From: Alloacidobacterium dinghuense
GTDB lineage: Bacteria > Acidobacteriota > Terriglobia > Terriglobales > Acidobacteriaceae
Direction of reading: 5' to 3'
NCBI RefSeq assembly: GCF_014274465.1
Contig: NZ_CP060394.1
Location: 2,418,001-2,482,000 of the forward strand
DNA length: 64,000 nucleotides
The notes beneath the pieces are model-generated. The model was not told the origin of the DNA, searched no databases, and saw only the letters and a program-made list of their open reading frames with translations. Below are positions 1-64,000 of this stretch, in pieces. The translations under genes and the position numbers were made by a program. Position 1 is the stretch's first letter; the number at the start of each line of letters is the position of its first letter.

Positions 1-316
1 GCAGCGAAAACGGCTTCAGCATGCAATCGTCGGCTCCAAGATCAAGGCAGCGGATCTTTGTAGCCAGTTCAGTTCGCGCTGTCAAAACCAGAATGGGGAG
101 CTCATCGTCGACCGAGCGCGTGAATTGGAGGACCTCTGTTCCATCTTTTCGCGGGAGGTTCAGATCGAGGATCATCAAGTCGGGCGTGTCGGTGACAACC
201 ATATCGGTGGCCGCTTCTCCATCGGCAACCAGAGTCACCTGATGCCCATCGGTCTCCAGTCCTTTCTTTAGAAAGGCACCCAATGCTCGATCGTCCTCCG
301 CAATTAACAAGCGCAT
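1..316 (-). CDS. Response regulator receiver domain, 3' end beyond the window
   Basis: Phosphate-accepting regulator of a two-component system. Reading leftward from the ATG at 316, the protein starts MRLLIAEDDRALGAF. The acidic pair is D8/D9, the phospho-acceptor is D51 (in ILDLNLPRKDG) and the conserved lysine is K101 (in LKPF). Only about 105 residues are in the window, so the output domain is unseen. The receiver resembles the OmpR/PhoB class, so a winged-helix DNA-binding domain would be expected, but that is inference. It is divergent from lexA, with a 272-bp gap that holds both promoters. Confidence 0.85.
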   Translation of the reverse strand, partial: MRLLIAEDDRALGAFLKKGLETDGHQVTLVADGEAATDMVVTDTPDLMILDLNLPRKDGTEVLQFTRSVDDELPILVLTARTELATKIRCLDLGADDCMLKPFSL

Positions 317-540
317 GCGTGGCTCCCTCGCCGTATTCACACTGTCATCTGGAGCGCGGGTGGAACACAATCAAAGCTTGAGGGCAAAATCGTTGTGCGT
401 TCTGAAATGAGAATGATGATGCACCGCGGTTTCAAAATGGGAGGCAGGCACAAAAATAAGCAGAACGCGCTTGACGCATGCCGGATTTCATCGAACCTGA
501 GACGCAGATGTACCAATCGAGAAAAATTTCTCTCGGTGCG

Positions 541-588
541 TTGAAAAAATCTTGCAATGATTCGCTTTTTATTCGCTACAATGCCGTT
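541..588 (+). promoter_or_regulatory. lexA promoter with a direct repeat; leaderless start likely
   Basis: A TACAAT -10-like box (577-582) sits only six bases before the lexA ATG at 589, and no Shine-Dalgarno sequence is visible. Possible -35 boxes are TTGAAA (541-546) and TTGCAA (552-557), neither at ideal spacing. Two TTCGC pentamers (561-565 and 572-576) repeat at an 11-bp interval, as in the direct-repeat LexA operators of alphaproteobacteria, and overlap the promoter. Autoregulation by LexA is inferred. Confidence 0.45.
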
Positions 589-1194
589 ATGGCGGTGACT
601 CGACGGCAAAAAGAGGTGCTGGACTTCATCTCCGGCTTTGTACAACGCAACGGCTACTCCCCTTCCTTTGAAGAGATCGCACGTGGACTCGACCTCAAAT
701 CATTGGCCACGGTACATAAGCACATTACGAACCTCCAGAACAAAGGACTGCTGCAACGCGCGCATAATCGCAGCCGCTCGATCGATGTCATGCCGGCTCG
801 CAGCAAAACCAGGACCAGTGAGCGTTTGCCGCTCATGGGCAGAATTGCCGCCGGTTTTCCGGTTGAAGCTTCGGAAAATCCCGAAACCATTTCCCTTACC
901 GACATCATCGGTAATCGGGATGTATTTGTGCTTCAGGTGCGCGGCGACTCCATGCGCGACGAGCACATTCTTGACGGAGATTATGTGCTCGTGGAAAGAA
1001 CGCGTTCCGCCCGCGAAGGCGAGATAGTCGTAGCACTGGTGAACGGTGCGGAGACCACATTAAAGCGCTACTACATAGAAGGCTCGATGATCCGCCTGCA
1101 GCCTTCAAACCTTGAAATGGACCCGATCTTCGTGCCGGCTGCGCAGGTTGCCATTCAGGGCCGTGCCCTGGGTGTCATCAGAAAGTACGCATAA
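589..1194 (+). CDS. lexA: LexA repressor (SOS regulator, S24 self-cleaving)
   Basis: Represses DNA-damage genes and cleaves itself when activated by RecA. The 201-aa protein has an N-terminal winged helix (about 1-65, starting MAVTRRQKEVLDFI). The Ala-Gly cleavage site is A88-G89 in GRIAAGFP. The catalytic dyad is S121 (in GDSM) and K159 (in TTLKRY). An in-frame start 37 codons upstream exists, but that extension is unlike LexA and would overlap the promoter, so I chose 589. Length is normal for the family. The gene converges with trxA, and a hairpin lies between them. Confidence 0.95.
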   Translation: MAVTRRQKEVLDFISGFVQRNGYSPSFEEIARGLDLKSLATVHKHITNLQNKGLLQRAHNRSRSIDVMPARSKTRTSERLPLMGRIAAGFPVEASENPETISLTDIIGNRDVFVLQVRGDSMRDEHILDGDYVLVERTRSAREGEIVVALVNGAETTLKRYYIEGSMIRLQPSNLEMDPIFVPAAQVAIQGRALGVIRKYA

Positions 1195-1196
1195 GT

Positions 1197-1220
1197 AAAA
1201 AGCCCGGCAATCGCCGGGCC
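1197..1220 (-). terminator. Rho-independent terminator of trxA
   Basis: A 7-bp GC stem (GCCCGGC/GCCGGGC, 1202-1219) with a 4-nt loop is followed, reading leftward, by five U residues (1201-1197). It lies between convergent lexA and trxA. The U-run fits trxA, but the stem could also slow lexA transcription. Confidence 0.8.
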
Positions 1221-1240
1221 GTCTTCAGAAACAAGTCTCC

Positions 1241-1600
1241 TTACTCATTCACGCGGGCAACGCTGGGTGACTCAATCACGCGGGCAATGCTGCGTGCAAT
1301 CGTGTCCTTGGGGACATATCCAACAATCTGGTCAGCAACCTTTCCGCCCTTGAAGAGCAGCAGCGCAGGAATTCCACGAATCCCATAGCGCATCGGCGTG
1401 GCCTGGTTGCGATCCACGTCCATCTTCATCACTTTCAGCTTGCCGCTATACTCTGAAGCGACCTCATCAACGATCGGGGACAACGCCTTACACGGTCCGC
1501 ACCATGCCGCCCAGAAATCAACCAGAACAGGCTGATCTGACTGAAGAACCTCCTGCTCAAAACTCGCATCATTTACCTCTACTACCGCCAGACCTGCCAT
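1241..1600 (-). CDS. trxA: Thioredoxin
   Basis: Cytoplasmic dithiol-disulfide oxidoreductase of 119 aa. The WCGPC active site gives C34 and C37, and the cis-proline is in GIRGIPALLLF. Length and the single thioredoxin fold match TrxA. The start is supported by GGAGGAG just upstream on this strand (complement of ctcctcc near 1602-1608). It is followed by a clear terminator and is probably monocistronic. Confidence 0.93.
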   Translation of the reverse strand: MAGLAVVEVNDASFEQEVLQSDQPVLVDFWAAWCGPCKALSPIVDEVASEYSGKLKVMKMDVDRNQATPMRYGIRGIPALLLFKGGKVADQIVGYVPKDTIARSIARVIESPSVARVNE

Positions 1601-1737
1601 GCTCCTCCTTCGTTACCTTGTTCCGACTCTCTGAGTCCGCGAAACCAGTTCATTAGATGATAACCGGTGCGCAAAGGTCGCAACAGCGCCATCCCACCCC
1701 AGTGGTGCGGAAAAGGCAATTTGGCGCCAAAAACTAA

Positions 1738-1773
1738 AGCGCCCGGACTCACGCTTTGTGAGTCACGGGCGCT
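1738..1773 (-). terminator. Long hairpin, probable terminator of thrC-thrB
   Basis: A long imperfect stem runs AGCGCCCG-GACTCAC / GTGAGTC-A-CGGGCGCT around a short loop. Read leftward, a T-rich stretch (TTTAGTTTTT) follows. It lies about 100 bp beyond the thrB stop, so termination of the thr operon is the simplest role. Confidence 0.65.
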
Positions 1774-1876
1774 AGAGCAGCCCTCCCCCAGAACTGCCCA
1801 CGGTGCGAAATTAATCGTTTGCGCACTCTGTGTAAAGAAAACTTAGGTAATGCAAAAGTAACCTTGAATCATGAGT

Positions 1877-2794
1877 TTACCTATGTGATTCAATTCGGCA
1901 CAGCGCTGGATTCAGCTGAAGTCCGCACTCGAGAATCTCGATCGGCTCGTCCTCGGTGTGTTTCCGCACAATTTCCTTTGTGGCATCGATACCAACGCCG
2001 GGCTGCAAGAGCAATAGCACGGATGGTCCTGCTCCGCTCAGCGTCACGCTCAGGATCTCGCCCTGTCCCGAAAGGGGAAGGAGTTTCTTCAGCAGGGGAC
2101 AAACTTCCACCCGATAGGGTTGATGCAGCCTGTCTTCCACGGCCGTGCCGAGCAGTTCTCCATGCCCCGTGGCAAACGCGGCTGTTAGCAGAGCCACACG
2201 CTGCAGGTTGGCAACGACATCCGCCCGGCTGAAGCTCTCCGGCACCACTTTCCGGGAAAGAACGGTCGCCAGCGGTTTTTGTGGCATCACTACGAGCGCC
2301 TGCCACAGGGCGCGGGGCGTCAGCGAAATCGCCTCCACTTCGTTTCCGCGCCAGCAGGCAACGGTAAAGCCGCCGAGCCAGCAGGCCGCGGTGTTGTCCG
2401 GATGCCCTTCTAAGCGTGACGCCTCCGTCAGGATCCGCCCTCGGTCCCACCCGAGCCGACCGAAATGCGATGCCAGAGCAACGCCCGCCAACCGCGTTGC
2501 AGCCGAAGATCCGCAACCCATGCCCAGCGGAATTCCGTTGCATACTTCAAGCTCCAGGGGAACTTCGGAAACGCGCTGTTGCTGCAGCACGATCTTGTAC
2601 GTGTGCAATAACAGATTGCGATCCGTTGCCCCGCAGATATCCGCGTTGCGACCGCTGGCATGTATGGAATAGTGCCTCGCCGGAGCAGCTTCGATATCAA
2701 GATACAAAGTCAGCGCGAGAGCGAGCGCGTCGAATCCAGGTCCCAGATTGGCCGAGGTCGCGGGCAGGCGCAAATAGAGCCGGTCCTTGCTCAT
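1877..2794 (-). CDS. thrB: Homoserine kinase
   Basis: Phosphorylates L-homoserine with ATP, the penultimate step of threonine synthesis. The 305-aa protein is a GHMP kinase. The substrate-binding N-terminus has TSANLGPGFD, the ATP loop is IPLGMGCGSSAA (around residues 87-98), and the C-terminal glycine-rich motif is LSGAGPSVLLL. Its ATG overlaps the thrC stop by four bases (ATGA type), indicating translational coupling with thrC. Confidence 0.94.
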   Translation of the reverse strand: MSKDRLYLRLPATSANLGPGFDALALALTLYLDIEAAPARHYSIHASGRNADICGATDRNLLLHTYKIVLQQQRVSEVPLELEVCNGIPLGMGCGSSAATRLAGVALASHFGRLGWDRGRILTEASRLEGHPDNTAACWLGGFTVACWRGNEVEAISLTPRALWQALVVMPQKPLATVLSRKVVPESFSRADVVANLQRVALLTAAFATGHGELLGTAVEDRLHQPYRVEVCPLLKKLLPLSGQGEILSVTLSGAGPSVLLLLQPGVGIDATKEIVRKHTEDEPIEILECGLQLNPALCRIESHR

Positions 2795-4152
2795 CGAACA
2801 GCAACCCTTTCGAGTTCCCTGAGCACTTCGTCTGCTGATGCCTCAAGCTCTACCGCATTGCGCCGCGTAAGCTCGATCTCAGGGCGCAGATCCTTGATCT
2901 CGCCTTCCTTCAACAGGTCGCCGCGATGATAGGCAATCGTGTAATCCGAATCTTTCAATGTGTGACCGGTAAGCAGCAGAACGACTTTCTCGTTTGATTG
3001 CACTTTGCCCTGCTGGATCAGCTTCTTAAGTCCCGCCAGTGTCACCGCCGAAGCCGGCTCGCAACCGATGCCCTCAGCACCGATTTCAGCCTTTGCCAGC
3101 GCGATTTCTGCTTCGCTCACCTGCTCGCAATAGCCACCCGTCTGTTGAATCACGCGTACAGCTTTTTTCCACGATGCAGGATTGCCGATCCGAATCGCCG
3201 ATGCGCGCGTATGCGCTTCAACAGGCTCCAACGTCTCACCGGAATTCGATAGCAGGCTGCGATACAGAGGATTCGCGCCTTCCGCCTGGATCACTGAAAT
3301 CTTTGGCAGTTTCGTCACGAGCCCGAGATGCTTCATTTCCAGAAAGGCCTTGCCTAGAGCCGAGCTGTTGGCGAGATTTCCCCCGGGAACGATGAGATGG
3401 TCTGGAACCTCCCAATCGAACGTCTCAGCGATCTCAAGTGCAGGCGTCTTCTGCCCTTCGAGCCGATATGGATTCACAGAATTCAGCAGATATACCGGCG
3501 CACGCTTTACCACTTCGTTCAACACGCGCACGCAGCCATCAAAATCGGTACGCAATTGAAGAGTCAGAGCGCCATAATCCATGGCCTGCGATAGCTTGCC
3601 CCACGCAATCTTTCCTTGCGGAATCAGCACCAGACTCCGCATGCCAGCTCGCGCCGCGTAAGCGGACATCGCAGCCGAGGTGTTCCCGGTTGAAGCGCAC
3701 GCGACCCAGTCGAAACCCAGCTCATGTGCCACCGAAAGGGCTGTCGTCATACCGGCGTCTTTGAATGAGCCGGTCGGGTTCATTCCCTGGTGCTTGGCAA
3801 AAACATGCTCGATACCAGTTGACTCCGCGACTCTCCGCAGTTCATAAAGCGGCGTGTTGCCTTCCCGCAGTGAGACGATATTCGCCTCGTCGTCGAGAAT
3901 GTGCAACATCTCTCGAAAGCGCCAGACGCCACTCTGATCGGCTTCGGTATTGGAGCAGCAGCGTTCTTTCCACAGCCAGCGCATGGCACTCGCATTCGGC
4001 TTGCGAATCTCGGCCATGCCGGCGCTCCACGAAGGATAGACCACTTCATACAGGTCGCCGCACTCAGGGCAGCGAAAGTTCTCTTTCAACTCACGCTGTT
4101 CGATCACACGCGCACAACCGGTGCAGCGCAATAGGTGGCCAGAATTTTCCAT
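2791..4152 (-). CDS. thrC: Threonine synthase
   Basis: PLP-dependent conversion of O-phosphohomoserine to threonine, 453 aa from the ATG at 4152. The PLP lysine is K131 in NPTGSFKDAGM. The N-terminus carries a zinc-ribbon-like set of four cysteines (C10, C13, C28, C31), as in many bacterial ThrC proteins. A reading frame 15 codons longer is open, but those residues look unrelated and the zinc ribbon begins right after the chosen start. First gene of thrC-thrB. Confidence 0.93.
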   Translation of the reverse strand: MENSGHLLRCTGCARVIEQRELKENFRCPECGDLYEVVYPSWSAGMAEIRKPNASAMRWLWKERCCSNTEADQSGVWRFREMLHILDDEANIVSLREGNTPLYELRRVAESTGIEHVFAKHQGMNPTGSFKDAGMTTALSVAHELGFDWVACASTGNTSAAMSAYAARAGMRSLVLIPQGKIAWGKLSQAMDYGALTLQLRTDFDGCVRVLNEVVKRAPVYLLNSVNPYRLEGQKTPALEIAETFDWEVPDHLIVPGGNLANSSALGKAFLEMKHLGLVTKLPKISVIQAEGANPLYRSLLSNSGETLEPVEAHTRASAIRIGNPASWKKAVRVIQQTGGYCEQVSEAEIALAKAEIGAEGIGCEPASAVTLAGLKKLIQQGKVQSNEKVVLLLTGHTLKDSDYTIAYHRGDLLKEGEIKDLRPEIELTRRNAVELEASADEVLRELERVAVR

Positions 4153-4238
4153 GAATACTGTTAGCCTAGCATCTAAGCTTCGTTGACACGACACCAACAG
4201 AGCAAAGGCGCTTCCGCTGATTTCCGGATTGAGGAAGA

Positions 4239-5675
4239 CTAGTCGACGACTGCTTGCGGCAAAGGTTCAACTGATGCGAGCTTCTTTTCCGGAGCGCAGG
4301 GCAGCGTGAACAGGAATTTGACGCCTGCGCCAAGTTCACTCTCGGCACGAATGCTTCCGCCATGCGCCATTACGATGTGCTTCACAATGGCGAGGCCAAG
4401 TCCCGTGCCACCGGACTCACGTGAGCGTGCCTTGTCTACGCGGTAGAAGCGCTCGAAGATCCGATCCAGGTGTTCGGAAGGAATGCCGGGACCGAAGTCA
4501 CGCACAAAGAACTCAACCATCTGTTGGTCTTCATGCTTTCTATCAAGCAGCTTGGCGCCGACCAACACACGCTTGCCGGATTTCCCATACTTCATCGCAT
4601 TCTCGATCAAGTTGCCGAAGACCTGGTTGAGCGAGTCCGCATCAGCCAGAACCAGTGCGTCGGTCGTTTCGGCGGCTTCGAGCGTCACATCGGAATCAAG
4701 CACCATGCCGGTAAGGGAGTCGATCGCATCCTCTACGATTGCCGACGCACGCATGGATTGAAGCTTCAGCTTGTAGTCCCCGGATTCCACATTTGCCAGC
4801 GCCAGCAGGTCCTCGGTCAAACGGTTCATGCGCGTGGCGTTTTTGAGGATAATCGCGAGGAACTCCCGCGCCTGCGGAGACACTTGCTCGTTTCCTTCAA
4901 GCAAGGTCTCCACATATCCGGAAATCGACGTCAACGGTGTGCGCAGCTCATGCGAAACATTGGCGATGAAGTCGCGACGCGTCTTTTCTGCCCGCTCTAC
5001 GCTGGTGACATCGTGCAGCACGGCAACGGCTCCGCCTCCAGGCGTCGGCGCGGCGTTTACCTCAAAGATTCGTCCGGGCGCAACGCTGAAGGCCTTGCCG
5101 TTGAAGTTTTCACGCTGGCTCAGAGCGCCTTCGACACATGACAGGACATCCGGATCGCGCAACAGTTCGACGAGCAGCCGGCCTTCCCGTACAGCCGTAG
5201 AACAGATACGTTGCATAACGGCATTTGACCAGATCACCTGTCCCTGAGCGTTCACGGCAACAACGGCTTCTTGCATGCTATCGAGCAACGCCGTCAGTTC
5301 GCGACGGCTGGCCTCAAGCGCGTGAAAGCTTTGTTCAAGGCGGCTTGCCGTTGCGTCGAGCGCGTGAGCCACTTCCGAGAGCTCGCCAAGACTGTCTTCT
5401 TCAAGACGCGCTGAAAGATCACCCGCGGCGATCCTGTTGGCGAAGAGCACGATGCGGTCATATCGCTCCGCAACGCGACGCGCAAAAAATGCCGCCAATA
5501 AGGTGGCCGCGGCCAACGCGAGAACCGACCCGAACACCAGATCACGCGTAGCATGAGTCTGGTCGCGCATGGCATGTTCGAAAATTGGACGCAAGGAAAA
5601 GTCGAGGATTGCTGTTCCGACCAACAGCACCAGGACAAACGACACAAGTAGCTTGCTGAAGACCCTGCCTGTCAA
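4239..5675 (-). CDS. phoR: PhoR-type sensor histidine kinase
   Basis: Membrane kinase of 478 aa. Two transmembrane helices (about 9-29 and 46-66) enclose a very short periplasmic loop. A HAMP segment (67-118), a PAS domain (125-225), HisKA with phospho-acceptor H242 (SHELRTPLTS) and HATPase_c with DFGPGIP and GGTGLGLAIVKH follow. The tiny sensor loop plus PAS is the PhoR plan, where sensing is usually relayed by the Pst/PhoU system. It lies 27 bp after phoB. The substrate (phosphate limitation) is inferred; no pst genes are in the window. Confidence 0.85.
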   Translation of the reverse strand: MTGRVFSKLLVSFVLVLLVGTAILDFSLRPIFEHAMRDQTHATRDLVFGSVLALAAATLLAAFFARRVAERYDRIVLFANRIAAGDLSARLEEDSLGELSEVAHALDATASRLEQSFHALEASRRELTALLDSMQEAVVAVNAQGQVIWSNAVMQRICSTAVREGRLLVELLRDPDVLSCVEGALSQRENFNGKAFSVAPGRIFEVNAAPTPGGGAVAVLHDVTSVERAEKTRRDFIANVSHELRTPLTSISGYVETLLEGNEQVSPQAREFLAIILKNATRMNRLTEDLLALANVESGDYKLKLQSMRASAIVEDAIDSLTGMVLDSDVTLEAAETTDALVLADADSLNQVFGNLIENAMKYGKSGKRVLVGAKLLDRKHEDQQMVEFFVRDFGPGIPSEHLDRIFERFYRVDKARSRESGGTGLGLAIVKHIVMAHGGSIRAESELGAGVKFLFTLPCAPEKKLASVEPLPQAVVD

Positions 5676-5702
5676 ATCTGGTCCCTGATCATTGCGCCGG
5701 AA

Positions 5703-6404
5703 TCACTGCACGGGCCGCGGAACCTCAAAACGGTATCCGGCGCCACGCACCGTCTTCAGATATCGCGGATTTTCCGGGTCCGATTCGATTTTCTCACGGA
5801 TGCGCCGCACATATACGTCCACCGAACGGGGGGTAACGAAGCGGGCATCGCCCCACACCGCATCCAGCAGGTGATCGCGGCTGAAAACGCGCCCGGGATG
5901 CCGGGCGAGGTAATCGAGCAGGCGAAATTCCGTAGCTGTGGTGGTTGTAAGTTCGCCGCGCACCTTCAGTTGCATCGCACTGGCATCAATCACCACCTCT
6001 TCAAAGCTGATGACAGATGGCGTAGCGGGACGCTCGAAGCGACGCAGCACGGCCTTAACGCGAGCCAGAAGCTCGCGGGGAGCGAAGGGCTTGGTGATGT
6101 AATCGTCGGCGCCGAGTTCGAGTCCAAGAACGCGGTCGTTTTCGCCGGCGCGGGCGGTAAGGAAAATGATTGGAACAGCGCTCAACGCAGGATGGCTGCG
6201 CAGCCGGCGGCAGACGTCAAGCCCGTCTCCCCCCGGAACCATAATGTCGAGAAGAAAAAGAGCAGGAGGCTGACGCTCGGCGTCGGTCAGTACGTTGGCG
6301 GGATTTGCATAAATGCGGGCGGCAAAACCTGCTGCTTCCAGATGATGCTGCACCAGGCGCGAAATGTCTGTGTCGTCTTCAAGCACGAATACGGTCTGGC
6401 TCAA
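5703..6404 (-). CDS. phoB: PhoB-type response regulator
   Basis: OmpR/PhoB-class transcription factor of 233 aa. The receiver has acidic residues E9-D10-D11, phospho-acceptor D53 (LLDIMVPGGDG) and K105 (ITKPFAP). The winged-helix output domain (about 135-228) ends in YLKTVRGAGYRFE. It is upstream of, and co-oriented with, the kinase at 4239-5675, its likely partner. The PhoB name rests on the PhoR-like partner rather than on a Pho box. Confidence 0.85.
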   Translation of the reverse strand: MSQTVFVLEDDTDISRLVQHHLEAAGFAARIYANPANVLTDAERQPPALFLLDIMVPGGDGLDVCRRLRSHPALSAVPIIFLTARAGENDRVLGLELGADDYITKPFAPRELLARVKAVLRRFERPATPSVISFEEVVIDASAMQLKVRGELTTTTATEFRLLDYLARHPGRVFSRDHLLDAVWGDARFVTPRSVDVYVRRIREKIESDPENPRYLKTVRGAGYRFEVPRPVQ

Positions 6405-6574
6405 GCCGGTTCTTCCCTCGCAGGCGTCCAGTAATGTGAATGGAACGCTAATTTTCGATTACAGGCTATCCCATCACGGCAAAGAGAATGCAAACGTTGT
6501 GTTAATTCACACTCAGACAGACTAAGTAGCGCCAAGGGGTCAGATTTGGGGGGATAGACCGCTAAATCAATGCT

Positions 6575-6603
6575 TTGCGCTGCTATCCTCTGCACACTAT
6601 AAT
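6575..6603 (+). promoter_or_regulatory. Sigma70-type promoter for the receiver/kinase operon
   Basis: TTGCGC (6575-6580), a 17-bp spacer and a consensus TATAAT (6598-6603). Transcription would start near 6610, about 80 bases before the receiver gene at 6693. The rest of the 288-bp gap between phoB and this operon shows no gene I can support. Confidence 0.65.
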
Positions 6604-6692
6604 CCACTATTGATTTCATTGGATTTCTGCCACCCCGGGAGAATTCCGGATCCTGCGAAAAGAACGAAACATTAGTCGATATAGCCAAAACA

Positions 6693-7079
6693 ATGACCAC
6701 CCCATATACCGTTCTATGCGTCGATGACGAGGCCCTGGGCCTTCAGATCAGACGAGCGCTCCTCGAGATGGCTGGCTTTAAAGTTTTGACCGCTCTGGAC
6801 GGCAAATCGGCCCTCGTAATCTTCGAAGACCACACAATCCATGCCGTACTACTCGATTACATCATGCCGGGGATGGATGGAGGCCGGGTCGCTGCGGCCA
6901 TGCGCACCATCAAGCCCACGGTCCCGATCTTGTTGCATTCGGCATGCGTTGACCTGCCCCAGGAGACAATCGAACTCGTCGATGCAACCCTCCCAAAAGG
7001 TGAAGGCCCCGAATCCTTGATCAGCAGGCTGCAATTGCTCATCGATGCATCTCATTCCTCTGTGAGGAGCAATCGGTGA
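6693..7079 (+). CDS. Stand-alone CheY-like receiver protein
   Basis: Single-domain response regulator of 128 aa with no output domain. Acidic D11/D12, phospho-acceptor D55 (LLDYIMPGMDG), switch S83 and K102 are all present. Its stop overlaps the start of the following kinase (GTGA), so the two are translationally coupled. It may be a phosphate sink or relay for that kinase. The target is unknown. Confidence 0.85.
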   Translation: MTTPYTVLCVDDEALGLQIRRALLEMAGFKVLTALDGKSALVIFEDHTIHAVLLDYIMPGMDGGRVAAAMRTIKPTVPILLHSACVDLPQETIELVDATLPKGEGPESLISRLQLLIDASHSSVRSNR

Positions 7080-8863
7080 ATTTTCGGGACTTCCAGAGAG
7101 TTCTAAAACAAGCTTTTTATGTTCCGCTTCTCGCGCTCGCTGCATTAGCGGGAGTCCTGCTCTGGCAGGCGACGACCACCGAGCATGCCCAGATTTGGCT
7201 CGACCACAGCGACCTCGTAAGTGCGCAGGTCGCTGAGTTGGAAAGGCGAATCATCGACCAGCAGACCGTCCTGCGTGGTTACGAGCTTACCGAAGACCGG
7301 GCCATGCTCCAGGCCTTCGATTTACGCAACTCTCATATCGATGCCCAGTTTACCTCTCTTCGGCAGCTCATCAGTGACAATCCCCAACAGATTGGGAACC
7401 TCGTCGGCATCCATGATGCGTACTTGGTCTGGCTGAGCTTTGCGCAGACTGTGATAGCTTCGCCAGCCCCCGCGGCCGACAAAGGTCTTGCCTATCGCGG
7501 GCGTGATCTTATGAGCGCCGTTCGGCAGGCGACAAGAACGATGAGCGAGGCCGAGGACCGGTTGCGCAAGCAACGGCTGGAAAAGACAATCCTTCTCGAA
7601 CGTCGTGAAGTCACCATCGTTATTGTCGGCGCCTTTGTCGTTGGGCTCGCTTTGAGCATTTTTTCCATGACACGCCTGAAAAAGGTTTCCCGGGCTTACC
7701 AGGACTCTCTGGACAGCCTGCAGAAGCGTTCCACCGAACTCTACGAGAGCCGGGAATGGCTGCACACCACCCTGCGCTCGATCGGGGACGCAGTCATTGC
7801 CTGCGGTGCAGACAGCGGCGTCGAGTTCATGAATTCTGTCGCCGAAGAACTTACCGGATGGCAAATGGGAGAAGCCAGAGGCAAGCCACTCCAGCAGGTG
7901 TTTCACATCGTCAACGAGTTCACTCGTGAAGAGGCTGAGAGTCCTGTCGAAAAGGTGCGTCGGCAGAATGCGGTGATTGGCCTCGCAAACCACACTGCCC
8001 TGATCTCGCGCGATGGCTCCGAATACGTGATTGATGATAGCGCCGCGCCGATCCGCGACAAGGACGGCACGATGATCGGCATTGTACTGGTCTTCCGCGA
8101 TGTCACCGACCAGAAACGCACCGAGGCCGCGCTGATCGCGAATGAAAAGCTCGCTGTCGCGGGACGCCTGGCCGCAAGCATCGCGCATGAAATTCACAAT
8201 CCGCTCGACTCGGTAGCAAATCTTCACTACTTGCTTGAGCGGGAGAACGATCCGGCCAAGCGTTCGGAGTACCTCGAAATGGCGCAGCAGGAACTGAAGC
8301 GCACCATGCAGATCAGTCGCACCATGCTGAACCTTTATCGGGAACCAAATGCCCCGATTGTTGTGGATCTCAAGGAGTTGCTCGAGGGCGTTCTTCTGTT
8401 ACTGCAGCGCCGGCTCGACAATCAAGGCATTACCGTGCAGCGCGATTTCGACAGTGGCTTTGCCGTTGAAGGCTTCCCCGCTGAGCTGCGTCAGGTTTTC
8501 GCGAATCTCATCGCGAATGCTGTCGATGCCGCCGGCTCCAAGGGCCGCATTCTGATTCGAATGCGCGGCGCGCCTGCCGAAGAACTCCGTGGCGCTGGAG
8601 TCGTGATCGAAATTCTCGACAGCGGCCCCGGAATCAGCAATCAGGCATCGCAGAAGATTTTCCAGCCCTTCTTCACCACAAAGGGCGACCAAGGCACAGG
8701 TCTGGGTTTATGGGTAAGCATGGGAATTGTGCAAAAGCACGGTGGAACCATTCGCGTTGAAAACACCATCGATGGAGATATGCGCGGCGCCACCGTGCGC
8801 GTTTACCTGCCTGCTCGCACATTGGCCACGCCTTCCTCGCGTTCCACGTTGCATATCAGCTAG
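7076..8863 (+). CDS. CHASE3-PAS sensor histidine kinase
   Basis: Membrane kinase of 595 aa starting at GTG within the upstream stop (GTGA). TM1 is about 12-32. A CHASE3-like helical extracytoplasmic domain (35-170, with the LRGYELTED signature) is closed by TM2 (178-198). A coiled stretch, PAS (230-345), HisKA with H371 (SIAHEIHNPLDS) and HATPase_c (DSGPGIS, GTGLGLWVS) follow. The partner is probably the coupled receiver. The ligand is unknown. Confidence 0.85.
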   Translation: MNFRDFQRVLKQAFYVPLLALAALAGVLLWQATTTEHAQIWLDHSDLVSAQVAELERRIIDQQTVLRGYELTEDRAMLQAFDLRNSHIDAQFTSLRQLISDNPQQIGNLVGIHDAYLVWLSFAQTVIASPAPAADKGLAYRGRDLMSAVRQATRTMSEAEDRLRKQRLEKTILLERREVTIVIVGAFVVGLALSIFSMTRLKKVSRAYQDSLDSLQKRSTELYESREWLHTTLRSIGDAVIACGADSGVEFMNSVAEELTGWQMGEARGKPLQQVFHIVNEFTREEAESPVEKVRRQNAVIGLANHTALISRDGSEYVIDDSAAPIRDKDGTMIGIVLVFRDVTDQKRTEAALIANEKLAVAGRLAASIAHEIHNPLDSVANLHYLLERENDPAKRSEYLEMAQQELKRTMQISRTMLNLYREPNAPIVVDLKELLEGVLLLLQRRLDNQGITVQRDFDSGFAVEGFPAELRQVFANLIANAVDAAGSKGRILIRMRGAPAEELRGAGVVIEILDSGPGISNQASQKIFQPFFTTKGDQGTGLGLWVSMGIVQKHGGTIRVENTIDGDMRGATVRVYLPARTLATPSSRSTLHIS

Positions 8864-8913
8864 CACCGAAGTTTTGATAGTAAAGATCGGCCACCTGCTG
8901 TAGCGTTTCACCC

Positions 8914-10062
8914 ATGCAAAAATGCTTGGCAATTCTGTTAGCCTTGTCAGCCATGACAGGTGAGGCGCAACGCGCCCGTGATCTTGGCGTGCCCTTCGAT
9001 GGCGCCGCCGGTCCGCTCGATGCCATTACGGACGTGCGCGGCATAGAGGTTGGCCACACCACACTAATCTCTGGCAACGGACCCCTAAAAGTTGGGGAAG
9101 GACCGGTGCGGACAGGAGTGACCGTGCTGTTTCCCCGCGGGAAATCGAACTCCGATCCTGTCTACGCTGGATGGTTCAGTCAGAATGGCAACGGTGAAAT
9201 GACCGGAACGACCTGGGTAGAAGAGTCGGGATTTCTGGAAGGACCAGTCGCGATCACCAACACGCACAGCGTCGGCGTTGTGCGCGATGCCATCATTGCG
9301 TGGTCCCTCAAGCACCCGATGTTTCATCAGGATTGGTCTCTCCCGGTTGTCGCCGAGACTTGGGACGGATGGCTCAACGACATCAACGGCTTTCACGTAA
9401 AACCCGAGCACGTCTTTTCCGCCCTTGATGGAGCGCAAGGCGGCGCTGTGCCGGAAGGCGCAGTCGGAGGCGGAACGGGAATGATCTGCTATGGCTTCAA
9501 AGGGGGCATCGGCACGGCTTCTCGTGTGTTAAAGAAAGATGACGGTGCCTACACCGTCGGGGTGCTGGTGCAGTGCAATTGCGGACGCCGTCCCCAGCTG
9601 ACAATTGCCGGTGTGCCGGTTGGTAAGGAAATCACCGAAGGTATCCCTTACTCCATGTTCAAGGATGACGAGGCCGGAGCCCAGCAAGGCGACCGTGGAT
9701 CGATCATCATCGTCGTCGCCACCGACGCGCCGCTGATTCCAACGCAGTTGAAGCGGCTTGCGCGCCGGGCAACCATGGGGCTTGCCCGCACCGGTTCGAC
9801 CTCAGGCAATGGTTCCGGCGATATCTTTCTCGCCTTCTCAACGGCAAACCCACATGCCAACGATGAGCCCGGTCCCAATACGGTGCAAACGGTTGCGAAT
9901 GAGCGGATCAGTCCGCTCTTCAATGCAACGGTCGAAGCGACCGAGGAAGCCATCGTGAATGCAATGGTCGGCGCGAAGACCATGACCGGTATCGATAGCC
10001 ACACGGTACCAGGCCTGCCTCACGACAAGTTGCAGGAAGTCCTCAAAAAATATGGGCGGTGA
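8914..10062 (+). CDS. DmpA/BapA-type aminopeptidase (family S58/P1)
   Basis: N-terminal-nucleophile aminopeptidase acting on D- or beta-amino-acid peptides in characterised relatives. The 382-aa precursor has a short signal-like N-terminus (MQKCLAILLALSAMTGEAQ). The predicted autocleavage site is G262-S263 (RGSIIIVVATDAP), which would free a roughly 120-aa beta subunit whose N-terminal serine is the nucleophile. The downstream ARTGSTSGNGSGDIFLAFS block is typical of the family. The substrate cannot be told from sequence. Convergent with the methyltransferase. Confidence 0.85.
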   Translation: MQKCLAILLALSAMTGEAQRARDLGVPFDGAAGPLDAITDVRGIEVGHTTLISGNGPLKVGEGPVRTGVTVLFPRGKSNSDPVYAGWFSQNGNGEMTGTTWVEESGFLEGPVAITNTHSVGVVRDAIIAWSLKHPMFHQDWSLPVVAETWDGWLNDINGFHVKPEHVFSALDGAQGGAVPEGAVGGGTGMICYGFKGGIGTASRVLKKDDGAYTVGVLVQCNCGRRPQLTIAGVPVGKEITEGIPYSMFKDDEAGAQQGDRGSIIIVVATDAPLIPTQLKRLARRATMGLARTGSTSGNGSGDIFLAFSTANPHANDEPGPNTVQTVANERISPLFNATVEATEEAIVNAMVGAKTMTGIDSHTVPGLPHDKLQEVLKKYGR

Positions 10063-10063
10063 G

Positions 10064-10819
10064 TCACGAGAGTGAGACGGCTAGAAAGCGCAGACGCACA
10101 TAGTCGGCGGTCCACTTGCCGAGATCATCGCAGAGCACCGGCTTCAGCAACTGCACTGTCTCCTGAATGGCCTCTTCCCTTTCAGCGTCCCGCAGACGCT
10201 CGAACAAGCCGCGGCGAAAGGTCTCAAGCCAGCCGCGCATGCCACCCTGGGGAAGCGGCGTAGGTCGCGGCATCAACTCAATGTAGTGCACATCGAAACC
10301 GTGATGGCGCAGGCGCGATTCGTAAGCCGCTGGAGTAGGAAAGTAATTCTGCTCTGCCTCGATGGCATCGATTCCGTGCTTTGAAAACACTGCCCGCAAT
10401 GCGACCTGAATCGCGGCAATGTTGCCGTGCCCACCCATCTCGGCTACAAAGCGGCCACCAGGCTTGAGAGCGCGATGCACCCCGGCAAGAACCGTATCCT
10501 GATTGCGCATCCAATGCAGCGCCGCATTCGAGAAGACAGCGTCGAATTCGTGGTCAAAATCGAGCGCGTCAGCGTCCATCCCTTTCGCGTCCATGCCGGC
10601 TGCTCGCGCTGCTGCCACCATACTCTCGGAACTGTCTACGCCTTTTACCTTTGCCCCGGAAGCCGCAATCTTCTTGGTTAGCGCGCCATCGCCGCAGCCA
10701 AGATCAAGAATCTGCTCCCCAGGTCTCGGGTCGAGCAGATCGATCACCCCTCCCGCAAGGTCGGCGACGAAGCGCCCATTGAGCGCATACTGCGTAGCAT
10801 TCCAGGTTTGTTCCGTCAT
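10064..10819 (-). CDS. Class I SAM-dependent methyltransferase (Tam-like)
   Basis: About 251 aa from the ATG at 10819 (MTEQTWNATQYALNG). An eight-codon longer start is open but lacks support. Motif I is ILDLGCGDGALT, followed by VDSSESM and FDAVFSNAALHW, the pattern of trans-aconitate-methyltransferase-like enzymes. The substrate is not known. It is divergent from padR, so the padR palindrome at 10867-10905 could affect both genes. Confidence 0.8.
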   Translation of the reverse strand: MTEQTWNATQYALNGRFVADLAGGVIDLLDPRPGEQILDLGCGDGALTKKIAASGAKVKGVDSSESMVAAARAAGMDAKGMDADALDFDHEFDAVFSNAALHWMRNQDTVLAGVHRALKPGGRFVAEMGGHGNIAAIQVALRAVFSKHGIDAIEAEQNYFPTPAAYESRLRHHGFDVHYIELMPRPTPLPQGGMRGWLETFRRGLFERLRDAEREEAIQETVQLLKPVLCDDLGKWTADYVRLRFLAVSLS

Positions 10820-10858
10820 GGTGAACATTGTAGGCGAAAACATTTTTACAGTAGTTTC

Positions 10859-10905
10859 TTGACAACCATAAGAGGCATAGGCAATCTATGCCTATGCCTC
10901 TTATG
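10859..10905 (+). promoter_or_regulatory. padR promoter with a 15-bp perfect inverted repeat
   Basis: TTGACA (10859-10864) is followed at once by CATAAGAGGCATAGG (10867-10881), nine bases, and its exact reverse complement (10891-10905). The palindrome covers the -10 region and the first padR codons. A dimeric PadR repressor acting on its own gene and the following ADOP gene is the natural reading. No experimental site is known to me. Confidence 0.6.
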
Positions 10906-11229
10906 CCTAAATCCGATATGCCTCCCGGCGCGCTCACCCTCCTCATTCTGCGTGTGCTGCAGTCCGGCTCGCTTCATGGATATGCGATTGCTCAACGAAT
11001 CCACGTCCTTTCAAGCGAGGTGCTGGCCGTTGAAGAGGGATCTCTCTACCCGGCGCTGCAGAAGATGCTGCTAAAAGGCTGGGTCACGGCGGAGTGGGGC
11101 ATCTCGGAGACAAACCGTAAGGTCCGCTTCTATCGCCTGACCGTGGCCGGGCGCAAGCAACTGCAGGCGGAGATATCGAACTACGACCGCGTCACTGACG
11201 CAATCCAGGCCATATTGCGTACCGCATAG
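10888..11229 (+). CDS. PadR-family transcriptional regulator
   Basis: Winged-helix repressor of up to 113 aa. The PadR core reads LTLLILRVLQSGSLHGYAI, then EEGSLYPALQKM and RFYRLTVAGRKQL. Several in-frame ATGs (10888, 10894, 10903, 10918) lie in or near the palindrome, none with a good ribosome site, so the true start is uncertain and could be leaderless. It ends 12 bp before the ADOP permease gene, which it probably controls, a common acidobacterial pairing. Confidence 0.85.
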   Translation: MPMPLMPKSDMPPGALTLLILRVLQSGSLHGYAIAQRIHVLSSEVLAVEEGSLYPALQKMLLKGWVTAEWGISETNRKVRFYRLTVAGRKQLQAEISNYDRVTDAIQAILRTA

Positions 11230-11241
11230 GAGAGAGGCACC

Positions 11242-13755
11242 GTGGGCGAATTGTTCCGACGTCTTCGCTATCTTTTGTTTCATCGGCGCTTTAACCGCGA
11301 GCTCGAAGACGAAATGGAATTCCATCGCGAGATGGCTGCGCGCCACGGTCGGCGGAATTTCGGCAACACGCTGCGGTTGCGCGAGCAATCGCGTGAAGCT
11401 TGGGGATGGACGTGGATCGATCGGCTTCTGCAGGATTTACGCTATGCCACGCGCATCCTATGGCGGTCGCCTGGTTTTTCGCTGACCGCGGTAGTCGTGC
11501 TGACTCTTGGCATCGGTGTTTGCGTACTGGCCTTCAGCATGCTCAATGTCATCGTATTCAAGCTGCTGCCTGTGCGCGATCCTGCTTCGCTGGTGCGGCT
11601 GCAGAGGCGCTCTCCGGAAATCATTACACCGGACACACCGTATCCGTCATTTCTCTTTTACCGCGATCATACGAAGACACTGTCAGCTATGTTTGCAGCC
11701 ATGGGCGCGCCGGCTATGGAACTCGACAGCGATTTGCAGCCAGTGTCGGTCAATTTCGTGACGGCCAACTACTTCACTGAACTCGGAGCGAATACAGCGG
11801 CTGGCAGGGTGATCGATCCATTGCGAGACGATGCTGCGGAGACGCCTCCGACGGCCGTGCTGAGTTACGGGTTGTGGCAGAGACGTTTTCACGGCAATGC
11901 CTCTATCGTGGGCAGGGTAATTCATCTCAACAAGAAGGCGGTGACTGTCGTAGGTGTCATTGCCAAGGCCTTTCCCAGCCTGCATGGGCAAGATCCGGAT
12001 GTTTTTCTGCCGATCAAGCAGCAACCGTATTTTGTAGAGGGCAGCACGGCGCTGACCGATGTGTTCAGCGGAGGCGGTGTGCGCATGTGGGGCCGTATGG
12101 GACCCGGCGTAACCGCAAAGATGGCTGAACAGGAGCTGCTGGAACTTACCAACGAGCTGCGCAAGCAATATCCCAAGCTGATATGGGACAAGGAATACAT
12201 CCGAAGCGATCCGGGCGGACACCAGACGGTGATGCAGCCGGAAATGTATCGCGCGTTTGCCATGATCGCAGCGTTGGTACTGCTCATCTTTATTGTGGCG
12301 TGCGCAAACCTGGGTGGATTGATGATGGCTCGCGGGATAACACGTGAGCACGAAATCGGTATTCGCATCGCGATCGGGGCGAGCAGGAAACGCATTTTCC
12401 GGCAACTGTTCACTGAAAGCCTGCTACTGGCTTTAATTGGCGCATTCAGCGGATTGGCCTTGACCTATACCGGTCTGCGTATCTTGTCAGCCTTATTCCC
12501 AACACCAGACTGGGTCAGCTTTGCTCCTGACTGGCGCGTGCTGCTGTTCGTGGTGGGTATAGCTGTTACGGCGGCGATCCTTTTCGGGCTGGCTCCTGCG
12601 CTGCAGATCGCACGGCAACGCCAGCGCGGGACAATCATCCGCCAGATACTGGTTGGCGCACAGATTGCCGCAAGCTGCATCTTACTGATCCTATCCGGCC
12701 TGTTGGTGCACGCGGTGCTTCATCTGCTGCATAGCGATCCGGGCTTCGGATATGAACAGGTGATCGGCATCAATCCGGGACTTGACAGCCACGGATATAC
12801 GCCGGAGGCGGCTCGAGCCTATGTCAATGAACTGAAGGGCAGATTGCTTGGTCTTCCGGGTGTGACGTCGGTTGCAATGTCGAAGATATCTCTTCTGGGA
12901 AATGGCTACACGTCTTATATGACGGTGGATATCGGAGGGCATCCCGTCAATATCTATCCAAACTGGGTCGATCCTGAGTTTTTCAAGACCATGGAAATTC
13001 CGCTCGTCCGAGGCAGGAATCTTCTTCCCCGCGAGACACATGCCGTGATCGTGAGCGAGTCATTGGCGCGCAAACAATGGCCGGGACTTGAACCATTGGG
13101 CCAGAAGTTTGGCGACCAAAAAGATCTCGTGGTGGGCGTTGCCGGAAATGCGCGTATCAAGGCACTAAATGACGGCGATGCAGTCGAAGCATATTGGGCT
13201 GCGCAGCCCTCGGACATAACATCGACGACTCTTCTGGTGAAGACAGCAGGCGCTCCCGATGGATTGCCTCCGATGATTAAGTCAATCGTGGAGACCCTCG
13301 ATCCAAAGCTGTTTCCATACGTCTGGCTTCTCAAATCCGGCTTCCGAGACTATACGCAAATTCTTGAGAATACGGTGCTGGCAGTCAGCCTGCTCGGAAT
13401 GGTCGCGGTGCTGATGGCGGGTGTGGGAATTCTCGGTCTGGTCGCATATGCGGTTTCGCAGCGCACGAAAGAAATTGCTATCCGCATCGCCCTTGGAGCA
13501 AAACCGCTGCATGTGTTGTCGGTCGTTCTACGGCAGTTTCTGTGGCCCGTTCTTATCGGCGCGATTGTCGGAGCTGCCGGGACGGCTGCAGTTTCGCAGC
13601 TTTTGCGGAAGATACTGTATGGCATCAGCAATCTTGACCCCGCAGGGTATGCGGGTGGAATCGGAGTCCTGATCGCCATTGCTGCTGCCGCTGCTTTGCT
13701 TCCCGCACGGCGCGCTTTGCGCGTCGATCCTGTACGCGCCCTGCACGAAGAATAG
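11242..13755 (+). CDS. ADOP-type MacB-like ABC transporter permease
   Basis: Inner-membrane permease of 837 aa, GTG start behind AGGAGAG. An acidobacterial N-terminal extension (MGELFRRLRYLLFHRRFNRE) precedes two MacB-type halves. Each half has a periplasmic domain and FtsX-like membrane helices (AREHEIGIRIAIGASRKRI region and QRTKEIAIRIALGAKPLHV region). No ATP-binding subunit is adjacent, which is the orphan feature of this class. The function (export, lipoprotein or antibiotic handling) is unknown. Co-transcribed with padR. Confidence 0.85.
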   Translation: MGELFRRLRYLLFHRRFNRELEDEMEFHREMAARHGRRNFGNTLRLREQSREAWGWTWIDRLLQDLRYATRILWRSPGFSLTAVVVLTLGIGVCVLAFSMLNVIVFKLLPVRDPASLVRLQRRSPEIITPDTPYPSFLFYRDHTKTLSAMFAAMGAPAMELDSDLQPVSVNFVTANYFTELGANTAAGRVIDPLRDDAAETPPTAVLSYGLWQRRFHGNASIVGRVIHLNKKAVTVVGVIAKAFPSLHGQDPDVFLPIKQQPYFVEGSTALTDVFSGGGVRMWGRMGPGVTAKMAEQELLELTNELRKQYPKLIWDKEYIRSDPGGHQTVMQPEMYRAFAMIAALVLLIFIVACANLGGLMMARGITREHEIGIRIAIGASRKRIFRQLFTESLLLALIGAFSGLALTYTGLRILSALFPTPDWVSFAPDWRVLLFVVGIAVTAAILFGLAPALQIARQRQRGTIIRQILVGAQIAASCILLILSGLLVHAVLHLLHSDPGFGYEQVIGINPGLDSHGYTPEAARAYVNELKGRLLGLPGVTSVAMSKISLLGNGYTSYMTVDIGGHPVNIYPNWVDPEFFKTMEIPLVRGRNLLPRETHAVIVSESLARKQWPGLEPLGQKFGDQKDLVVGVAGNARIKALNDGDAVEAYWAAQPSDITSTTLLVKTAGAPDGLPPMIKSIVETLDPKLFPYVWLLKSGFRDYTQILENTVLAVSLLGMVAVLMAGVGILGLVAYAVSQRTKEIAIRIALGAKPLHVLSVVLRQFLWPVLIGAIVGAAGTAAVSQLLRKILYGISNLDPAGYAGGIGVLIAIAAAAALLPARRALRVDPVRALHEE

Positions 13756-14067
13756 AGTTGTCATGGGGAACATGCCGTTGGTCGTGTCAAGCCCCAAAAT
13801 CGATGGTTTCTCTTCAACTGATTGATTCTAAAAGTCAAAATGATTCCGGAAATTGGCGTGTTTTCAGTCCGGACTTGCTAAACTAGATATAGGAGCCAAG
13901 AAAGGGCCGAATGATGAAAGCCGCCTGTTGGGGCGGCTTTATCCTTCTGATTCTAAATATTTTACTTCTAAATTCCCTATTATCAATATCTTAGCAAGCT
14001 TGAAAAACCGGCTAGCTGTTTGTTTTCAGGAATTTAGCTATTTTTGGGGGACCTTAATCCTGAATTC
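13756..14067. other. AT-rich intergenic region, no gene seen
   Basis: Convergent gap of 312 bp between the ADOP gene and the exported protein gene. It is clearly more AT-rich than its neighbours and contains the terminator at 13917-13940. An open frame of 72 codons covers most of it, but it crosses the terminator and lacks a ribosome site, so I do not call it. Confidence 0.6.
13917..13940 (+). terminator. Hairpin terminator after the ADOP gene
   Basis: Nine-bp stem AAAGCCGCC / GGCGGCTTT with a six-base loop, then ATCCTTCT. It lies 160 bp after the ADOP stop and its A/T flanks could serve both strands. Confidence 0.7.
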
Positions 14068-15033
14068 CTAATGGACTACCGACTGGAAAAGGGGCGACTG
14101 CAGCAAACTCGCGAACTGGCTGTCCGAGGACGAAAACCGCACCTGCAAAGTGCCTGAGTTAGAGTCAATCGTCGTGTTGTCGATCGCCGTCTTCTCGATG
14201 GCCGTGCCGCTAACCTTCTTGTACATGGCAGCGGCATTGAGCAGTGAAGACATGGTTGCGGCTGTGAAAGTATCCGCCGTTACCACGTCCAGATTAAACT
14301 TCACCCCATTGTTGAAGTTCATCGTGTAACGTGATGCAGTCATACGCTTTTTAACCGTGTCATAGTCTGCGAGCTGCGAAGCTTCGCCGAGCACGCCGCG
14401 CATCATCATCTGGGTGCCCTTCTGGTCGAGAATGCTCCAGATCGGCTCGGTATCGACAACGGTCATCTGCTGCATCATGGTGTCGTTGCTTAGGAAGTTC
14501 GGTGTCAGACCATCGCGGGCATCCAGCGCAAGCTTGATCGCATCGCTCGCGCCAAAGACCATGGTCGTCGGATTCAGAAAGCTCACCAGCATGCCGCTTG
14601 CGCCCATCGGATAGATGACATTGTCGCGAAGTTTGGTCGCCTTTACTTTCTGCTTCTTGAAGCTTGCCAGAATGTCCGGCAACGAGAACTGTCCCTGGGC
14701 AATCCCGACAATCTTCGTGCTCTCGCCACCGTTCGCCGTCCGGAAGGCTGCAAAGGCCAGCTCGTCTACATCGTGATTGTCGTTCAAGCCAGAGGATTTG
14801 AGCGCCGTCTCGAGTTGCTTGAGCTCGGGTGGGAGCACCCGCGCCTTCAAATTCATCGCAGCTTCTGAGTTCTGCATCGCACGATAATCAACAACGATCA
14901 GCTGTTGCACGTCCTTAGGAATGACCGCGCGGGCGTCACCGCCGAGCTGCGCCGCCGTTGCAGGCAGAGATACAAAGATGCTCAGCGCCATCGTGGCGAC
15001 GAGCGAAAGATTCTTGCCAAACTTCAAATTCAT
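14068..15033 (-). CDS. Exported protein of unknown function
   Basis: 321 aa with a clear signal peptide (hydrophobic core LSLVATMALSIFVSLPATAA, cleaved near residue 28), so secreted or periplasmic. The start has GGAGGT just upstream. The mature part is mixed alpha/beta with no catalytic motif, cysteine cluster or membrane segment that I recognise. It lies 66 bp after ftcD on the same strand and may share that transcript. Confidence 0.75.
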   Translation of the reverse strand: MNLKFGKNLSLVATMALSIFVSLPATAAQLGGDARAVIPKDVQQLIVVDYRAMQNSEAAMNLKARVLPPELKQLETALKSSGLNDNHDVDELAFAAFRTANGGESTKIVGIAQGQFSLPDILASFKKQKVKATKLRDNVIYPMGASGMLVSFLNPTTMVFGASDAIKLALDARDGLTPNFLSNDTMMQQMTVVDTEPIWSILDQKGTQMMMRGVLGEASQLADYDTVKKRMTASRYTMNFNNGVKFNLDVVTADTFTAATMSSLLNAAAMYKKVSGTAIEKTAIDNTTIDSNSGTLQVRFSSSDSQFASLLQSPLFQSVVH

Positions 15034-15099
15034 ACCTCCGAGAGCTGCCGAATCCGGCTGACCCTCTGTATCCCAAGGCAGACGTCTGCGCCTGCGCTA

Positions 15100-16041
15100 T
15101 TATTTTAGACCGACGCGATCCAGTTCTGATACCGGCCATGCGATCGGATGCTCCAGCTTCCGTTCCAGAAGCTTCTCATCCGGATTAAACCCATGTAATT
15201 GACGCACCCACTCGCTGTCCTGCTCAAAAGCTGCTTCGGGCAGCAGCCCGATCAGCTCTCCACGCACAGGCTGTGTGCGGTGCCGCGCCGCCTGCCGCTT
15301 GACCGCAGCGTATGCGTCCGCTACCGACGTCTGGCGGAAATCCGTGATATTCATTGAGATCTGCGCCATCCCGTGCGCCAGCACACCCATCGCCTTCACT
15401 CCGGACAGGCCACCGCCTGAGGCCCGAATTTCCTTAGCAATGGCTCTTGCAGTGCCCACATTCGGAGTGTCCAGGTAGATGTTATAAGCGATGAGAAAAC
15501 GGCGTGCCCCCACAGCAGATGCCCCCGCAGTTGGATGCAGATCGGGTCCGCCTACGTCCGGACGGCGGGAGACATCCTTACGCACCGCATCGCGCAAGCC
15601 CTCAAACTGCCCGCGCCGCACATCCTCGAGCAGCGCTCGATCCGGACGCGCGGCAGCAGCCTCATAGAAATAGACGGGAATATGATGGCGCTTCCAGATT
15701 TCCATGCCAGCCTGCCGCGCCAGCAGAGCGCACTGTTCAAGCGAAATGCCGCGGACAGGCACAAAAGGAATCACGTCCGCCGCCCCGATACGCGGATGGA
15801 CACCCTGTTGCGATGTGAGATCGATCAGTTCAGCGGCACGGCCAGCAGCGAGAATCGCAGCCTCAACGACTGCAGCAGGAGATCCGATGATCGTTACCAC
15901 CGAGCGGTTATGGGCAGAGTCGAGCGACCAGTCTAGCAGCGATACGCCGTCAAGTTGCATGGCCGAAATGATGGATGCAACCCTACGCGAGTCGGCGCCC
16001 TCGGAAAAATTCGGCACGCATTCGATTAACGCGTCGCTCAT
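15100..16041 (-). CDS. ftcD: Glutamate formimidoyltransferase
   Basis: Transfers the formimino group from formiminoglutamate to tetrahydrofolate in histidine breakdown. The 313-aa protein matches the stand-alone formiminotransferase domain (IECVPNFSEG at the start, GVHPRIGAADVIPFVP with the catalytic histidine, GGGLSGVKAMG). The cyclodeaminase half of the animal enzyme is absent, as usual in bacteria. It follows the PagL-like gene by nine bases. No other hut genes are in the window. Confidence 0.93.
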   Translation of the reverse strand: MSDALIECVPNFSEGADSRRVASIISAMQLDGVSLLDWSLDSAHNRSVVTIIGSPAAVVEAAILAAGRAAELIDLTSQQGVHPRIGAADVIPFVPVRGISLEQCALLARQAGMEIWKRHHIPVYFYEAAAARPDRALLEDVRRGQFEGLRDAVRKDVSRRPDVGGPDLHPTAGASAVGARRFLIAYNIYLDTPNVGTARAIAKEIRASGGGLSGVKAMGVLAHGMAQISMNITDFRQTSVADAYAAVKRQAARHRTQPVRGELIGLLPEAAFEQDSEWVRQLHGFNPDEKLLERKLEHPIAWPVSELDRVGLK

Positions 16042-16050
16042 CCTAATCTC

Positions 16051-16776
16051 TTACTTCCACCACGTGTACCCAATCTGGAACTGCACGCTCGCGTTCACGC
16101 CGGGATTGCGATCGCCCAACGATGCGCTAGATATATGAATCGCATTTGCGGCAAACGTCAATGACTGCCTTGGCCTCACGAAGTAATGAAACCCAACGCC
16201 GAACTGTGGCGTGAAATTCCATACGCTCGTGCCACCCGGTTGGCCATGCTCCACGATGATGTCCGGCGGATATTTGTGGTTTGTCCAGATCAGTCCGCCT
16301 GCGCCCTGAACCCAGGGGGCGATTTTCTTGGTTGGCTTCAGGTCCCAACGCAGAATGATGGGCGTGATGCTGACGCCACTGAAAGTTCCACCGTTGTAAG
16401 GCAACAGCGCACTCCCGGTCTGTCCGTCAAATTCATATTTTGTTTCCTGCAAATGCGGAGCCGGTGTGAAGGATTGCCAGTAGGGCATCAACTCACCCGC
16501 ATACTCAAATTGCCCGCGGATAAAGCCCGGCAAATGCTGGTTCGTGATCACCTTGCCCAGACGCGCGCCTGCGCTGGTAAAGCTGAAGTCCGAGCGATCA
16601 CCGACACCGACGCCGCCCTGAAGGAACGGCCCGAACTCCCACGGCCTGGTTGCCAGAACGGCCGACGCAGAGATGTCATTGTCTGGAGCGGGCTCCTGCG
16701 CGTTCTGAGCGATGGCCGAAAGTGAAAACAGACTGGAGGCCAGAACAATAAAAGAAGGAACAAATTTTTTCAGCAT
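16051..16776 (-). CDS. PagL-like acyloxyacyl hydrolase (lipid A 3-O-deacylase)
   Basis: Outer-membrane beta-barrel of 241 aa with a signal peptide (to about residue 23, LSAIAQ). The C-terminal block AIHISSASLGDRNPGVN supplies the PagL pair, H214 and S216, and the protein ends in an aromatic strand (GYTWWK). Family members remove a 3-O acyl chain from lipid A. Whether this one acts on lipid A is inferred. It is first in a run with ftcD. Confidence 0.8.
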   Translation of the reverse strand: MLKKFVPSFIVLASSLFSLSAIAQNAQEPAPDNDISASAVLATRPWEFGPFLQGGVGVGDRSDFSFTSAGARLGKVITNQHLPGFIRGQFEYAGELMPYWQSFTPAPHLQETKYEFDGQTGSALLPYNGGTFSGVSITPIILRWDLKPTKKIAPWVQGAGGLIWTNHKYPPDIIVEHGQPGGTSVWNFTPQFGVGFHYFVRPRQSLTFAANAIHISSASLGDRNPGVNASVQFQIGYTWWK

Positions 16777-16862
16777 AGTGTGTGCTAGATAGTTTTCCTG
16801 GTGCTCTGAACTTCTGATGTCAGGTACGAGCTTGCGCTTCGATTTTCTTCTGTTCGAACAGA

Positions 16863-16884
16863 AAGGCCGCCATCCGGCGGCCCT
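16863..16884 (-). terminator. Terminator of yebC
   Basis: Seven-bp GGCCGCC/GGCGGCC stem (16865-16882) with a four-base loop. Read leftward it is followed by TTTCTG. It lies 25 bp past the yebC stop and separates yebC from the PagL-like gene. Confidence 0.7.
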
Positions 16885-16906
16885 CGTGGTGGATCATGCT
16901 GACCGC

Positions 16907-17653
16907 TTAGCCGGCGACCTCTTCAAGTTGCTTGGCGTCCATATCGAAATTCGAATAGACGTTCTGCACGTCGTCATGGTCTTCGAGCGCTTCGAGCAGG
17001 CGAATCATCTGCGAGGCGGCCGAGCCCTCGAGTTTGGTGTAGGTCGACGCAACCATCGTAATCTCGGACATCACGGTCTCGATCTTAGCGTCGCGGACGG
17101 CCTGTGCAACCGCCTCAAATGACGCCGGATCGGTGAGGATCTCCCACGTGTCGCCTTCGTCGTTCAGGTCTTCGCCGCCGGCTTCGAGCACGATGTTCAT
17201 TAGCCGTTCCTCATTCGCCGCGCTCTTGGGAACGGCGATGACGCCCTTCTTGGTGAACATGAAGCGCACCGATCCGGATTCGCCCAGGTTTCCGCCATTT
17301 TTCGAAAACGCGTGCCGGACTTCGCTCACCGTGCGGTTGCGGTTGTCTGTGGTCGTATCCACAATAATGGCCACTCCACCCGGACCGTACCCTTCGAAAG
17401 TGATCTCCTCATAGATAGCCCCAGGCAGTTCACCGGTACCGCGCTGAATCGCGCGCTTGATATTGTCCGCAGGCATGTTCTCCGCCTTCGCAGCGGCAAC
17501 TGCAGTTCGCAGGCGCGGATTTCCGTCGGGATCGCCGCCAGCCTTCGCAGCAATGGTGATTTCTTTGATCAGACGCGTGAAGGCCTTGCCGCGTTTCGCG
17601 TCAAGAGCCCCCTTTTTGTGCTTAATTGTCGCCCATTTTGAATGGCCGGACAT
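16907..17653 (-). CDS. yebC: YebC/PmpR family protein (TACO1-like)
   Basis: 248 aa, the usual length. It starts [15 protein letters not shown], then has [18 protein letters not shown] and YEGYGPGG-like [17 protein letters not shown]. The family is linked to translation of difficult stretches and to quorum-gene regulation in some species. It is cytoplasmic. It is divergent from the porin gene, with a 249-bp gap. Confidence 0.93.
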
Positions 17654-17902
17654 GGGAAACCTCGGAAGCTTATGTGTTTTCGGTTTACGGCGAAATGCTT
17701 GAAAACAGGATCGGTTTAGAGCAATTCCCGCAATTCATAAGTATAACAGGCTGCCCGTCGGTTAGCTTATTCGCGATGGCAGACGATTTCCTGAATTCCA
17801 AGCCAATTGGGCCTCGCCGTTTTAACGCATTCCTTATGACTTTCTCATGCCTTCCTTGTGATGATTATGACCGTGCAGTTTGCCTTGTTGGAGGAATCCA
17901 CC

Positions 17903-19336
17903 ATGAGCCGTCCTCTTCGCCTCTCCATGCATATGCTGGCAATCGCGTCTATCCTGATGATCGCTTCTCACCTGAAGGCGCAGGCTTCCGATGCAACTGC
18001 ATCGAGAAGCGAAGAGATTCGCGAACTACGACGCGAACTTGCGTCGATCAATGCACGCCTGACGAAGCTCGAAAATGAAGACAATGTCACTGTCGCCACC
18101 GCTGCGCCTGATGAAAACGCAGCGACGCTCAGCAGCGCGAGCATGGCGCTCGGCGCGAAGCAGTCCGAGACGGTGCAGCCTGTGGTTCAAACACTAACCG
18201 CGGCAGACCGCAAAACGCTCGACTTCTTGAACGGCACTACGATCAACATGATGTTCGACGGCTATTACGAGTACAACTTCAACGACCCCATTGGTCGCGT
18301 CAACCTGCTCCGCGCATACGACGTCAGCAGCAATGCCTTCAGCATCAATCAGGCCGATCTTGTTTTTGAACACGCCGTCGATCCAGCCAATGGCAAACGC
18401 TTCGGTGCCCGGATCGATCTGCAATTCGGCCAGGCGACCGAGACGCTCCAGGGTAATCCCGCTAATGAACCGCGCCCTGAAATCTACCGAAACATCTTCC
18501 AGGCCTACGGGACATATGTTGTTCCTGTAGGTAGCGGCCTCACCGTGGACATCGGAAAGTGGGCAAGCTCTCTGGGAATGGAAGGTAACTACACCAAAGA
18601 CCAGATCAACTACTCGCGCTCGTACTGGTTCGACTACCTGCCGTTTTACCATGCAGGCCTGCGCGCTACGTATGCATTTACGCCGCGACTGTCAGGCCAC
18701 TATTGGATGGTGAACGGCACGCAGCAGACTGAACCCACCAACGGCTTTAAAGATGAGATGGTCGGCTTCGAGGCGAAACCAATCAATTCCATCGACTGGA
18801 CATTCAACTATTATCTCGGCCAGGAACATCCCGATTTCGAGTACGTCACCAATGGACCGCCGGGATTGCCGGAACAACAGGGCCAGCCCTTTGAGCCAAT
18901 TACCAATTCCCCCAAAGGCAAGTTGAACATCTTTGATAGCTATGCAATCTGGACAACCACGCCCAAACTCACCTTCGCAATCGAAGGCGACTATGTGATC
19001 TCGCGCTACCAGACATACTCCGCCCCTCAGCACACAGACGGCGGCGCACTCTACGCGCGTTATCAGTTCAACCCGCTGCTCGCGCTGGGCGCACGCACAG
19101 AATATCTATCTGACCGTGGCGCGCTCTACAGCGGAAAAGTGCAGGCGCTCAAGGAATTCACATTCACCTTCGACCAGAACGTCGGCAACGGCTTTCTCGT
19201 ACGGGAAGAACTGCGCCACGATTTCTCGAACCAGCCGTACTTCCTGACCGATACGCTGGGCCACCTCAGCAACGATCAGACGACGGCCACTTTAGGGCTG
19301 ATCTGGTGGTTCGGCGCCAAACAAGGCGCATGGTAA
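17903..19336 (+). CDS. BBP2-type outer-membrane beta-barrel porin
   Basis: 477 aa from the ATG at 17903, preceded by GAGGA (17891-17895). A start 15 codons earlier is open but poorly placed. Signal peptide (to about LKAQA), then a short coiled coil (RREL..LTKLEN), as in porins anchored by an N-terminal helix. A long barrel rich in alternating aromatics follows (INMMFDGYYEYNFN, YWFDYLPFYHAGLR). It matches the putative beta-barrel porin-2 (OmpL-like) family. Substrate unknown. Confidence 0.8.
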   Translation: MSRPLRLSMHMLAIASILMIASHLKAQASDATASRSEEIRELRRELASINARLTKLENEDNVTVATAAPDENAATLSSASMALGAKQSETVQPVVQTLTAADRKTLDFLNGTTINMMFDGYYEYNFNDPIGRVNLLRAYDVSSNAFSINQADLVFEHAVDPANGKRFGARIDLQFGQATETLQGNPANEPRPEIYRNIFQAYGTYVVPVGSGLTVDIGKWASSLGMEGNYTKDQINYSRSYWFDYLPFYHAGLRATYAFTPRLSGHYWMVNGTQQTEPTNGFKDEMVGFEAKPINSIDWTFNYYLGQEHPDFEYVTNGPPGLPEQQGQPFEPITNSPKGKLNIFDSYAIWTTTPKLTFAIEGDYVISRYQTYSAPQHTDGGALYARYQFNPLLALGARTEYLSDRGALYSGKVQALKEFTFTFDQNVGNGFLVREELRHDFSNQPYFLTDTLGHLSNDQTTATLGLIWWFGAKQGAW

Positions 19337-19401
19337 CGTCGATGAAACGAAATGCCCCGTAGTTTCACTAGTCAGTGAGCCTTAGAGCGGAGCGCATTTC
19401 T

Positions 19402-19947
19402 ATGTCTGCATTACCGTGCATCAAAGCGTCGTATTTCTATGCGGAACCGGATCCGGCTCGTCTCCGGGCCGAGCAGCAGTGTCGTGATTCGTGGCGAGAC
19501 CTCTCCCTGCCTCTGCCTTTGCCTGAGGCACAGGTTATAGCCTTGTGCAAGATCGCGACGCACTTAAACTTCAAAGGGGCGAACGCTTCTTCATGTTTGA
19601 TCGCAATCTTTACGGGCCAGGATGCAGCCGGAAAACTCATGGCTGCTGAAGCGCTGGCATACGAAGTGCAACGGACGCTGTATCGCATTGACCTGAGCGA
19701 AATTGGAGAATTCCTTGCCGAAGACGGGAAAAGACGACTCACACAGATGGTTGCCGCAGCTCGGACTGAGAATGCGATTTTGATAATCGACAATGCGGAC
19801 GATTTGCCAGGCCCATTGCTAAAACTACTGGCAGCCTACTCCGGACTCTCGATTCTCATGACGGATGCATCTCATGAGAGATCGAGCCCCATGTATCGTT
19901 CAGCCCACTACGTCGTCGACTTTCCGTTTCAGACCGAAACTGAATAG
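19402..19947 (+). CDS. Degenerate AAA-ATPase-like protein
   Basis: 181 aa from the ATG at 19402; a GTG nine codons upstream is also open. The core recalls the AAA ATPases that accompany contractile-injection-like systems: FTGQDAAGKLMAAEALAYE in place of GxSGTGKTxAAExLA, then LYRIDLSEI, AILIIDNADDL and SGLSILMTD, ending YVVDFPF. The Walker A Ser/Thr is Leu, the Walker B glutamate is Asn, and the arginine finger and lid are missing. Catalysis is therefore unlikely. Role unknown. Confidence 0.6.
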   Translation: MSALPCIKASYFYAEPDPARLRAEQQCRDSWRDLSLPLPLPEAQVIALCKIATHLNFKGANASSCLIAIFTGQDAAGKLMAAEALAYEVQRTLYRIDLSEIGEFLAEDGKRRLTQMVAAARTENAILIIDNADDLPGPLLKLLAAYSGLSILMTDASHERSSPMYRSAHYVVDFPFQTETE

Positions 19948-19967
19948 TCCGCATCCATCTCTGATTA

Positions 19968-20009
19968 AGCAGACCCGGCCTGCTGTGAAACTACGCAGGC
20001 CGGCCTGCT
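19968..20009. terminator. Bidirectional hairpin between convergent genes
   Basis: Arms AGCAGACCCGGCCTGC and GCAGGCCGGCCTGCT pair almost perfectly around an 11-base loop. The hairpin lies between the AAA-like gene (+) and the lectin/propeller gene (-). Confidence 0.7.
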
Positions 20010-20020
20010 TGCCTAATCTC

Positions 20021-23000
20021 TTACTGCGTGAGCGCAGTCTGTGTATAGGTCCAGTTCAGGATTTTCTGCAGCGCTAATAACCCTCCTGTGCCGCCAGTAA
20101 ATCCAACGTATGCCGAGTTCGCATGAACGATCGATGGAATGTTCACTGTGAATTTCTGCGCAAATGTTTTGCTGGTCGTCAGATCTGTCAGCGTAAGAGT
20201 TACAGTTGTTCCGTCATAGCTCACATTCGCCAGCATCGGATCGCCGCTATGCAGATTGATCCCGGATGAAGTCATATCAATGGCAGGGATCGTAGGGGAC
20301 GCGCCGCCGGTATAGAGCCCCGTTGAATTTGCGCCCTCTCCCTGATTGCTGTAAAGGTCAAACTTAATCGCTGCGCTGTTTGGTATGCCGCCCGTACCGC
20401 CTGGAGTGTCCGGCCCATAGCCCAGTCCTCCGCCATTCGGCCCGAGCGCAGTTGGCGCATTGGATTGAATGGTGAAGGTGAATCCGTCTGCCGCAGCGTT
20501 CAGCAGCTGGAATGTAAAGCTCGTTTGGAACTGTCGTATATCAACTGGCGCATTGAAGAAGACGCTGCCCCCTTCATGCGTTGCGGCATTATCCGTTACT
20601 TTCAATGTGCCGTCATTCAAGTTGGCTGCACTGCCGTTAAACGTGAGCCCCTGTGCCCCTGCGAATCCGCGGGCAAAGTTGATCGCCTCACCCCCATCCT
20701 GAATGACATAGGCAGTCGTGGCAACATTGCTCTGCCCTACTCCAGAAACGAACGCAATTGCCTTTACCGTCTGCGAGCCAATGATCATAAACGGACCGGA
20801 GTAGCGCGTTGACGCGACCGTCGGCGTACTGCCGTCTGTGGTGTAGTAAATCTGCGCTCCGGAAGCAGGCTGAGAGATCGAAACCACTTGCGACGAAGTG
20901 TAGGTTCCCGCAGCCGGAGATATTGCTGGTAGTGCAACAGACGGAGGCTGTATCACATAGGAACCCGTGACGATGGGGCTGTCACTGTAATTGGCAGCAC
21001 TGGCGAAGGTCTTGATCGTCAGCGAATTCCCACTCACCTGAATCGGCGCACTGTATACCGCCGACGTGTGGCTCGGCTGCGATCCGTCCATCGTGTAGTA
21101 AATCGTTGCATTCGGCGTCAGGCTGCTCAGCGACACCTGCACTGCATTCGTATACGTCCCCGGCGCAGGGCTGAACGTGGGATCGGCCGTCACCTGCGCG
21201 CTCACAGGCGTAAACGTCCAGCTCAATATGTTCGTCGTCACCGTCGACCCACCCGTGCCTCCGGTGAATCCTGCATACCCCTGGCTCGTTCCCAGCGCTC
21301 CTGGGATATTCACTGGAAACGTCGTCGCGTACGATGCCGACGTATTCGTGTCCGTGATCGACACCTGCAACGCCGTTCCGTTGTAGACCAGGTGCACATG
21401 GAAGACATCCCCGCTGGTCAGCACAATCCCGCTGCCCGTCAGGTCGGTGGCCGGAGTCATCGGCTGCGCTCCGCCCGTATACACCCCAATCGAATCCTTC
21501 CCTTCGCCCTGGTTGTTATAAATGTCGAACTTCAGCGCAAAGCTGTTGGAGATCGTCGCATAGCCCAGCGATCCGCCGGAAGAACCCTTCGCCGTCGCGC
21601 CGTTGCTCTGAATAGCAAAGGTAAAACCATCGGCGACCGGATTCTGCATCTGGAAGATGAAGTCTGAGGTAAAGGCAGACACATTCACCGGCGTAGTCGC
21701 CCAGGCTGTTCCAGCCAGGAAGGTTGCGTTATTCGTCAGCTGCAATGCGCTGAGCGCGCTGTTGATCTGTGCGCTGCCGTTCAGCGCAATTCCAGCCGTG
21801 CCCGTGAAGCCGCTGCCAAAGTTGATGCCCTGCCCCGTCGTCTGAATCACATAAGCAGCGCTGCCCACCTGGCTCACCGAATAGCCTGGGGCCATGGCGA
21901 TGGCATCGATCGCCTGGTTGCCGCTCACCGAAATCGGACTCGAATACACGCTGGAACTTGCCGTCGGCGTCGATCCGTCCGTCGTGTAGTAGATCGTTGA
22001 ACCTGCTGTCCTACTCGTAATCGCTACCGTCTGCGCCCCGATATACGTCCCCCCTGACGGGGTAAACATGGGAACAACGGCGGCTGGCGGCAGAATGGTA
22101 ATCGTCGCCGATGTCACGGGGCTCGGCGCGTTGCCTGCTGCAACGGCCATCGCTGAAACCTTCACAGTGCCGCTGCTGATGGTCAACGGACCGCTGTAAA
22201 CAGATGAGGCAGTCGTCGGCGTAGAACCATCGATCGTGTAGTAGATGACAGCGCCACTGATTGCATCGGTTATGGTGACTTTCTGAGCCGTTGCAAATGA
22301 ACCAGTACTCGGAGAAATCGCGGGAGTCTGCGTAGCTACAGCTGCATTGGAAACAAAGGTCCAGGTAAGAATCTTCTGGCTCGATGACAAACCGCCCGTA
22401 CCACCGGTAAATCCAACGTATGCAGCATTGCCTCCTACAATCTGAGGAATGTTGATCGCAAAGTTTTGCGAGAACGACTTGCCGGTGACCGCGTCGGCAA
22501 TCGTCATGGTTAACGTTGTCCCATCGTACGCCATATGCGCATTTATCGTGTCGCCGCTGTTCAACGTGACTCCGGACGAAGTCATATCGATAGCGGGAAT
22601 GGTGGGGCTTGCACCGTTCGTATAAAGCCCGGTAGAGTCGGAACCTTCCCCGCTGTTGTTGTAGAAGTCGAATTTAATCGCAACGCTTTTGGGTATCCCT
22701 CCCGTGCCGGTTGTGGTGTAAGGCCCGTAACCTAACCCTCCGCCTGAAGGGCCGAGCGCCTTCGGTCCCTGCGCCTGGATCGTGAACGTGAAGCCATCGG
22801 CGTGAGCATCGGAGAGCTGGAACGAAAAGTCGTTGGTAAACGACTGAACATTCATGAGCGCGTTATAGAAAACGCTGCCGGCCTGAAACGTCCCGCCACT
22901 CGTCAGCTGCAAACGGCTGTCGTCGCTATGCAACGCACTGCCATTCAGAGTCAATCCTGTAACCGAAGAAAACCCGCTTCCAAAATTAATGCCCGCGCCT

Positions 23001-25201
23001 GAGTACTGAATCGAATACGTTCCTCCACCAATAATGCTCGGCGTCAGGCTGCTGGTCGCCATAGCCTGCACCGTTTCCGTACTATTCACAGTGATCGGAC
23101 CGTTGTACTTGGGAGAATTCACCGTCGGCGTGGAGCCGTCAGTCGTGTAGTAAATCACCGCCCCAGGCGCGGCATCGCTCAGTGTGACAACCTGCGCCGA
23201 AGTATAGGAACCAGGAGCAGGCGTAAAGACCGGAGCTGGCGTCTGCGTTAGAAAGGTGAAGATGGCAGAGCTTGAGCTCTGCAAATAGCCCGGCGCGCTC
23301 ACAACCGCGCGAATCGTGGTCCCCGTGGAAATAGTAAAAGGCCCTGAATATGGAATCGCCGCAGGAGTCGGAATTGTCCCGTCTGTCGTGTAGTAGATGG
23401 AACTGCTCGGGATAGAGCTGGTGATCGCGACTTGCTTTGGCCCCGCAAAGCTGCCCCCATCTGGATTGATTACCGGAGGTGGCGCCTGTTGCACTCCGTT
23501 GAGCGGGCCATAGACGTCTACCTGATACGCAGCACCTACATATACTTTCCCATTTGTAACTACAGGAACGACGAATTTCGTCGCCGGGCCTGCATCATCG
23601 CGGGCTGTATTCGTGTCACTCTTGTAAATCGGGTTGATCGCATTGTTGGCATCAAATGCATATAGAACCGCCGACCCATTCGAGTTATACGCATCGCTTC
23701 TAACTGCCCAGACAATCCCGCTTTGTGGGCCGTTGGAAGATATAACCGGACTGGCGCCTGGAAACCCTGAGTTAACGCTCGCGGTATTGCTCGGTGTTGT
23801 GCTCAACAGCCCATTCGTAAGATCGAACCGCTTGAGCGTATCTCCATTGCCCCACATGTAGACGTGTCCGTTCCAGTACGCTGGAGTACTCCACAATCCA
23901 GCGGTCTGGCCCAAAATATCCTGAATGATATTCGTGTTAGAGGTTCCTCCAGGCGCATATCCACCAAGGCTATCGCGATCGAGAAGAAGGATTCGCCCCT
24001 CTTTGCCGACTTGCAGTAATTCGTGAGTGTGCAAGCCCGGCTGATCGGGAAGCATCAATTCTCCGCCTGATCCCTGATCGAGGTCTCCATTAGAAAGCGT
24101 GGCCTGGTTGAATGGAGTAAATGCGCTGCCGGGCGTGAAGCTTCCATTCGCGAGATCGAGGCGAACGATGCTGTCACCATAATCCACATTCGCCGACAGT
24201 GGAGGATAGCTTGTATAAGAGCCGTTGCCAGTCGAAAGAAAGATGCGTCCGCCATTACTCCCCGTATCGACGGGCAACCCAGCACCGGCACCCCACACAC
24301 CATTGCCGTATCCGTTGGGAGAGAGACAGATAACTCCCGTTTGCTGCAGAGTGCTGGCGTTGTAGGCCATCACCCACCCGTGCCATGGCCCGTTATCTCC
24401 GTGTGAACCAAACGCTATATAGAGGTAACCGCCAAAGAGATCGAGAGCCACACGATTCATTTGCCATGTCGGGCTGAACGCAATTCGCCCACCCGAACTT
24501 CCATTTCCGTTACCGGTGACAGTTGCAGAGATCGGCAGCGATGGACTGCCCCCTTGCTCCGCGCCCGTGATCATGTTCAACGCGTGAATGCGTTGAACAT
24601 ACGTTCCGTTTTCCTTCGTCTTCGCTACAACGTAGAGAGTCCGGCTCGCCAGGTCATATACCGGAGTCGACGTAATCCCAATCTCGGGAACAATGTCATG
24701 GGTTCCAATATCCGTACTCGGCACCGTCGTCGCGCCTGCGGCTGCGCCATGCGTTGGGTCAAGCATGCTCGCCTTCCACAATGGCAGCCCATTCGCTCCG
24801 CCATTCGTGTCCGCGTCAAACGCATACACGCTGTCATGCTCGGTCGCAATGTAGATAACATTGTGAACGAGACCATCCGACATCGTGATACCGCTGACAT
24901 AAAGCGGTTGCGCATAGACATACCCATCCACGGCTATGCTGAACAACTTGCCGAAACTCGTAGTGTTCACGTTCGCAGGCGTCAGCAGCGTCTCCTGCGT
25001 ATTCGCACCTGCATGCATATTGTCATATCGCCATGTAGGAACATTGACCGCCGTGGCTGTCTGCGCGCTTGCCCCGATCGCCTTCATCGCGAACACAACC
25101 AGGAACATCGACGAGAGACAGACTCCGCCGGATCGGCAAATCAGCTTTCTGACATCGGCAGCGAAAGACTTAAGAACCTGGGAAGTAAAAATAGATTGCA
25201 C
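20021..25201 (-). CDS. Giant exported beta-propeller / chitobiase-repeat / lectin-repeat protein
   Basis: 1726 aa. A long signal region ends near ASAQ (residue 47). Residues about 55-570 form a PQQ-like (quinoprotein-type) propeller with repeated YIATEHDSVYAFDADT-like blades. After that comes a strict three-fold module: two chitobiase/hexosaminidase C-terminal type repeats (IYYTTDGSTPT signature, six in all) followed by one legume-lectin-like domain of about 225 aa (INFGSGF ... DGFTFTIQ ... GEGxDSxGxYT ... GFTGGTGG), three in all, the last ending at the C-terminus. No catalytic site is seen. Probably a secreted or surface glycan-binding adhesin; that role is inferred. Confidence 0.8.
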   Translation of the reverse strand: MQSIFTSQVLKSFAADVRKLICRSGGVCLSSMFLVVFAMKAIGASAQTATAVNVPTWRYDNMHAGANTQETLLTPANVNTTSFGKLFSIAVDGYVYAQPLYVSGITMSDGLVHNVIYIATEHDSVYAFDADTNGGANGLPLWKASMLDPTHGAAAGATTVPSTDIGTHDIVPEIGITSTPVYDLASRTLYVVAKTKENGTYVQRIHALNMITGAEQGGSPSLPISATVTGNGNGSSGGRIAFSPTWQMNRVALDLFGGYLYIAFGSHGDNGPWHGWVMAYNASTLQQTGVICLSPNGYGNGVWGAGAGLPVDTGSNGGRIFLSTGNGSYTSYPPLSANVDYGDSIVRLDLANGSFTPGSAFTPFNQATLSNGDLDQGSGGELMLPDQPGLHTHELLQVGKEGRILLLDRDSLGGYAPGGTSNTNIIQDILGQTAGLWSTPAYWNGHVYMWGNGDTLKRFDLTNGLLSTTPSNTASVNSGFPGASPVISSNGPQSGIVWAVRSDAYNSNGSAVLYAFDANNAINPIYKSDTNTARDDAGPATKFVVPVVTNGKVYVGAAYQVDVYGPLNGVQQAPPPVINPDGGSFAGPKQVAITSSIPSSSIYYTTDGTIPTPAAIPYSGPFTISTGTTIRAVVSAPGYLQSSSSAIFTFLTQTPAPVFTPAPGSYTSAQVVTLSDAAPGAVIYYTTDGSTPTVNSPKYNGPITVNSTETVQAMATSSLTPSIIGGGTYSIQYSGAGINFGSGFSSVTGLTLNGSALHSDDSRLQLTSGGTFQAGSVFYNALMNVQSFTNDFSFQLSDAHADGFTFTIQAQGPKALGPSGGGLGYGPYTTTGTGGIPKSVAIKFDFYNNSGEGSDSTGLYTNGASPTIPAIDMTSSGVTLNSGDTINAHMAYDGTTLTMTIADAVTGKSFSQNFAINIPQIVGGNAAYVGFTGGTGGLSSSQKILTWTFVSNAAVATQTPAISPSTGSFATAQKVTITDAISGAVIYYTIDGSTPTTASSVYSGPLTISSGTVKVSAMAVAAGNAPSPVTSATITILPPAAVVPMFTPSGGTYIGAQTVAITSRTAGSTIYYTTDGSTPTASSSVYSSPISVSGNQAIDAIAMAPGYSVSQVGSAAYVIQTTGQGINFGSGFTGTAGIALNGSAQINSALSALQLTNNATFLAGTAWATTPVNVSAFTSDFIFQMQNPVADGFTFAIQSNGATAKGSSGGSLGYATISNSFALKFDIYNNQGEGKDSIGVYTGGAQPMTPATDLTGSGIVLTSGDVFHVHLVYNGTALQVSITDTNTSASYATTFPVNIPGALGTSQGYAGFTGGTGGSTVTTNILSWTFTPVSAQVTADPTFSPAPGTYTNAVQVSLSSLTPNATIYYTMDGSQPSHTSAVYSAPIQVSGNSLTIKTFASAANYSDSPIVTGSYVIQPPSVALPAISPAAGTYTSSQVVSISQPASGAQIYYTTDGSTPTVASTRYSGPFMIIGSQTVKAIAFVSGVGQSNVATTAYVIQDGGEAINFARGFAGAQGLTFNGSAANLNDGTLKVTDNAATHEGGSVFFNAPVDIRQFQTSFTFQLLNAAADGFTFTIQSNAPTALGPNGGGLGYGPDTPGGTGGIPNSAAIKFDLYSNQGEGANSTGLYTGGASPTIPAIDMTSSGINLHSGDPMLANVSYDGTTVTLTLTDLTTSKTFAQKFTVNIPSIVHANSAYVGFTGGTGGLLALQKILNWTYTQTALTQ

Positions 25202-25637
25202 GTGATCGCATCCATGAGGGGGTGTCTAGTTTTTGTTCACTCTCAGGGAGTTCGCGCTTGATGCGTCTCGTGCAAAAATCCGCAACAATTTATTGTTGCG
25301 ATTCCCCAGAGCGTTACTTGCCCTCCCGCAGGGTGCAATTCATCGGCCACGAACCATCGACAGAAAGCCACCGTGGCACTCATCATGAAAAGCTGGGATT
25401 CTTGTCCGTATTTTTCTCTTTGCAGTAAGAAAGAAGCAGATCACGTCGGAAGAAAAGGAGATTACGATTTTTGCAAGCAGTTACTACTTTTGGTTAACCC
25501 TTAACAAGCATTCGTAGGCTCGTCATGCCTTTAGACATGCAGAGCTGTTACCAAAATGCGAACTTTCCCTAGTTACTCATGTTGATTACCGCTGCTGCAA
25601 TTTGCGTCGGCGCTATGCAAGCGGTCAGGATGGTTAC
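25202..25637. other. Divergent intergenic region
   Basis: 436 bp between two divergent genes for exported proteins. No RNA motif or confident gene is visible. It must hold both promoters, but I cannot pick clear -35/-10 pairs. Confidence 0.5.
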
Positions 25638-26423
25638 ATGCTCAATGTGAAGATCTTGGCGACCGTGGCGCTGTTAATCGCTATACCAGTACCAATCCAC
25701 GCAGAAGACGGAATAGCGTGGGAGGTGCATGGCAACTGGTACGCAAATCAGATTGCTCTTCGCAAGGGTGATGCGATCGCTCCCGGTGCAGTTTTGACCG
25801 CTGCTGCCTCCACCGGTGCATCGATGCTCATTCTGCTGCCCGACGGCCAGCGGCTCCTCTTTGATTGCCACAACGCACCCAGTTGCACGCAGGGATTTCG
25901 CGTGCCTTCCTTGATCGCAAAGCCCGACGAGGATGCGATGGATTTGTTCGCTGCTGTCCGGGGCGCGATGCGTCGCCCCATGCTCATCATGACCACTCCG
26001 CTGCCGGCTACCACAATGGAGACGGAATCAGTCATTGCAATACAAGAAGACGGAAGGATTCGCCTGAAGCAGATATTTACTACGCTACCTCCAGGTCAAT
26101 ATCGAATGAGCTTGCAGGGTGAAGGCGATGCGCAGCCATCTGTGCAATCGCTGGCGTGGTCAGGGCCGCATGACGAAACAACGCTGCCTCTTCCGCATCC
26201 TGGGATGTATCGCCTGCAACTTTACGGAAGTTTAGGCGGAGAGCGCATGCGCATCGTGTTGCTGGCCGAGTCGGCCAGCCTATTCCCGGCAAGGCAAAAA
26301 GCATTCACGGAAGCAAGAGCGGATCTCCGGGAGTGGAACGAGACCTTCCCCGGATGGCCTGTACACCAGTGGTTGCAGTTATTCCTTCAATCCATGTCAC
26401 AACCTGAAAGCGCCAAACCATAA
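25638..26423 (+). CDS. Exported protein of unknown function
   Basis: 261 aa from the ATG at 25638 (MLNVKILATVALL). The longer open frame adds 12 unlikely residues. Signal peptide cleaved after PIHAE. Residues about 20-85 (WEVHGNWYANQIALRKGDAI ... LLPDGQRLLFDC) recall FecR-like sensor segments of acidobacterial proteins. The rest, including two cysteines and a C-terminal helical stretch, is unrecognised. Function unknown. Confidence 0.65.
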   Translation: MLNVKILATVALLIAIPVPIHAEDGIAWEVHGNWYANQIALRKGDAIAPGAVLTAAASTGASMLILLPDGQRLLFDCHNAPSCTQGFRVPSLIAKPDEDAMDLFAAVRGAMRRPMLIMTTPLPATTMETESVIAIQEDGRIRLKQIFTTLPPGQYRMSLQGEGDAQPSVQSLAWSGPHDETTLPLPHPGMYRLQLYGSLGGERMRIVLLAESASLFPARQKAFTEARADLREWNETFPGWPVHQWLQLFLQSMSQPESAKP

Positions 26424-26475
26424 CTCGCGTCCTCGGCTCACATATAAGACAATCAAGATTCGAGCCGCATTTGAC

Positions 26476-27252
26476 ATGACCAGCCCCACCTTTCACCTGA
26501 GTGGAAAAACTGCCGTCGTACTTGGCGGAACTTCTGGCATCGGCCGCGCAATTGCCCTCGGCTTCGCCAATGCCGGAGCCGACGTCATAGCCTCGTCCCG
26601 TCGTCTGTCTGAAGTCGAACAAGCCGCCTCCGAGATCGAAGGCCTGGGACGTCGCTCGCTAACGCTCGCTGCAGACGTACTGAATCGCCCCTCGCTTGAA
26701 ACTTTGCATGCAAAAGTGATGGAAACGTTTGGACGTATCGACATTCTTGTGAACTCTGCCGGAATCACGCAACGTGTTCCAACGCTCGACTGTTCCGAAG
26801 AAGATTGGAGCCGCGTCCTTGACACGAATCTAACCGGCACCTTTCGCGCCTGCCAGATCTTCGGCAAAACAATGACCGCCCAGCGTTACGGCCGGATCAT
26901 CAACATCGCTTCTCTGGGAACGTTCGTCGCCTTTCATGAAGTGGCAGCATATTGCGCCAGCAAAGCCGCCATCGGCTCCTTAACAAGATCGTTGGCTATC
27001 GAACTTGCGCGCGATGGGGTATGCGTGAATGCCATCGCGCCGGGCATCTTTCCCACTTCGCTCAACGAGGACCTGCTCAACACCACTGACCGCGGACAGG
27101 AGTTGCACATGCGAATTCCAATGCAGCGCTTCGGTGGAGCGGACGAGTTGGTCGGCGCGGCAGTTTTTCTTGCATCAGAAGCTGCTTCCTATGTCACGGG
27201 GCAGATTATGATCGTCGACGGAGGATATCTCGCAAGCGGAGTCAATCAATAA
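26476..27252 (+). CDS. SDR-family oxidoreductase, probable sugar-acid dehydrogenase
   Basis: 258 aa, classical short-chain dehydrogenase. Nucleotide loop VLGGTSGIGRA, structural VNSAG, catalytic YCASK and a C-terminal GQIMIVDGGYLASG. It resembles gluconate 5-dehydrogenase / KduD enzymes. It lies 42 bp before mannonate dehydratase, so a role as the fructuronate/mannonate oxidoreductase of that pathway is likely but inferred. No obvious Shine-Dalgarno sequence precedes the ATG. Confidence 0.8.
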   Translation: MTSPTFHLSGKTAVVLGGTSGIGRAIALGFANAGADVIASSRRLSEVEQAASEIEGLGRRSLTLAADVLNRPSLETLHAKVMETFGRIDILVNSAGITQRVPTLDCSEEDWSRVLDTNLTGTFRACQIFGKTMTAQRYGRIINIASLGTFVAFHEVAAYCASKAAIGSLTRSLAIELARDGVCVNAIAPGIFPTSLNEDLLNTTDRGQELHMRIPMQRFGGADELVGAAVFLASEAASYVTGQIMIVDGGYLASGVNQ

Positions 27253-27294
27253 CTCCAATGCCAGTGTTCAACTATAGCTCCCAGGAACCTTGAA

Positions 27295-28503
27295 ATGAAG
27301 ATCACAAATGCATTGGTAAACGTCTGCTCGCCCGGGCGCAATTTCGTCACACTCAAGATCGAAACAGACGACGGCATTTATGGGCTGGGCGACGCAACTT
27401 TAAATGGCCGTGAGATGGCCGTGGTGAGCTATCTCACCGAGCACGTAATTCCCTGCCTCATCGGTCGCGATCCCTTCCAGACCGAGGACATCTGGCAGTA
27501 TCTCTATCGCGGAGCGTATTGGCGCCGCGGTCCTGTCACCATGGCCGCCATCGCCGCAGTCGATGTTTCCTTGTGGGACATCAAGGGAAAAGCGCTGCGC
27601 ACACCGGTCTATAACCTCCTTGGCGGCAAAAGCCGCGAAGGTGTTCTCGTCTATGCACACGCACACGGAAGTACAGTCGAAGAAGCGGTAGACGATGTTG
27701 GCAGACATGTCGAACTCGGCTACCTCGCAGTACGTGCCCAAAGCGGAGTACCGGGCCTCGAATCGACGTATGGCGTGCCCAAAGGGACGCAAGCTTACGA
27801 ACCCGCAGAGCGCGGACTGCCTTCCGAAAGCCGCTGGTCTAGCGAGCTATATCTGCGACACACGCCAAGGCTGTTCCAGAAAATTCGCGAAGCATTCGGC
27901 GAAGATGTCCATCTGTTGCATGACTGTCACCATCGCCTCACACCCATTGAAGCTGCGCGTCTGGGTAAAGATCTGGAGCCATTCCATCTCTTCTGGATGG
28001 AAGACCCGATTCCAGCCGAGTTGCAGGTGGGGTTCAAACTACTGCGCGAACACACCACCACTCCCATTGCCACCGGGGAAGTGTTCAACACAATCTGGGA
28101 CGCACACGACCTGATCCGTCGTCAATGGATTGACTATATTCGCACGTCGGTTGTGCACGCGGGCGGCTTTACGCACCTAAAAAAGATCGCCGACTTTGCC
28201 GCGATCTACAACGTGCGTACCGGATGTCACGGCGCAACAGATCTCTCGCCGATCACAATGGCCGCAGCGCTGCACTTCGGCATCGCCATCCACAACTTCG
28301 GCATTCAGGAGCACATGCCACATTCGGCGGAAACGGATGAGGTCTTTCCCCATGCGTATCGCTTTGACGCAGGCTACATGTATCCCGGCGACGCTCCAGG
28401 ATTAGGCGTAGATATCGACGAATCGCTCGCATCGAAGTATCCGTACCAGCGCGCCTATCTTCCCATCAACCGTAAGCTTGATGGCACGCTAACCGACTGG
28501 TAG
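27295..28503 (+). CDS. manD: D-mannonate dehydratase (enolase superfamily, ManD)
   Basis: Dehydrates D-mannonate to 2-keto-3-deoxygluconate in hexuronate breakdown. It is 402 aa, the same length as characterised ManD. Metal ligands fall at D210, E236 (WMEDPIP) and E262 (ATGEVFN), with H212 in DCHH and the R147/Y159 pair. These positions agree with the known enzymes as I remember them. AGGA lies upstream of the ATG. It forms an operon with the preceding SDR. Related ManD-fold proteins can have low activity, so the physiological role is not certain. Confidence 0.88.
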
Positions 28504-28539
28504 TTCACGATCAATCTCATCAACAGGAGCAGTAAATAA

Positions 28540-29202
28540 ATGCGTATTTCGTGGCGCCTTTGGTTACGGGTGATCCTGTTGGTGATCGTGGTCGTGTTGA
28601 TATTCGTCCGCTTCCTCTGGCATCGCCATCCAAAGACCATGGCTACGAGGTCGGTTACAGATCTCGCCGTCAGCAGCCCGCTGAACCAGTCGGGCGGCGA
28701 TCCCGCTCCGGCGGACGCCTATGAAGTCTACTCTGCGCTCTATCAGGCCCCGATGCAGGATCCTCTCGTATTCGCGCAAAATTCAGTCACCGATATTCCC
28801 CAGGTGAATGGCAGCTGCCTGAAACCGTCTACCCCGGAAGAGCACGAGTTGACGGACGCCTTCGTCGCGGCGAATCGTCAAAGCCATCGCTGGGAGCAGA
28901 AATTCTCGATCAGCCAGGGCTATCGGCTTTTGCCGCACGACGAGGTCGGACAAGTATTGTCCTGTCTCGCAACCCACGGGCGTGATGCCGCCCGATGCGA
29001 CAGCTACAAGCAAGTCAGGTTCGTGAGATTTTTGGGAGTGCCCGGACTTGATCACACGCACACACATGCCCTGGTCTCGGTTATCAAGAGCTGCGGTGGC
29101 TATTGTGGAAATGGCGGAATCTTCGCAGTCGAAAAAACGGAAAATACATGGCAGCGGTCAGCGACAACCGACTTCACGCGCGACTGCAGCTGGATGTACT
29201 AG
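28540..29202 (+). CDS. Membrane-anchored protein of unknown function
   Basis: 220 aa with one N-terminal transmembrane helix (about 6-24, flanked by arginines and RHPK), so inner-membrane anchored with an exported C-terminal part. Five cysteines lie in the exported domain, including SCGGYCGNGG, which could form disulfides. It is preceded by GGAGC and follows manD by 36 bp. No family recognised. Confidence 0.65.
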   Translation: MRISWRLWLRVILLVIVVVLIFVRFLWHRHPKTMATRSVTDLAVSSPLNQSGGDPAPADAYEVYSALYQAPMQDPLVFAQNSVTDIPQVNGSCLKPSTPEEHELTDAFVAANRQSHRWEQKFSISQGYRLLPHDEVGQVLSCLATHGRDAARCDSYKQVRFVRFLGVPGLDHTHTHALVSVIKSCGGYCGNGGIFAVEKTENTWQRSATTDFTRDCSWMY

Positions 29203-29271
29203 GAGCACCGATCTCTGCAAATAAGAAGATTTTGCGGAACCGCTCATCCGCAGCATACGTATCGAAAGAGC

Positions 29272-31674
29272 ATGGCACACGACCTCCGGTTTGCCCTGCG
29301 CATGATCCTTTCCCATCGCTGGTTCTCAGCCGCGGTAGTGGCAACCCTGGCCTTGGGTATCGGGCTCAACACCATGGTCTTCACGCTGATCAATGCAGTG
29401 TTATATAAGCCCGTCCCGGTTCCAGGAGGTGCGCAGCTCGTCGCCATCCGCAACCGCAACATATCGCAAAGCGATAACACGATGCGCGTGTCCTACCCTG
29501 ATTTCCGCGACTATCGCGCTCAGACCACTTCTCTCGCCAATCTGGAGGCAGCCAGCGACGAAGAAGGCGTCATCAGCGAGACCGGCAATCCTCCGCAGGC
29601 ATATCAAATGGAGCGCGCTTCGTCCGGCATCTTCGAAATGCTGCACATCCAGACGGTGCTTGGCCGCGCATTTCTTCCTGACGACGACAAACCAGGCGCA
29701 GCACCCGTTCTTGTTCTCGGGTATGGCATCTGGAAAGATCGCTACGGCAGTTCTCCAAATGTGATTGGGCGCCAGGTACGCGTCAACGAAAAACCAGCCA
29801 CCATCATCGGGGTCATGCCGAAGGGGTTCAAGTTCCCCACCAATGTGGAGATGTGGATGCCGCTGGCTCCTACGACCGAGCTTGAAAAGCGCACCGACCG
29901 ACCGCTTCAGGTCTTTGGAATGCTCAAGCCAGACGCCAGCATCGCCCAGGCCAACGCCGATCTCACTGGAATCGCCCATCGCCTTGCTGGCCAGTATCCC
30001 GATACAGATAAAGACATCGGGGTCCTCGTCGAAACTTTTCACGAGCGCTATAACGGTGGAAACATTCGTCTGATTTTCCTTCTCATGCTCGCCGCCGTGG
30101 GATTCGTACTGCTCATCGCCTGCGCCAACGTAGCGAATATGATGCTGAGCCGTGCACTGGCTCGTCAGCGTGAGGTGTCTATTCGCTCCGCGCTCGGCGC
30201 GTCACGGTGGCGTGTCGTCCGTCAGTTGCTGATCGAAAGTGTCCTGCTCAGCACGATCGGCGGAGTGCTTGGTCTCGCCTTAGCGGCACTGGGTGTGCAC
30301 TGGTTCGATCTCTCAACACACAATGTCGGCAAGCCGTATTGGATCCAGTTCACGATGGACTATACCGTCTTCGGTTACTTCGCCGCACTCTGCATCCTAA
30401 GCGGTCTGCTCTTCGGCACTGCTCCAGCCTTGCGTTTCTCTCGCGTAGACCTGAACGACGTCCTCAAAGAAGGCGCACGCAGTGCAGGCAAATATCGCGG
30501 CGGGCGGCTTTCAAGCTTGCTGGTCGTCTTCCAGTTCGCGCTCACCCTGGTGCTGCTCACCGGAGCGGGCGTATTTGTGCATAGCCTGCTCGATACCTTG
30601 TCCGCGAATCGCAATGTACCCGCGGATCAACTGATGACCGCGCGCATCGATTTCCCCGAGGAGCGCTACAAAGATACCGATACACGCCAGCGCTTCTACG
30701 ATCAGCTCATGCCGCGTCTCAACGCTATCCCGGGCGTAACCCACGTAGCGATTGGCTCTGAACTGCCTGGACTCGGAGCCGCCACATCGCAAGTTGAGAT
30801 TGAGCATTCAGCCGTTGAGACTGAGGCCCATCGCCCCTCTGTATCGTATGTCGTGCAATCTCCCGGCTACTTCGACGCGATCAATCTGCCCATCCTGCTT
30901 GGCCGCGATTTCAACACAACCGACGGCACAGCCAGTCACAAATCCGCTGTTCTCACCCGTCAATGCGCAGAACACTTCTGGCCCAATCAATCCGCAATCG
31001 GAAAGAGGTTCCGCTTCTACGATGACAAGAAAAAGCCCGGCGACTGGATCACCGTTATTGGAATCTCGGCAAATATCATCCAGGAGTTCGACGAAAAGTC
31101 GCCGAACCCACTACTCTTTGTGCCCTTCCGGCAAGAAGGCTGGAACGGCATGGCTCTCCTGGTTCGCTCCAGCGGCAATCCTACTGCCGCAGTCCGCGCA
31201 GCAGTGCAGAGCATTGATCCGAACCTGCCACTGCGCGACGTTTACATGCTCCCGCAGGCAATTGAACACCAGCAGTGGTATCTGCATCTGTTCAGCAAAC
31301 TGTTTTCCGGATTTGCGCTGATCGCGCTGCTCATGGCTTCCGTGGGTATCTACGCGGTGATCGCGCAGGCAACAAACAGCCGCACGCAGGAAATTGGAGT
31401 GCGCATGGCGCTTGGAGCGAACGCGCACAATATCATCTCACTCGTCATGAAGCGCGGCCTGTGGCAAATTCTTGCCGGACTCGCTCTCGGCCTCGCTGCG
31501 GCGCTTCCCGCAGCCCGTCTGATGTCCAGCCTGCCCCTCAACGTCTCTCCGTCAGATCCTGTCGTCTTCATCGTCGTAAGCCTCATGCTGGCTCTTGTGG
31601 GATTGTTCGCCTGTTGGCTCCCCGCACGCAGAGCGGCAGGCCTTGACCCAGTCAAAGCCATTCGCTACGAGTAG
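29272..31674 (+). CDS. ADOP-type MacB-like permease (second copy)
   Basis: 800 aa, lacking the N-terminal extension of the copy at 11242-13755 but otherwise the same plan. First membrane helix near 17-40, a MacB periplasmic domain, an FtsX core (LARQREVSIRSALGASRWRV), then a second half with SRTQEIGVRMALGANAHNI and a C-terminal LPARRAAGLDPVKAIRYE. There is no ATPase or PadR neighbour here. It is 70 bp downstream of the membrane-anchored protein. Function unknown. Confidence 0.83.
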   Translation: MAHDLRFALRMILSHRWFSAAVVATLALGIGLNTMVFTLINAVLYKPVPVPGGAQLVAIRNRNISQSDNTMRVSYPDFRDYRAQTTSLANLEAASDEEGVISETGNPPQAYQMERASSGIFEMLHIQTVLGRAFLPDDDKPGAAPVLVLGYGIWKDRYGSSPNVIGRQVRVNEKPATIIGVMPKGFKFPTNVEMWMPLAPTTELEKRTDRPLQVFGMLKPDASIAQANADLTGIAHRLAGQYPDTDKDIGVLVETFHERYNGGNIRLIFLLMLAAVGFVLLIACANVANMMLSRALARQREVSIRSALGASRWRVVRQLLIESVLLSTIGGVLGLALAALGVHWFDLSTHNVGKPYWIQFTMDYTVFGYFAALCILSGLLFGTAPALRFSRVDLNDVLKEGARSAGKYRGGRLSSLLVVFQFALTLVLLTGAGVFVHSLLDTLSANRNVPADQLMTARIDFPEERYKDTDTRQRFYDQLMPRLNAIPGVTHVAIGSELPGLGAATSQVEIEHSAVETEAHRPSVSYVVQSPGYFDAINLPILLGRDFNTTDGTASHKSAVLTRQCAEHFWPNQSAIGKRFRFYDDKKKPGDWITVIGISANIIQEFDEKSPNPLLFVPFRQEGWNGMALLVRSSGNPTAAVRAAVQSIDPNLPLRDVYMLPQAIEHQQWYLHLFSKLFSGFALIALLMASVGIYAVIAQATNSRTQEIGVRMALGANAHNIISLVMKRGLWQILAGLALGLAAALPAARLMSSLPLNVSPSDPVVFIVVSLMLALVGLFACWLPARRAAGLDPVKAIRYE

Positions 31675-31738
31675 ACTCGCTTTCGGACGAACCCCTCCAC
31701 TTCAAACGCACCGCCAGTTTCGCTATCATGAAGGAGTA

Positions 31739-31960
31739 ATGCCTTTCCCGATCAAAGTATGCGTCGTCTGTTCGGAAGAGTTCGAGCTTAAGCCGGACAA
31801 GCCCGGTTTCGCCAATCGCTGTCCCGAGTGCAGCGTCCCCGAGGAATCTGATCAGAGCGGTCAGCAACGCATGGATGCTATCGGGCGCAAGAATCAGAGT
31901 GAAGTCAACGAAGCTCGGCGACGAGCGATGCGCGATCTGCTTTACCGTAAGGACAGCTAG
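31739..31960 (+). CDS. Small zinc-ribbon protein
   Basis: 73 aa, ATG at 31739 with AAGGAG at 31731-31736. Two CxxC pairs (CVVC at 8-11 and CPEC near 28-31) should bind one zinc. The C-terminal half is basic and helical (EVNEARRRAMRDLLYRKDS). Its size suggests a nucleic-acid or protein binding adaptor. No named family recognised. Confidence 0.75.
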   Translation: MPFPIKVCVVCSEEFELKPDKPGFANRCPECSVPEESDQSGQQRMDAIGRKNQSEVNEARRRAMRDLLYRKDS

Positions 31961-31985
31961 CAGTCTGACTTACGTTTAGGCCTGA

Positions 31986-33185
31986 TTAGTAGCCTCGTGC
32001 CACTGAACCAGTAGAACCATGCCTTCCGTTCGAAGAGCGAATTCCATCGAGAGCGAGCACGGCGAACGCGGTAGCAGCGTCACTCATAAATTGCCCGACA
32101 CCCGATGCAGGATCGCGCCGTACATTGAGTGAGTATGCCGGCCAGAACCCCTCGGCTTTGTTCTGGTTCTCCAGAAGCCAGTCAATTCCCCGCCGTAGCT
32201 CTGGACCGTCTTTTTCTGAGCCGCTCCCTTCGAGCGCCAGCACTGCGACGGCGGTGGCATAGCCGTCACTCCGATGATCAAATGGAGAATCGTCGTGACG
32301 CTTCCAGGTACCCAGCATAGTCAGGCTCCAGCCGCCATCAGATTGCTGCTGGCGAATGATCTCGGCTGTCACCGTAGCGCGCTCCGCATCTGTAATTAAC
32401 CCGGATAGCTGTGTCGAGGCCCACAGCAATAACATATGGTTGATAAGCGGCTGCCTCGGAACCTCGCGCCGCAAATATTCTCGCAACAAAGCAAGATTCC
32501 CCTGTATTGCCGCCTCATCCCGATAATGATCCGGAGCGCCTGCAACCGCGATAGCCGCCATCGTCGCGCCAAAATACTCCGACTCGTCAGCCTCCCACGG
32601 CGAGAAGTGAAAGTTCTGCCAGATCCATGCCCCAGCCTTTGGTCCTGTCTGCTCTTGTGCAGCCCACATGCTCGCGAATGCCTTGTGCGTAACATCCTGC
32701 AAATGGCCCTGCCGTGCGTCGTAACGGGAAAGTATCAGCGCGTTGAAAACACTCTCCGTATTTCGCGCCTCCTTGGTCTTGCCCGTCCCGTGCTTGGCAT
32801 CGTTATAAAACGGTTCAGCCTGCTCGCCCAGATTGACGCGCTTGATGATGCTGGCGAGCATCACGCGCTCCGGCTCTGACAGCTTCTGCTCGCCTAGAGT
32901 CCCACGCAGAACCGGCCTGGCCAAAGCATAAGGAACGTTTGTGTGGCAGGAAATGCAAAGCGTCTCGTGATCCTTCTGCGCCGGAGGCCACGCCTGCCAC
33001 CAGACCTCACGGCTATCGAGATATTTTGCAGCTGCAACCTTGTCCCAGCTTGCCCCGTTGATCGTCGAATCGGCCTTAGCATTTGCAGTAGTCTTCGCGG
33101 AATGAGTCTCGGCAAGACCAGGCAAGACGATGCTGAGCGAAAGTGTGGTGGCCTGAATACAAATCACCAGGGACCGACAATCCAT
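31986..33185 (-). CDS. Cytochrome-c motif plus alpha/alpha-toroid protein
   Basis: 399 aa, exported (signal about 1-25). One heme-c motif, CISCH (C77, C80, H81), lies ahead of a repeat domain resembling squalene/prenyl cyclase toroids (SDGGWSLTMLGTWKRHD, GIDWLLENQNKAEGFWPAYS). The cyclase DxDD acid motif is absent, so terpene cyclisation is not supported. A periplasmic heme protein with a protein- or glycan-binding toroid is more likely. Function unknown. Confidence 0.7.
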   Translation of the reverse strand: MDCRSLVICIQATTLSLSIVLPGLAETHSAKTTANAKADSTINGASWDKVAAAKYLDSREVWWQAWPPAQKDHETLCISCHTNVPYALARPVLRGTLGEQKLSEPERVMLASIIKRVNLGEQAEPFYNDAKHGTGKTKEARNTESVFNALILSRYDARQGHLQDVTHKAFASMWAAQEQTGPKAGAWIWQNFHFSPWEADESEYFGATMAAIAVAGAPDHYRDEAAIQGNLALLREYLRREVPRQPLINHMLLLWASTQLSGLITDAERATVTAEIIRQQQSDGGWSLTMLGTWKRHDDSPFDHRSDGYATAVAVLALEGSGSEKDGPELRRGIDWLLENQNKAEGFWPAYSLNVRRDPASGVGQFMSDAATAFAVLALDGIRSSNGRHGSTGSVARGY

Positions 33186-33436
33186 AAAGGCTCCTTGCAG
33201 AAAGCCGGAAAGTGAAGCCCAACAATCGCACGGCTATGCCATTGGACTGGCAGCTTAACACAAAATCGCCTGAATGCCCCTCCATCCAAATACGAAAGGC
33301 TTTCTTAAGTCTCTCGTCTGCGCGAAATTACGAGGCCAGCAAGTCGGTCATTTGAACGATGTAGAATCGTCTCGCTAATATTGACTGCAAAACTTCCCAG
33401 ATTTCCACCCACTGTTTCTGAGACAATAAGCGTTTG

Positions 33437-33916
33437 ATGATGCAACCTGACGACCTCCTCTCGCTCAAAGACGATATGATCGCCTTCATTGAAGGCCACG
33501 GAATGCGCCGCCTCCCCGGCTACGTTGGTGAAGACGTGCCCAGCATCATGTGGGAAGACGACGCCAACCCCGACAGCTGGAAAGACTTTGTCGAAACCGC
33601 CAAAGCCGCCGGTGCGCCCTTCGTCACCATGAGCGACGTCACCCTCGAAAAGGAAGACCTTGAACTGCTCCTCGAAGAGCTGCAGGATCTCGATTACCCC
33701 AATGAAGAAAGCGCCGACATCGAAGAGGCGCAGTCGCTCATTAACTACGTCGGCAAGCTCGGATACATCCAGCTCGGATTCATCCACCAGGGCGTCGCCT
33801 TCCTGCACGAATCCTCCACGCCATGGTACGAGCGCTACCAGCAGCTCCTCGAATCCGTTGACGACTTCAGCGATATCGTCTTTGAACAAAACGAGGGCGA
33901 CGACGAACAATCGTGA
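33437..33916 (+). CDS. Small acidic protein coupled to recJ
   Basis: 159 aa (start 33437 or 33440), very rich in Asp/Glu, no signal and no membrane segment. The C-terminus ends EQNEGDDEQS. Its stop overlaps the recJ GTG start (GTGA), so the two are translated together. Codon use is like recJ. I do not recognise the family. A partner or regulator of RecJ is a testable guess only. Confidence 0.75.
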   Translation: MMQPDDLLSLKDDMIAFIEGHGMRRLPGYVGEDVPSIMWEDDANPDSWKDFVETAKAAGAPFVTMSDVTLEKEDLELLLEELQDLDYPNEESADIEEAQSLINYVGKLGYIQLGFIHQGVAFLHESSTPWYERYQQLLESVDDFSDIVFEQNEGDDEQS

Positions 33917-35910
33917 GCGCAACCGTTGCCACCGGCCCAGCCGCCCGCAGACAGCCGACGCGCAAGCATTGGATTCACATTGACAACGGCTCCGACGCGA
34001 ACGCCATCCCCGCCGTCGAGCTATCGCGCGCCGCGAATCTCCCGCTCATCGTCGCCGAACTCCTGCTCGCGCGCGGCGTTCGCACCACTGAAGACGTAGA
34101 CCGCTTCCTCAACCCGCAACTCGCACACCTTCACGATCCCTACCTGATGAGCGGCATGCGCATAGCCGTCCCGCGCGTGCAGACAGCTATCCAGAACCAC
34201 GAGCCCATCCTCATCTACGGCGACTACGACGTAGACGGCACCACCGCCACCGTCTTACTCAAAACCGCCATCGAAATGCTCGGCGGCGAAGTTCGCTTCC
34301 ACGTCCCGCATCGCCTCAAAGAGGGCTACGGCATGCGTGACGAAATCCTTGAAACCGCCGCCACAGAAGGCGTCCGCCTCGTCATCAGCGTCGACACCGG
34401 CATCCGCGCCTTCGCCGCTGCGCGCGCCGCTAAAGCTCTCGGCCTCGACCTCATCGTCACCGACCACCATCTGCCCGAAATCGATCCCGTCTCCGGCACA
34501 AATGTTCCCCACGCGCTCGCAGTCCTGAATCCCAACCATCCCGACTGCACTTACCCCTGCAAGCATCTCTGCGGCGCGGGAGTCGCCTTCAAACTCGCGC
34601 AGGCTCTGCTCGAAACACACGACGCCGAACGAGCCCGCACAAAAATCCTGCCATCCTTCCTGAAGATTCTCGCCATCGCCACCGTAGCCGACGCCGTCCC
34701 GCTGCTCGGCGAAAACCGCGCCTTCGTCGCCCTGGGACTCGACGGCCTCCGCCGCCCCGTCAACGCCGGGCTGCGCGAGTTGATGAAAGCCGCGAATCTC
34801 GACCCATCGCAGCGAAAGCTAACTCCAGTAGACATTGCCTTCCGCCTCGCCCCACGCATCAACGCGGCCGGTCGCATGGACATCGCCTCCGACGTCGTCG
34901 AGCTCTTCACCACGCGCCAACCGCAACGCGCGCAGCAACTCGCCGAAAAGCTAGAGCGCCTCAACACAGACCGCCGCGAAACCGAAGCCGGCATCCTCAC
35001 GCAAATCGAAGAGCGCCTCAAAGACCCGGCATTCGAGCAAGCCCGCTGCATCGTCATGGACGGCGCAGGTTGGCACCGCGGCATCATCGGCATCCTCGCC
35101 TCGCGCATCGTCGACCAAACCGGCAAACCAGCCCTGGTCATCACGCACGAAGAAGACGTTTGTATTAACAACGGTGTCATCCTGAGCGGAGCTTCACAAA
35201 GTGAAGCCGAGTCGAAGGACCTGCTTCTAAGCGTCGATCAGCAAGAAAATGGGTGCCCCATCCTGACGAAGTCAGGGTGGGAAAGCAAGAACTCAAATGA
35301 GGCATCGAATCGAGCACTGAACGAAAGCCGAGTGGGAACAGCCCATGGCTCAGGCCGATCCATTCCAAACTTCCATCTCCTCAACGCCATAGAAACCTGC
35401 CACGACCTCTTCACCCGATACGGCGGACACGCCCACGCCGTTGGCTTCTCACTTCCATCCTCCGCCGTCCCCGAACTACGCCAGCGCCTCGAAACCTACG
35501 CCCTCGCCAACCTCACCGAAGAAGACTTAGGCAGCCCGCTCACCATCCATGCCAACCTGCCGCTCGATCGCATCACACCCGCGCTCTTCACCTGGCTGCG
35601 CCGCATGGAACCCTGCGGGATGGGCAACGAAGAGCCCATCTTCGCCGCGCAAAACGTCCGCGTAGCCTTACCGCCGCGCTTCATCCTGGATCGTCAAGGT
35701 AATGCCAAGCACGTCCGCCTGCAACTCGCGCAAGGCCCGCGCGCCATCACCTTCCCCGCCATCGGCTGGCACTGGGCCGAACGCATCCGCTCCATGAACA
35801 TCGAGCAAAACAGCATCCTTCACCTCGCCTACAAACTCCGCGAAAACGACCACCCCGAATTCGGCGGCCTCGAACTCGAAATCTGCGACATCGCACTAGC
35901 GCACGCCTAG
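33913..35910 (+). CDS. recJ: Single-strand DNA exonuclease RecJ with a repeat-derived insertion
   Basis: 5'-3' exonuclease in recombination and mismatch repair. 665 aa, about 90 longer than usual. DHH phosphoesterase motifs: YGDYDVDGTT (D103 region), VSVDTGI and TDHH (D184-H186). DHHA1 has GAGWHRGIIGILASR and GSGRSIP (about 479-485). Between VITHE and GSGRSIP, where a few residues are normal, about 57 residues (417-475) are encoded by a dispersed DNA repeat (35175-35288) plus flanks, in frame. The catalytic motifs are intact. Start is GTG, coupled to the upstream gene. Confidence 0.92.
   Translation: MSATVATGPAARRQPTRKHWIHIDNGSDANAIPAVELSRAANLPLIVAELLLARGVRTTEDVDRFLNPQLAHLHDPYLMSGMRIAVPRVQTAIQNHEPILIYGDYDVDGTTATVLLKTAIEMLGGEVRFHVPHRLKEGYGMRDEILETAATEGVRLVISVDTGIRAFAAARAAKALGLDLIVTDHHLPEIDPVSGTNVPHALAVLNPNHPDCTYPCKHLCGAGVAFKLAQALLETHDAERARTKILPSFLKILAIATVADAVPLLGENRAFVALGLDGLRRPVNAGLRELMKAANLDPSQRKLTPVDIAFRLAPRINAAGRMDIASDVVELFTTRQPQRAQQLAEKLERLNTDRRETEAGILTQIEERLKDPAFEQARCIVMDGAGWHRGIIGILASRIVDQTGKPALVITHEEDVCINNGVILSGASQSEAESKDLLLSVDQQENGCPILTKSGWESKNSNEASNRALNESRVGTAHGSGRSIPNFHLLNAIETCHDLFTRYGGHAHAVGFSLPSSAVPELRQRLETYALANLTEEDLGSPLTIHANLPLDRITPALFTWLRRMEPCGMGNEEPIFAAQNVRVALPPRFILDRQGNAKHVRLQLAQGPRAITFPAIGWHWAERIRSMNIEQNSILHLAYKLRENDHPEFGGLELEICDIALAHA
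35175..35288 (+). repeat. Dispersed repeat copy inside recJ
   Basis: Begins TGTCATCCTGAGCGGAGC, contains GTCGAAGGACCTGCTT and AATGGGTGCCCCATCCTGAC, and ends GTCAGGGTGGGAAAGCAA. The same blocks in the same order occur at 37802-37954. The end portion is a near-perfect inverted repeat (CCCATCCTGAC / GTCAGGGTGGG). Here it is translated as part of recJ. Confidence 0.85.
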
Positions 35911-35964
35911 AGAAGATTCCCGTAAAATAGCGCGAACACCTCAAGCAATCTACGGAAGACCCCG

Positions 35965-37764
35965 ATGAAGCTCCGGCCGCACCACCTCCCACTCCTTGCT
36001 CTTCTCATTGCAACCTGCTGCCAAGCCCAAACACAATCCGTTGAAGAGCGGCAATACTCCGTGACCATCACCCCGAGCGAACAACCCGGCGCACCCGCGC
36101 AAATCAAAATCGAACGCCAACACGAAACCGTCTTCCAGGTCCCGATCATCGCCGGCCTCGACTCAGCATCGAGCGAAGAGCAGCTCTCCAACATCACCTA
36201 CAACCTGCGCAAATCTGGCGAAGACACCTACACCCTCAACGCCACAGCCAAGAGCAATCTCTGGACAAGCCGCCGCTTCCAGTGGCGCTTCTTCCCCGAC
36301 CACATCGAGTTCCAGCAGTTCGCCACCGGCACGGGCAGACTCGGCCGCTGCTACTTCCTGGCCAATGGGGTTTCGAATCGCTGGGACAACGGCGCCACCG
36401 CCGGCCACGCATGGGACGCGACCATCTATGCCGACCGCTACTTCGCCCCCAACCCCAACCTCGCCGACCAGCTCGAATTCAACATCGCCATGCCGCAAAT
36501 CCTCGGCTTCAGCGTCGGCCGCGAAGAAAGCTCCGAGCAGGACTTCCGCCCCGAGCGCATGGCCGGAACCTTCGCGCCCCCGCCGCTCTTCCTCGCCTTC
36601 CACCTCAACAGCACTTGGATCGGCATCGGCATCGGCGCCAAACCCGGCGACTACCAGTTCCCCGCCCTCGAATACTCCGGTTCGCGCTACGCCGGAGCAT
36701 CCTTCTACGTCGACTACATGGGCTACCGCGCCATCGACGGCGACTTCGCATCGCCCGTCCTCACCATCAACATGGCCTGGAGCCCCCTCGACGCGCTCCG
36801 CAGCTACACCGCATGGCTCACGTCCAACGGATTTGCAACCGATACAGTTACAAAAGACGTCTACTGGCACCACGTGCCCATCTTCTGCGGATGGGCCGAG
36901 CAGACCGTCGAATCCGTCCCGCAAGGCGGCTCCGCCAATAAGCTCTCCACGCAGGCAAATTACGAAAAATGGCTCGCCACACTCGATGAGCGCGGCCTCC
37001 CCATCGGCACCGTCGTCATCGACGACAAGTGGCAGCAAGGCTACGGCAGCTTCGACGTCGACCAGCAGAAGTGGCCCGACATGAAAGGCTTCATCGCCGC
37101 GCAGCACGCCAAAGGACGCCACGTCCTCCTCTGGGTCCCCGTCGCCGACACCGACGGCCTCCCGCCATCACTCTGCGTCAACTACCAGGGCAAGTGCGTC
37201 ATCGCCGACGTCGGCAAGCCCGAATACGAAGCCTGGCTCCGTCCGCGCATCCGCCATCTCGTCCAGGACCTCGGCGTCGACGGCTTCAAAGAAGACTGGG
37301 TCCGCTCGCCCGCCGCGCCCGGCCTCCCGCTCACCGGCCCCGCCACCGGCATCGAATTCGTACGCCGCTTCCAGTCCATCCTCTACACCGAAACGCACAA
37401 GTGGAAGCCCGACGCCATGGTCGAAACGCAAACCACCAACGCACTCTTCCGCGAATCCTCCGACGTCATCCGCCTCAACGATGTCTGGTACGCCAGCCGC
37501 AACGTCCCCGACATGATGCGTCTCCGCGCCCGCATGGCCAACATCACCGGCTGGCCGCTCGTCGACACCGACAACGCCTCCTCCACCAACCTCAAAGAGT
37601 GGTGGAGCTACATGCAGGCGCAACCCTCCATCGGCATCCCCGCGCTCTACTTCGTGACCCGCACCGAAACCACGCAGGAAACTCCATCCGCGGCCGACTG
37701 GGCCTATCTCGCAGCACTATGGCGCCAATACATCGACGGACTGAAGGCGACACCGCAGCAGTAA
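35965..37764 (+). CDS. Exported glycoside hydrolase-like protein (GH31/GH36-like barrel)
   Basis: 599 aa with a signal peptide (to about CQAQ, residue 22). An N-terminal beta-sandwich (about 25-280) precedes a TIM-barrel region: TVVIDDKWQQGYGSF, then WPDMKGFIAAQHAKGRHVLLWVP and LGVDGFKEDWV, the layout of clan-D retaining alpha-glycosidases. D in VIDDKW and D in FKEDW are candidate catalytic or binding acids. Exact family and substrate are not assignable from sequence alone. It follows recJ by 54 bp and is probably a separate unit. Confidence 0.65.
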   Translation: MKLRPHHLPLLALLIATCCQAQTQSVEERQYSVTITPSEQPGAPAQIKIERQHETVFQVPIIAGLDSASSEEQLSNITYNLRKSGEDTYTLNATAKSNLWTSRRFQWRFFPDHIEFQQFATGTGRLGRCYFLANGVSNRWDNGATAGHAWDATIYADRYFAPNPNLADQLEFNIAMPQILGFSVGREESSEQDFRPERMAGTFAPPPLFLAFHLNSTWIGIGIGAKPGDYQFPALEYSGSRYAGASFYVDYMGYRAIDGDFASPVLTINMAWSPLDALRSYTAWLTSNGFATDTVTKDVYWHHVPIFCGWAEQTVESVPQGGSANKLSTQANYEKWLATLDERGLPIGTVVIDDKWQQGYGSFDVDQQKWPDMKGFIAAQHAKGRHVLLWVPVADTDGLPPSLCVNYQGKCVIADVGKPEYEAWLRPRIRHLVQDLGVDGFKEDWVRSPAAPGLPLTGPATGIEFVRRFQSILYTETHKWKPDAMVETQTTNALFRESSDVIRLNDVWYASRNVPDMMRLRARMANITGWPLVDTDNASSTNLKEWWSYMQAQPSIGIPALYFVTRTETTQETPSAADWAYLAALWRQYIDGLKATPQQ

Positions 37765-37801
37765 GCACCGTCACCAGTGGAGCGCCAATCCGCCCTCGCA
37801 C

Positions 37802-37954
37802 TGTCATCCTGAGCGGAGCGCGAATCGGGGTCCCCGGGCACGCGCGGTTTTCGCGTGCTGGGGTGGAGAAGCGCGTAGTCGAAGGACCTGCTTTTCGCAT
37901 CGGTCAGCACGAAAACGGGTGCCCCATCCTGACGAAGTCAGGGTGGGAAAGCAA
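37802..37954 (+). repeat. Dispersed repeat, intergenic copy
   Basis: Second copy of the recJ repeat: CTGTCATCCTGAGCGGAGC at the left, GTCGAAGGACCTGCTTTT in the middle and GGGTGCCCCATCCTGAC...GTCAGGGTGGGAAAGCAA at the right. An extra segment rich in GC (around 37826-37870) is absent from the recJ copy. Confidence 0.85.
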
Positions 37955-37976
37955 TACCTCGGCTCAACCATAAGGT

Positions 37977-38008
37977 TGTCATCCTGAGCAAAGTCAAAGA
38001 AGCTAGCT
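37977..38008 (+). repeat. Partial dispersed repeat
   Basis: GTTGTCATCCTGAGCAAAG and what follows match the left end of the family only, 22 bp after the full copy. The remainder of the 264-bp gap 37765-38028 shows no gene. Confidence 0.6.
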
Positions 38009-38028
38009 TGAACTCATATAACGAATGT

Positions 38029-38451
38029 TCAAGATGAGGCGACAGGATTGGCCAATCTTCTTGTAGATTTGCGACTGCCGTACTCAAGAAAAGCAAGGAT
38101 CCCAATCAAAGCCAACTTCGGGGCGAAGAATAGCAACAGAGGCATCGTTCCTGGCCACCCGACAGACAGATGATGAGTTGTTTCTACTAGCGCTGCTCCA
38201 AAGATGTAAGCAACAGTTAACGCGATGTTTGCAGGGACTCCGATCAGACCAACCCTCGGCCAGAAGAGAGACACAATAGCTAAGGGAATGTCGAGCCAAA
38301 ATGCAATAAACGTGAAGACTCTAACACCTAAACCTTCGTTGCCCGTAAACGTAAAAGTAAACCCACTGTAGATAGCCACTTGCCAAATGCAAAAAACAAA
38401 AGCAGCCACAGCATATATGGACCGTAAGAGTGTTTTCGACGACGGCTTCAT
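38029..38451 (-). CDS. Small polytopic membrane protein, unknown function
   Basis: 140 aa with four predicted membrane helices (about 10-30, 43-63, 68-90, 103-122). The C-terminus is short and basic (EYGSRKSTRRL). No conserved functional motif. More AT-rich than its neighbours. It lies beside the repeat cluster, so recent arrival is possible. Confidence 0.6.
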   Translation of the reverse strand: MKPSSKTLLRSIYAVAAFVFCIWQVAIYSGFTFTFTGNEGLGVRVFTFIAFWLDIPLAIVSLFWPRVGLIGVPANIALTVAYIFGAALVETTHHLSVGWPGTMPLLLFFAPKLALIGILAFLEYGSRKSTRRLANPVASS

Positions 38452-38524
38452 GTCTAACCTTATCTACTATCTCATCTATCAGGAGAGCAAATATCGCAGT
38501 CAAACTTGATGTAAGACGCGCGAG

Positions 38525-38911
38525 TCATGCACTAAATCTCCAATCCAAAACCACCCGCCCAGCCCGATCACTAGCAAACACAACACACCCACGCTCGCGA
38601 GCCCACTCCTGCGAAGCCCGTAGCAACCGCAAACCAACATCACGCCCACGAAACGCAGGCCGGACAAACAATCCTTCTACGTAGCCAGTAAGCCTCCCTT
38701 CTAATCCAGCAACGTCCCGCCGCAAAGAAAGCTCAGCCACACCAATCAACAATCCATCATCCTCAGCCACCAGAACAGCCTCCGGCTCCTCCAGCAACCC
38801 TACAAAGAAAGCCGCAATCTCAACGTCATGATCATCGCCGTCCGGCCAAAGCTCACGCCGCATCGCCCGCCACTCCGCAGCGTCCTCCGGCCTGACTTCG
38901 CGAATTCTCAC
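38525..38911 (-). CDS. GNAT acetyltransferase, short at the C-terminus
   Basis: 128 aa. The N-terminus (IREVRPEDAAEWRAMRRELWPD) and AELSLRRDV, YVEGLFVRPAFRGRDVGLRLL match the aminoglycoside 6'-N-acetyltransferase type I group, with the acetyl-CoA loop RGRDVG. The usual last 20 or so residues (an ASDAxxDNxxSxxxHxxxGF-type end) are replaced by ASDRAGRVVLDWRFSA, so strand beta7 may be missing. Its start overlaps the M24 peptidase stop by four bases. Resistance activity is not shown by this sequence. Confidence 0.7.
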   Translation of the reverse strand: MRIREVRPEDAAEWRAMRRELWPDGDDHDVEIAAFFVGLLEEPEAVLVAEDDGLLIGVAELSLRRDVAGLEGRLTGYVEGLFVRPAFRGRDVGLRLLRASQEWARERGCVVFASDRAGRVVLDWRFSA

Positions 38912-40227
38912 TCCACATTCCCAAATGGATCTTCAAGCGAAGGACTCTGCGGCGTAAATAACTCCGCCCCGTTCTCCGTCACATGCATATCATCCTCAAG
39001 CCGCACGCCAAATTCGCAGCGAATATAAACACCCGGCTCATCGGAAAAGACCATATTCGGACGCAGCGCCGGATTCAGCTCCCACCCGAACATATTGTTC
39101 TTCACCAGGTACGACCACTCGTGCATGTCCATGCCCATCCCATGCCCCACGCGATGCGTAAAGTATTTGAACCCGGGCCCATACCCCGCATCCACGATCA
39201 CCCTGCGCGCCGCCGCATCCACACTGGCCAGCGCAACACCCGGCTTCGCCGCCGCCAGTGCAGCCGACTGCGCTTTCTTCACCACATCGAAGACCGACTT
39301 CATCTTGTCCGTAGCCTTGCCCAGCACAAACGTGCGGGTAATGTCCGAGGTGTAACCTTCCACCGAGCAGCCATCATCCAGCATCAGAATCGTGCCCTCG
39401 CGAATCGTCTGCGGCTGTATCGAACCATGCGGAGAAGCCGTGAACTCGCCAATATTCAAGCTCGCCTCGCCCTCAAAGCCAACCTTCTGATATCCCGCCT
39501 GAATCAGCCTGCGCACATCGCGCGTCATCATGCCTTCCTGTAGCGACTGATACACCGCGCGATACACCAGCAGCGTCGCCCGGCACGCCAGCGCGATGCA
39601 GTCCAGCTCATGCTGGTCCTTGATCATGCGGCAACCCGCAGTCACGGGAAGCGCACTGACGAAGTGCAACCCCGGCCCAGCCTTGGCCAGACTATCCGCG
39701 AAAATGAACTTCATATTCTCATCGAGCCCGACCGTACCCGCAGCAATCCCGCGATCCTTCAGCCCTTTCACCGTCAGCGCAAACGGATTCTCATCCTCCT
39801 GCCACGTCAGAATCTCCGTATCCTTGCCAAACGGACCAGACTCCAGCAGTTCCCTCGCCCGGTCTTCTTCAAACGCCGGACAAACCACGAAAGGTTTGGC
39901 TTTAGCCGGAATTACCAGCGCCCAGAATCGTTCACTTCCGCCAAACCGAATATTGGCAAAGTAGACCGACGAAGTCGCATTGTTCGAAAGAATGATGGCA
40001 TCGACCTTGTTCTCGACCATCAGTTGCCGCGCCCGCTCGATGCGAGCCAGCCGCTCATCATTGGTAAAAGGCCTGGCCTGCCCCGAGAGATCAGGCAAGG
40101 CCGCAATCGCAGGCGGAACAGAACCGGGACTAGCCATAGGCGCACCCTGCTGCGCCCGAGCATCAGGCCGCAAAGCAACAAGAGCCGCGGCAGAAGAACC
40201 CCACAAAAAATTCCGGCGTGAAAACAT
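38908..40227 (-). CDS. Tat-exported M24 metallopeptidase (Xaa-Pro type)
   Basis: 439 aa. The N-terminus carries a twin-arginine signal (SRRNFLWGSSAAALVAL). A creatinase/prolidase N-domain precedes the pita-bread domain with metal ligands in MLDDGCS, SDITRTF, HRVGHGMGMD, SDEPGVY and VRLEDD, so a dinuclear metal site is complete. Periplasmic, probably removing residues ahead of proline. First gene of a two-gene unit with the GNAT gene (ATGA overlap). Confidence 0.88.
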   Translation of the reverse strand: MFSRRNFLWGSSAAALVALRPDARAQQGAPMASPGSVPPAIAALPDLSGQARPFTNDERLARIERARQLMVENKVDAIILSNNATSSVYFANIRFGGSERFWALVIPAKAKPFVVCPAFEEDRARELLESGPFGKDTEILTWQEDENPFALTVKGLKDRGIAAGTVGLDENMKFIFADSLAKAGPGLHFVSALPVTAGCRMIKDQHELDCIALACRATLLVYRAVYQSLQEGMMTRDVRRLIQAGYQKVGFEGEASLNIGEFTASPHGSIQPQTIREGTILMLDDGCSVEGYTSDITRTFVLGKATDKMKSVFDVVKKAQSAALAAAKPGVALASVDAAARRVIVDAGYGPGFKYFTHRVGHGMGMDMHEWSYLVKNNMFGWELNPALRPNMVFSDEPGVYIRCEFGVRLEDDMHVTENGAELFTPQSPSLEDPFGNVE

Positions 40228-40289
40228 ACCCCATCCTACACAAGCAATTTGAATTCACTGGCAGGCACAGATAGACGAAAGGCTCGAAC

Positions 40290-40437
40290 GGTAGAAGCAA
40301 CCGGCCCGACTCGTGTTGTGGCAAGGAAAGGTAGAAGCACTGGCCTGACTCGTGTTGTGGCAAGGAAAGGTAGAAGCACCGGCCTTTAGGCCGGTGACCA
40401 GACGCTTAAAACCCGAGGGCTTTAGCCCTGGGATCTC
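40290..40437. repeat. Tandem 39-40 bp repeat followed by palindromic REP-like unit
   Basis: GGTAGAAGCA begins at 40290, 40330 and 40369, giving two nearly identical 39-40 bp units (each with GACTCGTGTTGTGGCAAGGAA) and a third that changes into CCGGCCTTTAGGCCGG, then GACGCTTAAAACCCGAGGGCTTTAGCCCTGGGA. The last part has two palindromes (CCGGCC TTTA GGCCGG and GGGCTTTAGCCC). Confidence 0.8.
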
Positions 40438-40451
40438 CCTCTTGACACGCC

Positions 40452-40523
40452 TGCTACTATCAAAGCGAGTACAGACTCTTCCTGGAAGAAAACGCCCGTT
40501 CAGCGACGGGCGTTTTGCTTTCT
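40452..40523 (+). ncRNA. Candidate short transcript with terminator
   Basis: An extended -10 (TGCTACTAT, 40452-40460) would start RNA near 40467. A perfect AAAACGCCCGT / ACGGGCGTTTT hairpin (40489-40516) with T-rich tail ends it about 50 bases later. No ORF lies between, and no upstream gene needs this terminator. The TTGACA at 40442 is too close to act as its -35. Weakly supported. Confidence 0.3.
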
Positions 40524-40563
40524 GGAGATACGCACGGAAACGAAACGTAAGTACCAATATTTG

Positions 40564-40725
40564 GACGAATTTACAAAACCGGGGGGAGGGTCAGTGAAAC
40601 TCAAATCTCGGCGGCGCCTCAGAACCAGCTGACTCGCTGACTCGCTGACCACGAAGCGCTCACTTGCTGACCCGCTCCTCGCAACTCCCATAAAAATGAC
40701 GAATTTACAAAAAGGTGGGGAGGGG
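40564..40725 (+). repeat. Two copies of a G-rich repeat flanking a CTGACTCG tandem
   Basis: GACGAATTTACAAAA followed by a G-rich tract ending in GGGGAGGG occurs at 40564-40591 and 40698-40725, on the same strand. Between them lie short tandem CTGACTCG units (about 40630-40650). No gene is present. It lies directly upstream of ssrA. Confidence 0.7.
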
Positions 40726-40799
40726 TAAAAACTGAAAAAGAGAGTAAGATAAAAATAGTTCTTTGACAGGCTTCAGACTCCTTTGAAGCCGCTCCATAT

Positions 40800-41151
40800 G
40801 GGGGCGTCACGGTTTCGACGGGATTGTTTGCGGCAAAGAGGCATGCCGGGGGCTGGGCACCCGTAATCGCCCGGAAAATGATAATTGCCGATCATCAACT
40901 GGCATACGCTGCTTAATTAACTAAGTAGCCGTCCTCCGCAGCTTCGCCTGTGGGCTGCGGAAGGACGTCGCACAGCAGGCTGGTTTCTATGGCTGGGTAC
41001 GGGCCACAGAGACGAGATCCACGGACTAGCAATGCGCGCATCTTGTCCGTTCTGAGCGCGCAACGCGAAACCTTCCGGAACGCGACTGAGCATGGAGTCT
41101 CTTTGTTGACTACGATTTCGGACGCGGGTTCGACTCCCGCCGCCTCCACCA
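40800..41151 (+). ncRNA. ssrA: Transfer-messenger RNA (ssrA)
   Basis: Rescues stalled ribosomes. The 5' end GGGGGCG (40800-40806) pairs with CGCCTCC before an encoded CCA (41149-41151). The tRNA-like T-arm GCGGGTTCGACTCCCGC and the conserved GTCACGGTTTCGACGGGAT 5' block are present. The reading part GCC GAT CAT CAA CTG GCA TAC GCT GCT TAA (40887-40916) gives tag ADHQLAYAA, with a hydrophobic, Ala-ended tail for proteolysis. Length of 352 nt is normal. The resume codon is inferred. An integrase relic begins just after the 3' end. Confidence 0.95.
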
Positions 41152-41261
41152 TGCTTAAACTACTTTCCATCAACAACTTAGAGATCTAGCCACCGGTTTT
41201 GTACAGATTTTGTACAATCAACTCAACTCAGCCATCCCCGGACTGGGTTGCCGGAGGTTCG

Positions 41262-42523
41262 ATGCTCTCTGTTTACACCCGCCACGCCACCGATTGCGCC
41301 AAAGCCAAGGACAGAGAGACTGGCGCCGCTGCCGCTGCCCCAAATGGATTTCGGGTACTCATGATGGAGAGTTGGTTCGAAAGAGCGCGAAGACCCGGAG
41401 CTGGGAAAAGGCTGAGGTGTATCGCCGCCAACTCGAGGAGACGTCCGGCCCGACGTCGATGCATGGAGACGAATCGGTCCGCAGCTCCGATGGAGTTCCT
41501 GCCGGGCGCCATCGCGATCAGAAGAAAGCCCGGGTCACGATTTCGACAGCAGTCGATGCCTACTTAAGAGACGCAAGATCTCGAGAACTGGAATCCTCCA
41601 CGCTTTCGAAACTGGAGGGTATCTTCCGCAAGCAATTTCTGTCTTGGTGTACTTCAGAGGGCTACAAGTTCCTCGATGAGATCGATCTCGACGCATTGCT
41701 TCTCTTCCGGGATAGCTGGATCGACGGCCCACTCGCGAAGCGCAAGAAACAAGAGCGCCTCATCGGTTTCTTCTGGGCGTGCGTCCGTCGTGGATATATC
41801 GCCGAAAATCCGACGTTCGGTTTAGGAAAGATCAAAGTTGATCAAACGCCAACCGACTATTTCCCACCCCATGAATTCGACAAGATCTTGGATGAACCTA
41901 TGCCTATCGCGAGAATCGCGGCGAAATTGGGAACACCAATAGCACTCGGCTTCGCGTTATGACATTGCTGATGCGTTGGAGCGGTCTTCGCATCCGCGAT
42001 GCGGTGACACTGGAGCGATCGCGACTCCAAGGCGATAGCCTGCTGCTCTATCAAGCAAAGACTGGAACTCCGGTCTACGTTCCTCTTCCCTCTCATCTCG
42101 TCGAGGCGGCGAACTGTACCAGCCGGACCAAAGCCGAACCCGCGCTATTTCTTTTGGAGCGGCAATGGTTCGCCTAAGAGCGTTGTCGCCAACTGGCAGA
42201 GAAGCTATCGCCGACTCTTCATACTGGCCGATATCACCAAGCCGGACGGCTCTGCCAAGCGTTGTCATCCGCACATGTTTCGTGACACGTTCGCGGTCGA
42301 GATGCTGCTAGCAGGGGTGCCGATCGATCAAGTTTCAATCCTGCTCGGTCACGCGAGTGTGAAGATCACCGAGAAGCACTACTCTCCCTGGGTCAAAGCG
42401 CGCCAGGTTCAGCTTCAGCAGAGTGTTCGCAACGCGTGGCCTGTAGTAGCGCCGAAACCCGCCATCAGTGCGAACAAGCGACGGCGGCTCAGGCGGAATC
42501 AGGGATGCCGTCAACTTCGATGA
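41262..42523 (+). pseudogene. Tyrosine recombinase (phage-type integrase), frameshifted
   Basis: About 420 residues in three reading frames. ATG 41262 follows CCGGAGG. Frame 1 gives MLSVYTRHATDCAKAKD, then the frame shifts near 41315 to WRRCRCPKWISGTHDGELVRKSAKTRSWEKAE and the SAM-like core domain. A second shift near 41955 leads to MRWSGLRIRDAV, and a third near 42150 to HPHMFRDTFAVEML and LLGHASVKITEKHYSPW. All catalytic residues (R, H-R, H, Y) can still be read, so decay is fairly recent. It starts 110 bp after the ssrA 3' end, the classical attachment site, marking a lost or eroded element. Confidence 0.85.
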
Positions 42524-43029
42524 TCAACTGAACATTAGGGCAGTTCCTGAAGATCGTTCGCTGTCAGTTCGACAAGAGTCGACCGGATGTTCTCCTCCAG
42601 TCGGTGCAGTTTTGTGGTGCCTGGACGTATCGATAGGGATGTGATTACTCCCGGTGAGTCGGCCAGTATCCGCCGATCGGATTGCGCATGATTCTCGATT
42701 TTACGAAGCAGACTAGGTGTGGGTGATCAGCTCCAATTCCCTTTTTCCTACCCTTGTCTCGTGGTTGAGTCGCAGAGACGTTCGTGACATTTTCTTCTGC
42801 ATTTGAATCTGCGGAACCGGTCGTACCCGATAAGCTGATCCAGAGTCAGCTCATCTGGTACCGTAATTCCCTGCTCAAGCTGCCGCTAGAGTCCTGATAT
42901 CAACGATTTGAACTGTGCGCCCGCGCGGAAGGATTCTCAGCAATGAAGACCACAATTGCCCATGTTGTTACTCGACGTTTTAGGTCTTCCCTGACAAAAA
43001 CCTGACATTTCTTATGTTCTTGATTTAGT

Positions 43030-43108
43030 CGAAGCTATGTCCTCTCGCTTAAGAGTCTTCATGAAGCTTTCGCAGTTCGCATTGTCGTAGGTTCGCGGTA
43101 CGGCTCAT
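43030..43108 (-). pseudogene. IS3-family transposase fragment
   Basis: Read leftward, MSRTAN followed, after a small frame change, by YDNANCESFMKTLKRED is the integrase-core block that includes the catalytic Glu of IS3-type OrfB. Only about 26 residues remain, with no terminal inverted repeats seen. Confidence 0.65.
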
Positions 43109-43208
43109 GCTCGCAATCATGCCGTACTTGTCAGCACTTTTTGGAGTCGGTGCAGGAAGCGGTTACCGGCCTTGGCCGGCCGAACCCGAGGACGCGGACG
43201 TAGCTGCG

Positions 43209-43244
43209 AAAAGGCCCGCGACGATAAAGTGGCAGGCCTTTTTT
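43209..43244 (-). terminator. Terminator of the glycosidase operon
   Basis: AAAAGGCC and GGCCTTTTTT arms enclose a GC-rich inner loop. Located 15 bp beyond the GH3 stop; A/T tracts on both sides. Confidence 0.6.
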
Positions 43245-43258
43245 CGAGTTGGAGAGAG

Positions 43259-45823
43259 TCAATTCAGTGTGACGTTCGCGGACAGGGGAGTGTCCTCGCA
43301 GGAGTCGCCCACGCGTACCACAAACTGTCCGGGATCGATGGTCCATTTGTGGGCGGTGTCGTCCCAATAGCTGAAGGCACGCGCATCCAGCGTAAGCGTG
43401 ATGTGCTTCGTCTCTCCCGAGGCCAGGTGAACCTTTTCAAAGCCTTTCAGTTCACGCTCCGGGCGCTTCGCTTTGGCTGACGGGTCGGAGACATAAAGCT
43501 GCGGAACTTCTGCGCCCTCCATGCCGCCGGTGTTCTTCACATCGAAGGTCACAGTAACGGGCGAACCGGACTTCGCCGCCGCAGCGACCTCCAGGTTTGA
43601 GAAGCTGAACGTCGTGTAGCTCAGCCCGAATCCAAACGGGAACAGCGGATGCTTGCCAGTCGTGGTCCAGTAGCGATAGCCAACCATCAGGCCGTCGCCA
43701 TACTTCACATGTCCCACTGTGATGTCGACTGGCGGACGGCCGGGTTCGTCCACGTGCAGCGTTGTATCAGCGCCTTTGACTGGGTAATAGTACGGATACG
43801 AGGGGTTCTCCTCCCAACTGCGATCGAAGCTGATCGGCAGCTTGCCCTCGGGGTTGTGCTTGCCGAAGAGAACCTCGGCAATTGCGGTGCCGCCTTCCTG
43901 GCCTGGATAGTAGGTATGCAGGAGCGCGGGAACCTTGTCGAGCCAGCGCCGCGTGTCCGTTGCGCCGCCGCCCGTCAGCGTGATGACGGTGTGGGAATTG
44001 GCCGCGGTGACTGCCTCAATTAGCGCATCCTGTCCCCAGGGCAGTGTGAAGGTGCGGTCGGAGCCCTCCATTTCGGTACTGTTGTTATAGCCCACTGAGA
44101 CGACAACCACATCCGCAATCGACGCGTACTGCTTCACTTCTTCGGAGATCATTCCGGCTTCGCTGACGATTCCAAGTCCGAAGTGGCTTCCGGCCATCGT
44201 CGGAAGATAATCGGCTTCCACCTTGATGGTCTGCCCGGCGCTAAGTTCCACGCTGGCCGACAGGGGCGACTGTCCTTCTACCTGCTTCTGCTCGAGAACC
44301 TGTTTGCCGTCAATCGAAATCCTGTATTTTTCGCCTCCGCCTGCGCCTGCCAGGATCATGTACTTCCCGGCTTTGTCCGCCTTGAAATTTGCAGTGTAGC
44401 GGATGGTGCGCGGCGACTTGTCGGCGCGGCTCCACCACGCCGGGTTGTAGTCGGTGATGTTGTCCTGGATCGAGTTCTCCGGGGTACCCGTGAAGTCCTT
44501 GCTTGGGTATGTGGCCACTCTGATGGGGCCATCCCAGTGCGAACGCGAGAAGACATCTGCTAAATCGGGGAGACCGCGTGTGTAGAGCACTTGCACATCG
44601 GGTCCAACGAGGTTCGCAATGCCCGTCACGATGCTCGCTGGCGTGAATGGCGTCGCCTCTGACGATCCGCCACCGCTGGGCACGGCCGGCCATGCGTCCG
44701 GGCCGATGATCGCTATGGTCTTGATCTTCGCGGCATTCAGCGGAAGGAAATGGCCATCGTTCTTCAGGAGCGTCAGGCTTTCGCGCGCGCCTTGCAAGGC
44801 CACTGCGCGGTCAGCGAGGGAATAGGTAGAGTTTGCAGGGTCGAACTGCGGCCGTTCGGTGAATCCATAGCGCAATTCCGTACGCAACAGCCGCAGCACC
44901 TTATCGTCAATGGTCGATTCCTTAACCGTTCCCGCCGTGATTGCGGGCAGCAGACCCTTCGCGTTCATGAAACGCCCGCTCGGCATCTCCAGATCGAGCC
45001 CGCCGTTGGCTGCTCCAATGCTGTCGTAGGTCGAATCCCAATCGGACATCAGGATGCCGTGGAATCCCCACTCGCCCTTCAGCACTTTGAGATTGAGGAA
45101 CTCGTTCTGCGTTGCATGGACATTGTTGACTAGGTTGTAGGAATTCATCACTGCATCCACGTGCGCTCTGGTTACGGCTGCTTCGAACGAGGGCAGGTAG
45201 ATCTCGCGCAGGGTGCGCTCGTCGACCTCGGCGCTGGTGTCATGCCGGCTATATTCCTCGTTGTTGGCGGCGAAGTGCTTGACCGTGGCGATCACGCCCT
45301 GCGACTGGACACCTTCGATGTACGACACCGCCAACGCGGAGTTCAGGTACGGGTCCTCGGAAAGATACTCGAAGTTGCGCCCATCCACGGGGGAGCGTGC
45401 GATGTTGACGCCGGGCCCAAGCAGAAAGTTTACATTGCGAACGCGGGCATCCCTGCCCAGGCTCTCGCCCAGCTTGCGGGCAAAGTCCACATCCCACGTT
45501 GCGGCCAGTGCGGCTCCGCCGGCGTAGGCCGTCGTCGGGCCCCAGCTGCGTACGCCGACGGAGGCATCGGACATTTTGAATCGCGGCAAGCCGACGGAAG
45601 GCATTGCATTGGTATACAGGTCGTCGACGCCGCTGATTAACTTGATTTTCTCCTCCAAGGTGAGCTTGGCCAGCATTGCCTTGGCTTTGGCCTCAATCGT
45701 TGGTGAGTCCGGTACTGGAGCCTGCGCCGCGGCGGCCATCGATGCGGCCATCAAGCCCGCACACAAGTATGCCGATACGCGCTGCGAAAACGTTTCAATA
45801 AAGGATTGCGTTATTTTCTTCAT
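43259..45823 (-). CDS. bglX: GH3 beta-glucosidase with PA14 insert
   Basis: Exported beta-glucosidase-type hydrolase, 854 aa. Signal peptide to about AAAAQA. The GH3 N-domain holds GPGVNIARSPVDGRNFEYLSEDP and VKHFAANNEE; the nucleophile is D261 (ILMSDWD). The second GH3 domain is split by a PA14 domain (about 430-552), which often binds sugars. A fibronectin-III-like C-domain ends the protein. Together with the GH15-like gene 95 bp upstream it suggests oligo- or polyglucan use. Symbol given by family likeness only. Confidence 0.88.
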   Translation of the reverse strand: MKKITQSFIETFSQRVSAYLCAGLMAASMAAAAQAPVPDSPTIEAKAKAMLAKLTLEEKIKLISGVDDLYTNAMPSVGLPRFKMSDASVGVRSWGPTTAYAGGAALAATWDVDFARKLGESLGRDARVRNVNFLLGPGVNIARSPVDGRNFEYLSEDPYLNSALAVSYIEGVQSQGVIATVKHFAANNEEYSRHDTSAEVDERTLREIYLPSFEAAVTRAHVDAVMNSYNLVNNVHATQNEFLNLKVLKGEWGFHGILMSDWDSTYDSIGAANGGLDLEMPSGRFMNAKGLLPAITAGTVKESTIDDKVLRLLRTELRYGFTERPQFDPANSTYSLADRAVALQGARESLTLLKNDGHFLPLNAAKIKTIAIIGPDAWPAVPSGGGSSEATPFTPASIVTGIANLVGPDVQVLYTRGLPDLADVFSRSHWDGPIRVATYPSKDFTGTPENSIQDNITDYNPAWWSRADKSPRTIRYTANFKADKAGKYMILAGAGGGEKYRISIDGKQVLEQKQVEGQSPLSASVELSAGQTIKVEADYLPTMAGSHFGLGIVSEAGMISEEVKQYASIADVVVVSVGYNNSTEMEGSDRTFTLPWGQDALIEAVTAANSHTVITLTGGGATDTRRWLDKVPALLHTYYPGQEGGTAIAEVLFGKHNPEGKLPISFDRSWEENPSYPYYYPVKGADTTLHVDEPGRPPVDITVGHVKYGDGLMVGYRYWTTTGKHPLFPFGFGLSYTTFSFSNLEVAAAAKSGSPVTVTFDVKNTGGMEGAEVPQLYVSDPSAKAKRPERELKGFEKVHLASGETKHITLTLDARAFSYWDDTAHKWTIDPGQFVVRVGDSCEDTPLSANVTLN

Positions 45824-45918
45824 AACCGAGGAAGATTATGTCGCCTGATTGCCGCGGGCTTTCTGGTCTTCGCTTTCTTCATTGCGTATGGTGTCATGTC
45901 GTGGGTAGAAACCCAAAA

Positions 45919-47850
45919 TCAATGTTTACTATCCGACCTTGCCCGCTCTAAAACGTCGAGGATATAGACTCCCGCGCCGTATCCGACCATAGGTCTAGCT
46001 CCCGTCGGATCACCCAGCTCTCCTGGGAAGAGGGTGCAAGGTACAGAAACATACATTTCGGGGATAATGTTGTGGTCGGCGGCTGCCTTGTCCACGATGC
46101 GCTTGAGAATGGCAGCCGCCTCGTCATTGCGGCCCATGCTCCGATACACTTCGGCCAGACTGATATCGACAAACAAGAATTCCTGGCGCTCATACCAATA
46201 TTCAAAGATTTTCGGATCTGTATATGTGCTGCGGACGCGCCGGTAGCCACCGGAAGCAACTTTCAGAAGCGCCATCCTCTCCACCGTGCTGCGCACCACA
46301 GCAGGGTCGGTAACAATGCCAAAATTAATCACCGCTAGCAGCGCGCCATCGATATCGTTCTTCACTCCTTCTTCCATCGTTCCCCTCAGCTTGCCGTCTC
46401 GAATAAAAGCGGCGTTGAATCCTTGCTCGAGTTGCGTGATGTGATTCAGAACGTCGGTTCGGGTGGCCTGGTCTCCCTCACGGCGCGCGACTCCAGCGAA
46501 GGTTTTTAGGCCAACGATAGCGATCGCCGTCGAAAAGGCAAAATGTTTCTTGTCCTTCTGATGCTCCTCCCAGATGGACGTGTCCTCGGAGACGATCAAG
46601 CCATGGTCGTATTGGTCGAGGTTCGCCAGCAGCGGTTTCACGATATAGTCCCTGGCACTTTCGTACAGCCGGCCGCGGTAGGTTGGCGTCGCAAGCAACG
46701 TCGGGTCGTCGTATTGCCGCAGGTACTCACCCAGCACCCAGAGCACAAGACCCCAATCGTCGAACTCAATATTGGTACTACCCTCCATGGTGAAGAATGG
46801 TTCTTCGGAACCGTCGCCGAAATAGCGCACGACCGAGATCTGATAATCTGCGCCTCGCGTTTGTTTGCGCATCTTTCCCGTAGGTTGAGCATTGAAGTAA
46901 GCCAGCAGTGCGGCTCGCGCCTCGTCCCGGTGCCCCATACGCGCCAGCGCCACCGTAGCGTATGCCATGTCGCGCACCCAGGGCGTGAACCACACCCCGT
47001 CGGGCAAGCTGGCAACGATGAGGCCGTTGTTGTTTCTCCCCGGGCGGCGGTTAGGCTCACGGCTCTGCGCCATGCGGAGCATGACCTCGCTTTGACGCCA
47101 CAGATGCCGTTCTCTTTCGTCCGCGAAAGAAGCAGCTGGCTTGACGCGCCAGCGCTCGAGCTCCGTAATCTCCCGGTTCATCAGTGCGCGCGGCGCGAGT
47201 CCGGCCTGCCACTGGTTGAATTCCCGAACCGTCTGTTCCAGATCGCGGTCGCTTTCCAAGGAAATCAGTGCCCATGTGAGCCTGTTGGCCAGATACTGCT
47301 GTTCCCCTGCCGACTCATTCCGCTTCGGCCCGAGTGGAATAAGCAATAAGGACTCCTCAATCCCGTCGAATTTCAGCAGCTCAATTTCGGTGTTAGATAT
47401 CTGCGCAACTCTGTGTGACGTGACGGGTCGGCTCCATTCAACTCTGAAGCCACTGGGGGGCGCCGTCGCAGGACCGGGCTCCCAGCTGATGATGAGGGCT
47501 GCTCGCCGTAGACCAAAAGGCATGAAGAAAAAACCGTCACCGGCGCCGCTGCTGGCCTGGATGACGTGCGAATCTTCCTCATAGTCTGCCGGTACGCTTT
47601 GTGCGCCTCGGTCGCTCCAACTGAGACTTTTGATGAAGTTCGCGGTTTCAACTCCTTCGCTTAGCGGATTTAGAGGGTCTGGTCGGACAAAACTGTAAGG
47701 ATGCGCATAGAACCTGGTCACCATCGCAGTCTGCGGAGAAACCACGGCGAATCCAAAACCGTTCCCGGTAACCAGATTTGTAGCAAAGGCAGACGAGCAT
47801 GTCAGAAGGGTTGCACAGATGTGAGAGGCAAGACGGCGTTTGAAGCTCAT
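45919..47850 (-). CDS. GH15-like exported glucoamylase-type protein
   Basis: 643 aa with signal peptide (to about SSAFA). An N-terminal beta-sandwich (about 25-260) precedes an alpha/alpha toroid: PDGVWFTPWVRDMAYATVALARMGH, DDWGLVLWVLGEY and SIWEEHQKDKKHFAFSTAIAI. These carry the acidic residues used as general acid/base in glucoamylases and relatives. First gene of the operon with GH3. Substrate (starch-like or other alpha-glucan) is inferred. Confidence 0.75.
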   Translation of the reverse strand: MSFKRRLASHICATLLTCSSAFATNLVTGNGFGFAVVSPQTAMVTRFYAHPYSFVRPDPLNPLSEGVETANFIKSLSWSDRGAQSVPADYEEDSHVIQASSGAGDGFFFMPFGLRRAALIISWEPGPATAPPSGFRVEWSRPVTSHRVAQISNTEIELLKFDGIEESLLLIPLGPKRNESAGEQQYLANRLTWALISLESDRDLEQTVREFNQWQAGLAPRALMNREITELERWRVKPAASFADERERHLWRQSEVMLRMAQSREPNRRPGRNNNGLIVASLPDGVWFTPWVRDMAYATVALARMGHRDEARAALLAYFNAQPTGKMRKQTRGADYQISVVRYFGDGSEEPFFTMEGSTNIEFDDWGLVLWVLGEYLRQYDDPTLLATPTYRGRLYESARDYIVKPLLANLDQYDHGLIVSEDTSIWEEHQKDKKHFAFSTAIAIVGLKTFAGVARREGDQATRTDVLNHITQLEQGFNAAFIRDGKLRGTMEEGVKNDIDGALLAVINFGIVTDPAVVRSTVERMALLKVASGGYRRVRSTYTDPKIFEYWYERQEFLFVDISLAEVYRSMGRNDEAAAILKRIVDKAAADHNIIPEMYVSVPCTLFPGELGDPTGARPMVGYGAGVYILDVLERARSDSKH

Positions 47851-48065
47851 GACCAGCTAGTTTCGATCCCAACAGCTACATTCCGCAACTAACGGAGGAT
47901 GTCCGCGGGCGCTTACAGATGCTTGACGCTCAGTCTCCGGATAGCCGGTAATAACCTGACAACAAGTGTTGGATCTGAGGTCATTCCTGACCGGCAAAAC
48001 TTAGCATCCGTAAGTGACTGGCCATGTTATTTCATCCTAGCGAAGCGCTGTTCAGTAAAGTCGGT

Positions 48066-48776
48066 TCATCCGACGGGCGACAGTGGATTGGGCAGGATGC
48101 CGTCATTGGAGAGAATGACCGCCCGCTCAATTACGTTCTGCAGTTCGCGGATATTGCCAGGCCAGTCGTGGGCGATGAGTGCAAACATTGTTTCCTGAGG
48201 AATTTGAGAGATTCTCTTCCCCAGTTGCCGAGAGAACTTCTCCACGAAGTGCACCACGAGGGGGACAATGTCGTCCCGTCGCTCGCGCAGTGGCGGCAAT
48301 GTGACTGGGAATACATTCAGGCGATAGTAGAGATCGCGGCGGAATTCGTTTCGCCGGACCATCTCGGTTAAATCCCGATGGGTCGCGGCGACCACTCGGA
48401 CGTTAACCCGATGAGTTCGACCGCTTCCCAACCGTTCGAATTCCTGTTCCTGCAGCACTCGCAGCAGTTTGGACTGCGAAACCAGCGGAATATCGCCGAT
48501 TTCGTCGAGAAACAGCGTACCTGTGTGCGCCATTTCGAATCGACCGATCTTCTGTGCAATGGCACCGGTAAAGGCGCCCTTCTCATGTCCAAAGAGTTCG
48601 CTTTCCAGTAAATCAAAGGGTATGGCAGCACAGTTTAACGTGATGAATGGGCGGCCAAATCGTGCGCTGATTGCATGAATGCTGCGGGCGATTAACTCCT
48701 TGCCCGTGCCCGTCTCACCACGAATCAGTACGGTTGAATCTGTGAATAAAATCCTCAATCTATGTGTTGTTACCAA
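48066..48776 (-). pseudogene. Sigma54 activator AAA+ core fragment
   Basis: 236 aa, opening with a non-ATG codon. Walker [22 protein letters not shown] (the sigma54-contact loop), [10 protein letters not shown] and [16 protein letters not shown] are complete. The regulatory domain upstream and the Fis-type DNA-binding helix downstream are missing, so it cannot bind enhancers as it stands. The 215-bp region after its stop shows nothing. Probably a truncated NtrC/FhlA-type gene. Confidence 0.75.
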
Positions 48777-48799
48777 GTGAATAATGAAGGAGTGTCCGG

Positions 48800-49445
48800 A
48801 TGCCCTGTCCTTATTGCAATTGCTCGGCCTGCCTTAAGTGCTCTGAGACCGAGGCTGTGTGTTCCACGTGCGGCAAGAGTTCAGCGCTTGCCACGTGGGG
48901 CAAGGTTCCCAAGCGGGTTGCTGAATCGTACCCGGAGGGTACTCACGGCGCAAAAAAACGGGCGCAGAAGCGCTTGAAAACATCCGGAAAAACGCATCAG
49001 TCTGAACATACGGTCGGGTACGAGGTTTTTGGCGATTCGCTTGACCGAGGCAAGTCGCCGTTTGCCCAAGTGATTGAGAATAGAGCTCCGGCCTATCAAG
49101 AAGAACTGGATGCGCACCGCGGTCATATCGGAACCGGAACCTGGAAAGACTATCGAAAAACAGGAGTGTCTTCCGATCAATACAGGCGGGACCAGCGCCG
49201 CATGGTGAGCAACAAGCAGGTAGGCAATGCAGTGCAATTCAATCAGTTGAACTACGCCTATCAGCCGGAATTTCGCAATCCAGATCCAGCGGCTAAGCCG
49301 GAGCTGGAGAAAGCAGACGACAGCTTTGAGCGCATGGTCATAAGTTTTCAGCCGGTGCCGTTCAAGTTTGGCGATACATGGTCGCAGGTGCCGGTCACGG
49401 GTGCTGAAAAGGCTGAGATGCTGCTGGCGCGCAAGGAGGCTCGCA
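48800..49445 (+). CDS. Cysteine-rich (zinc-ribbon) protein, C-terminus replaced
   Basis: Good ribosome site AAGGAG before ATG 48800. The N-terminus has seven cysteines in the first 24 residues (CPYC, CSAC, CSTC-type pairs), then a basic linker ([11 protein letters not shown]) and an unfamiliar region of about 150 aa ([35 protein letters not shown]). Near residue 215 the frame runs out of phase through a DUF2306 relic until 49978. The native end is therefore lost or fused. Function unknown. Confidence 0.45.
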
Positions 49446-49733
49446 CCTCTGATCATCGCCGCCGATTCACAGGCCGTTCTATGGTTCCTGTGCACGGCAG
49501 CGGCCTTTCTGACGGCTCGCAATCGCCACATCGCCCAGCATCGTGTATGGATGATTCGCTCGTACTCCGTAACCCTCATCTTCTTCACCTCCCGCCTCCT
49601 GGCCCCGGTTCCGTCCTACGGCAACATGAGCCCCGCGGGCCTCGCGACTTCGCTCTTTATTCTCCAGCTTTCAGCCCTCCTCGCTCCGGAGATCGCCCTC
49701 CACTGGAGCGCTCTCACCACGCGCCGAAAATAA
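49443..49733 (+). pseudogene. DUF2306-type membrane protein, C-terminal relic
   Basis: In the +3 frame, SQAVLWFLCTAAAFLTARN, HRVWMIRSYSVTLIFFTSRLL and SLFILQLSALLAPEIAL give the last membrane helices of the DUF2306 family (the HxxWMIRSYAxTF block). The N-terminal half is absent, and the piece abuts the cysteine-rich gene in another frame. Confidence 0.6.
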
Positions 49734-50225
49734 GCAACGTTCCCCCGCGCGTCGCGTCTCCCACGGCGACGGATGCAAACGTCGGTTCACTTCGGCGCGC
49801 CAGGCAGACCGCTCCGCCTGCCTGGTCGCGATCGGAATCTTCAGCCGTCAATGCCAGGAAAAGCGCAGAATCGGAAACATCGAGGACCTTACCATCGAAA
49901 CAAACGCGTGGAGCCAACGCATCAACCAAAACCAACCCACCATCAAGTGGAAGTTCACACGGAAAAAAGCCAGGCTAATGATGAAGTACAATATTGCGCG
50001 GTCGTGACACTAGCCACCAAGAGAGCCCAGAATCCTTAACCGCACTTTCCGTCCACTTGTCCCTAATACCCCAAGAGCAGTGACCATTCAACCCGAAAGG
50101 CGGGGCAGTTGCTCCGAGTCAGATTCATAACGGCCGCCTTTTACAAGGCGTACGCGAAGTGCCCCAGTCAAATTTCCGAAGCCTACGACCAACCGCCTTG
50201 TCGGAAATTGACTTCGAACATCCAT

Positions 50226-50471
50226 TCATCGCAAGACCTGAACCGGCCGGAAGCGAAGCGCTTTCGCGTCAAACTCGCCAATCTCAACATCCCGAAAATA
50301 GACCTTGTAGAAGTCTTCGTCGACCTGCTCGAAGCCGAGAATCTCAAATCGTAAAACCTCGCTGATGAATACCCTGCCTTTGTGCCAGCTCATGTCGCCG
50401 CTGTTGTTCACTTTGCGAAGCATAAACCCATGCGGATAAACGAACTCGATCGGATTTCGAGGCAGGAGCAC
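50226..50471 (-). pseudogene. Transposase C-terminal fragment (IS481-like)
   Basis: 81 codons read leftward. FMLRKVNNSGDMSWHKGRVFI then ILGFEQVDEDFYKVYF resembles the C-terminal domain of rve-type transposases (VRRVSxxGGIRWxxxWV ... LGLEEVDDGLWxVYFG). The catalytic DDE core is gone. It abuts the LysR relic. Confidence 0.55.
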
Positions 50472-50479
50472 AGAACTTG

Positions 50480-50971
50480 GCTGATATATGCTGCCTGGAG
50501 TTCACGCGGCCGCTTGAGCCTCCTTACGATGCCCAGCTCCGCTCCGAACTGCTGTATACGGACCCAGTGGTGGCGGTACTTCCCGCAGATCATCCGCTCG
50601 CGGGTGGGCCTCCGCCTTCGTGATCTGGCCGATGAGCGCTTCGTCGTATGCGACAGAGACATCGCGCCCACTTTCTTCGATAAGATCACTTCACTCTGTG
50701 CGCAGGCAGGTTTTTCACCGAACATTGTTCAGGCATCGAATCTCGTTTCCAGCGTGCTTACCTTGGTAGAAGCGGGCGAAGGCGTAACGCTGCTGCCTTC
50801 CGGCCTCCAACTTAGGCAGTTCAGCGATCTCTCCTTCTGCCCACTCATCGATCCGGGGGCGGCATCGACTTGGTCATGGCGTGGTCTCCAAATCGCGAAG
50901 GAGAAACGCACAAATCTTTTCTTGATTTCATGCGCAGCAAGAAGAAATTCATCCGAAGCTCATGTACTTGA
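50480..50971 (+). pseudogene. LysR-family regulator, effector-domain relic
   Basis: ADICCLEFTRPLEPPYDAQL and VVAVLPADHPLAGG in one frame, then LRDLADERFVVCDRD...SSVLTLVEAGEGVTLLPSGL in a second, and LVMAWSPNREGETHKSFLDF in a third. The order matches a LysR effector domain, but the DNA-binding half is missing and at least two frameshifts are present. Confidence 0.7.
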
Positions 50972-51014
50972 CCATCTGGAAAAGTGCAAGCGGGTTCCTT
51001 CCGTGCGGGCAGCA

Positions 51015-51152
51015 TTTGAAGGGGAAATCCGTGCAAGAAAACGAGGTAAGTATTGGCATTACCAATTCGAGCACAACGGTGTTCCGTATTGGGGTTCCAC
51101 GCGGGAAACCGTTAAGAGCAAGGCAGATACATTGCCAAAAGGAAAAATCTGA
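51015..51152 (+). pseudogene. Integrase N-terminal (arm-binding) relic
   Basis: RKRGKYWHYQFEHNGVPYWGSTRET resembles the arm-site-binding start of phage-type tyrosine recombinases. No core or catalytic domain follows; the next gene is an intact cupin gene. Short and therefore uncertain. Confidence 0.45.
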
Positions 51153-51163
51153 AGGGAGCAGCC

Positions 51164-51625
51164 ATGAACCTCAAAAGTCGTAGCGTAAGGATAGCCGTCA
51201 TCCTGGCGGGAGTTTCTTTGATGGCCGCATTCGCTCAAAACAGTGCGACCAATGTTGCAACTGGTCACCGTGAAGTCTTGCTGGAGACTACCAAGTCGTG
51301 GAACGGCAAACCATACGAACACTATCCGACAGGCCAGCCGCAGCTCACCACCATCAAGTTGACAATCGCACTACATACTGTCTTACCGTGGCACACTCAC
51401 CCATTTCCGAATTCTGTCTACGTGCTCTCAGGCACTCTCACGCTACACGATCGGGACAGCGGCAAAACTCTGGTGGTTCATCATGGACAAGCCGTCGGAG
51501 AGTCAGTCGACGATGTTCATCGTGGCGAATCAGGCGACGAACCCACCGTGCTTCTCATTACATATGCTGGCACCCCAGGTGCTCCGACCTCGATCCCTGC
51601 AAAGGGCGAGAAGGCAGAGTACTGA
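51164..51625 (+). CDS. Exported cupin protein
   Basis: 153 aa, ATG behind GAAGGGAG. Signal peptide to about AAFAQ. Cupin motif 1 (PWHTHPFPNSVYVLSGTLTL) keeps both histidines but lacks the usual glutamate. Motif 2 has DDVHRGES. Metal binding is likely, activity unknown. It is the only intact gene in the 47.9-52.5 kb fragment field. Confidence 0.8.
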   Translation: MNLKSRSVRIAVILAGVSLMAAFAQNSATNVATGHREVLLETTKSWNGKPYEHYPTGQPQLTTIKLTIALHTVLPWHTHPFPNSVYVLSGTLTLHDRDSGKTLVVHHGQAVGESVDDVHRGESGDEPTVLLITYAGTPGAPTSIPAKGEKAEY

Positions 51626-52540
51626 CCAGAGGGATCAGAACACATTGGTCGATAATCTCCACCAATTCACAGGTTCAACAAGATGTCATCATCAGAGTTC
51701 TGGCTATGTCGCCACCCATCTCAGCGCCCTCTTCAGCACCCTCAAGCTCGTGAAGTTGTTAATGTTTCAGCAGACCTCTGCCTCTATTCGGCAGAGGTCT
51801 GGTATTCAATACATTCGTCCAACCTCCGAAACTTCCTTACACCCTTGCCTGTGTTCAGTCTGAAGCCGACTTCATTCACATAGCATGTCGCCGTCTTGCT
51901 GCAGCGTCGAGATGATTGCAACATAAGGCCTTGAGCTCTCTAGATCGCCTCTATCAGCCTTTTGCGGTTTGGAGACTCGATGGCTTCGGAAAGCATTTTG
52001 CAGGCGGTTTCAGATGCGTTGGCTTGGGAGATTGAGAATATATATAGATGTTGAGAGGAACGCTCAGCACCCTCTTGAGCACCCTTATATGGCCATAAAC
52101 AACTTAATGTCTGAGGTTTATGGCTGGGGACGACGGGGCTCGAACCCGCGACCTCTGCCGTGACAGCAAAAAGGAAAATCGTAACTAACAGAAAATAGCG
52201 TCACGGGTGGCCTCTTTTGGCGCTATTGGGAACGATCAGGACCCTTAATGGACCCGCGTCCTCTGCCCTGTAAACCTCTGCCCTGACCTCCGCTTTTAGG
52301 CAACGGTCGTGTGTCTGCTAAGCCTGCGAGCCTCTAAAAGTAGGCCTACCCGGCGCAATCTAGCCTGATGCTGTCTTAATGGGAAACGTAGCCGCCAGGG
52401 CAGATGCGGAAGCGATCAAAGAGATTGAAAAGCATTACGAAACGATCAATGTAATCTTCGCTGATCGCCACGTGTGAGCAAATATTTGTTGCAACGATTA
52501 TTATCGCAACGAATTAAACAATGTGAAAGGAATAGTTAAC
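51626..52540. other. Gene-poor region with tRNA relic and hairpin
   Basis: 915 bp without a supportable gene. It holds an 11-bp perfect hairpin (AGACCTCTGCC / GGCAGAGGTCT, 51772-51800), possibly ending the cupin transcript, and the tRNA 3' fragment at 52122-52167. Short similar phrases (CAGCACCCTCTT-like) occur near 51724 and 52063. Confidence 0.5.
52122..52167 (-). pseudogene. 3' half of a tRNA (Asp-like), probable attachment-site scar
   Basis: Read leftward: CTGTCAC anticodon-loop, GGCAG, the T-arm GCGGGTTCGAGCCCCGT and the 3' acceptor strand CGTCCCCA. The loop reads GUC, the aspartate anticodon. No 5' half follows at higher coordinates. Such 3' halves are typically left by integrases that recombine at tRNA genes. 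Confidence 0.65.
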
Positions 52541-53094
52541 ATGAGCACACTCGCCACCACCCCCGCCATCAGCACCTGGAACATCGACCCGGTTCACTCC
52601 GTCGCGGAGTTCAAGGTAAAACACATGATGATCTCCAACGTAAAAGGGCAGTTCACGGGCGTAAACGGTACCCTGTCCCTGCACGAAACCGACGTGACCA
52701 ACTCCGGCGTGAAAGCCGCGATTGAGGTCGGCTCGATCAACACTCGTGATGAGGGGCGCGACGCGCACCTGAAGAGCGCCGACTTCTTTAACGCGGACGA
52801 GTTTCCCACCATGAACCTGAATTCGACGCGCGTCACGCGCAATGCCAATGGCGATCTGGTTGTCGCCGGCGACCTGACCATTCGCGGTGTGACCCGCAAA
52901 GTGGACTTCGTTGTCGATGGACCGTCTCCAGCCGCCAAGGACCCCTGGGGCAATACCCGCATCGGGCTGGCAGCGACCACCAAGATCAACCGCAAAGACT
53001 CGGCCTGACTTGGGACGCAGCACTGGAAACCGGCGGCGTACTTGTCGGCGAAGAGATCACCATTACTTTGGATCTCCAGTTCGTAAAGGCCTGA
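52541..53094 (+). pseudogene. yceI: YceI-family protein, disrupted by a single-base frameshift
   Basis: ATG 52541 behind GAAAGGAA. TWNIDPVHSVAEFKVKHMM through INRKD (about 150 aa) is a normal YceI lipocalin-like fold that binds isoprenoid-like lipids. At about 53000 the frame gives S-A-stop, but one base later FGLTWDAALETGGVLVGEE continues to a stop at 53094, exactly the expected C-terminus. One T seems lost in GACTCGGCC. No signal peptide. It may be a real mutation or a sequencing error. Confidence 0.85.
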
Positions 53095-53155
53095 ATCCAT
53101 CACCGCAGGTGAATCGATCCGGTTGTCCACCAGCGGCACCGAAGGAGGAAGAATT

Positions 53156-54061
53156 ATGTCACTTCGACCAGTCAGAGAAGTTATTCAAGCCAGGCCCACA
53201 ATCGAAGGTGCCGGTGTAAAACTGCAGCGTGCGTTCGGCTTCGGCAAGACGAAAGATTTCGATCCATTTCTGCTGCTGGACGATTTTCGCAACAATTCCC
53301 CGGAAGACTACCTTGCCGGCTTTCCTTGGCATCCGCACCGCGGCATCGAAACCATCACCTACGTACTCGCCGGTTCGGTTGAGCACGGCGACAGCCTGGG
53401 GAACAAGGGGCAAATGTCAGCCGGCGACGTGCAATGGATGACAGCTGGCAGCGGCATTCTGCATCAGGAGATGCCCAGGGGTGACGCGCAAGGCCGCATG
53501 CATGGCTTTCAGCTATGGGCGAACTTGCCTTCATCCCTGAAGATGACTGACCCGCGATATCAGGACATCCCATCGAGTGCGATCCCAGAGGTGACCGACG
53601 ACGACTCCACCCGCGTCCGCATTATTTGCGGCGAGTTCTGGAGCAAGAGGGGACCGGTCGAAGGCGTGGCCGCTGATCCAAATTACCTCGATATCTCCGT
53701 GGCGCCGGGCCGGCGGAAGCGGCTCAAGGTGGAGACCACACGTAACGCATTTGCCTACGTATTCGCGGGCTCCGGCAGCTTCCGCGATGCCTCGGATCCG
53801 CGCGCGGTCCTGACCGAGCAGACTGCGAAGCCCGACGCAGCGCCGGTCTACGACATTGGGAATCACTCCCTGGTGCTGTTCGACCGCGGCGACGAGATCA
53901 CAGTGCAAGCCGGACCGCAGGGAATTCGATTCCTGTTGGTATCGGGCAAGCCGATCGAGGAGCCGGTGGCCTGGCACGGCCCCATCGTCATGAACACGCA
54001 GGAGCAGCTACGCCAAGCCATGACCGAGTTGCAGAACGGTATCTTCATTCGTCATTCTTGA
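53156..54061 (+). CDS. Pirin-family protein
   Basis: 301 aa from the ATG at 53156, which follows GGAGG; an in-frame start 11 codons upstream is less likely. Bicupin with metal-binding motif 1 (GFPWHPHRGIETITYVLAG) and H in SGILHQEMP. Family members act as quercetinases or redox-linked regulators. It follows yceI by 61 bp; pirin and YceI genes often stand together. Substrate not known. Confidence 0.88.
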   Translation: MSLRPVREVIQARPTIEGAGVKLQRAFGFGKTKDFDPFLLLDDFRNNSPEDYLAGFPWHPHRGIETITYVLAGSVEHGDSLGNKGQMSAGDVQWMTAGSGILHQEMPRGDAQGRMHGFQLWANLPSSLKMTDPRYQDIPSSAIPEVTDDDSTRVRIICGEFWSKRGPVEGVAADPNYLDISVAPGRRKRLKVETTRNAFAYVFAGSGSFRDASDPRAVLTEQTAKPDAAPVYDIGNHSLVLFDRGDEITVQAGPQGIRFLLVSGKPIEEPVAWHGPIVMNTQEQLRQAMTELQNGIFIRHS

Positions 54062-54658
54062 GTCCAGGTGCAAAGCTACAGAGCACGCCGAGCGCCAAGC
54101 CACTCCCTTGGCGCTTTGACGTTAATGAACGCGGGCTGATCGCGTGCTTGAGGACGAGACAGCGGACATGGAGGATTTCCTTCATGCCCGATTGCGCGAG
54201 CATTGGTTCCGGTGCTGGCCGAGTACACCGGCGTTCGGTAATGCAAGTGAGACCCAAGTCAGCCATCGCCATTTTTGCGACTACGCGGCCACGACTGGGA
54301 CTGTGATTGCTTTGCGGTCGTCATTCACCGCTCGGGCGAGGATGAGAGCTCCCACCCTTGATGAAAACATATGAATCGCATCTCCGCGGGCAGAACGACG
54401 AGAGGGCCATGGGAAACGGGTCGCGAATTTTTGGATGAAAGCCTCTTTAGCTTGTCTGTGAAGGCGCCTCGGTTACGTCAACCACGAAGGGCTTGCATGA
54501 TGAAATCGGAGTTTCGGAAAATCACCTTGAGCGGACCACGGTTGAGTATGGCGAGCTCGACTCTGCCAGTCCGCAGTGGACCGAGAACAAGTCCTGCAAA
54601 CAACAACGAAGCGGCGGATCCTTAGATAATCTCATCCGCTGCTTCGCCTGCTTCAGTC
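54062..54658. other. Gene-poor convergent region with a regulator scrap
   Basis: 597 bp between pirin and the FecR protein gene. It contains a possible TetR C-terminal remnant (54281-54370, minus; VGALILARAVND) and the hairpin at 54608-54645. No other gene is supportable. Confidence 0.5.
54608..54645 (-). terminator. Hairpin after the FecR protein gene
   Basis: Twelve-bp stem (GAAGCGGCGGAT / ATCCGCTGCTTC, one G-U type mismatch) with a 14-base loop, 14 bp past the stop. The U-run is weak. Confidence 0.5.
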
Positions 54659-55627
54659 TTAGCGATGGCCACCACCGCCGTGGAAGCCACCACCGCCAAA
54701 GCCACCATCGCCATGGAACCCACCGCCGTAGCCGCCATGGAATCCACCAGCGCGTCCACTATGGAAGCCGGTCTGTCCTTGCCTATAGGCGCCGCGATAA
54801 CCACCCCGACCGTAGCCGCGGCCATATCCATAAACAAACCCGCCACCATATAAATAGTAGGGCGAGTAGAAGCCATACCCAAAAGGATCGAAAAAAGCAC
54901 CGTCGCCAGGTAACCACGTGTAGCCGTACAGCCCACCATCCCAGAACCAACCTGGCGCAAAACCCGGTACTCCCTCGTATTCGGAGGCCAATTGCACATT
55001 CGCCTCACCTAGATATTGAGATCGCAGGCTGCTCCAGTTGTACAGTGCATCCTCTGACGCCTCTTTGTCGAAGTGCTTTGGCTTTTCTCCATCTCCGTTC
55101 ATTGCCAACTGATGGCCATCCTTCACCACAATTGGCTTCTGCTGGCCATCGACGGGCAATACCTCTGCCTCTCCGTCAAACACCTGCACTGTTCCGAGTT
55201 CGGAGTCGAAGGCATAGAGCCCCGTCTTGAGCAGGCGTGCTTCATCACCTTTCATCCGCACACGCAGATCGTTTTGTTTGAATAACTGATCAACCTCTAC
55301 GTCGGCGCGTCCTTTTATGAGCTCAACTTCTGTGTTGGCAAGGTTGGGCGAGATCATCCTTACTGCACTGTTGTCACCTACCCGGAGAAACACACCCGGC
55401 GCCAGCAAGACCTCTGCCTTTCCATTTCCAGTCTCGATTACCTGTCCCTCGTTCAAAGCAGTGAAGCCGACAGATGACCAGTTCACAACTTGACCATTGA
55501 TCGAAACCTGGCCTTCTACGTAATTAAGTGTCCCTGGTTCGGCTGGGTTCGCGCTCTGGCCTAACATCAGGGCCGGTGCCAACAGAGTCGCCAGGGAAAG
55601 CAGCAAAATTGCCTTCAACCTTGGCAT
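54659..55627 (-). CDS. Exported FecR-domain protein with Gly/His/Tyr-rich tail
   Basis: 322 aa. Signal peptide (LLLSLATLLAPALMLGQ). The FecR-like region (about 35-185) carries GQVSINGQVV, ETGNGKAEVLLAPG and VELIKGRADVEVD. From about 215 the chain becomes low-complexity, rich in Gly, Tyr, Phe and His (FGYGFYSPYYLYGGGF, GGFHGGYGGG repeats) to the end, GGGGHR. Probably periplasmic or cell-surface. The tail could bind metal or form a scaffold, but that is inference. Confidence 0.78.
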   Translation of the reverse strand: MPRLKAILLLSLATLLAPALMLGQSANPAEPGTLNYVEGQVSINGQVVNWSSVGFTALNEGQVIETGNGKAEVLLAPGVFLRVGDNSAVRMISPNLANTEVELIKGRADVEVDQLFKQNDLRVRMKGDEARLLKTGLYAFDSELGTVQVFDGEAEVLPVDGQQKPIVVKDGHQLAMNGDGEKPKHFDKEASEDALYNWSSLRSQYLGEANVQLASEYEGVPGFAPGWFWDGGLYGYTWLPGDGAFFDPFGYGFYSPYYLYGGGFVYGYGRGYGRGGYRGAYRQGQTGFHSGRAGGFHGGYGGGFHGDGGFGGGGFHGGGGHR

Positions 55628-55878
55628 ACATTCAACCTCTGTCTATTAGATGTAGTCCTCCCACAAACGGCGCAAATGCGTGCTGGGTGCGAACTCCCGG
55701 CTGCGGGGCGAATCGAAATATATCCAAAGATGATGAAGAGCGAAAATTTCTTATGATTTGGACCGAGCGCAGCGCTTCGATTCTTGAGGTTGTTGGATGC
55801 ATTACCTGCTACAAGGAACTACAGCGACCCATTGTTGGGCATTCGAATGAACTATCTTGGATTTGCGTCGGGCTCTGC

Positions 55879-56199
55879 CTATCCAAAATCCGGACGGGCT
55901 GGGTGGTCGACAACTATAAGACGCCCATCCGTCAGAGCTTTGACGGAATGGCGGGTGTTCGCAGGCACAATGGCAACGATGCCAGGCCTCACAATCTCGG
56001 CTTTTCCGTCGATTGTCAATTCGAGTTCACCCTCGATCACTTCATAAACCTCTTCTTCCGGGTGGAAGTGCTCGTGAATTGTAGACCCAGCTGCGAACTC
56101 GTAGTGTGCTAATGTCATGTTGGGCGAGTGAACATAACGTCCCTTCCATCCCTGTAGCCGTTCGATGACCTTAAGTCTGTTGGTATCCACGAAGGGCAT
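55879..56199 (-). CDS. Small cupin-domain protein
   Basis: 106 aa, single cupin. Motif 1 HEHFHPEEEVYEVIEGELEL has the full His-x-His and Glu set; motif 2 VPANTRHSVKAL gives the third histidine. No signal peptide. Gaps of 251 bp and 261 bp on either side hold nothing I can name. Activity unknown. Confidence 0.8.
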   Translation of the reverse strand: MPFVDTNRLKVIERLQGWKGRYVHSPNMTLAHYEFAAGSTIHEHFHPEEEVYEVIEGELELTIDGKAEIVRPGIVAIVPANTRHSVKALTDGRLIVVDHPARPDFG

Positions 56200-56460
56200 G
56201 AGAACTTCCTATCTTCGGTGCAACGCGCGAAGGACTAAGGAATTTAGCTCATTTACATTCTAGGCCACTCCCAGGAGAGTCGAATGCGATAACCAGAGGC
56301 TCTGCTCAGAGCTACGTCGTCGTATCCCAGTCACAACTTATCTGATAGCAGGGGCTTATCAAATACCGCTTTAAACAATATCGCTCCGGGTAGTTTCTTA
56401 GATCATCTCTTATGGTGTATTTCAAGATCGTATTTCTGGTCTTGAAGGAAGAAGGTCGCT

Positions 56461-56571
56461 ATGCTTACCTCTTTAGCTCCGCTCTTTCTCTTGCCTGCGA
56501 TTGCTGCCGCTATCGTCATCGTCACTCTGAGCGAGGATCATTTTCATTCGCACCATCATCACCACAGCTAA
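56461..56571 (+). CDS. 36-aa membrane microprotein with poly-His tail
   Basis: ATG 56461 directly after GGAAGAAGG. MLTSLAPLFLLPAIAAAIVI forms one transmembrane helix (about 4-22), then TLSEDHFHSHHHHHS ends the protein with seven histidines in ten residues. Only 41 bp separate its stop from the universal stress protein start, which has AGGAGG, so the two are probably one operon. Metal binding at the membrane face is a reasonable guess. No family known to me. Confidence 0.6.
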   Translation: MLTSLAPLFLLPAIAAAIVIVTLSEDHFHSHHHHHS

Positions 56572-56612
56572 CCGGACATTGCCCATCGCGCAATTGTGTC
56601 AGGAGGTTCGTT

Positions 56613-57101
56613 ATGTTTCATACAATTATGGTTGCCTATGATGAATCACGAGAAGCCGCTCATGCCCTGGCGTCGGCCATCGAACTTGCTAAGCCTCTTG
56701 GAGCTGATTTGAAAATCGTCACAGTCGTCGAGGCTCTGCCTGCCTTTTACAATATCGCTGCGATCGTCTCCCCATCAGTAGTGGATGAGTCGCTCGAAGG
56801 GAAGCGCAGTCAGCTCAGAACTCTTCAACAAAACGCTGTAAAGAGAGCGACGGCGGCCGACGTTAACGCGGACGCAATTCTGGTCGATGGAGGAGAAGTA
56901 TCCGGGATCGTTCGAGCTGCTCAACGTGAGCATGCAGATCTCCTGGTCATCGGCCTGGCAAAACATCACAAGTTCGGAGCGTTCAATTCCACGGCGCACG
57001 ACGTAGCGGACCATACCCCTTGCCCTCTGCTCGAGATCAACGAGAGTCCTCCTCATTCGTCGGGTGTGGGTCAGAACCGGGCCCAGCAGCCATCCTCATG
57101 A
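56613..57101 (+). CDS. Universal stress protein (UspA family)
   Basis: 162 aa from the ATG at 56613 (AGGAGG at 56601-56606). FHTIMVAYDESREAAHALASAI is the family N-terminus. The ATP-binding signature (GxxGxxxxxxxxxGS(T/V)) is only partly kept: ADLLVIGLAKHHKFGAFNSTAHDVADHTPCPLLEI has the right place but few glycines, so nucleotide binding is doubtful. Convergent with the LysR gene, gap 24 bp. Confidence 0.85.
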   Translation: MFHTIMVAYDESREAAHALASAIELAKPLGADLKIVTVVEALPAFYNIAAIVSPSVVDESLEGKRSQLRTLQQNAVKRATAADVNADAILVDGGEVSGIVRAAQREHADLLVIGLAKHHKFGAFNSTAHDVADHTPCPLLEINESPPHSSGVGQNRAQQPSS

Positions 57102-57125
57102 AAGTCGTTGCTGGCCCACTTGCTC

Positions 57126-57992
57126 TCAGAGGCATTTCACGAGGTTCGCGAGGACCGGAGAACGATTGTCTTTCATCCACAGGAACGTCAGGCCCACCTG
57201 AATCCGGCTATCGCGTATCGGCCGAAGTATCACACCTCGACGGAGGAGAACCTGAACAGAGGCTGGAAGAATCGAAATGCCGAATCGAGCGGAAACCAGG
57301 CCGAGAGCTGTCTGCACTGTGGTGATTTCCTGGACTCTCTTTGGCTGAAAGCCCGCGTCGGCGCATTCCGTCATGACGGCGTGACGCAAAACCTCTGCCG
57401 CCGAATTCGATGACAATATAAAGGCCTCTTGCGGGAGTTCTGCAATGGCGACAGAGTCCTTTGCGGCAAGCGGGTGGTCCTCAGGCAAAGCGATCACGAG
57501 GGATTCAGGCTCGAGTTCACGGTAAGCGAAGCCCGCATCGGGCAATGCGTAAACAAGGCCAATATCGATCTCCCCGCTCCTTAATGCGCGTTTCTGGGCT
57601 GTGCTGCCTGATTCAATCAGAGTTACTTCGACCTCTGGAAACTCTGTGCGAAAGTTCTGAAGAAGATTTGGTACGACAGAGAGACCTGCAGTGCTTTGGA
57701 ACCCAAGAACGATTTTCCCCACCTCGCCACGTGCGGCGCGCTGGGCGCTCTTCTGGGCATGGTCGAACTGACGAAGACTCTGCTCCGCCTCAGCGAGAAA
57801 GATCTGGCCGGCTTCTGTCAGACGGAGATGACGGCTCTCGCGATGAAAGAGTTCGACCCCCAGCTCGCTCTCGAGCTGCTGAATGTTCTGAGTAAGTGCA
57901 GGCTGGGCAATGTGAAGACGCTCCGCTGCTCTTCTAACATGCAAAGATCTGGCTACTTCGATGAAGTACCGTAGATGACGATTCTCCAGCAT
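57126..57992 (-). CDS. LysR-family transcriptional regulator
   Basis: 288 aa, full length. Winged helix at 1-60 (LRYFIEVARSLHVRRAAERLHIAQPALTQ split over two turns), then the effector domain with GKIVLGFQSTAGLSVVPNLL and a typical C-terminal end. The divergent position at 58351 holds only a stump of an SDR gene, so its normal target may be lost here. Ligand unknown. Confidence 0.88.
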   Translation of the reverse strand: MLENRHLRYFIEVARSLHVRRAAERLHIAQPALTQNIQQLESELGVELFHRESRHLRLTEAGQIFLAEAEQSLRQFDHAQKSAQRAARGEVGKIVLGFQSTAGLSVVPNLLQNFRTEFPEVEVTLIESGSTAQKRALRSGEIDIGLVYALPDAGFAYRELEPESLVIALPEDHPLAAKDSVAIAELPQEAFILSSNSAAEVLRHAVMTECADAGFQPKRVQEITTVQTALGLVSARFGISILPASVQVLLRRGVILRPIRDSRIQVGLTFLWMKDNRSPVLANLVKCL

Positions 57993-58233
57993 TCGTTTAT
58001 CACTTGGCCGATCAGGAAATTATCGTAGATTTGATGTCATGGAAGATCAAGTTCCAGAGACGCCAATACGGGAATTCTTTTGATCGAGAGGCGAGACATT
58101 TGCAAGGTATTATAGCGATGAGTTTTTCTAGCCTGCGCAACAAGGGATGTCTACTTACCAACTGCGCTCTGTCCGGCGGCAATTCTCGCGATGGCTTCAG
58201 GGGAGAATGTGTGCTTCTTTTTTGGCGCGTTGC

Positions 58234-58719
58234 TCACAGAACTTCCCGATCCGCGCTTGGGGCAGTCCCGTTCAATTTAGTGTATTCTTGCGATTTTGTT
58301 ACTGGAGAAATAGCCTTCGGTATGATGGATTGACAACGAAGGAGTAAAGCTTGATCGCAGTCGTGACCGGAGCAAGTCGAGGCGCGGAGGTCGATTTCCT
58401 TCCGGCGAGACGTAAGCAGGTTACAGGCGACGTTCTTCGGGACCCCGCCAGTGGCTCGCTCATCGAAGGGTCGTCTATAGGTCTCCCGACGCGTGATGAA
58501 CAGTGACTTGCGCTTCATGTGTATGCTCATCGCAGAAATGATTCGGTTCCCCATCAGCGTCACCTTCACCCACTTGGGGTTTGACGTTAGTTCCCAATGC
58601 TCGTCGCGTACGAGCCAAGTGGCTGACTTTTCGCAGATATCGCACCTGCGAAACTGGAAATCGGATTCAAGTGCCTTCATTCCATTTGCCACGGCTTGAG
58701 CCTTGCTCAATTTACCCAC
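58234..58719 (-). CDS. Hypothetical protein, doubtful
   Basis: 161 codons with a GTG start behind GGAGGCAAGG. N-terminal third is plausible (MGKLSKAQAVANGMKALESD, one CDIC pair). The rest has poor composition and overlaps the SDR stump on the other strand. Could be a decayed or spurious frame. Confidence 0.25.
   Translation of the reverse strand: MGKLSKAQAVANGMKALESDFQFRRCDICEKSATWLVRDEHWELTSNPKWVKVTLMGNRIISAMSIHMKRKSLFITRRETYRRPFDERATGGVPKNVACNLLTSRRKEIDLRASTCSGHDCDQALLLRCQSIIPKAISPVTKSQEYTKLNGTAPSADREVL
58351..58506 (+). pseudogene. SDR N-terminal stump
   Basis: TTG start after AAGGAG gives an IAVVTGASRG opening, the Rossmann nucleotide loop of short-chain dehydrogenases, then loses all likeness and stops after 51 codons. 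A TATGAT (58321-58326) lies upstream. Only the first ten residues match, so this is tentative. Confidence 0.35.
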
Positions 58720-59444
58720 ACCTTGCCTCCGCCTCTATTGCCATACCCCGCTGGTCTTCCTCACGATTAACAGCGCCCAGGTATTTATGCGGCCATGCAT
58801 AAACTCATACTCGCAACTGCTTGCACGCGTGTCCTATATCGTGCAAATGGCACCGAGATGCCCATTCACCCCACGGTGTAAGCCATCGCTAGGCGCACTG
58901 TACACAACGATAACTGTGTTCGACGGATCTCAGTACAGTTCGTTTCGTGTTGTCACGATTTTCGCAAATAGATCAAGATCAAAAGCTTCAGCAGCAGGCT
59001 AGCTAACCGGGCGAACAGTGCGATGCAGATGATGGACACTAGTCCGCTGCCTAACATAGTGAAGAGACTGACGCAGATGCTTGGAATCGTGCCGGCGCCG
59101 TCATCAGCACACTTGAATCTGGACCATTTTCCTGAATTGCCGACGTTATCTCTGTAAGTGCGACGGACTCTGCCTTCTTGTTTTTCCTGCACGAGGAATT
59201 CCTCCCGCCAAAGTTATGCCGTGATAGGTAGCCGATTGTTATTTGCGCGAGAATCGCGTGTCGCGGTTGATTAGTCGGGTGAGGATCGCATACAGGAGCC
59301 TCACCGAGATTCCGCACTTCAAGACGCCGATGATGCTCACCAATGGCCCAAGTGTGGGCCAGCTCGATAGAGGCGTACGTCACTGCAGCCAACGGTTGCC
59401 TGACCAACCATCCGTGGCTGAGCCCTGGTGGCAGAACATTCGCG

Positions 59445-59948
59445 TCATTGCGCAACAGTCTTAGCGGCTGAGCCAGCATTGGATTTCTTGCACATATGTA
59501 CAACCGCGCCGCTCTTCTCAAAGCAAACCTCGTCCATTAACGTTTTCATCACGTAGATCCCGCGCCCGGAAGTGCGCAGCCGATTTTCCGGAGCGGTTGG
59601 ATCGGGTAAAGTACCTGTGTTAAACCCTTGTCCCTCGTCCTGAACCGTGATCGAGACTTCGCCCTCCGCAGTGCAACGGCATGTTACGTAAACGCGCTTG
59701 TGAGGGTCCGCGCAGTTGCCGTGAACCACGGCATTCTCCAGTGCCTCGATTAACGCCATCTCAATGTCCGTTTCGCTCCCGTCCTTATTTCGAGACTTTG
59801 TGATGAAGGACATGAGTTGGTCTACGAATGGCGAGATAATATGGATTTGACTCGGCAAGGACTGACGCAACTCAACAAAGAAAAGATCATCAGATGTGCA
59901 AGGTAGAAGAGAGTGTGCGTGTGTTTGAGCCATATCTTCCAACTCCAT
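59445..59948 (-). CDS. RsbW-type anti-sigma factor / serine kinase
   Basis: 167 aa with a HATPase fold. MALIEALENAVVHGNC is the N-box, VQDEGQGFN the G1 motif and SGRGIYVMKTLMDEV the G2 motif. Such proteins bind a sigma factor or phosphorylate an anti-anti-sigma protein. It is 15 bp downstream of the TolC-family gene in the pump operon. No sigma or antagonist gene is visible nearby. Confidence 0.85.
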   Translation of the reverse strand: MELEDMAQTHAHSLLPCTSDDLFFVELRQSLPSQIHIISPFVDQLMSFITKSRNKDGSETDIEMALIEALENAVVHGNCADPHKRVYVTCRCTAEGEVSITVQDEGQGFNTGTLPDPTAPENRLRTSGRGIYVMKTLMDEVCFEKSGAVVHMCKKSNAGSAAKTVAQ

Positions 59949-59963
59949 TGGAACTTGCAGCCT

Positions 59964-61406
59964 TTACTTCCACCCTCCGCCAAGCGCCTTATAAAGCTGC
60001 ACCAGGCTTTGGTATTCGTTGTTGCGTGCCTGTGCCAGGGTGAGTTCGGCATCGAATAAAGATCGCTGGCTATCGAGCACATCGATATAATTCGTGGTCC
60101 CACCTCTGTAGCGCATGAGTGACACGTCGACTGACTCCCGAAGATCCTTTACGGTCTGCTCCTGGCGCTCACGGACCGCATGGTATTTGTCATAGCCAAT
60201 CAAAGCGTCAGAGACATCGCCGAAGGCGCGCTGAATGGTCTGCTGGTAGCTGATCAATGCTTGCCGGTCTTCCGACTTGGCGTAGCGCAGATTGTTGCGC
60301 AGGTACCCGCCTGTGAAGAGCGGTTGCGATAAGGTCGCCGCGTAACTTCCTACTCCGGGAGGGGCGGGGATATTCGACCCATTAAACTGGCTATGTCCAA
60401 ATGCCGCGCCTCCGGAGCCGAGAAGCGATATCTGCGGGAAGAACATCGCTTTGGCCACACCGATGTTCGCGTTTGCTGCAACCAGGTTCTGCTCTGCCTC
60501 ACGAATATCGGGTCTGCGTTCGAGCAGTGATGATGGTAGCCCCGAAGGTAGTTGCGGAGGCAAATTCTCGCTCCACGTCCAACCGCTTGGCGTCTCGATT
60601 CCAAGGGGCATACCACGGGGAACATTGTCCGGATATTTTCCCAGGAGTATGTTAATCGCGTCCTCGGTCTGACCAATCTGCCGTTCCAGGTCCGGGATCT
60701 GCGCATTCGCGGTATCCAGTACTTGCCGGGCCTGAAGCACATCAAGTTTTGTGCCCACGCCGTGCTGGAGGCGCAGCTCGGTGAGCCGAACAGAATCCTC
60801 CTGGGTTCGCACTGTCTCTTTTGCGATCTGAAGCTGCAGATCGAGGTCGCGAAGCAGAAAGTAATCGCTTGCCACATCACTCACGAGCGTCAGAGTTACT
60901 GTCTGCTGCGCGTCTTGAGTAGCCAGCATTTGAGCCCGGGCCGCTTCGGTGGCGCGGCGATAGCGCCCGAAGAAATCCACCTGAAAGATCGCGTCGGCGG
61001 AAAGCGAGAAAATGTTGGACTTAATGTTCTGGTCGGTCTTTCCGCCGCTGAAACTCGGGTCGACTGAGACCTGCGGAAACTCATTCGATCGAGTAATGCC
61101 GACCTGCGCTCTCGCTGCGTTGACGCGCTCGACCGCGAGTTGCAGATCGTAGTTCTGCTTCAGCGCCGTGCGGATCAGATCCTGCAATTGAGGATCATTG
61201 AACACCTGCCACCAAGGCAGATCGGCGAAAGGTGCAGCTTGCGCTTGGGCCTGCTGCGATTCGTCGGGCGCACGGAACGAGGTTGGAGTCTGCACGGATG
61301 GCCGATGATAATTAGGCCCGACGGTGCAGCCTGAAAGCATGAGCGCCGACAACGTGACAAACAGCGTAGCTTTTGCGCCTAAACTGTTTTTCGATCCGTT
61401 ACGCAT
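59964..61406 (-). CDS. TolC-family outer-membrane efflux lipoprotein (NodT-like)
   Basis: 480 aa from the ATG at 61406, with GGAGG nine bases before it. Earlier ATGs at 61415 and 61430 are open but have worse spacing. Lipobox LSGC puts the lipidated cysteine at C27, followed by TVGPNYHRP, typical of RND outer-membrane factors. Two OEP repeats with long helices ([17 protein letters not shown] and the [19 protein letters not shown] pair). It overlaps the pump stop by eight bases. Confidence 0.92.
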
Positions 61407-64000
61407 TTTGTTCATCCTCCGTGATCGCATGCTGCTTAGGCTCTGCAGTGACGAGACGGTCCCGGGCTGCCGCGGACCACCGCTCCACCAGGTAGAAAAT
61501 CGCTGGGACTGTGAATATGCCGAGCACGCTTGCGGCCATCATGCCTCCAATGACTGTGGTGCCCATGATCTGGCGGGCGACCGAGCCTGCGCCGGATGCG
61601 GTCCAAAGGGGAATACATCCAAGAATGAAAGCGAAGGATGTCATCATGATGGGTCGCAAGCGAAGCCGTGCGCCTTCGAGCGCCGCATCCATCAACGGTT
61701 TGCCCTGGTCGTACTGCTCCTTCGCAAACTCCACGATCAGAATCGCGTTCTTGGCTGCCAAACCAATGAGCATCACTAGCCCGATCTGCGCATAGACATC
61801 GTTTTCCATCTGGAGCATATATGGCGGTACGAAGAGGCCGAGTACGACACGGCGTAGCCATAGCACGCCAAAGGCACCGAAGACCGCTACCGGCGTGCTG
61901 AGCAGAACGCTGAATGGCAGCGACCAACTTTCATAGAGCGCCGCAAGAATCAGGAAGACGAAGAGCAGCGAGAATCCGAAGATCACCGAAGACGGTACTC
62001 CCTCTCGCGCCTTCTGCTCCTGGTACGACATGCCCATGTAGTCGAAGCCCATTTCTTTGGGCATGGTCTGCTTGAAGACATCTTCCAGGGCCGCCGTTGC
62101 CTGGTCAGAGCTGTAACCGGGCGCGGCGCTGGCGTTGATCTGCGCTGACCGGTACTCGTTATAGCGCATCGTGAATTCGGGGCCTGAGCGGGTGTCGAAA
62201 CTTGCCAGTGCGGATAGCGGCACTGCCTCGCCCTGGTTGTTCCGCACATAGAACTGCCCAAGGTCTTCGGTATTTGACCGGTAGGGCGCTTCGGACTCGA
62301 TGTACACCTGCCAGGTTCGGCCGAACTGGTTGTAGTAATTGACAAACAGGCCGCCCATGTTTGCCTGAATAGTGTTGTAAACATCCGTCAAGGCAACGCC
62401 CTGTTTCAGCACCTTCTCTTTGTCCACCTGGATGAACTTTTGCGGCACGCTCGGTATGAATGTGGTGAAGATCGTGCCAATCTCAGGGCGCTTGCGAGCG
62501 GCCGCCAGGAATTTAGCGAGGTTGTCGGTAAGAAATGGGACATCCCTGCCGGCGCGGTCTTCGAGGACAAACGTTACTCCGCCGGCGGTGCCGACTCCCG
62601 GTATCGCCGGCGGTGAGAAACTGAAGACCGTTCCGGCGGGCAATTGCCTGAGCTCCTGATTCAAACCCGCCTTGATGGCTTGATATTGTTCGATCCGGCT
62701 TTTGCGCTCATCCCAGGGCTTCAGAGTGACGAAAAAGAAAGCGTTGTAACTGGTCCGGACGGAACTGAGCAGGCTGTAGCCGATGACACTTGTGGTGTAC
62801 TGGACGCCCGGGGTGTTCGCGAGAATATTCTCCACCTGTCTCGCCGCAGCGCTTGTGCGTTCCTGCGAGGCCGCATTGGGTAGCTGCATGTTGATGTAGA
62901 GGTACCCCTGATCCTCATCAGGCAAAAAGCTGGAGGGTACCCGACTGCCGAAGAAGATTCCGACCACGCCGCAAATCACCAGCAGCACCAGCACCATTGC
63001 ACCCTTGCGAAGGAGCACGCCGGACCAGTGGACGTAGCCTCCCGTGGCGCGTTCGAACAGGCGATTGAACCAGTTGAAGAAACGCTGCAAAAGCCCATGG
63101 CTCTCTTTCTTTTGCCGCAACAGGAGGCTGGCCAGCGCCGGGCTGAGCGTCAGTGCGTTGAATGCGGACAGCACAACGGAGATGGCGATCGTCACGGCGA
63201 ATTGCTGGTAGAGCCTTCCTGTAATGCCCGGAATGAACGCGGTCGGCACGAATACCGAAGCGAGAACCAGGGCGATTCCAATCACAGGCCCGGAGAGTTC
63301 GTCCATGGCTTTTCGAGCCGCGTCCTTGGGGTTCAAACCCTCCTCGATGTGGCGTTGAACACCCTCGACAACGACAATGGCGTCGTCCACCACCAGGCCG
63401 ATAGCGAGTACCAGGCCGAACAGCGAAAGGGTGTTAATGGAGAAACCGAACAGCGGAAAGAGGACAAAGGTTCCAACCAGGGAGACAGGCACGGCCAACA
63501 ATGGAATCAGCGTCGCGCGCCAATCCTGGAGGAAGAGATAGACCACGAGGATCACCAGCACAATTGCAATCAAGAGCGTCACAATGATCTCTTTAATGCC
63601 TTCTGTGACCGGGGCTGTCTGGTCGAGTGATACGACATAGTCGATATCCTGCGGAAAGCGCTGCTTCATCTGAGCCATGAGCTTGCGCACGCCCTGCACC
63701 GTTTGCACAGCGTTGGTTCCGGGCAACTGGTAGACGGCAATGACGGCAGCGGGCTTACCGTTCAGGCGACTGACCATGCTGTAGTCCTGTGTGCCCAGCT
63801 CGACGCGGGCCACGTCTTTCACGCGGACGATGCCACCATTTGGCGCTTCGCGCACGATAATGTTTCCAAACTCTTCCGGCGTCGTTAAGCGTCCTTGAGC
63901 CAGCACAGCATAGGTGAATTGCTGGTCTTTTGGAGCCGGTTCGCCTCCGACCTGACCCGCAGGGTTTACAGTGTTCTGCGCCTGGATCGCATTTTGAATG
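61399..64000 (-). CDS. RND multidrug efflux pump (HAE1/AcrB type), 5' end beyond the window
   Basis: Inner-membrane proton-driven pump. About 867 C-terminal residues are visible; the frame is open to the window edge, and the first residues seen belong to the porter domain ([20 protein letters not shown]). Membrane helix 4 has [15 protein letters not shown], with the two aspartates of the proton relay. Later helices ([15 protein letters not shown]) and the GTGG-rich docking region are typical. The adaptor gene is presumably further right, outside. Substrates cannot be read from sequence. Confidence 0.93.

Follow-up and report, generated by a model that had tools for sequence, protein, structure and literature searches.

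The recJ gene of the window (the whole stretch of 64,000 nucleotides analysed, positions 2418001-2482000 of a genome that forms one contig of 6,271,114 bases, 6.27 Mb) contains DNA that recurs outside genes farther downstream, which raises the question of how a dispersed repeat came to lie in frame within a repair nuclease and whether the encoded residues have been put to use. The sequence-only reading of this locus had proposed an insertion of about 57 residues that is either tolerated at an outer loop or changes RecJ activity. According to the analyses presented here, the most probable explanation (about 85%) is that a non-autonomous palindromic repeat was inserted in frame into recJ of an ancestor and is translated as a loop that does little harm, the sequence of which drifts. 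The features concerned are the following (window coordinates):

33913..35910, plus strand: recJ, single-strand-specific exonuclease (665 codons, GTG start)
about 35175..35303, plus strand: copy of the dispersed repeat lying in frame in recJ (a composite of module A, spacer, REP-like hairpin and 3' tail)
35175..35226, plus strand: module A of the recJ copy (head TGTCATCCTGAGCGGA, variable palindrome, tail AGTCGAAGGACCTGCTT)
35191..35207, plus strand: inner palindrome of module A, GCTTCAC-AAA-GTGAAGC
35251..35281, plus strand: module C, the REP-like hairpin (GGGTGCCCCATCCTGAC-GAA-GTCAGGGTGGG)
35304..35337, plus strand: additional in-frame codons, no repeat recognised
37802..37960, plus strand: intergenic copy of the recJ repeat, with an extra GC-rich block within module A
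37977..37994, plus strand: partial head of another module A copy (83% of 18 nt)

The repeat copy in recJ and the encoded protein

The phrases shared between 35175-35288 and 37802-37954 were present where they had been reported: TGTCATCCTGAGCGGAGC begins at both 35175 and 37802 (18/18), AGTCGAAGGACCTGCTT at 35210 and 37877 (17/17) and GGGTGCCCCATCCTGACGAAGTCAGGGTGGG at 35251 and 37917; positions 35231-35294 (64 nt) are 91% identical to 37897-37960, and the 25-nt hairpin with up to three mismatches was matched twice in the window and in none of 100 shuffles. The copy in recJ is thus real, but its proposed extent (35175-35288) was too short, the repeat reaching about 35303. Farther downstream, at 35304-35337, no other copy became visible when the genome was queried with 35160-35345, the matches other than the gene itself stopping by query base 147 (35306). 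The codons of module A, counted from 35176, read VILSGASQSEAESKDLL; a tryptic peptide within the insert, e.g. DLLLSVDQQENGCPILTK, is predicted. Regarding traits of MITEs, a check for terminal repeats restricted to pairs of at least 14 nt revealed no inverted pair at the ends of the recJ and intergenic copies.

The reading frame of recJ is free of stops between the GTG at 33913 and the terminal stop ending at 35910, and its product was assigned to TIGR00644 recJ by NCBIfam (492 bits versus a cut-off of 397). A search of the genome with this protein did not reveal a second full-length RecJ (the other matches were short and confined to the repeat part). The claim that the DHH/DHHA1 motifs are intact was confirmed: Pfam recognised the DHH, DHHA1 and RecJ_OB domains, both the DHH and GSGRS motifs are present, and the residues invariant in the alignment are retained (e.g. 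D104, D106, D108, D184, H185, H186, S480, R482, G504, G505 and H506). The DHHA1 match comprises profile positions 42-99 only (residues 474-529) and lies C-terminal of the extra stretch. In the AlphaFold2 model (24 aligned RecJs; mean pLDDT 84.2, pTM 0.84), residues 416-472 have pLDDT values below 50 and are positioned between two strands (407-413 and 476-482). The top eight matches of this model in a Foldseek search against the PDB were all titled RecJ (among the PDB matches, 8y30_A with E 2.5e-48 and 5f55_A, a structure with DNA, with E 6.9e-45). Judged from the model, the insert would form a disordered, floppy loop at a beta-hairpin turn of the DHHA1 domain, a few residues N-terminal of GSGRS; an effect of this loop on the substrate 5' end is conceivable.

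Inheritance of the insertion, selection on RecJ and rival explanations

A metagenome-assembled genome of the same genus (bin_2, contig JAATFH010000524.1) encodes VITHEEEATILANAVILSGAQNAESKDLLLSIDQHEQGVPHPEPSEGWESRHSNRTAHGSGRS at the corresponding recJ site, and the DNA there is the repeat; Acidobacterium sp. S8 exhibits VITHELGDGGSAAQMTAHGSGRS and lacks it. Between the first strand and GSGRS, 68 residues are present in the window protein, 56 in bin_2 and 16 in S8. The best 30 loci from the 194 family genomes with a match (200 searched) included 27 RecJs of other genera, of which 24 have a loop of eight residues and the remaining three loops of 9, 11 and 20 residues. The large stop-free excess described before is thereby upheld, its size amounting to 60 residues (68 versus 8) instead of about 57. 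Window and bin_2 form the closest pair (dS 0.58, compared with 1.58 and 1.80 to S8), and their dS within the insert (0.63, calculated from only 23 synonymous sites) is similar to that outside; thus, a single insertion before the split of the two explains the data. Since bin_2 carries an orthologous, diverged insertion and S8 no repeat, the insertion was inherited and is not an assembly error. It was evidently present in the common ancestor of the window species and its sister species bin_2, as judged from species relationships that are based on few RecJ sequences; S8, with its 16-residue loop and no visible repeat, could formally have lost it. The S8 site is too diverged to display a target-site duplication. 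The intergenic copy at 37802 may be the donor of the recJ copy; synteny of the window with bin_2 and S8 stops at the end of recJ, and an intergenic copy was not found on the bin_2 contig, the gene neighbourhood of which differs there.

The comparison of window and bin_2 yielded an omega of 0.125 outside the insert, indicative of purifying selection, and of 0.54 inside. The insert differences (23.1 nonsynonymous and 9.9 synonymous) deviate in their ratio from those of the remaining RecJ (Fisher p = 1e-4, rounded counts), and pN and pS of the insert are indistinguishable from neutral at p = 0.14 with few sites, which fits drift. Between fixed anchors, the window sequence differs in length from that of bin_2 by -3, +6, 0, -1, -2 and +36 nt: The -1 affects the spacer that precedes the hairpin, the -2 the interior of the hairpin itself, the +36 falls into the repeat tail together with 35304-35337, and in place of the inner palindrome of module A bin_2 contains another, shorter sequence (GCAAAACGCG). 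As the -1 and -2 shifts compensate each other, the residues between them are re-read and the exit frame is restored; the window GCPILTKSGW aligns with GVPHPEPSEGW of bin_2, about ten codons being read in another frame. On this comparison, the gene appears to require the reading frame and not the insert peptide, in that the frame is kept and the sequence is not. The lack of stops alone proves little: It was dropped as proof of selection because 21% of the sequences simulated under neutrality, with a divergence of 31%, remained stop-free as well.

The rival explanations differ in what is asked of the insert. An assembly error at 35175-35288 or a decaying pseudogene has the proneness of repeats to misassembly as its sole argument and is virtually negligible in view of the separately assembled bin_2 contig with the same diverged insertion, the absence of stops, the purifying selection on recJ and the lack of a second full-length RecJ in the genome search. 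The other refutation named by the sequence-only reading did not come true either: the relative that shares the RecJ segment is related to the repeat in its DNA. If, instead, the insert had been co-opted, it would change how RecJ recognises the 5' end or its partner proteins, or would act as a docking segment. Its position a few residues ahead of GSGRS in DHHA1 and its maintenance since before the bin_2 split (dS about 0.6) would be in agreement with such a role, as would a Rickettsia guanylate kinase that carries a palindromic insert and has a changed substrate affinity (described in part of PMC2229807). However, the residues are barely constrained, about ten codons were shifted in frame relative to bin_2 and the loop is modelled as disordered, so that co-option is regarded as distinctly unlikely; the proposed change of RecJ activity is unsupported, and likewise a gain of RecJ function.

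A role of the repeat as nucleic acid, the hairpins slowing translation or stabilising or cutting the mRNA and thereby regulating the RecJ level, is even less probable and rated as very unlikely. Indeed, the window copy, folded as single-stranded DNA, surpasses 199 of its 200 shuffles (z -2.65), and the hairpins covary genome-wide; yet the orthologous bin_2 copy folds no better than its shuffles (z -0.12, 93/200 as good) and the intergenic copy reached a z of -1.68. Hence, folding does not seem to be conserved within recJ itself. A known RNA family was ruled out by the lack of an Rfam match (E <= 1) in 33900-38100.

The evidence is most consistent with the tolerated insertion: A non-autonomous repeat composed of module A and the REP-like hairpin entered recJ in the common ancestor of the window species and bin_2, with the orientation of the gene and without a stop in the reading frame, at the DHHA1 beta-hairpin turn just before GSGRS. 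Its translation would yield a disordered loop, about 60 residues long, which does not disturb the RecJ fold and motifs; the frame of the gene is under selection, the inserted sequence would drift nearly neutrally, and the insert would be retained because it does little harm. Of the two possibilities raised at first, tolerance at an outer loop is therefore the one favoured by the orthologous copy in bin_2, its absence in S8, the purifying selection and the disordered-loop model.

The repeat family, REP-associated transposases and known systems

The search for further copies extended the family far beyond the single neighbouring copy noted at first, to over a hundred of the hairpin module. The exact head TGTCATCCTGAGCG (14-mer) occurs 62 times genome-wide (0 for the reversed pattern) and the hairpin pattern GGGTGCCCCAN{8,38}TGGG 122 times (1 for the reversed pattern). 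Full copies are highly variable and follow the order GTCATCCTGAGCG(g/a)AGC, variable palindrome, GTCGAAGGA(C/T)CTGC, spacer, GGGTGCCCCA, stem and TGGGAAAGCA. The first 62 merged stretches (350 kb, picked for containing matches) comprised 103 elements: 41 consist of the head only, 31 of the hairpin only, 24 of head and hairpin, and 7 of other mixtures. The hairpin stem is maintained by compensating changes: In 79 distinct sequences of 110 copies, base pairs 5-10 are paired in 97.0% compared with 67.0% (maximum 73.8%) in 500 re-pairings of the arms among copies (pairs 1-4 were not counted since they are fixed by the pattern). At genome positions 1626047-1626374, four hairpin units are arranged in tandem with a spacing of about 84 bp.

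Two genes with a Y1 transposase match (PF01797) are present in the genome, and both products are REP-associated tyrosine transposases (RAYT) according to NCBIfam NF047646 (99 and 107 bits, cut-off 80). The RAYT gene scoring 99 bits (frame at 4649559-4650110) is located between inverted hairpins of the recJ-repeat family, at 4649512 (plus) and 4650058 (minus), and its reading frame extends into the downstream hairpin; the stem interiors of these hairpins are unlike that of the recJ copy, and the closest exact module A head is about 2.4 kb away. Given its inverted hairpin flanks, this RAYT may mobilise the repeat in trans, including the recJ copy. The second gene (2956191-2956499) has inverted flanks of a different palindrome (GGGGCTTTAGCCCC / GGCACGGCTTCAGCCGTGCC, by eye). 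A comparable arrangement, with inverted palindromes around a tyrosine transposase gene, characterises the REPtrons and TIRtrons described in parts of Di Nocera et al. 2013 (PMC3733652), where an acidobacterial group of REP-associated transposases is also reported.

As an observation of its own, a multi-copy gene family (MYNECRHIFTSGKKC..) gave 13 matches, of which two belong to a single locus; of 10 loci inspected, 8 have a same-strand REP-like hairpin upstream, six by the exact pattern at 132-305 bp and two, read by eye, interrupted by another repeat; the family (loci including 2836732, 901555, 4255476, 4691174, 6107081, 6195677, 3753861 and 273640) looks like a mobile or amplified unit.

BIMEs and REPINs are composites of palindromic modules with variable interiors, and the present elements resemble them, by description, in both respects. 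Such mosaics are named in a part of PMC6006769. Likeness to the REPs treated in parts of PMC3733652 consists in a short palindrome, more than 100 copies, a location mostly outside genes and inverted copies around a RAYT gene; the hairpin matches listed span 29-47 bp, some exceeding 40 bp, for a REP definition of 20-40 bp at high copy number. In contrast to those REPs, a second module (GTCATCCTGAGC..GTCGAAGGACC) frequently accompanies the hairpin here, and neither a GTAG or CGTC tag at the hairpin end nor the motif GGGGWSAS was seen by eye (the hairpin-pattern search itself fixes the GGGTGCCCCA end, but copies found by module A also start, by eye, with GGGTGCCCCA). REPs located in frame inside many ORFs, often of DNA synthesis or repair, are described in the same source, e.g. 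in uvrA, recBCD, dnaE2 and DNA ligase, where they encode 20-30 or up to 82 residues; in its sections 15 and 16, recJ and ribonucleotide reductase are not named. The Rickettsia palindromic elements (RPE; Ogata et al. 2000) of 105-150 bp are, according to parts of PMC2229807 and PMC10969869, likewise tolerated in frame in conserved genes, and one RPE-bearing enzyme that was tested was expressed and active with altered affinity (PMC2229807). Judged by description, they share with the present repeat the palindromic nature and the in-frame position in conserved genes (recJ, nrdJ) at sites lacking it in relatives, but belong to another lineage, and most copies examined here are found outside recognised genes.

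Full-text searches with the exact repeat letters gave matches for GGGTGCCCCA alone, unrelated by title; in the open-licence literature (chiefly titles and abstracts), nothing was found on REPs in frame in ribonucleotide reductase, nor any publication treating these repeats within acidobacteriaceal genes. Since in-frame REP and RPE insertions, DNA-repair genes included, are in print, the kind of event is known, and what is added is the repeat family, the lineage and the genes concerned: a clear new case of the known route by which a small selfish repeat lengthens a bacterial protein, and a phylogenetically placed in-frame insertion in the only RecJ found in a bacterium that is not a Rickettsia, with a repeat-free relative and a diverged orthologous copy.

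In-frame repeat pieces in other genes

The class II ribonucleotide reductase gene nrdJ (genome positions 4355525-4359046; NF005122, 1466 bits) is a second example and richer than recJ. In its DNA, in-frame repeat-derived pieces were seen at four linkers that vary between congeneric species:

Site 1 (within the catalytic domain): NNVVIPTGAQSAERRDLQ in this genome, HNVILSEATEGSAVEGPAAKLRPGSREART in S8, nothing in G002; the bin_2 contig ends short of the site
Site 2 (hairpin): GVPHPLQSKGWD in this genome, RVPHSERSEGWD in S8, RMPHSERSEGWD in bin_2, absent from G002
Site 3: VVIPTPSEERGRNPYD in this genome, shorter relatives in S8 and bin_2, a different repeat (DVILSEAERSGAQSKDL) in G002
Site 4: DVILSGAKDLHL in this genome, without a counterpart elsewhere in the genus

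The site 1 insert is absent in all 16 aligned reductases of other genera (14 of the same length, one longer by two residues and one with fewer). Together with recJ, these linker sites provide a natural series from insertion to drift for studying repeat effects on enzymes, which also bears on whether the mobilising enzyme or selection chooses frame and orientation. In a VWFA-family gene (TIGR03436; 1282012-1284726), two in-frame hairpins are positioned in the C-terminal linker, which is represented by a shorter version in S8 and is free of hairpins in G002; moreover, repeat-derived codons occur in the leader of this genome, S8 and G002, where the true start is uncertain.

The bulk of the copies examined lies outside recognised genes. 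In 529 kb of retrieved genome stretches, 8 of 139 GTCAT(C/T)C(C/T)GA heads and 10 of 112 hairpins fall into frames open for 80 codons on both sides, of which 4 and 5, respectively, are within the genes recognised in this census (recJ, nrdJ and the TIGR03436 VWFA protein; the 80-codon rule overlooks nrdJ site 4). Uncertain cases are a hypothetical protein with paralogues and a PadR regulator, the start of which is probably downstream of the repeat; long stop-free frames were dropped as evidence of genes where the scanned frames matched no family or the frames looked spurious by eye. Among 136 pattern matches in S8 (some overlapping), 1 of 30 examined is in a recognised gene, again nrdJ, and two more of the matches listed, outside those 30, are in the VWFA gene and its leader.

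The sites in recognised genes are suggestive of a frame and orientation bias, as read from their sequences. All five module A-like sites of the genus (recJ, nrdJ sites 1, 3 and 4, VWFA leader) are in sense direction and read GTC AT(C/T), and all seven hairpin sites (the VWFA leader contributing two, the hypothetical protein one) are in sense direction, six of them reading GTG CCC; the seventh, in recJ, exhibits this frame in bin_2 and not in the window. This would fit the view that the repeats are portable linker donors and that a mechanism or selection favours a single orientation and frame when they enter loops, especially those of DNA-metabolism proteins. However, the sites are few, several share one gene and are perhaps not independent, those in the VWFA leader and the hypothetical protein are uncertain as coding, the copies dropped for want of family support also read other frames, and the genes hit extend beyond DNA metabolism. 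Moreover, the module A frame is open in 14 of 28 full copies and four others in 14, 14, 12 and 7, so that the sixth frame, closed in 28/28, lets tolerance narrow the choice of frame. Preferred entry of this kind is accordingly considered unlikely.

The hairpin interiors differ between species. The type CTGAGC..GCGAAGG is found in 0 of 110 copies here (those of recJ and nrdJ included), in at least 13 of the S8 matches listed (by eye), at nrdJ site 2 of both S8 and bin_2, and in the recJ of bin_2; GAC..GTC interiors occur in 14 of 110 copies here, one of them in recJ, in none of the S8 matches listed and in one of bin_2 (L067; 175 kb covered). As a lead, these distributions hint that in-gene copies may change with the pool of their species, via gene conversion or hairpin-templated repair. 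The wider proposal, that in this genus new protein linkers recurrently derive from REP-type repeats with a bias in orientation and frame, above all in DNA-metabolism enzymes, and that in-gene hairpins are rewritten together with intergenic copies, is doubtful; if true, coding sequence would join the concerted evolution of a selfish repeat.

Finally, reductase linkers of two other genera also look repeat-derived (SVIPTGAEGGVEGSA in L202, ALPSEAERSEAQRPAQWKDLQF in L192), and a reductase-like fragment, 63-69% identical, is located at genome positions 522529-522869 in two adjoining frames.
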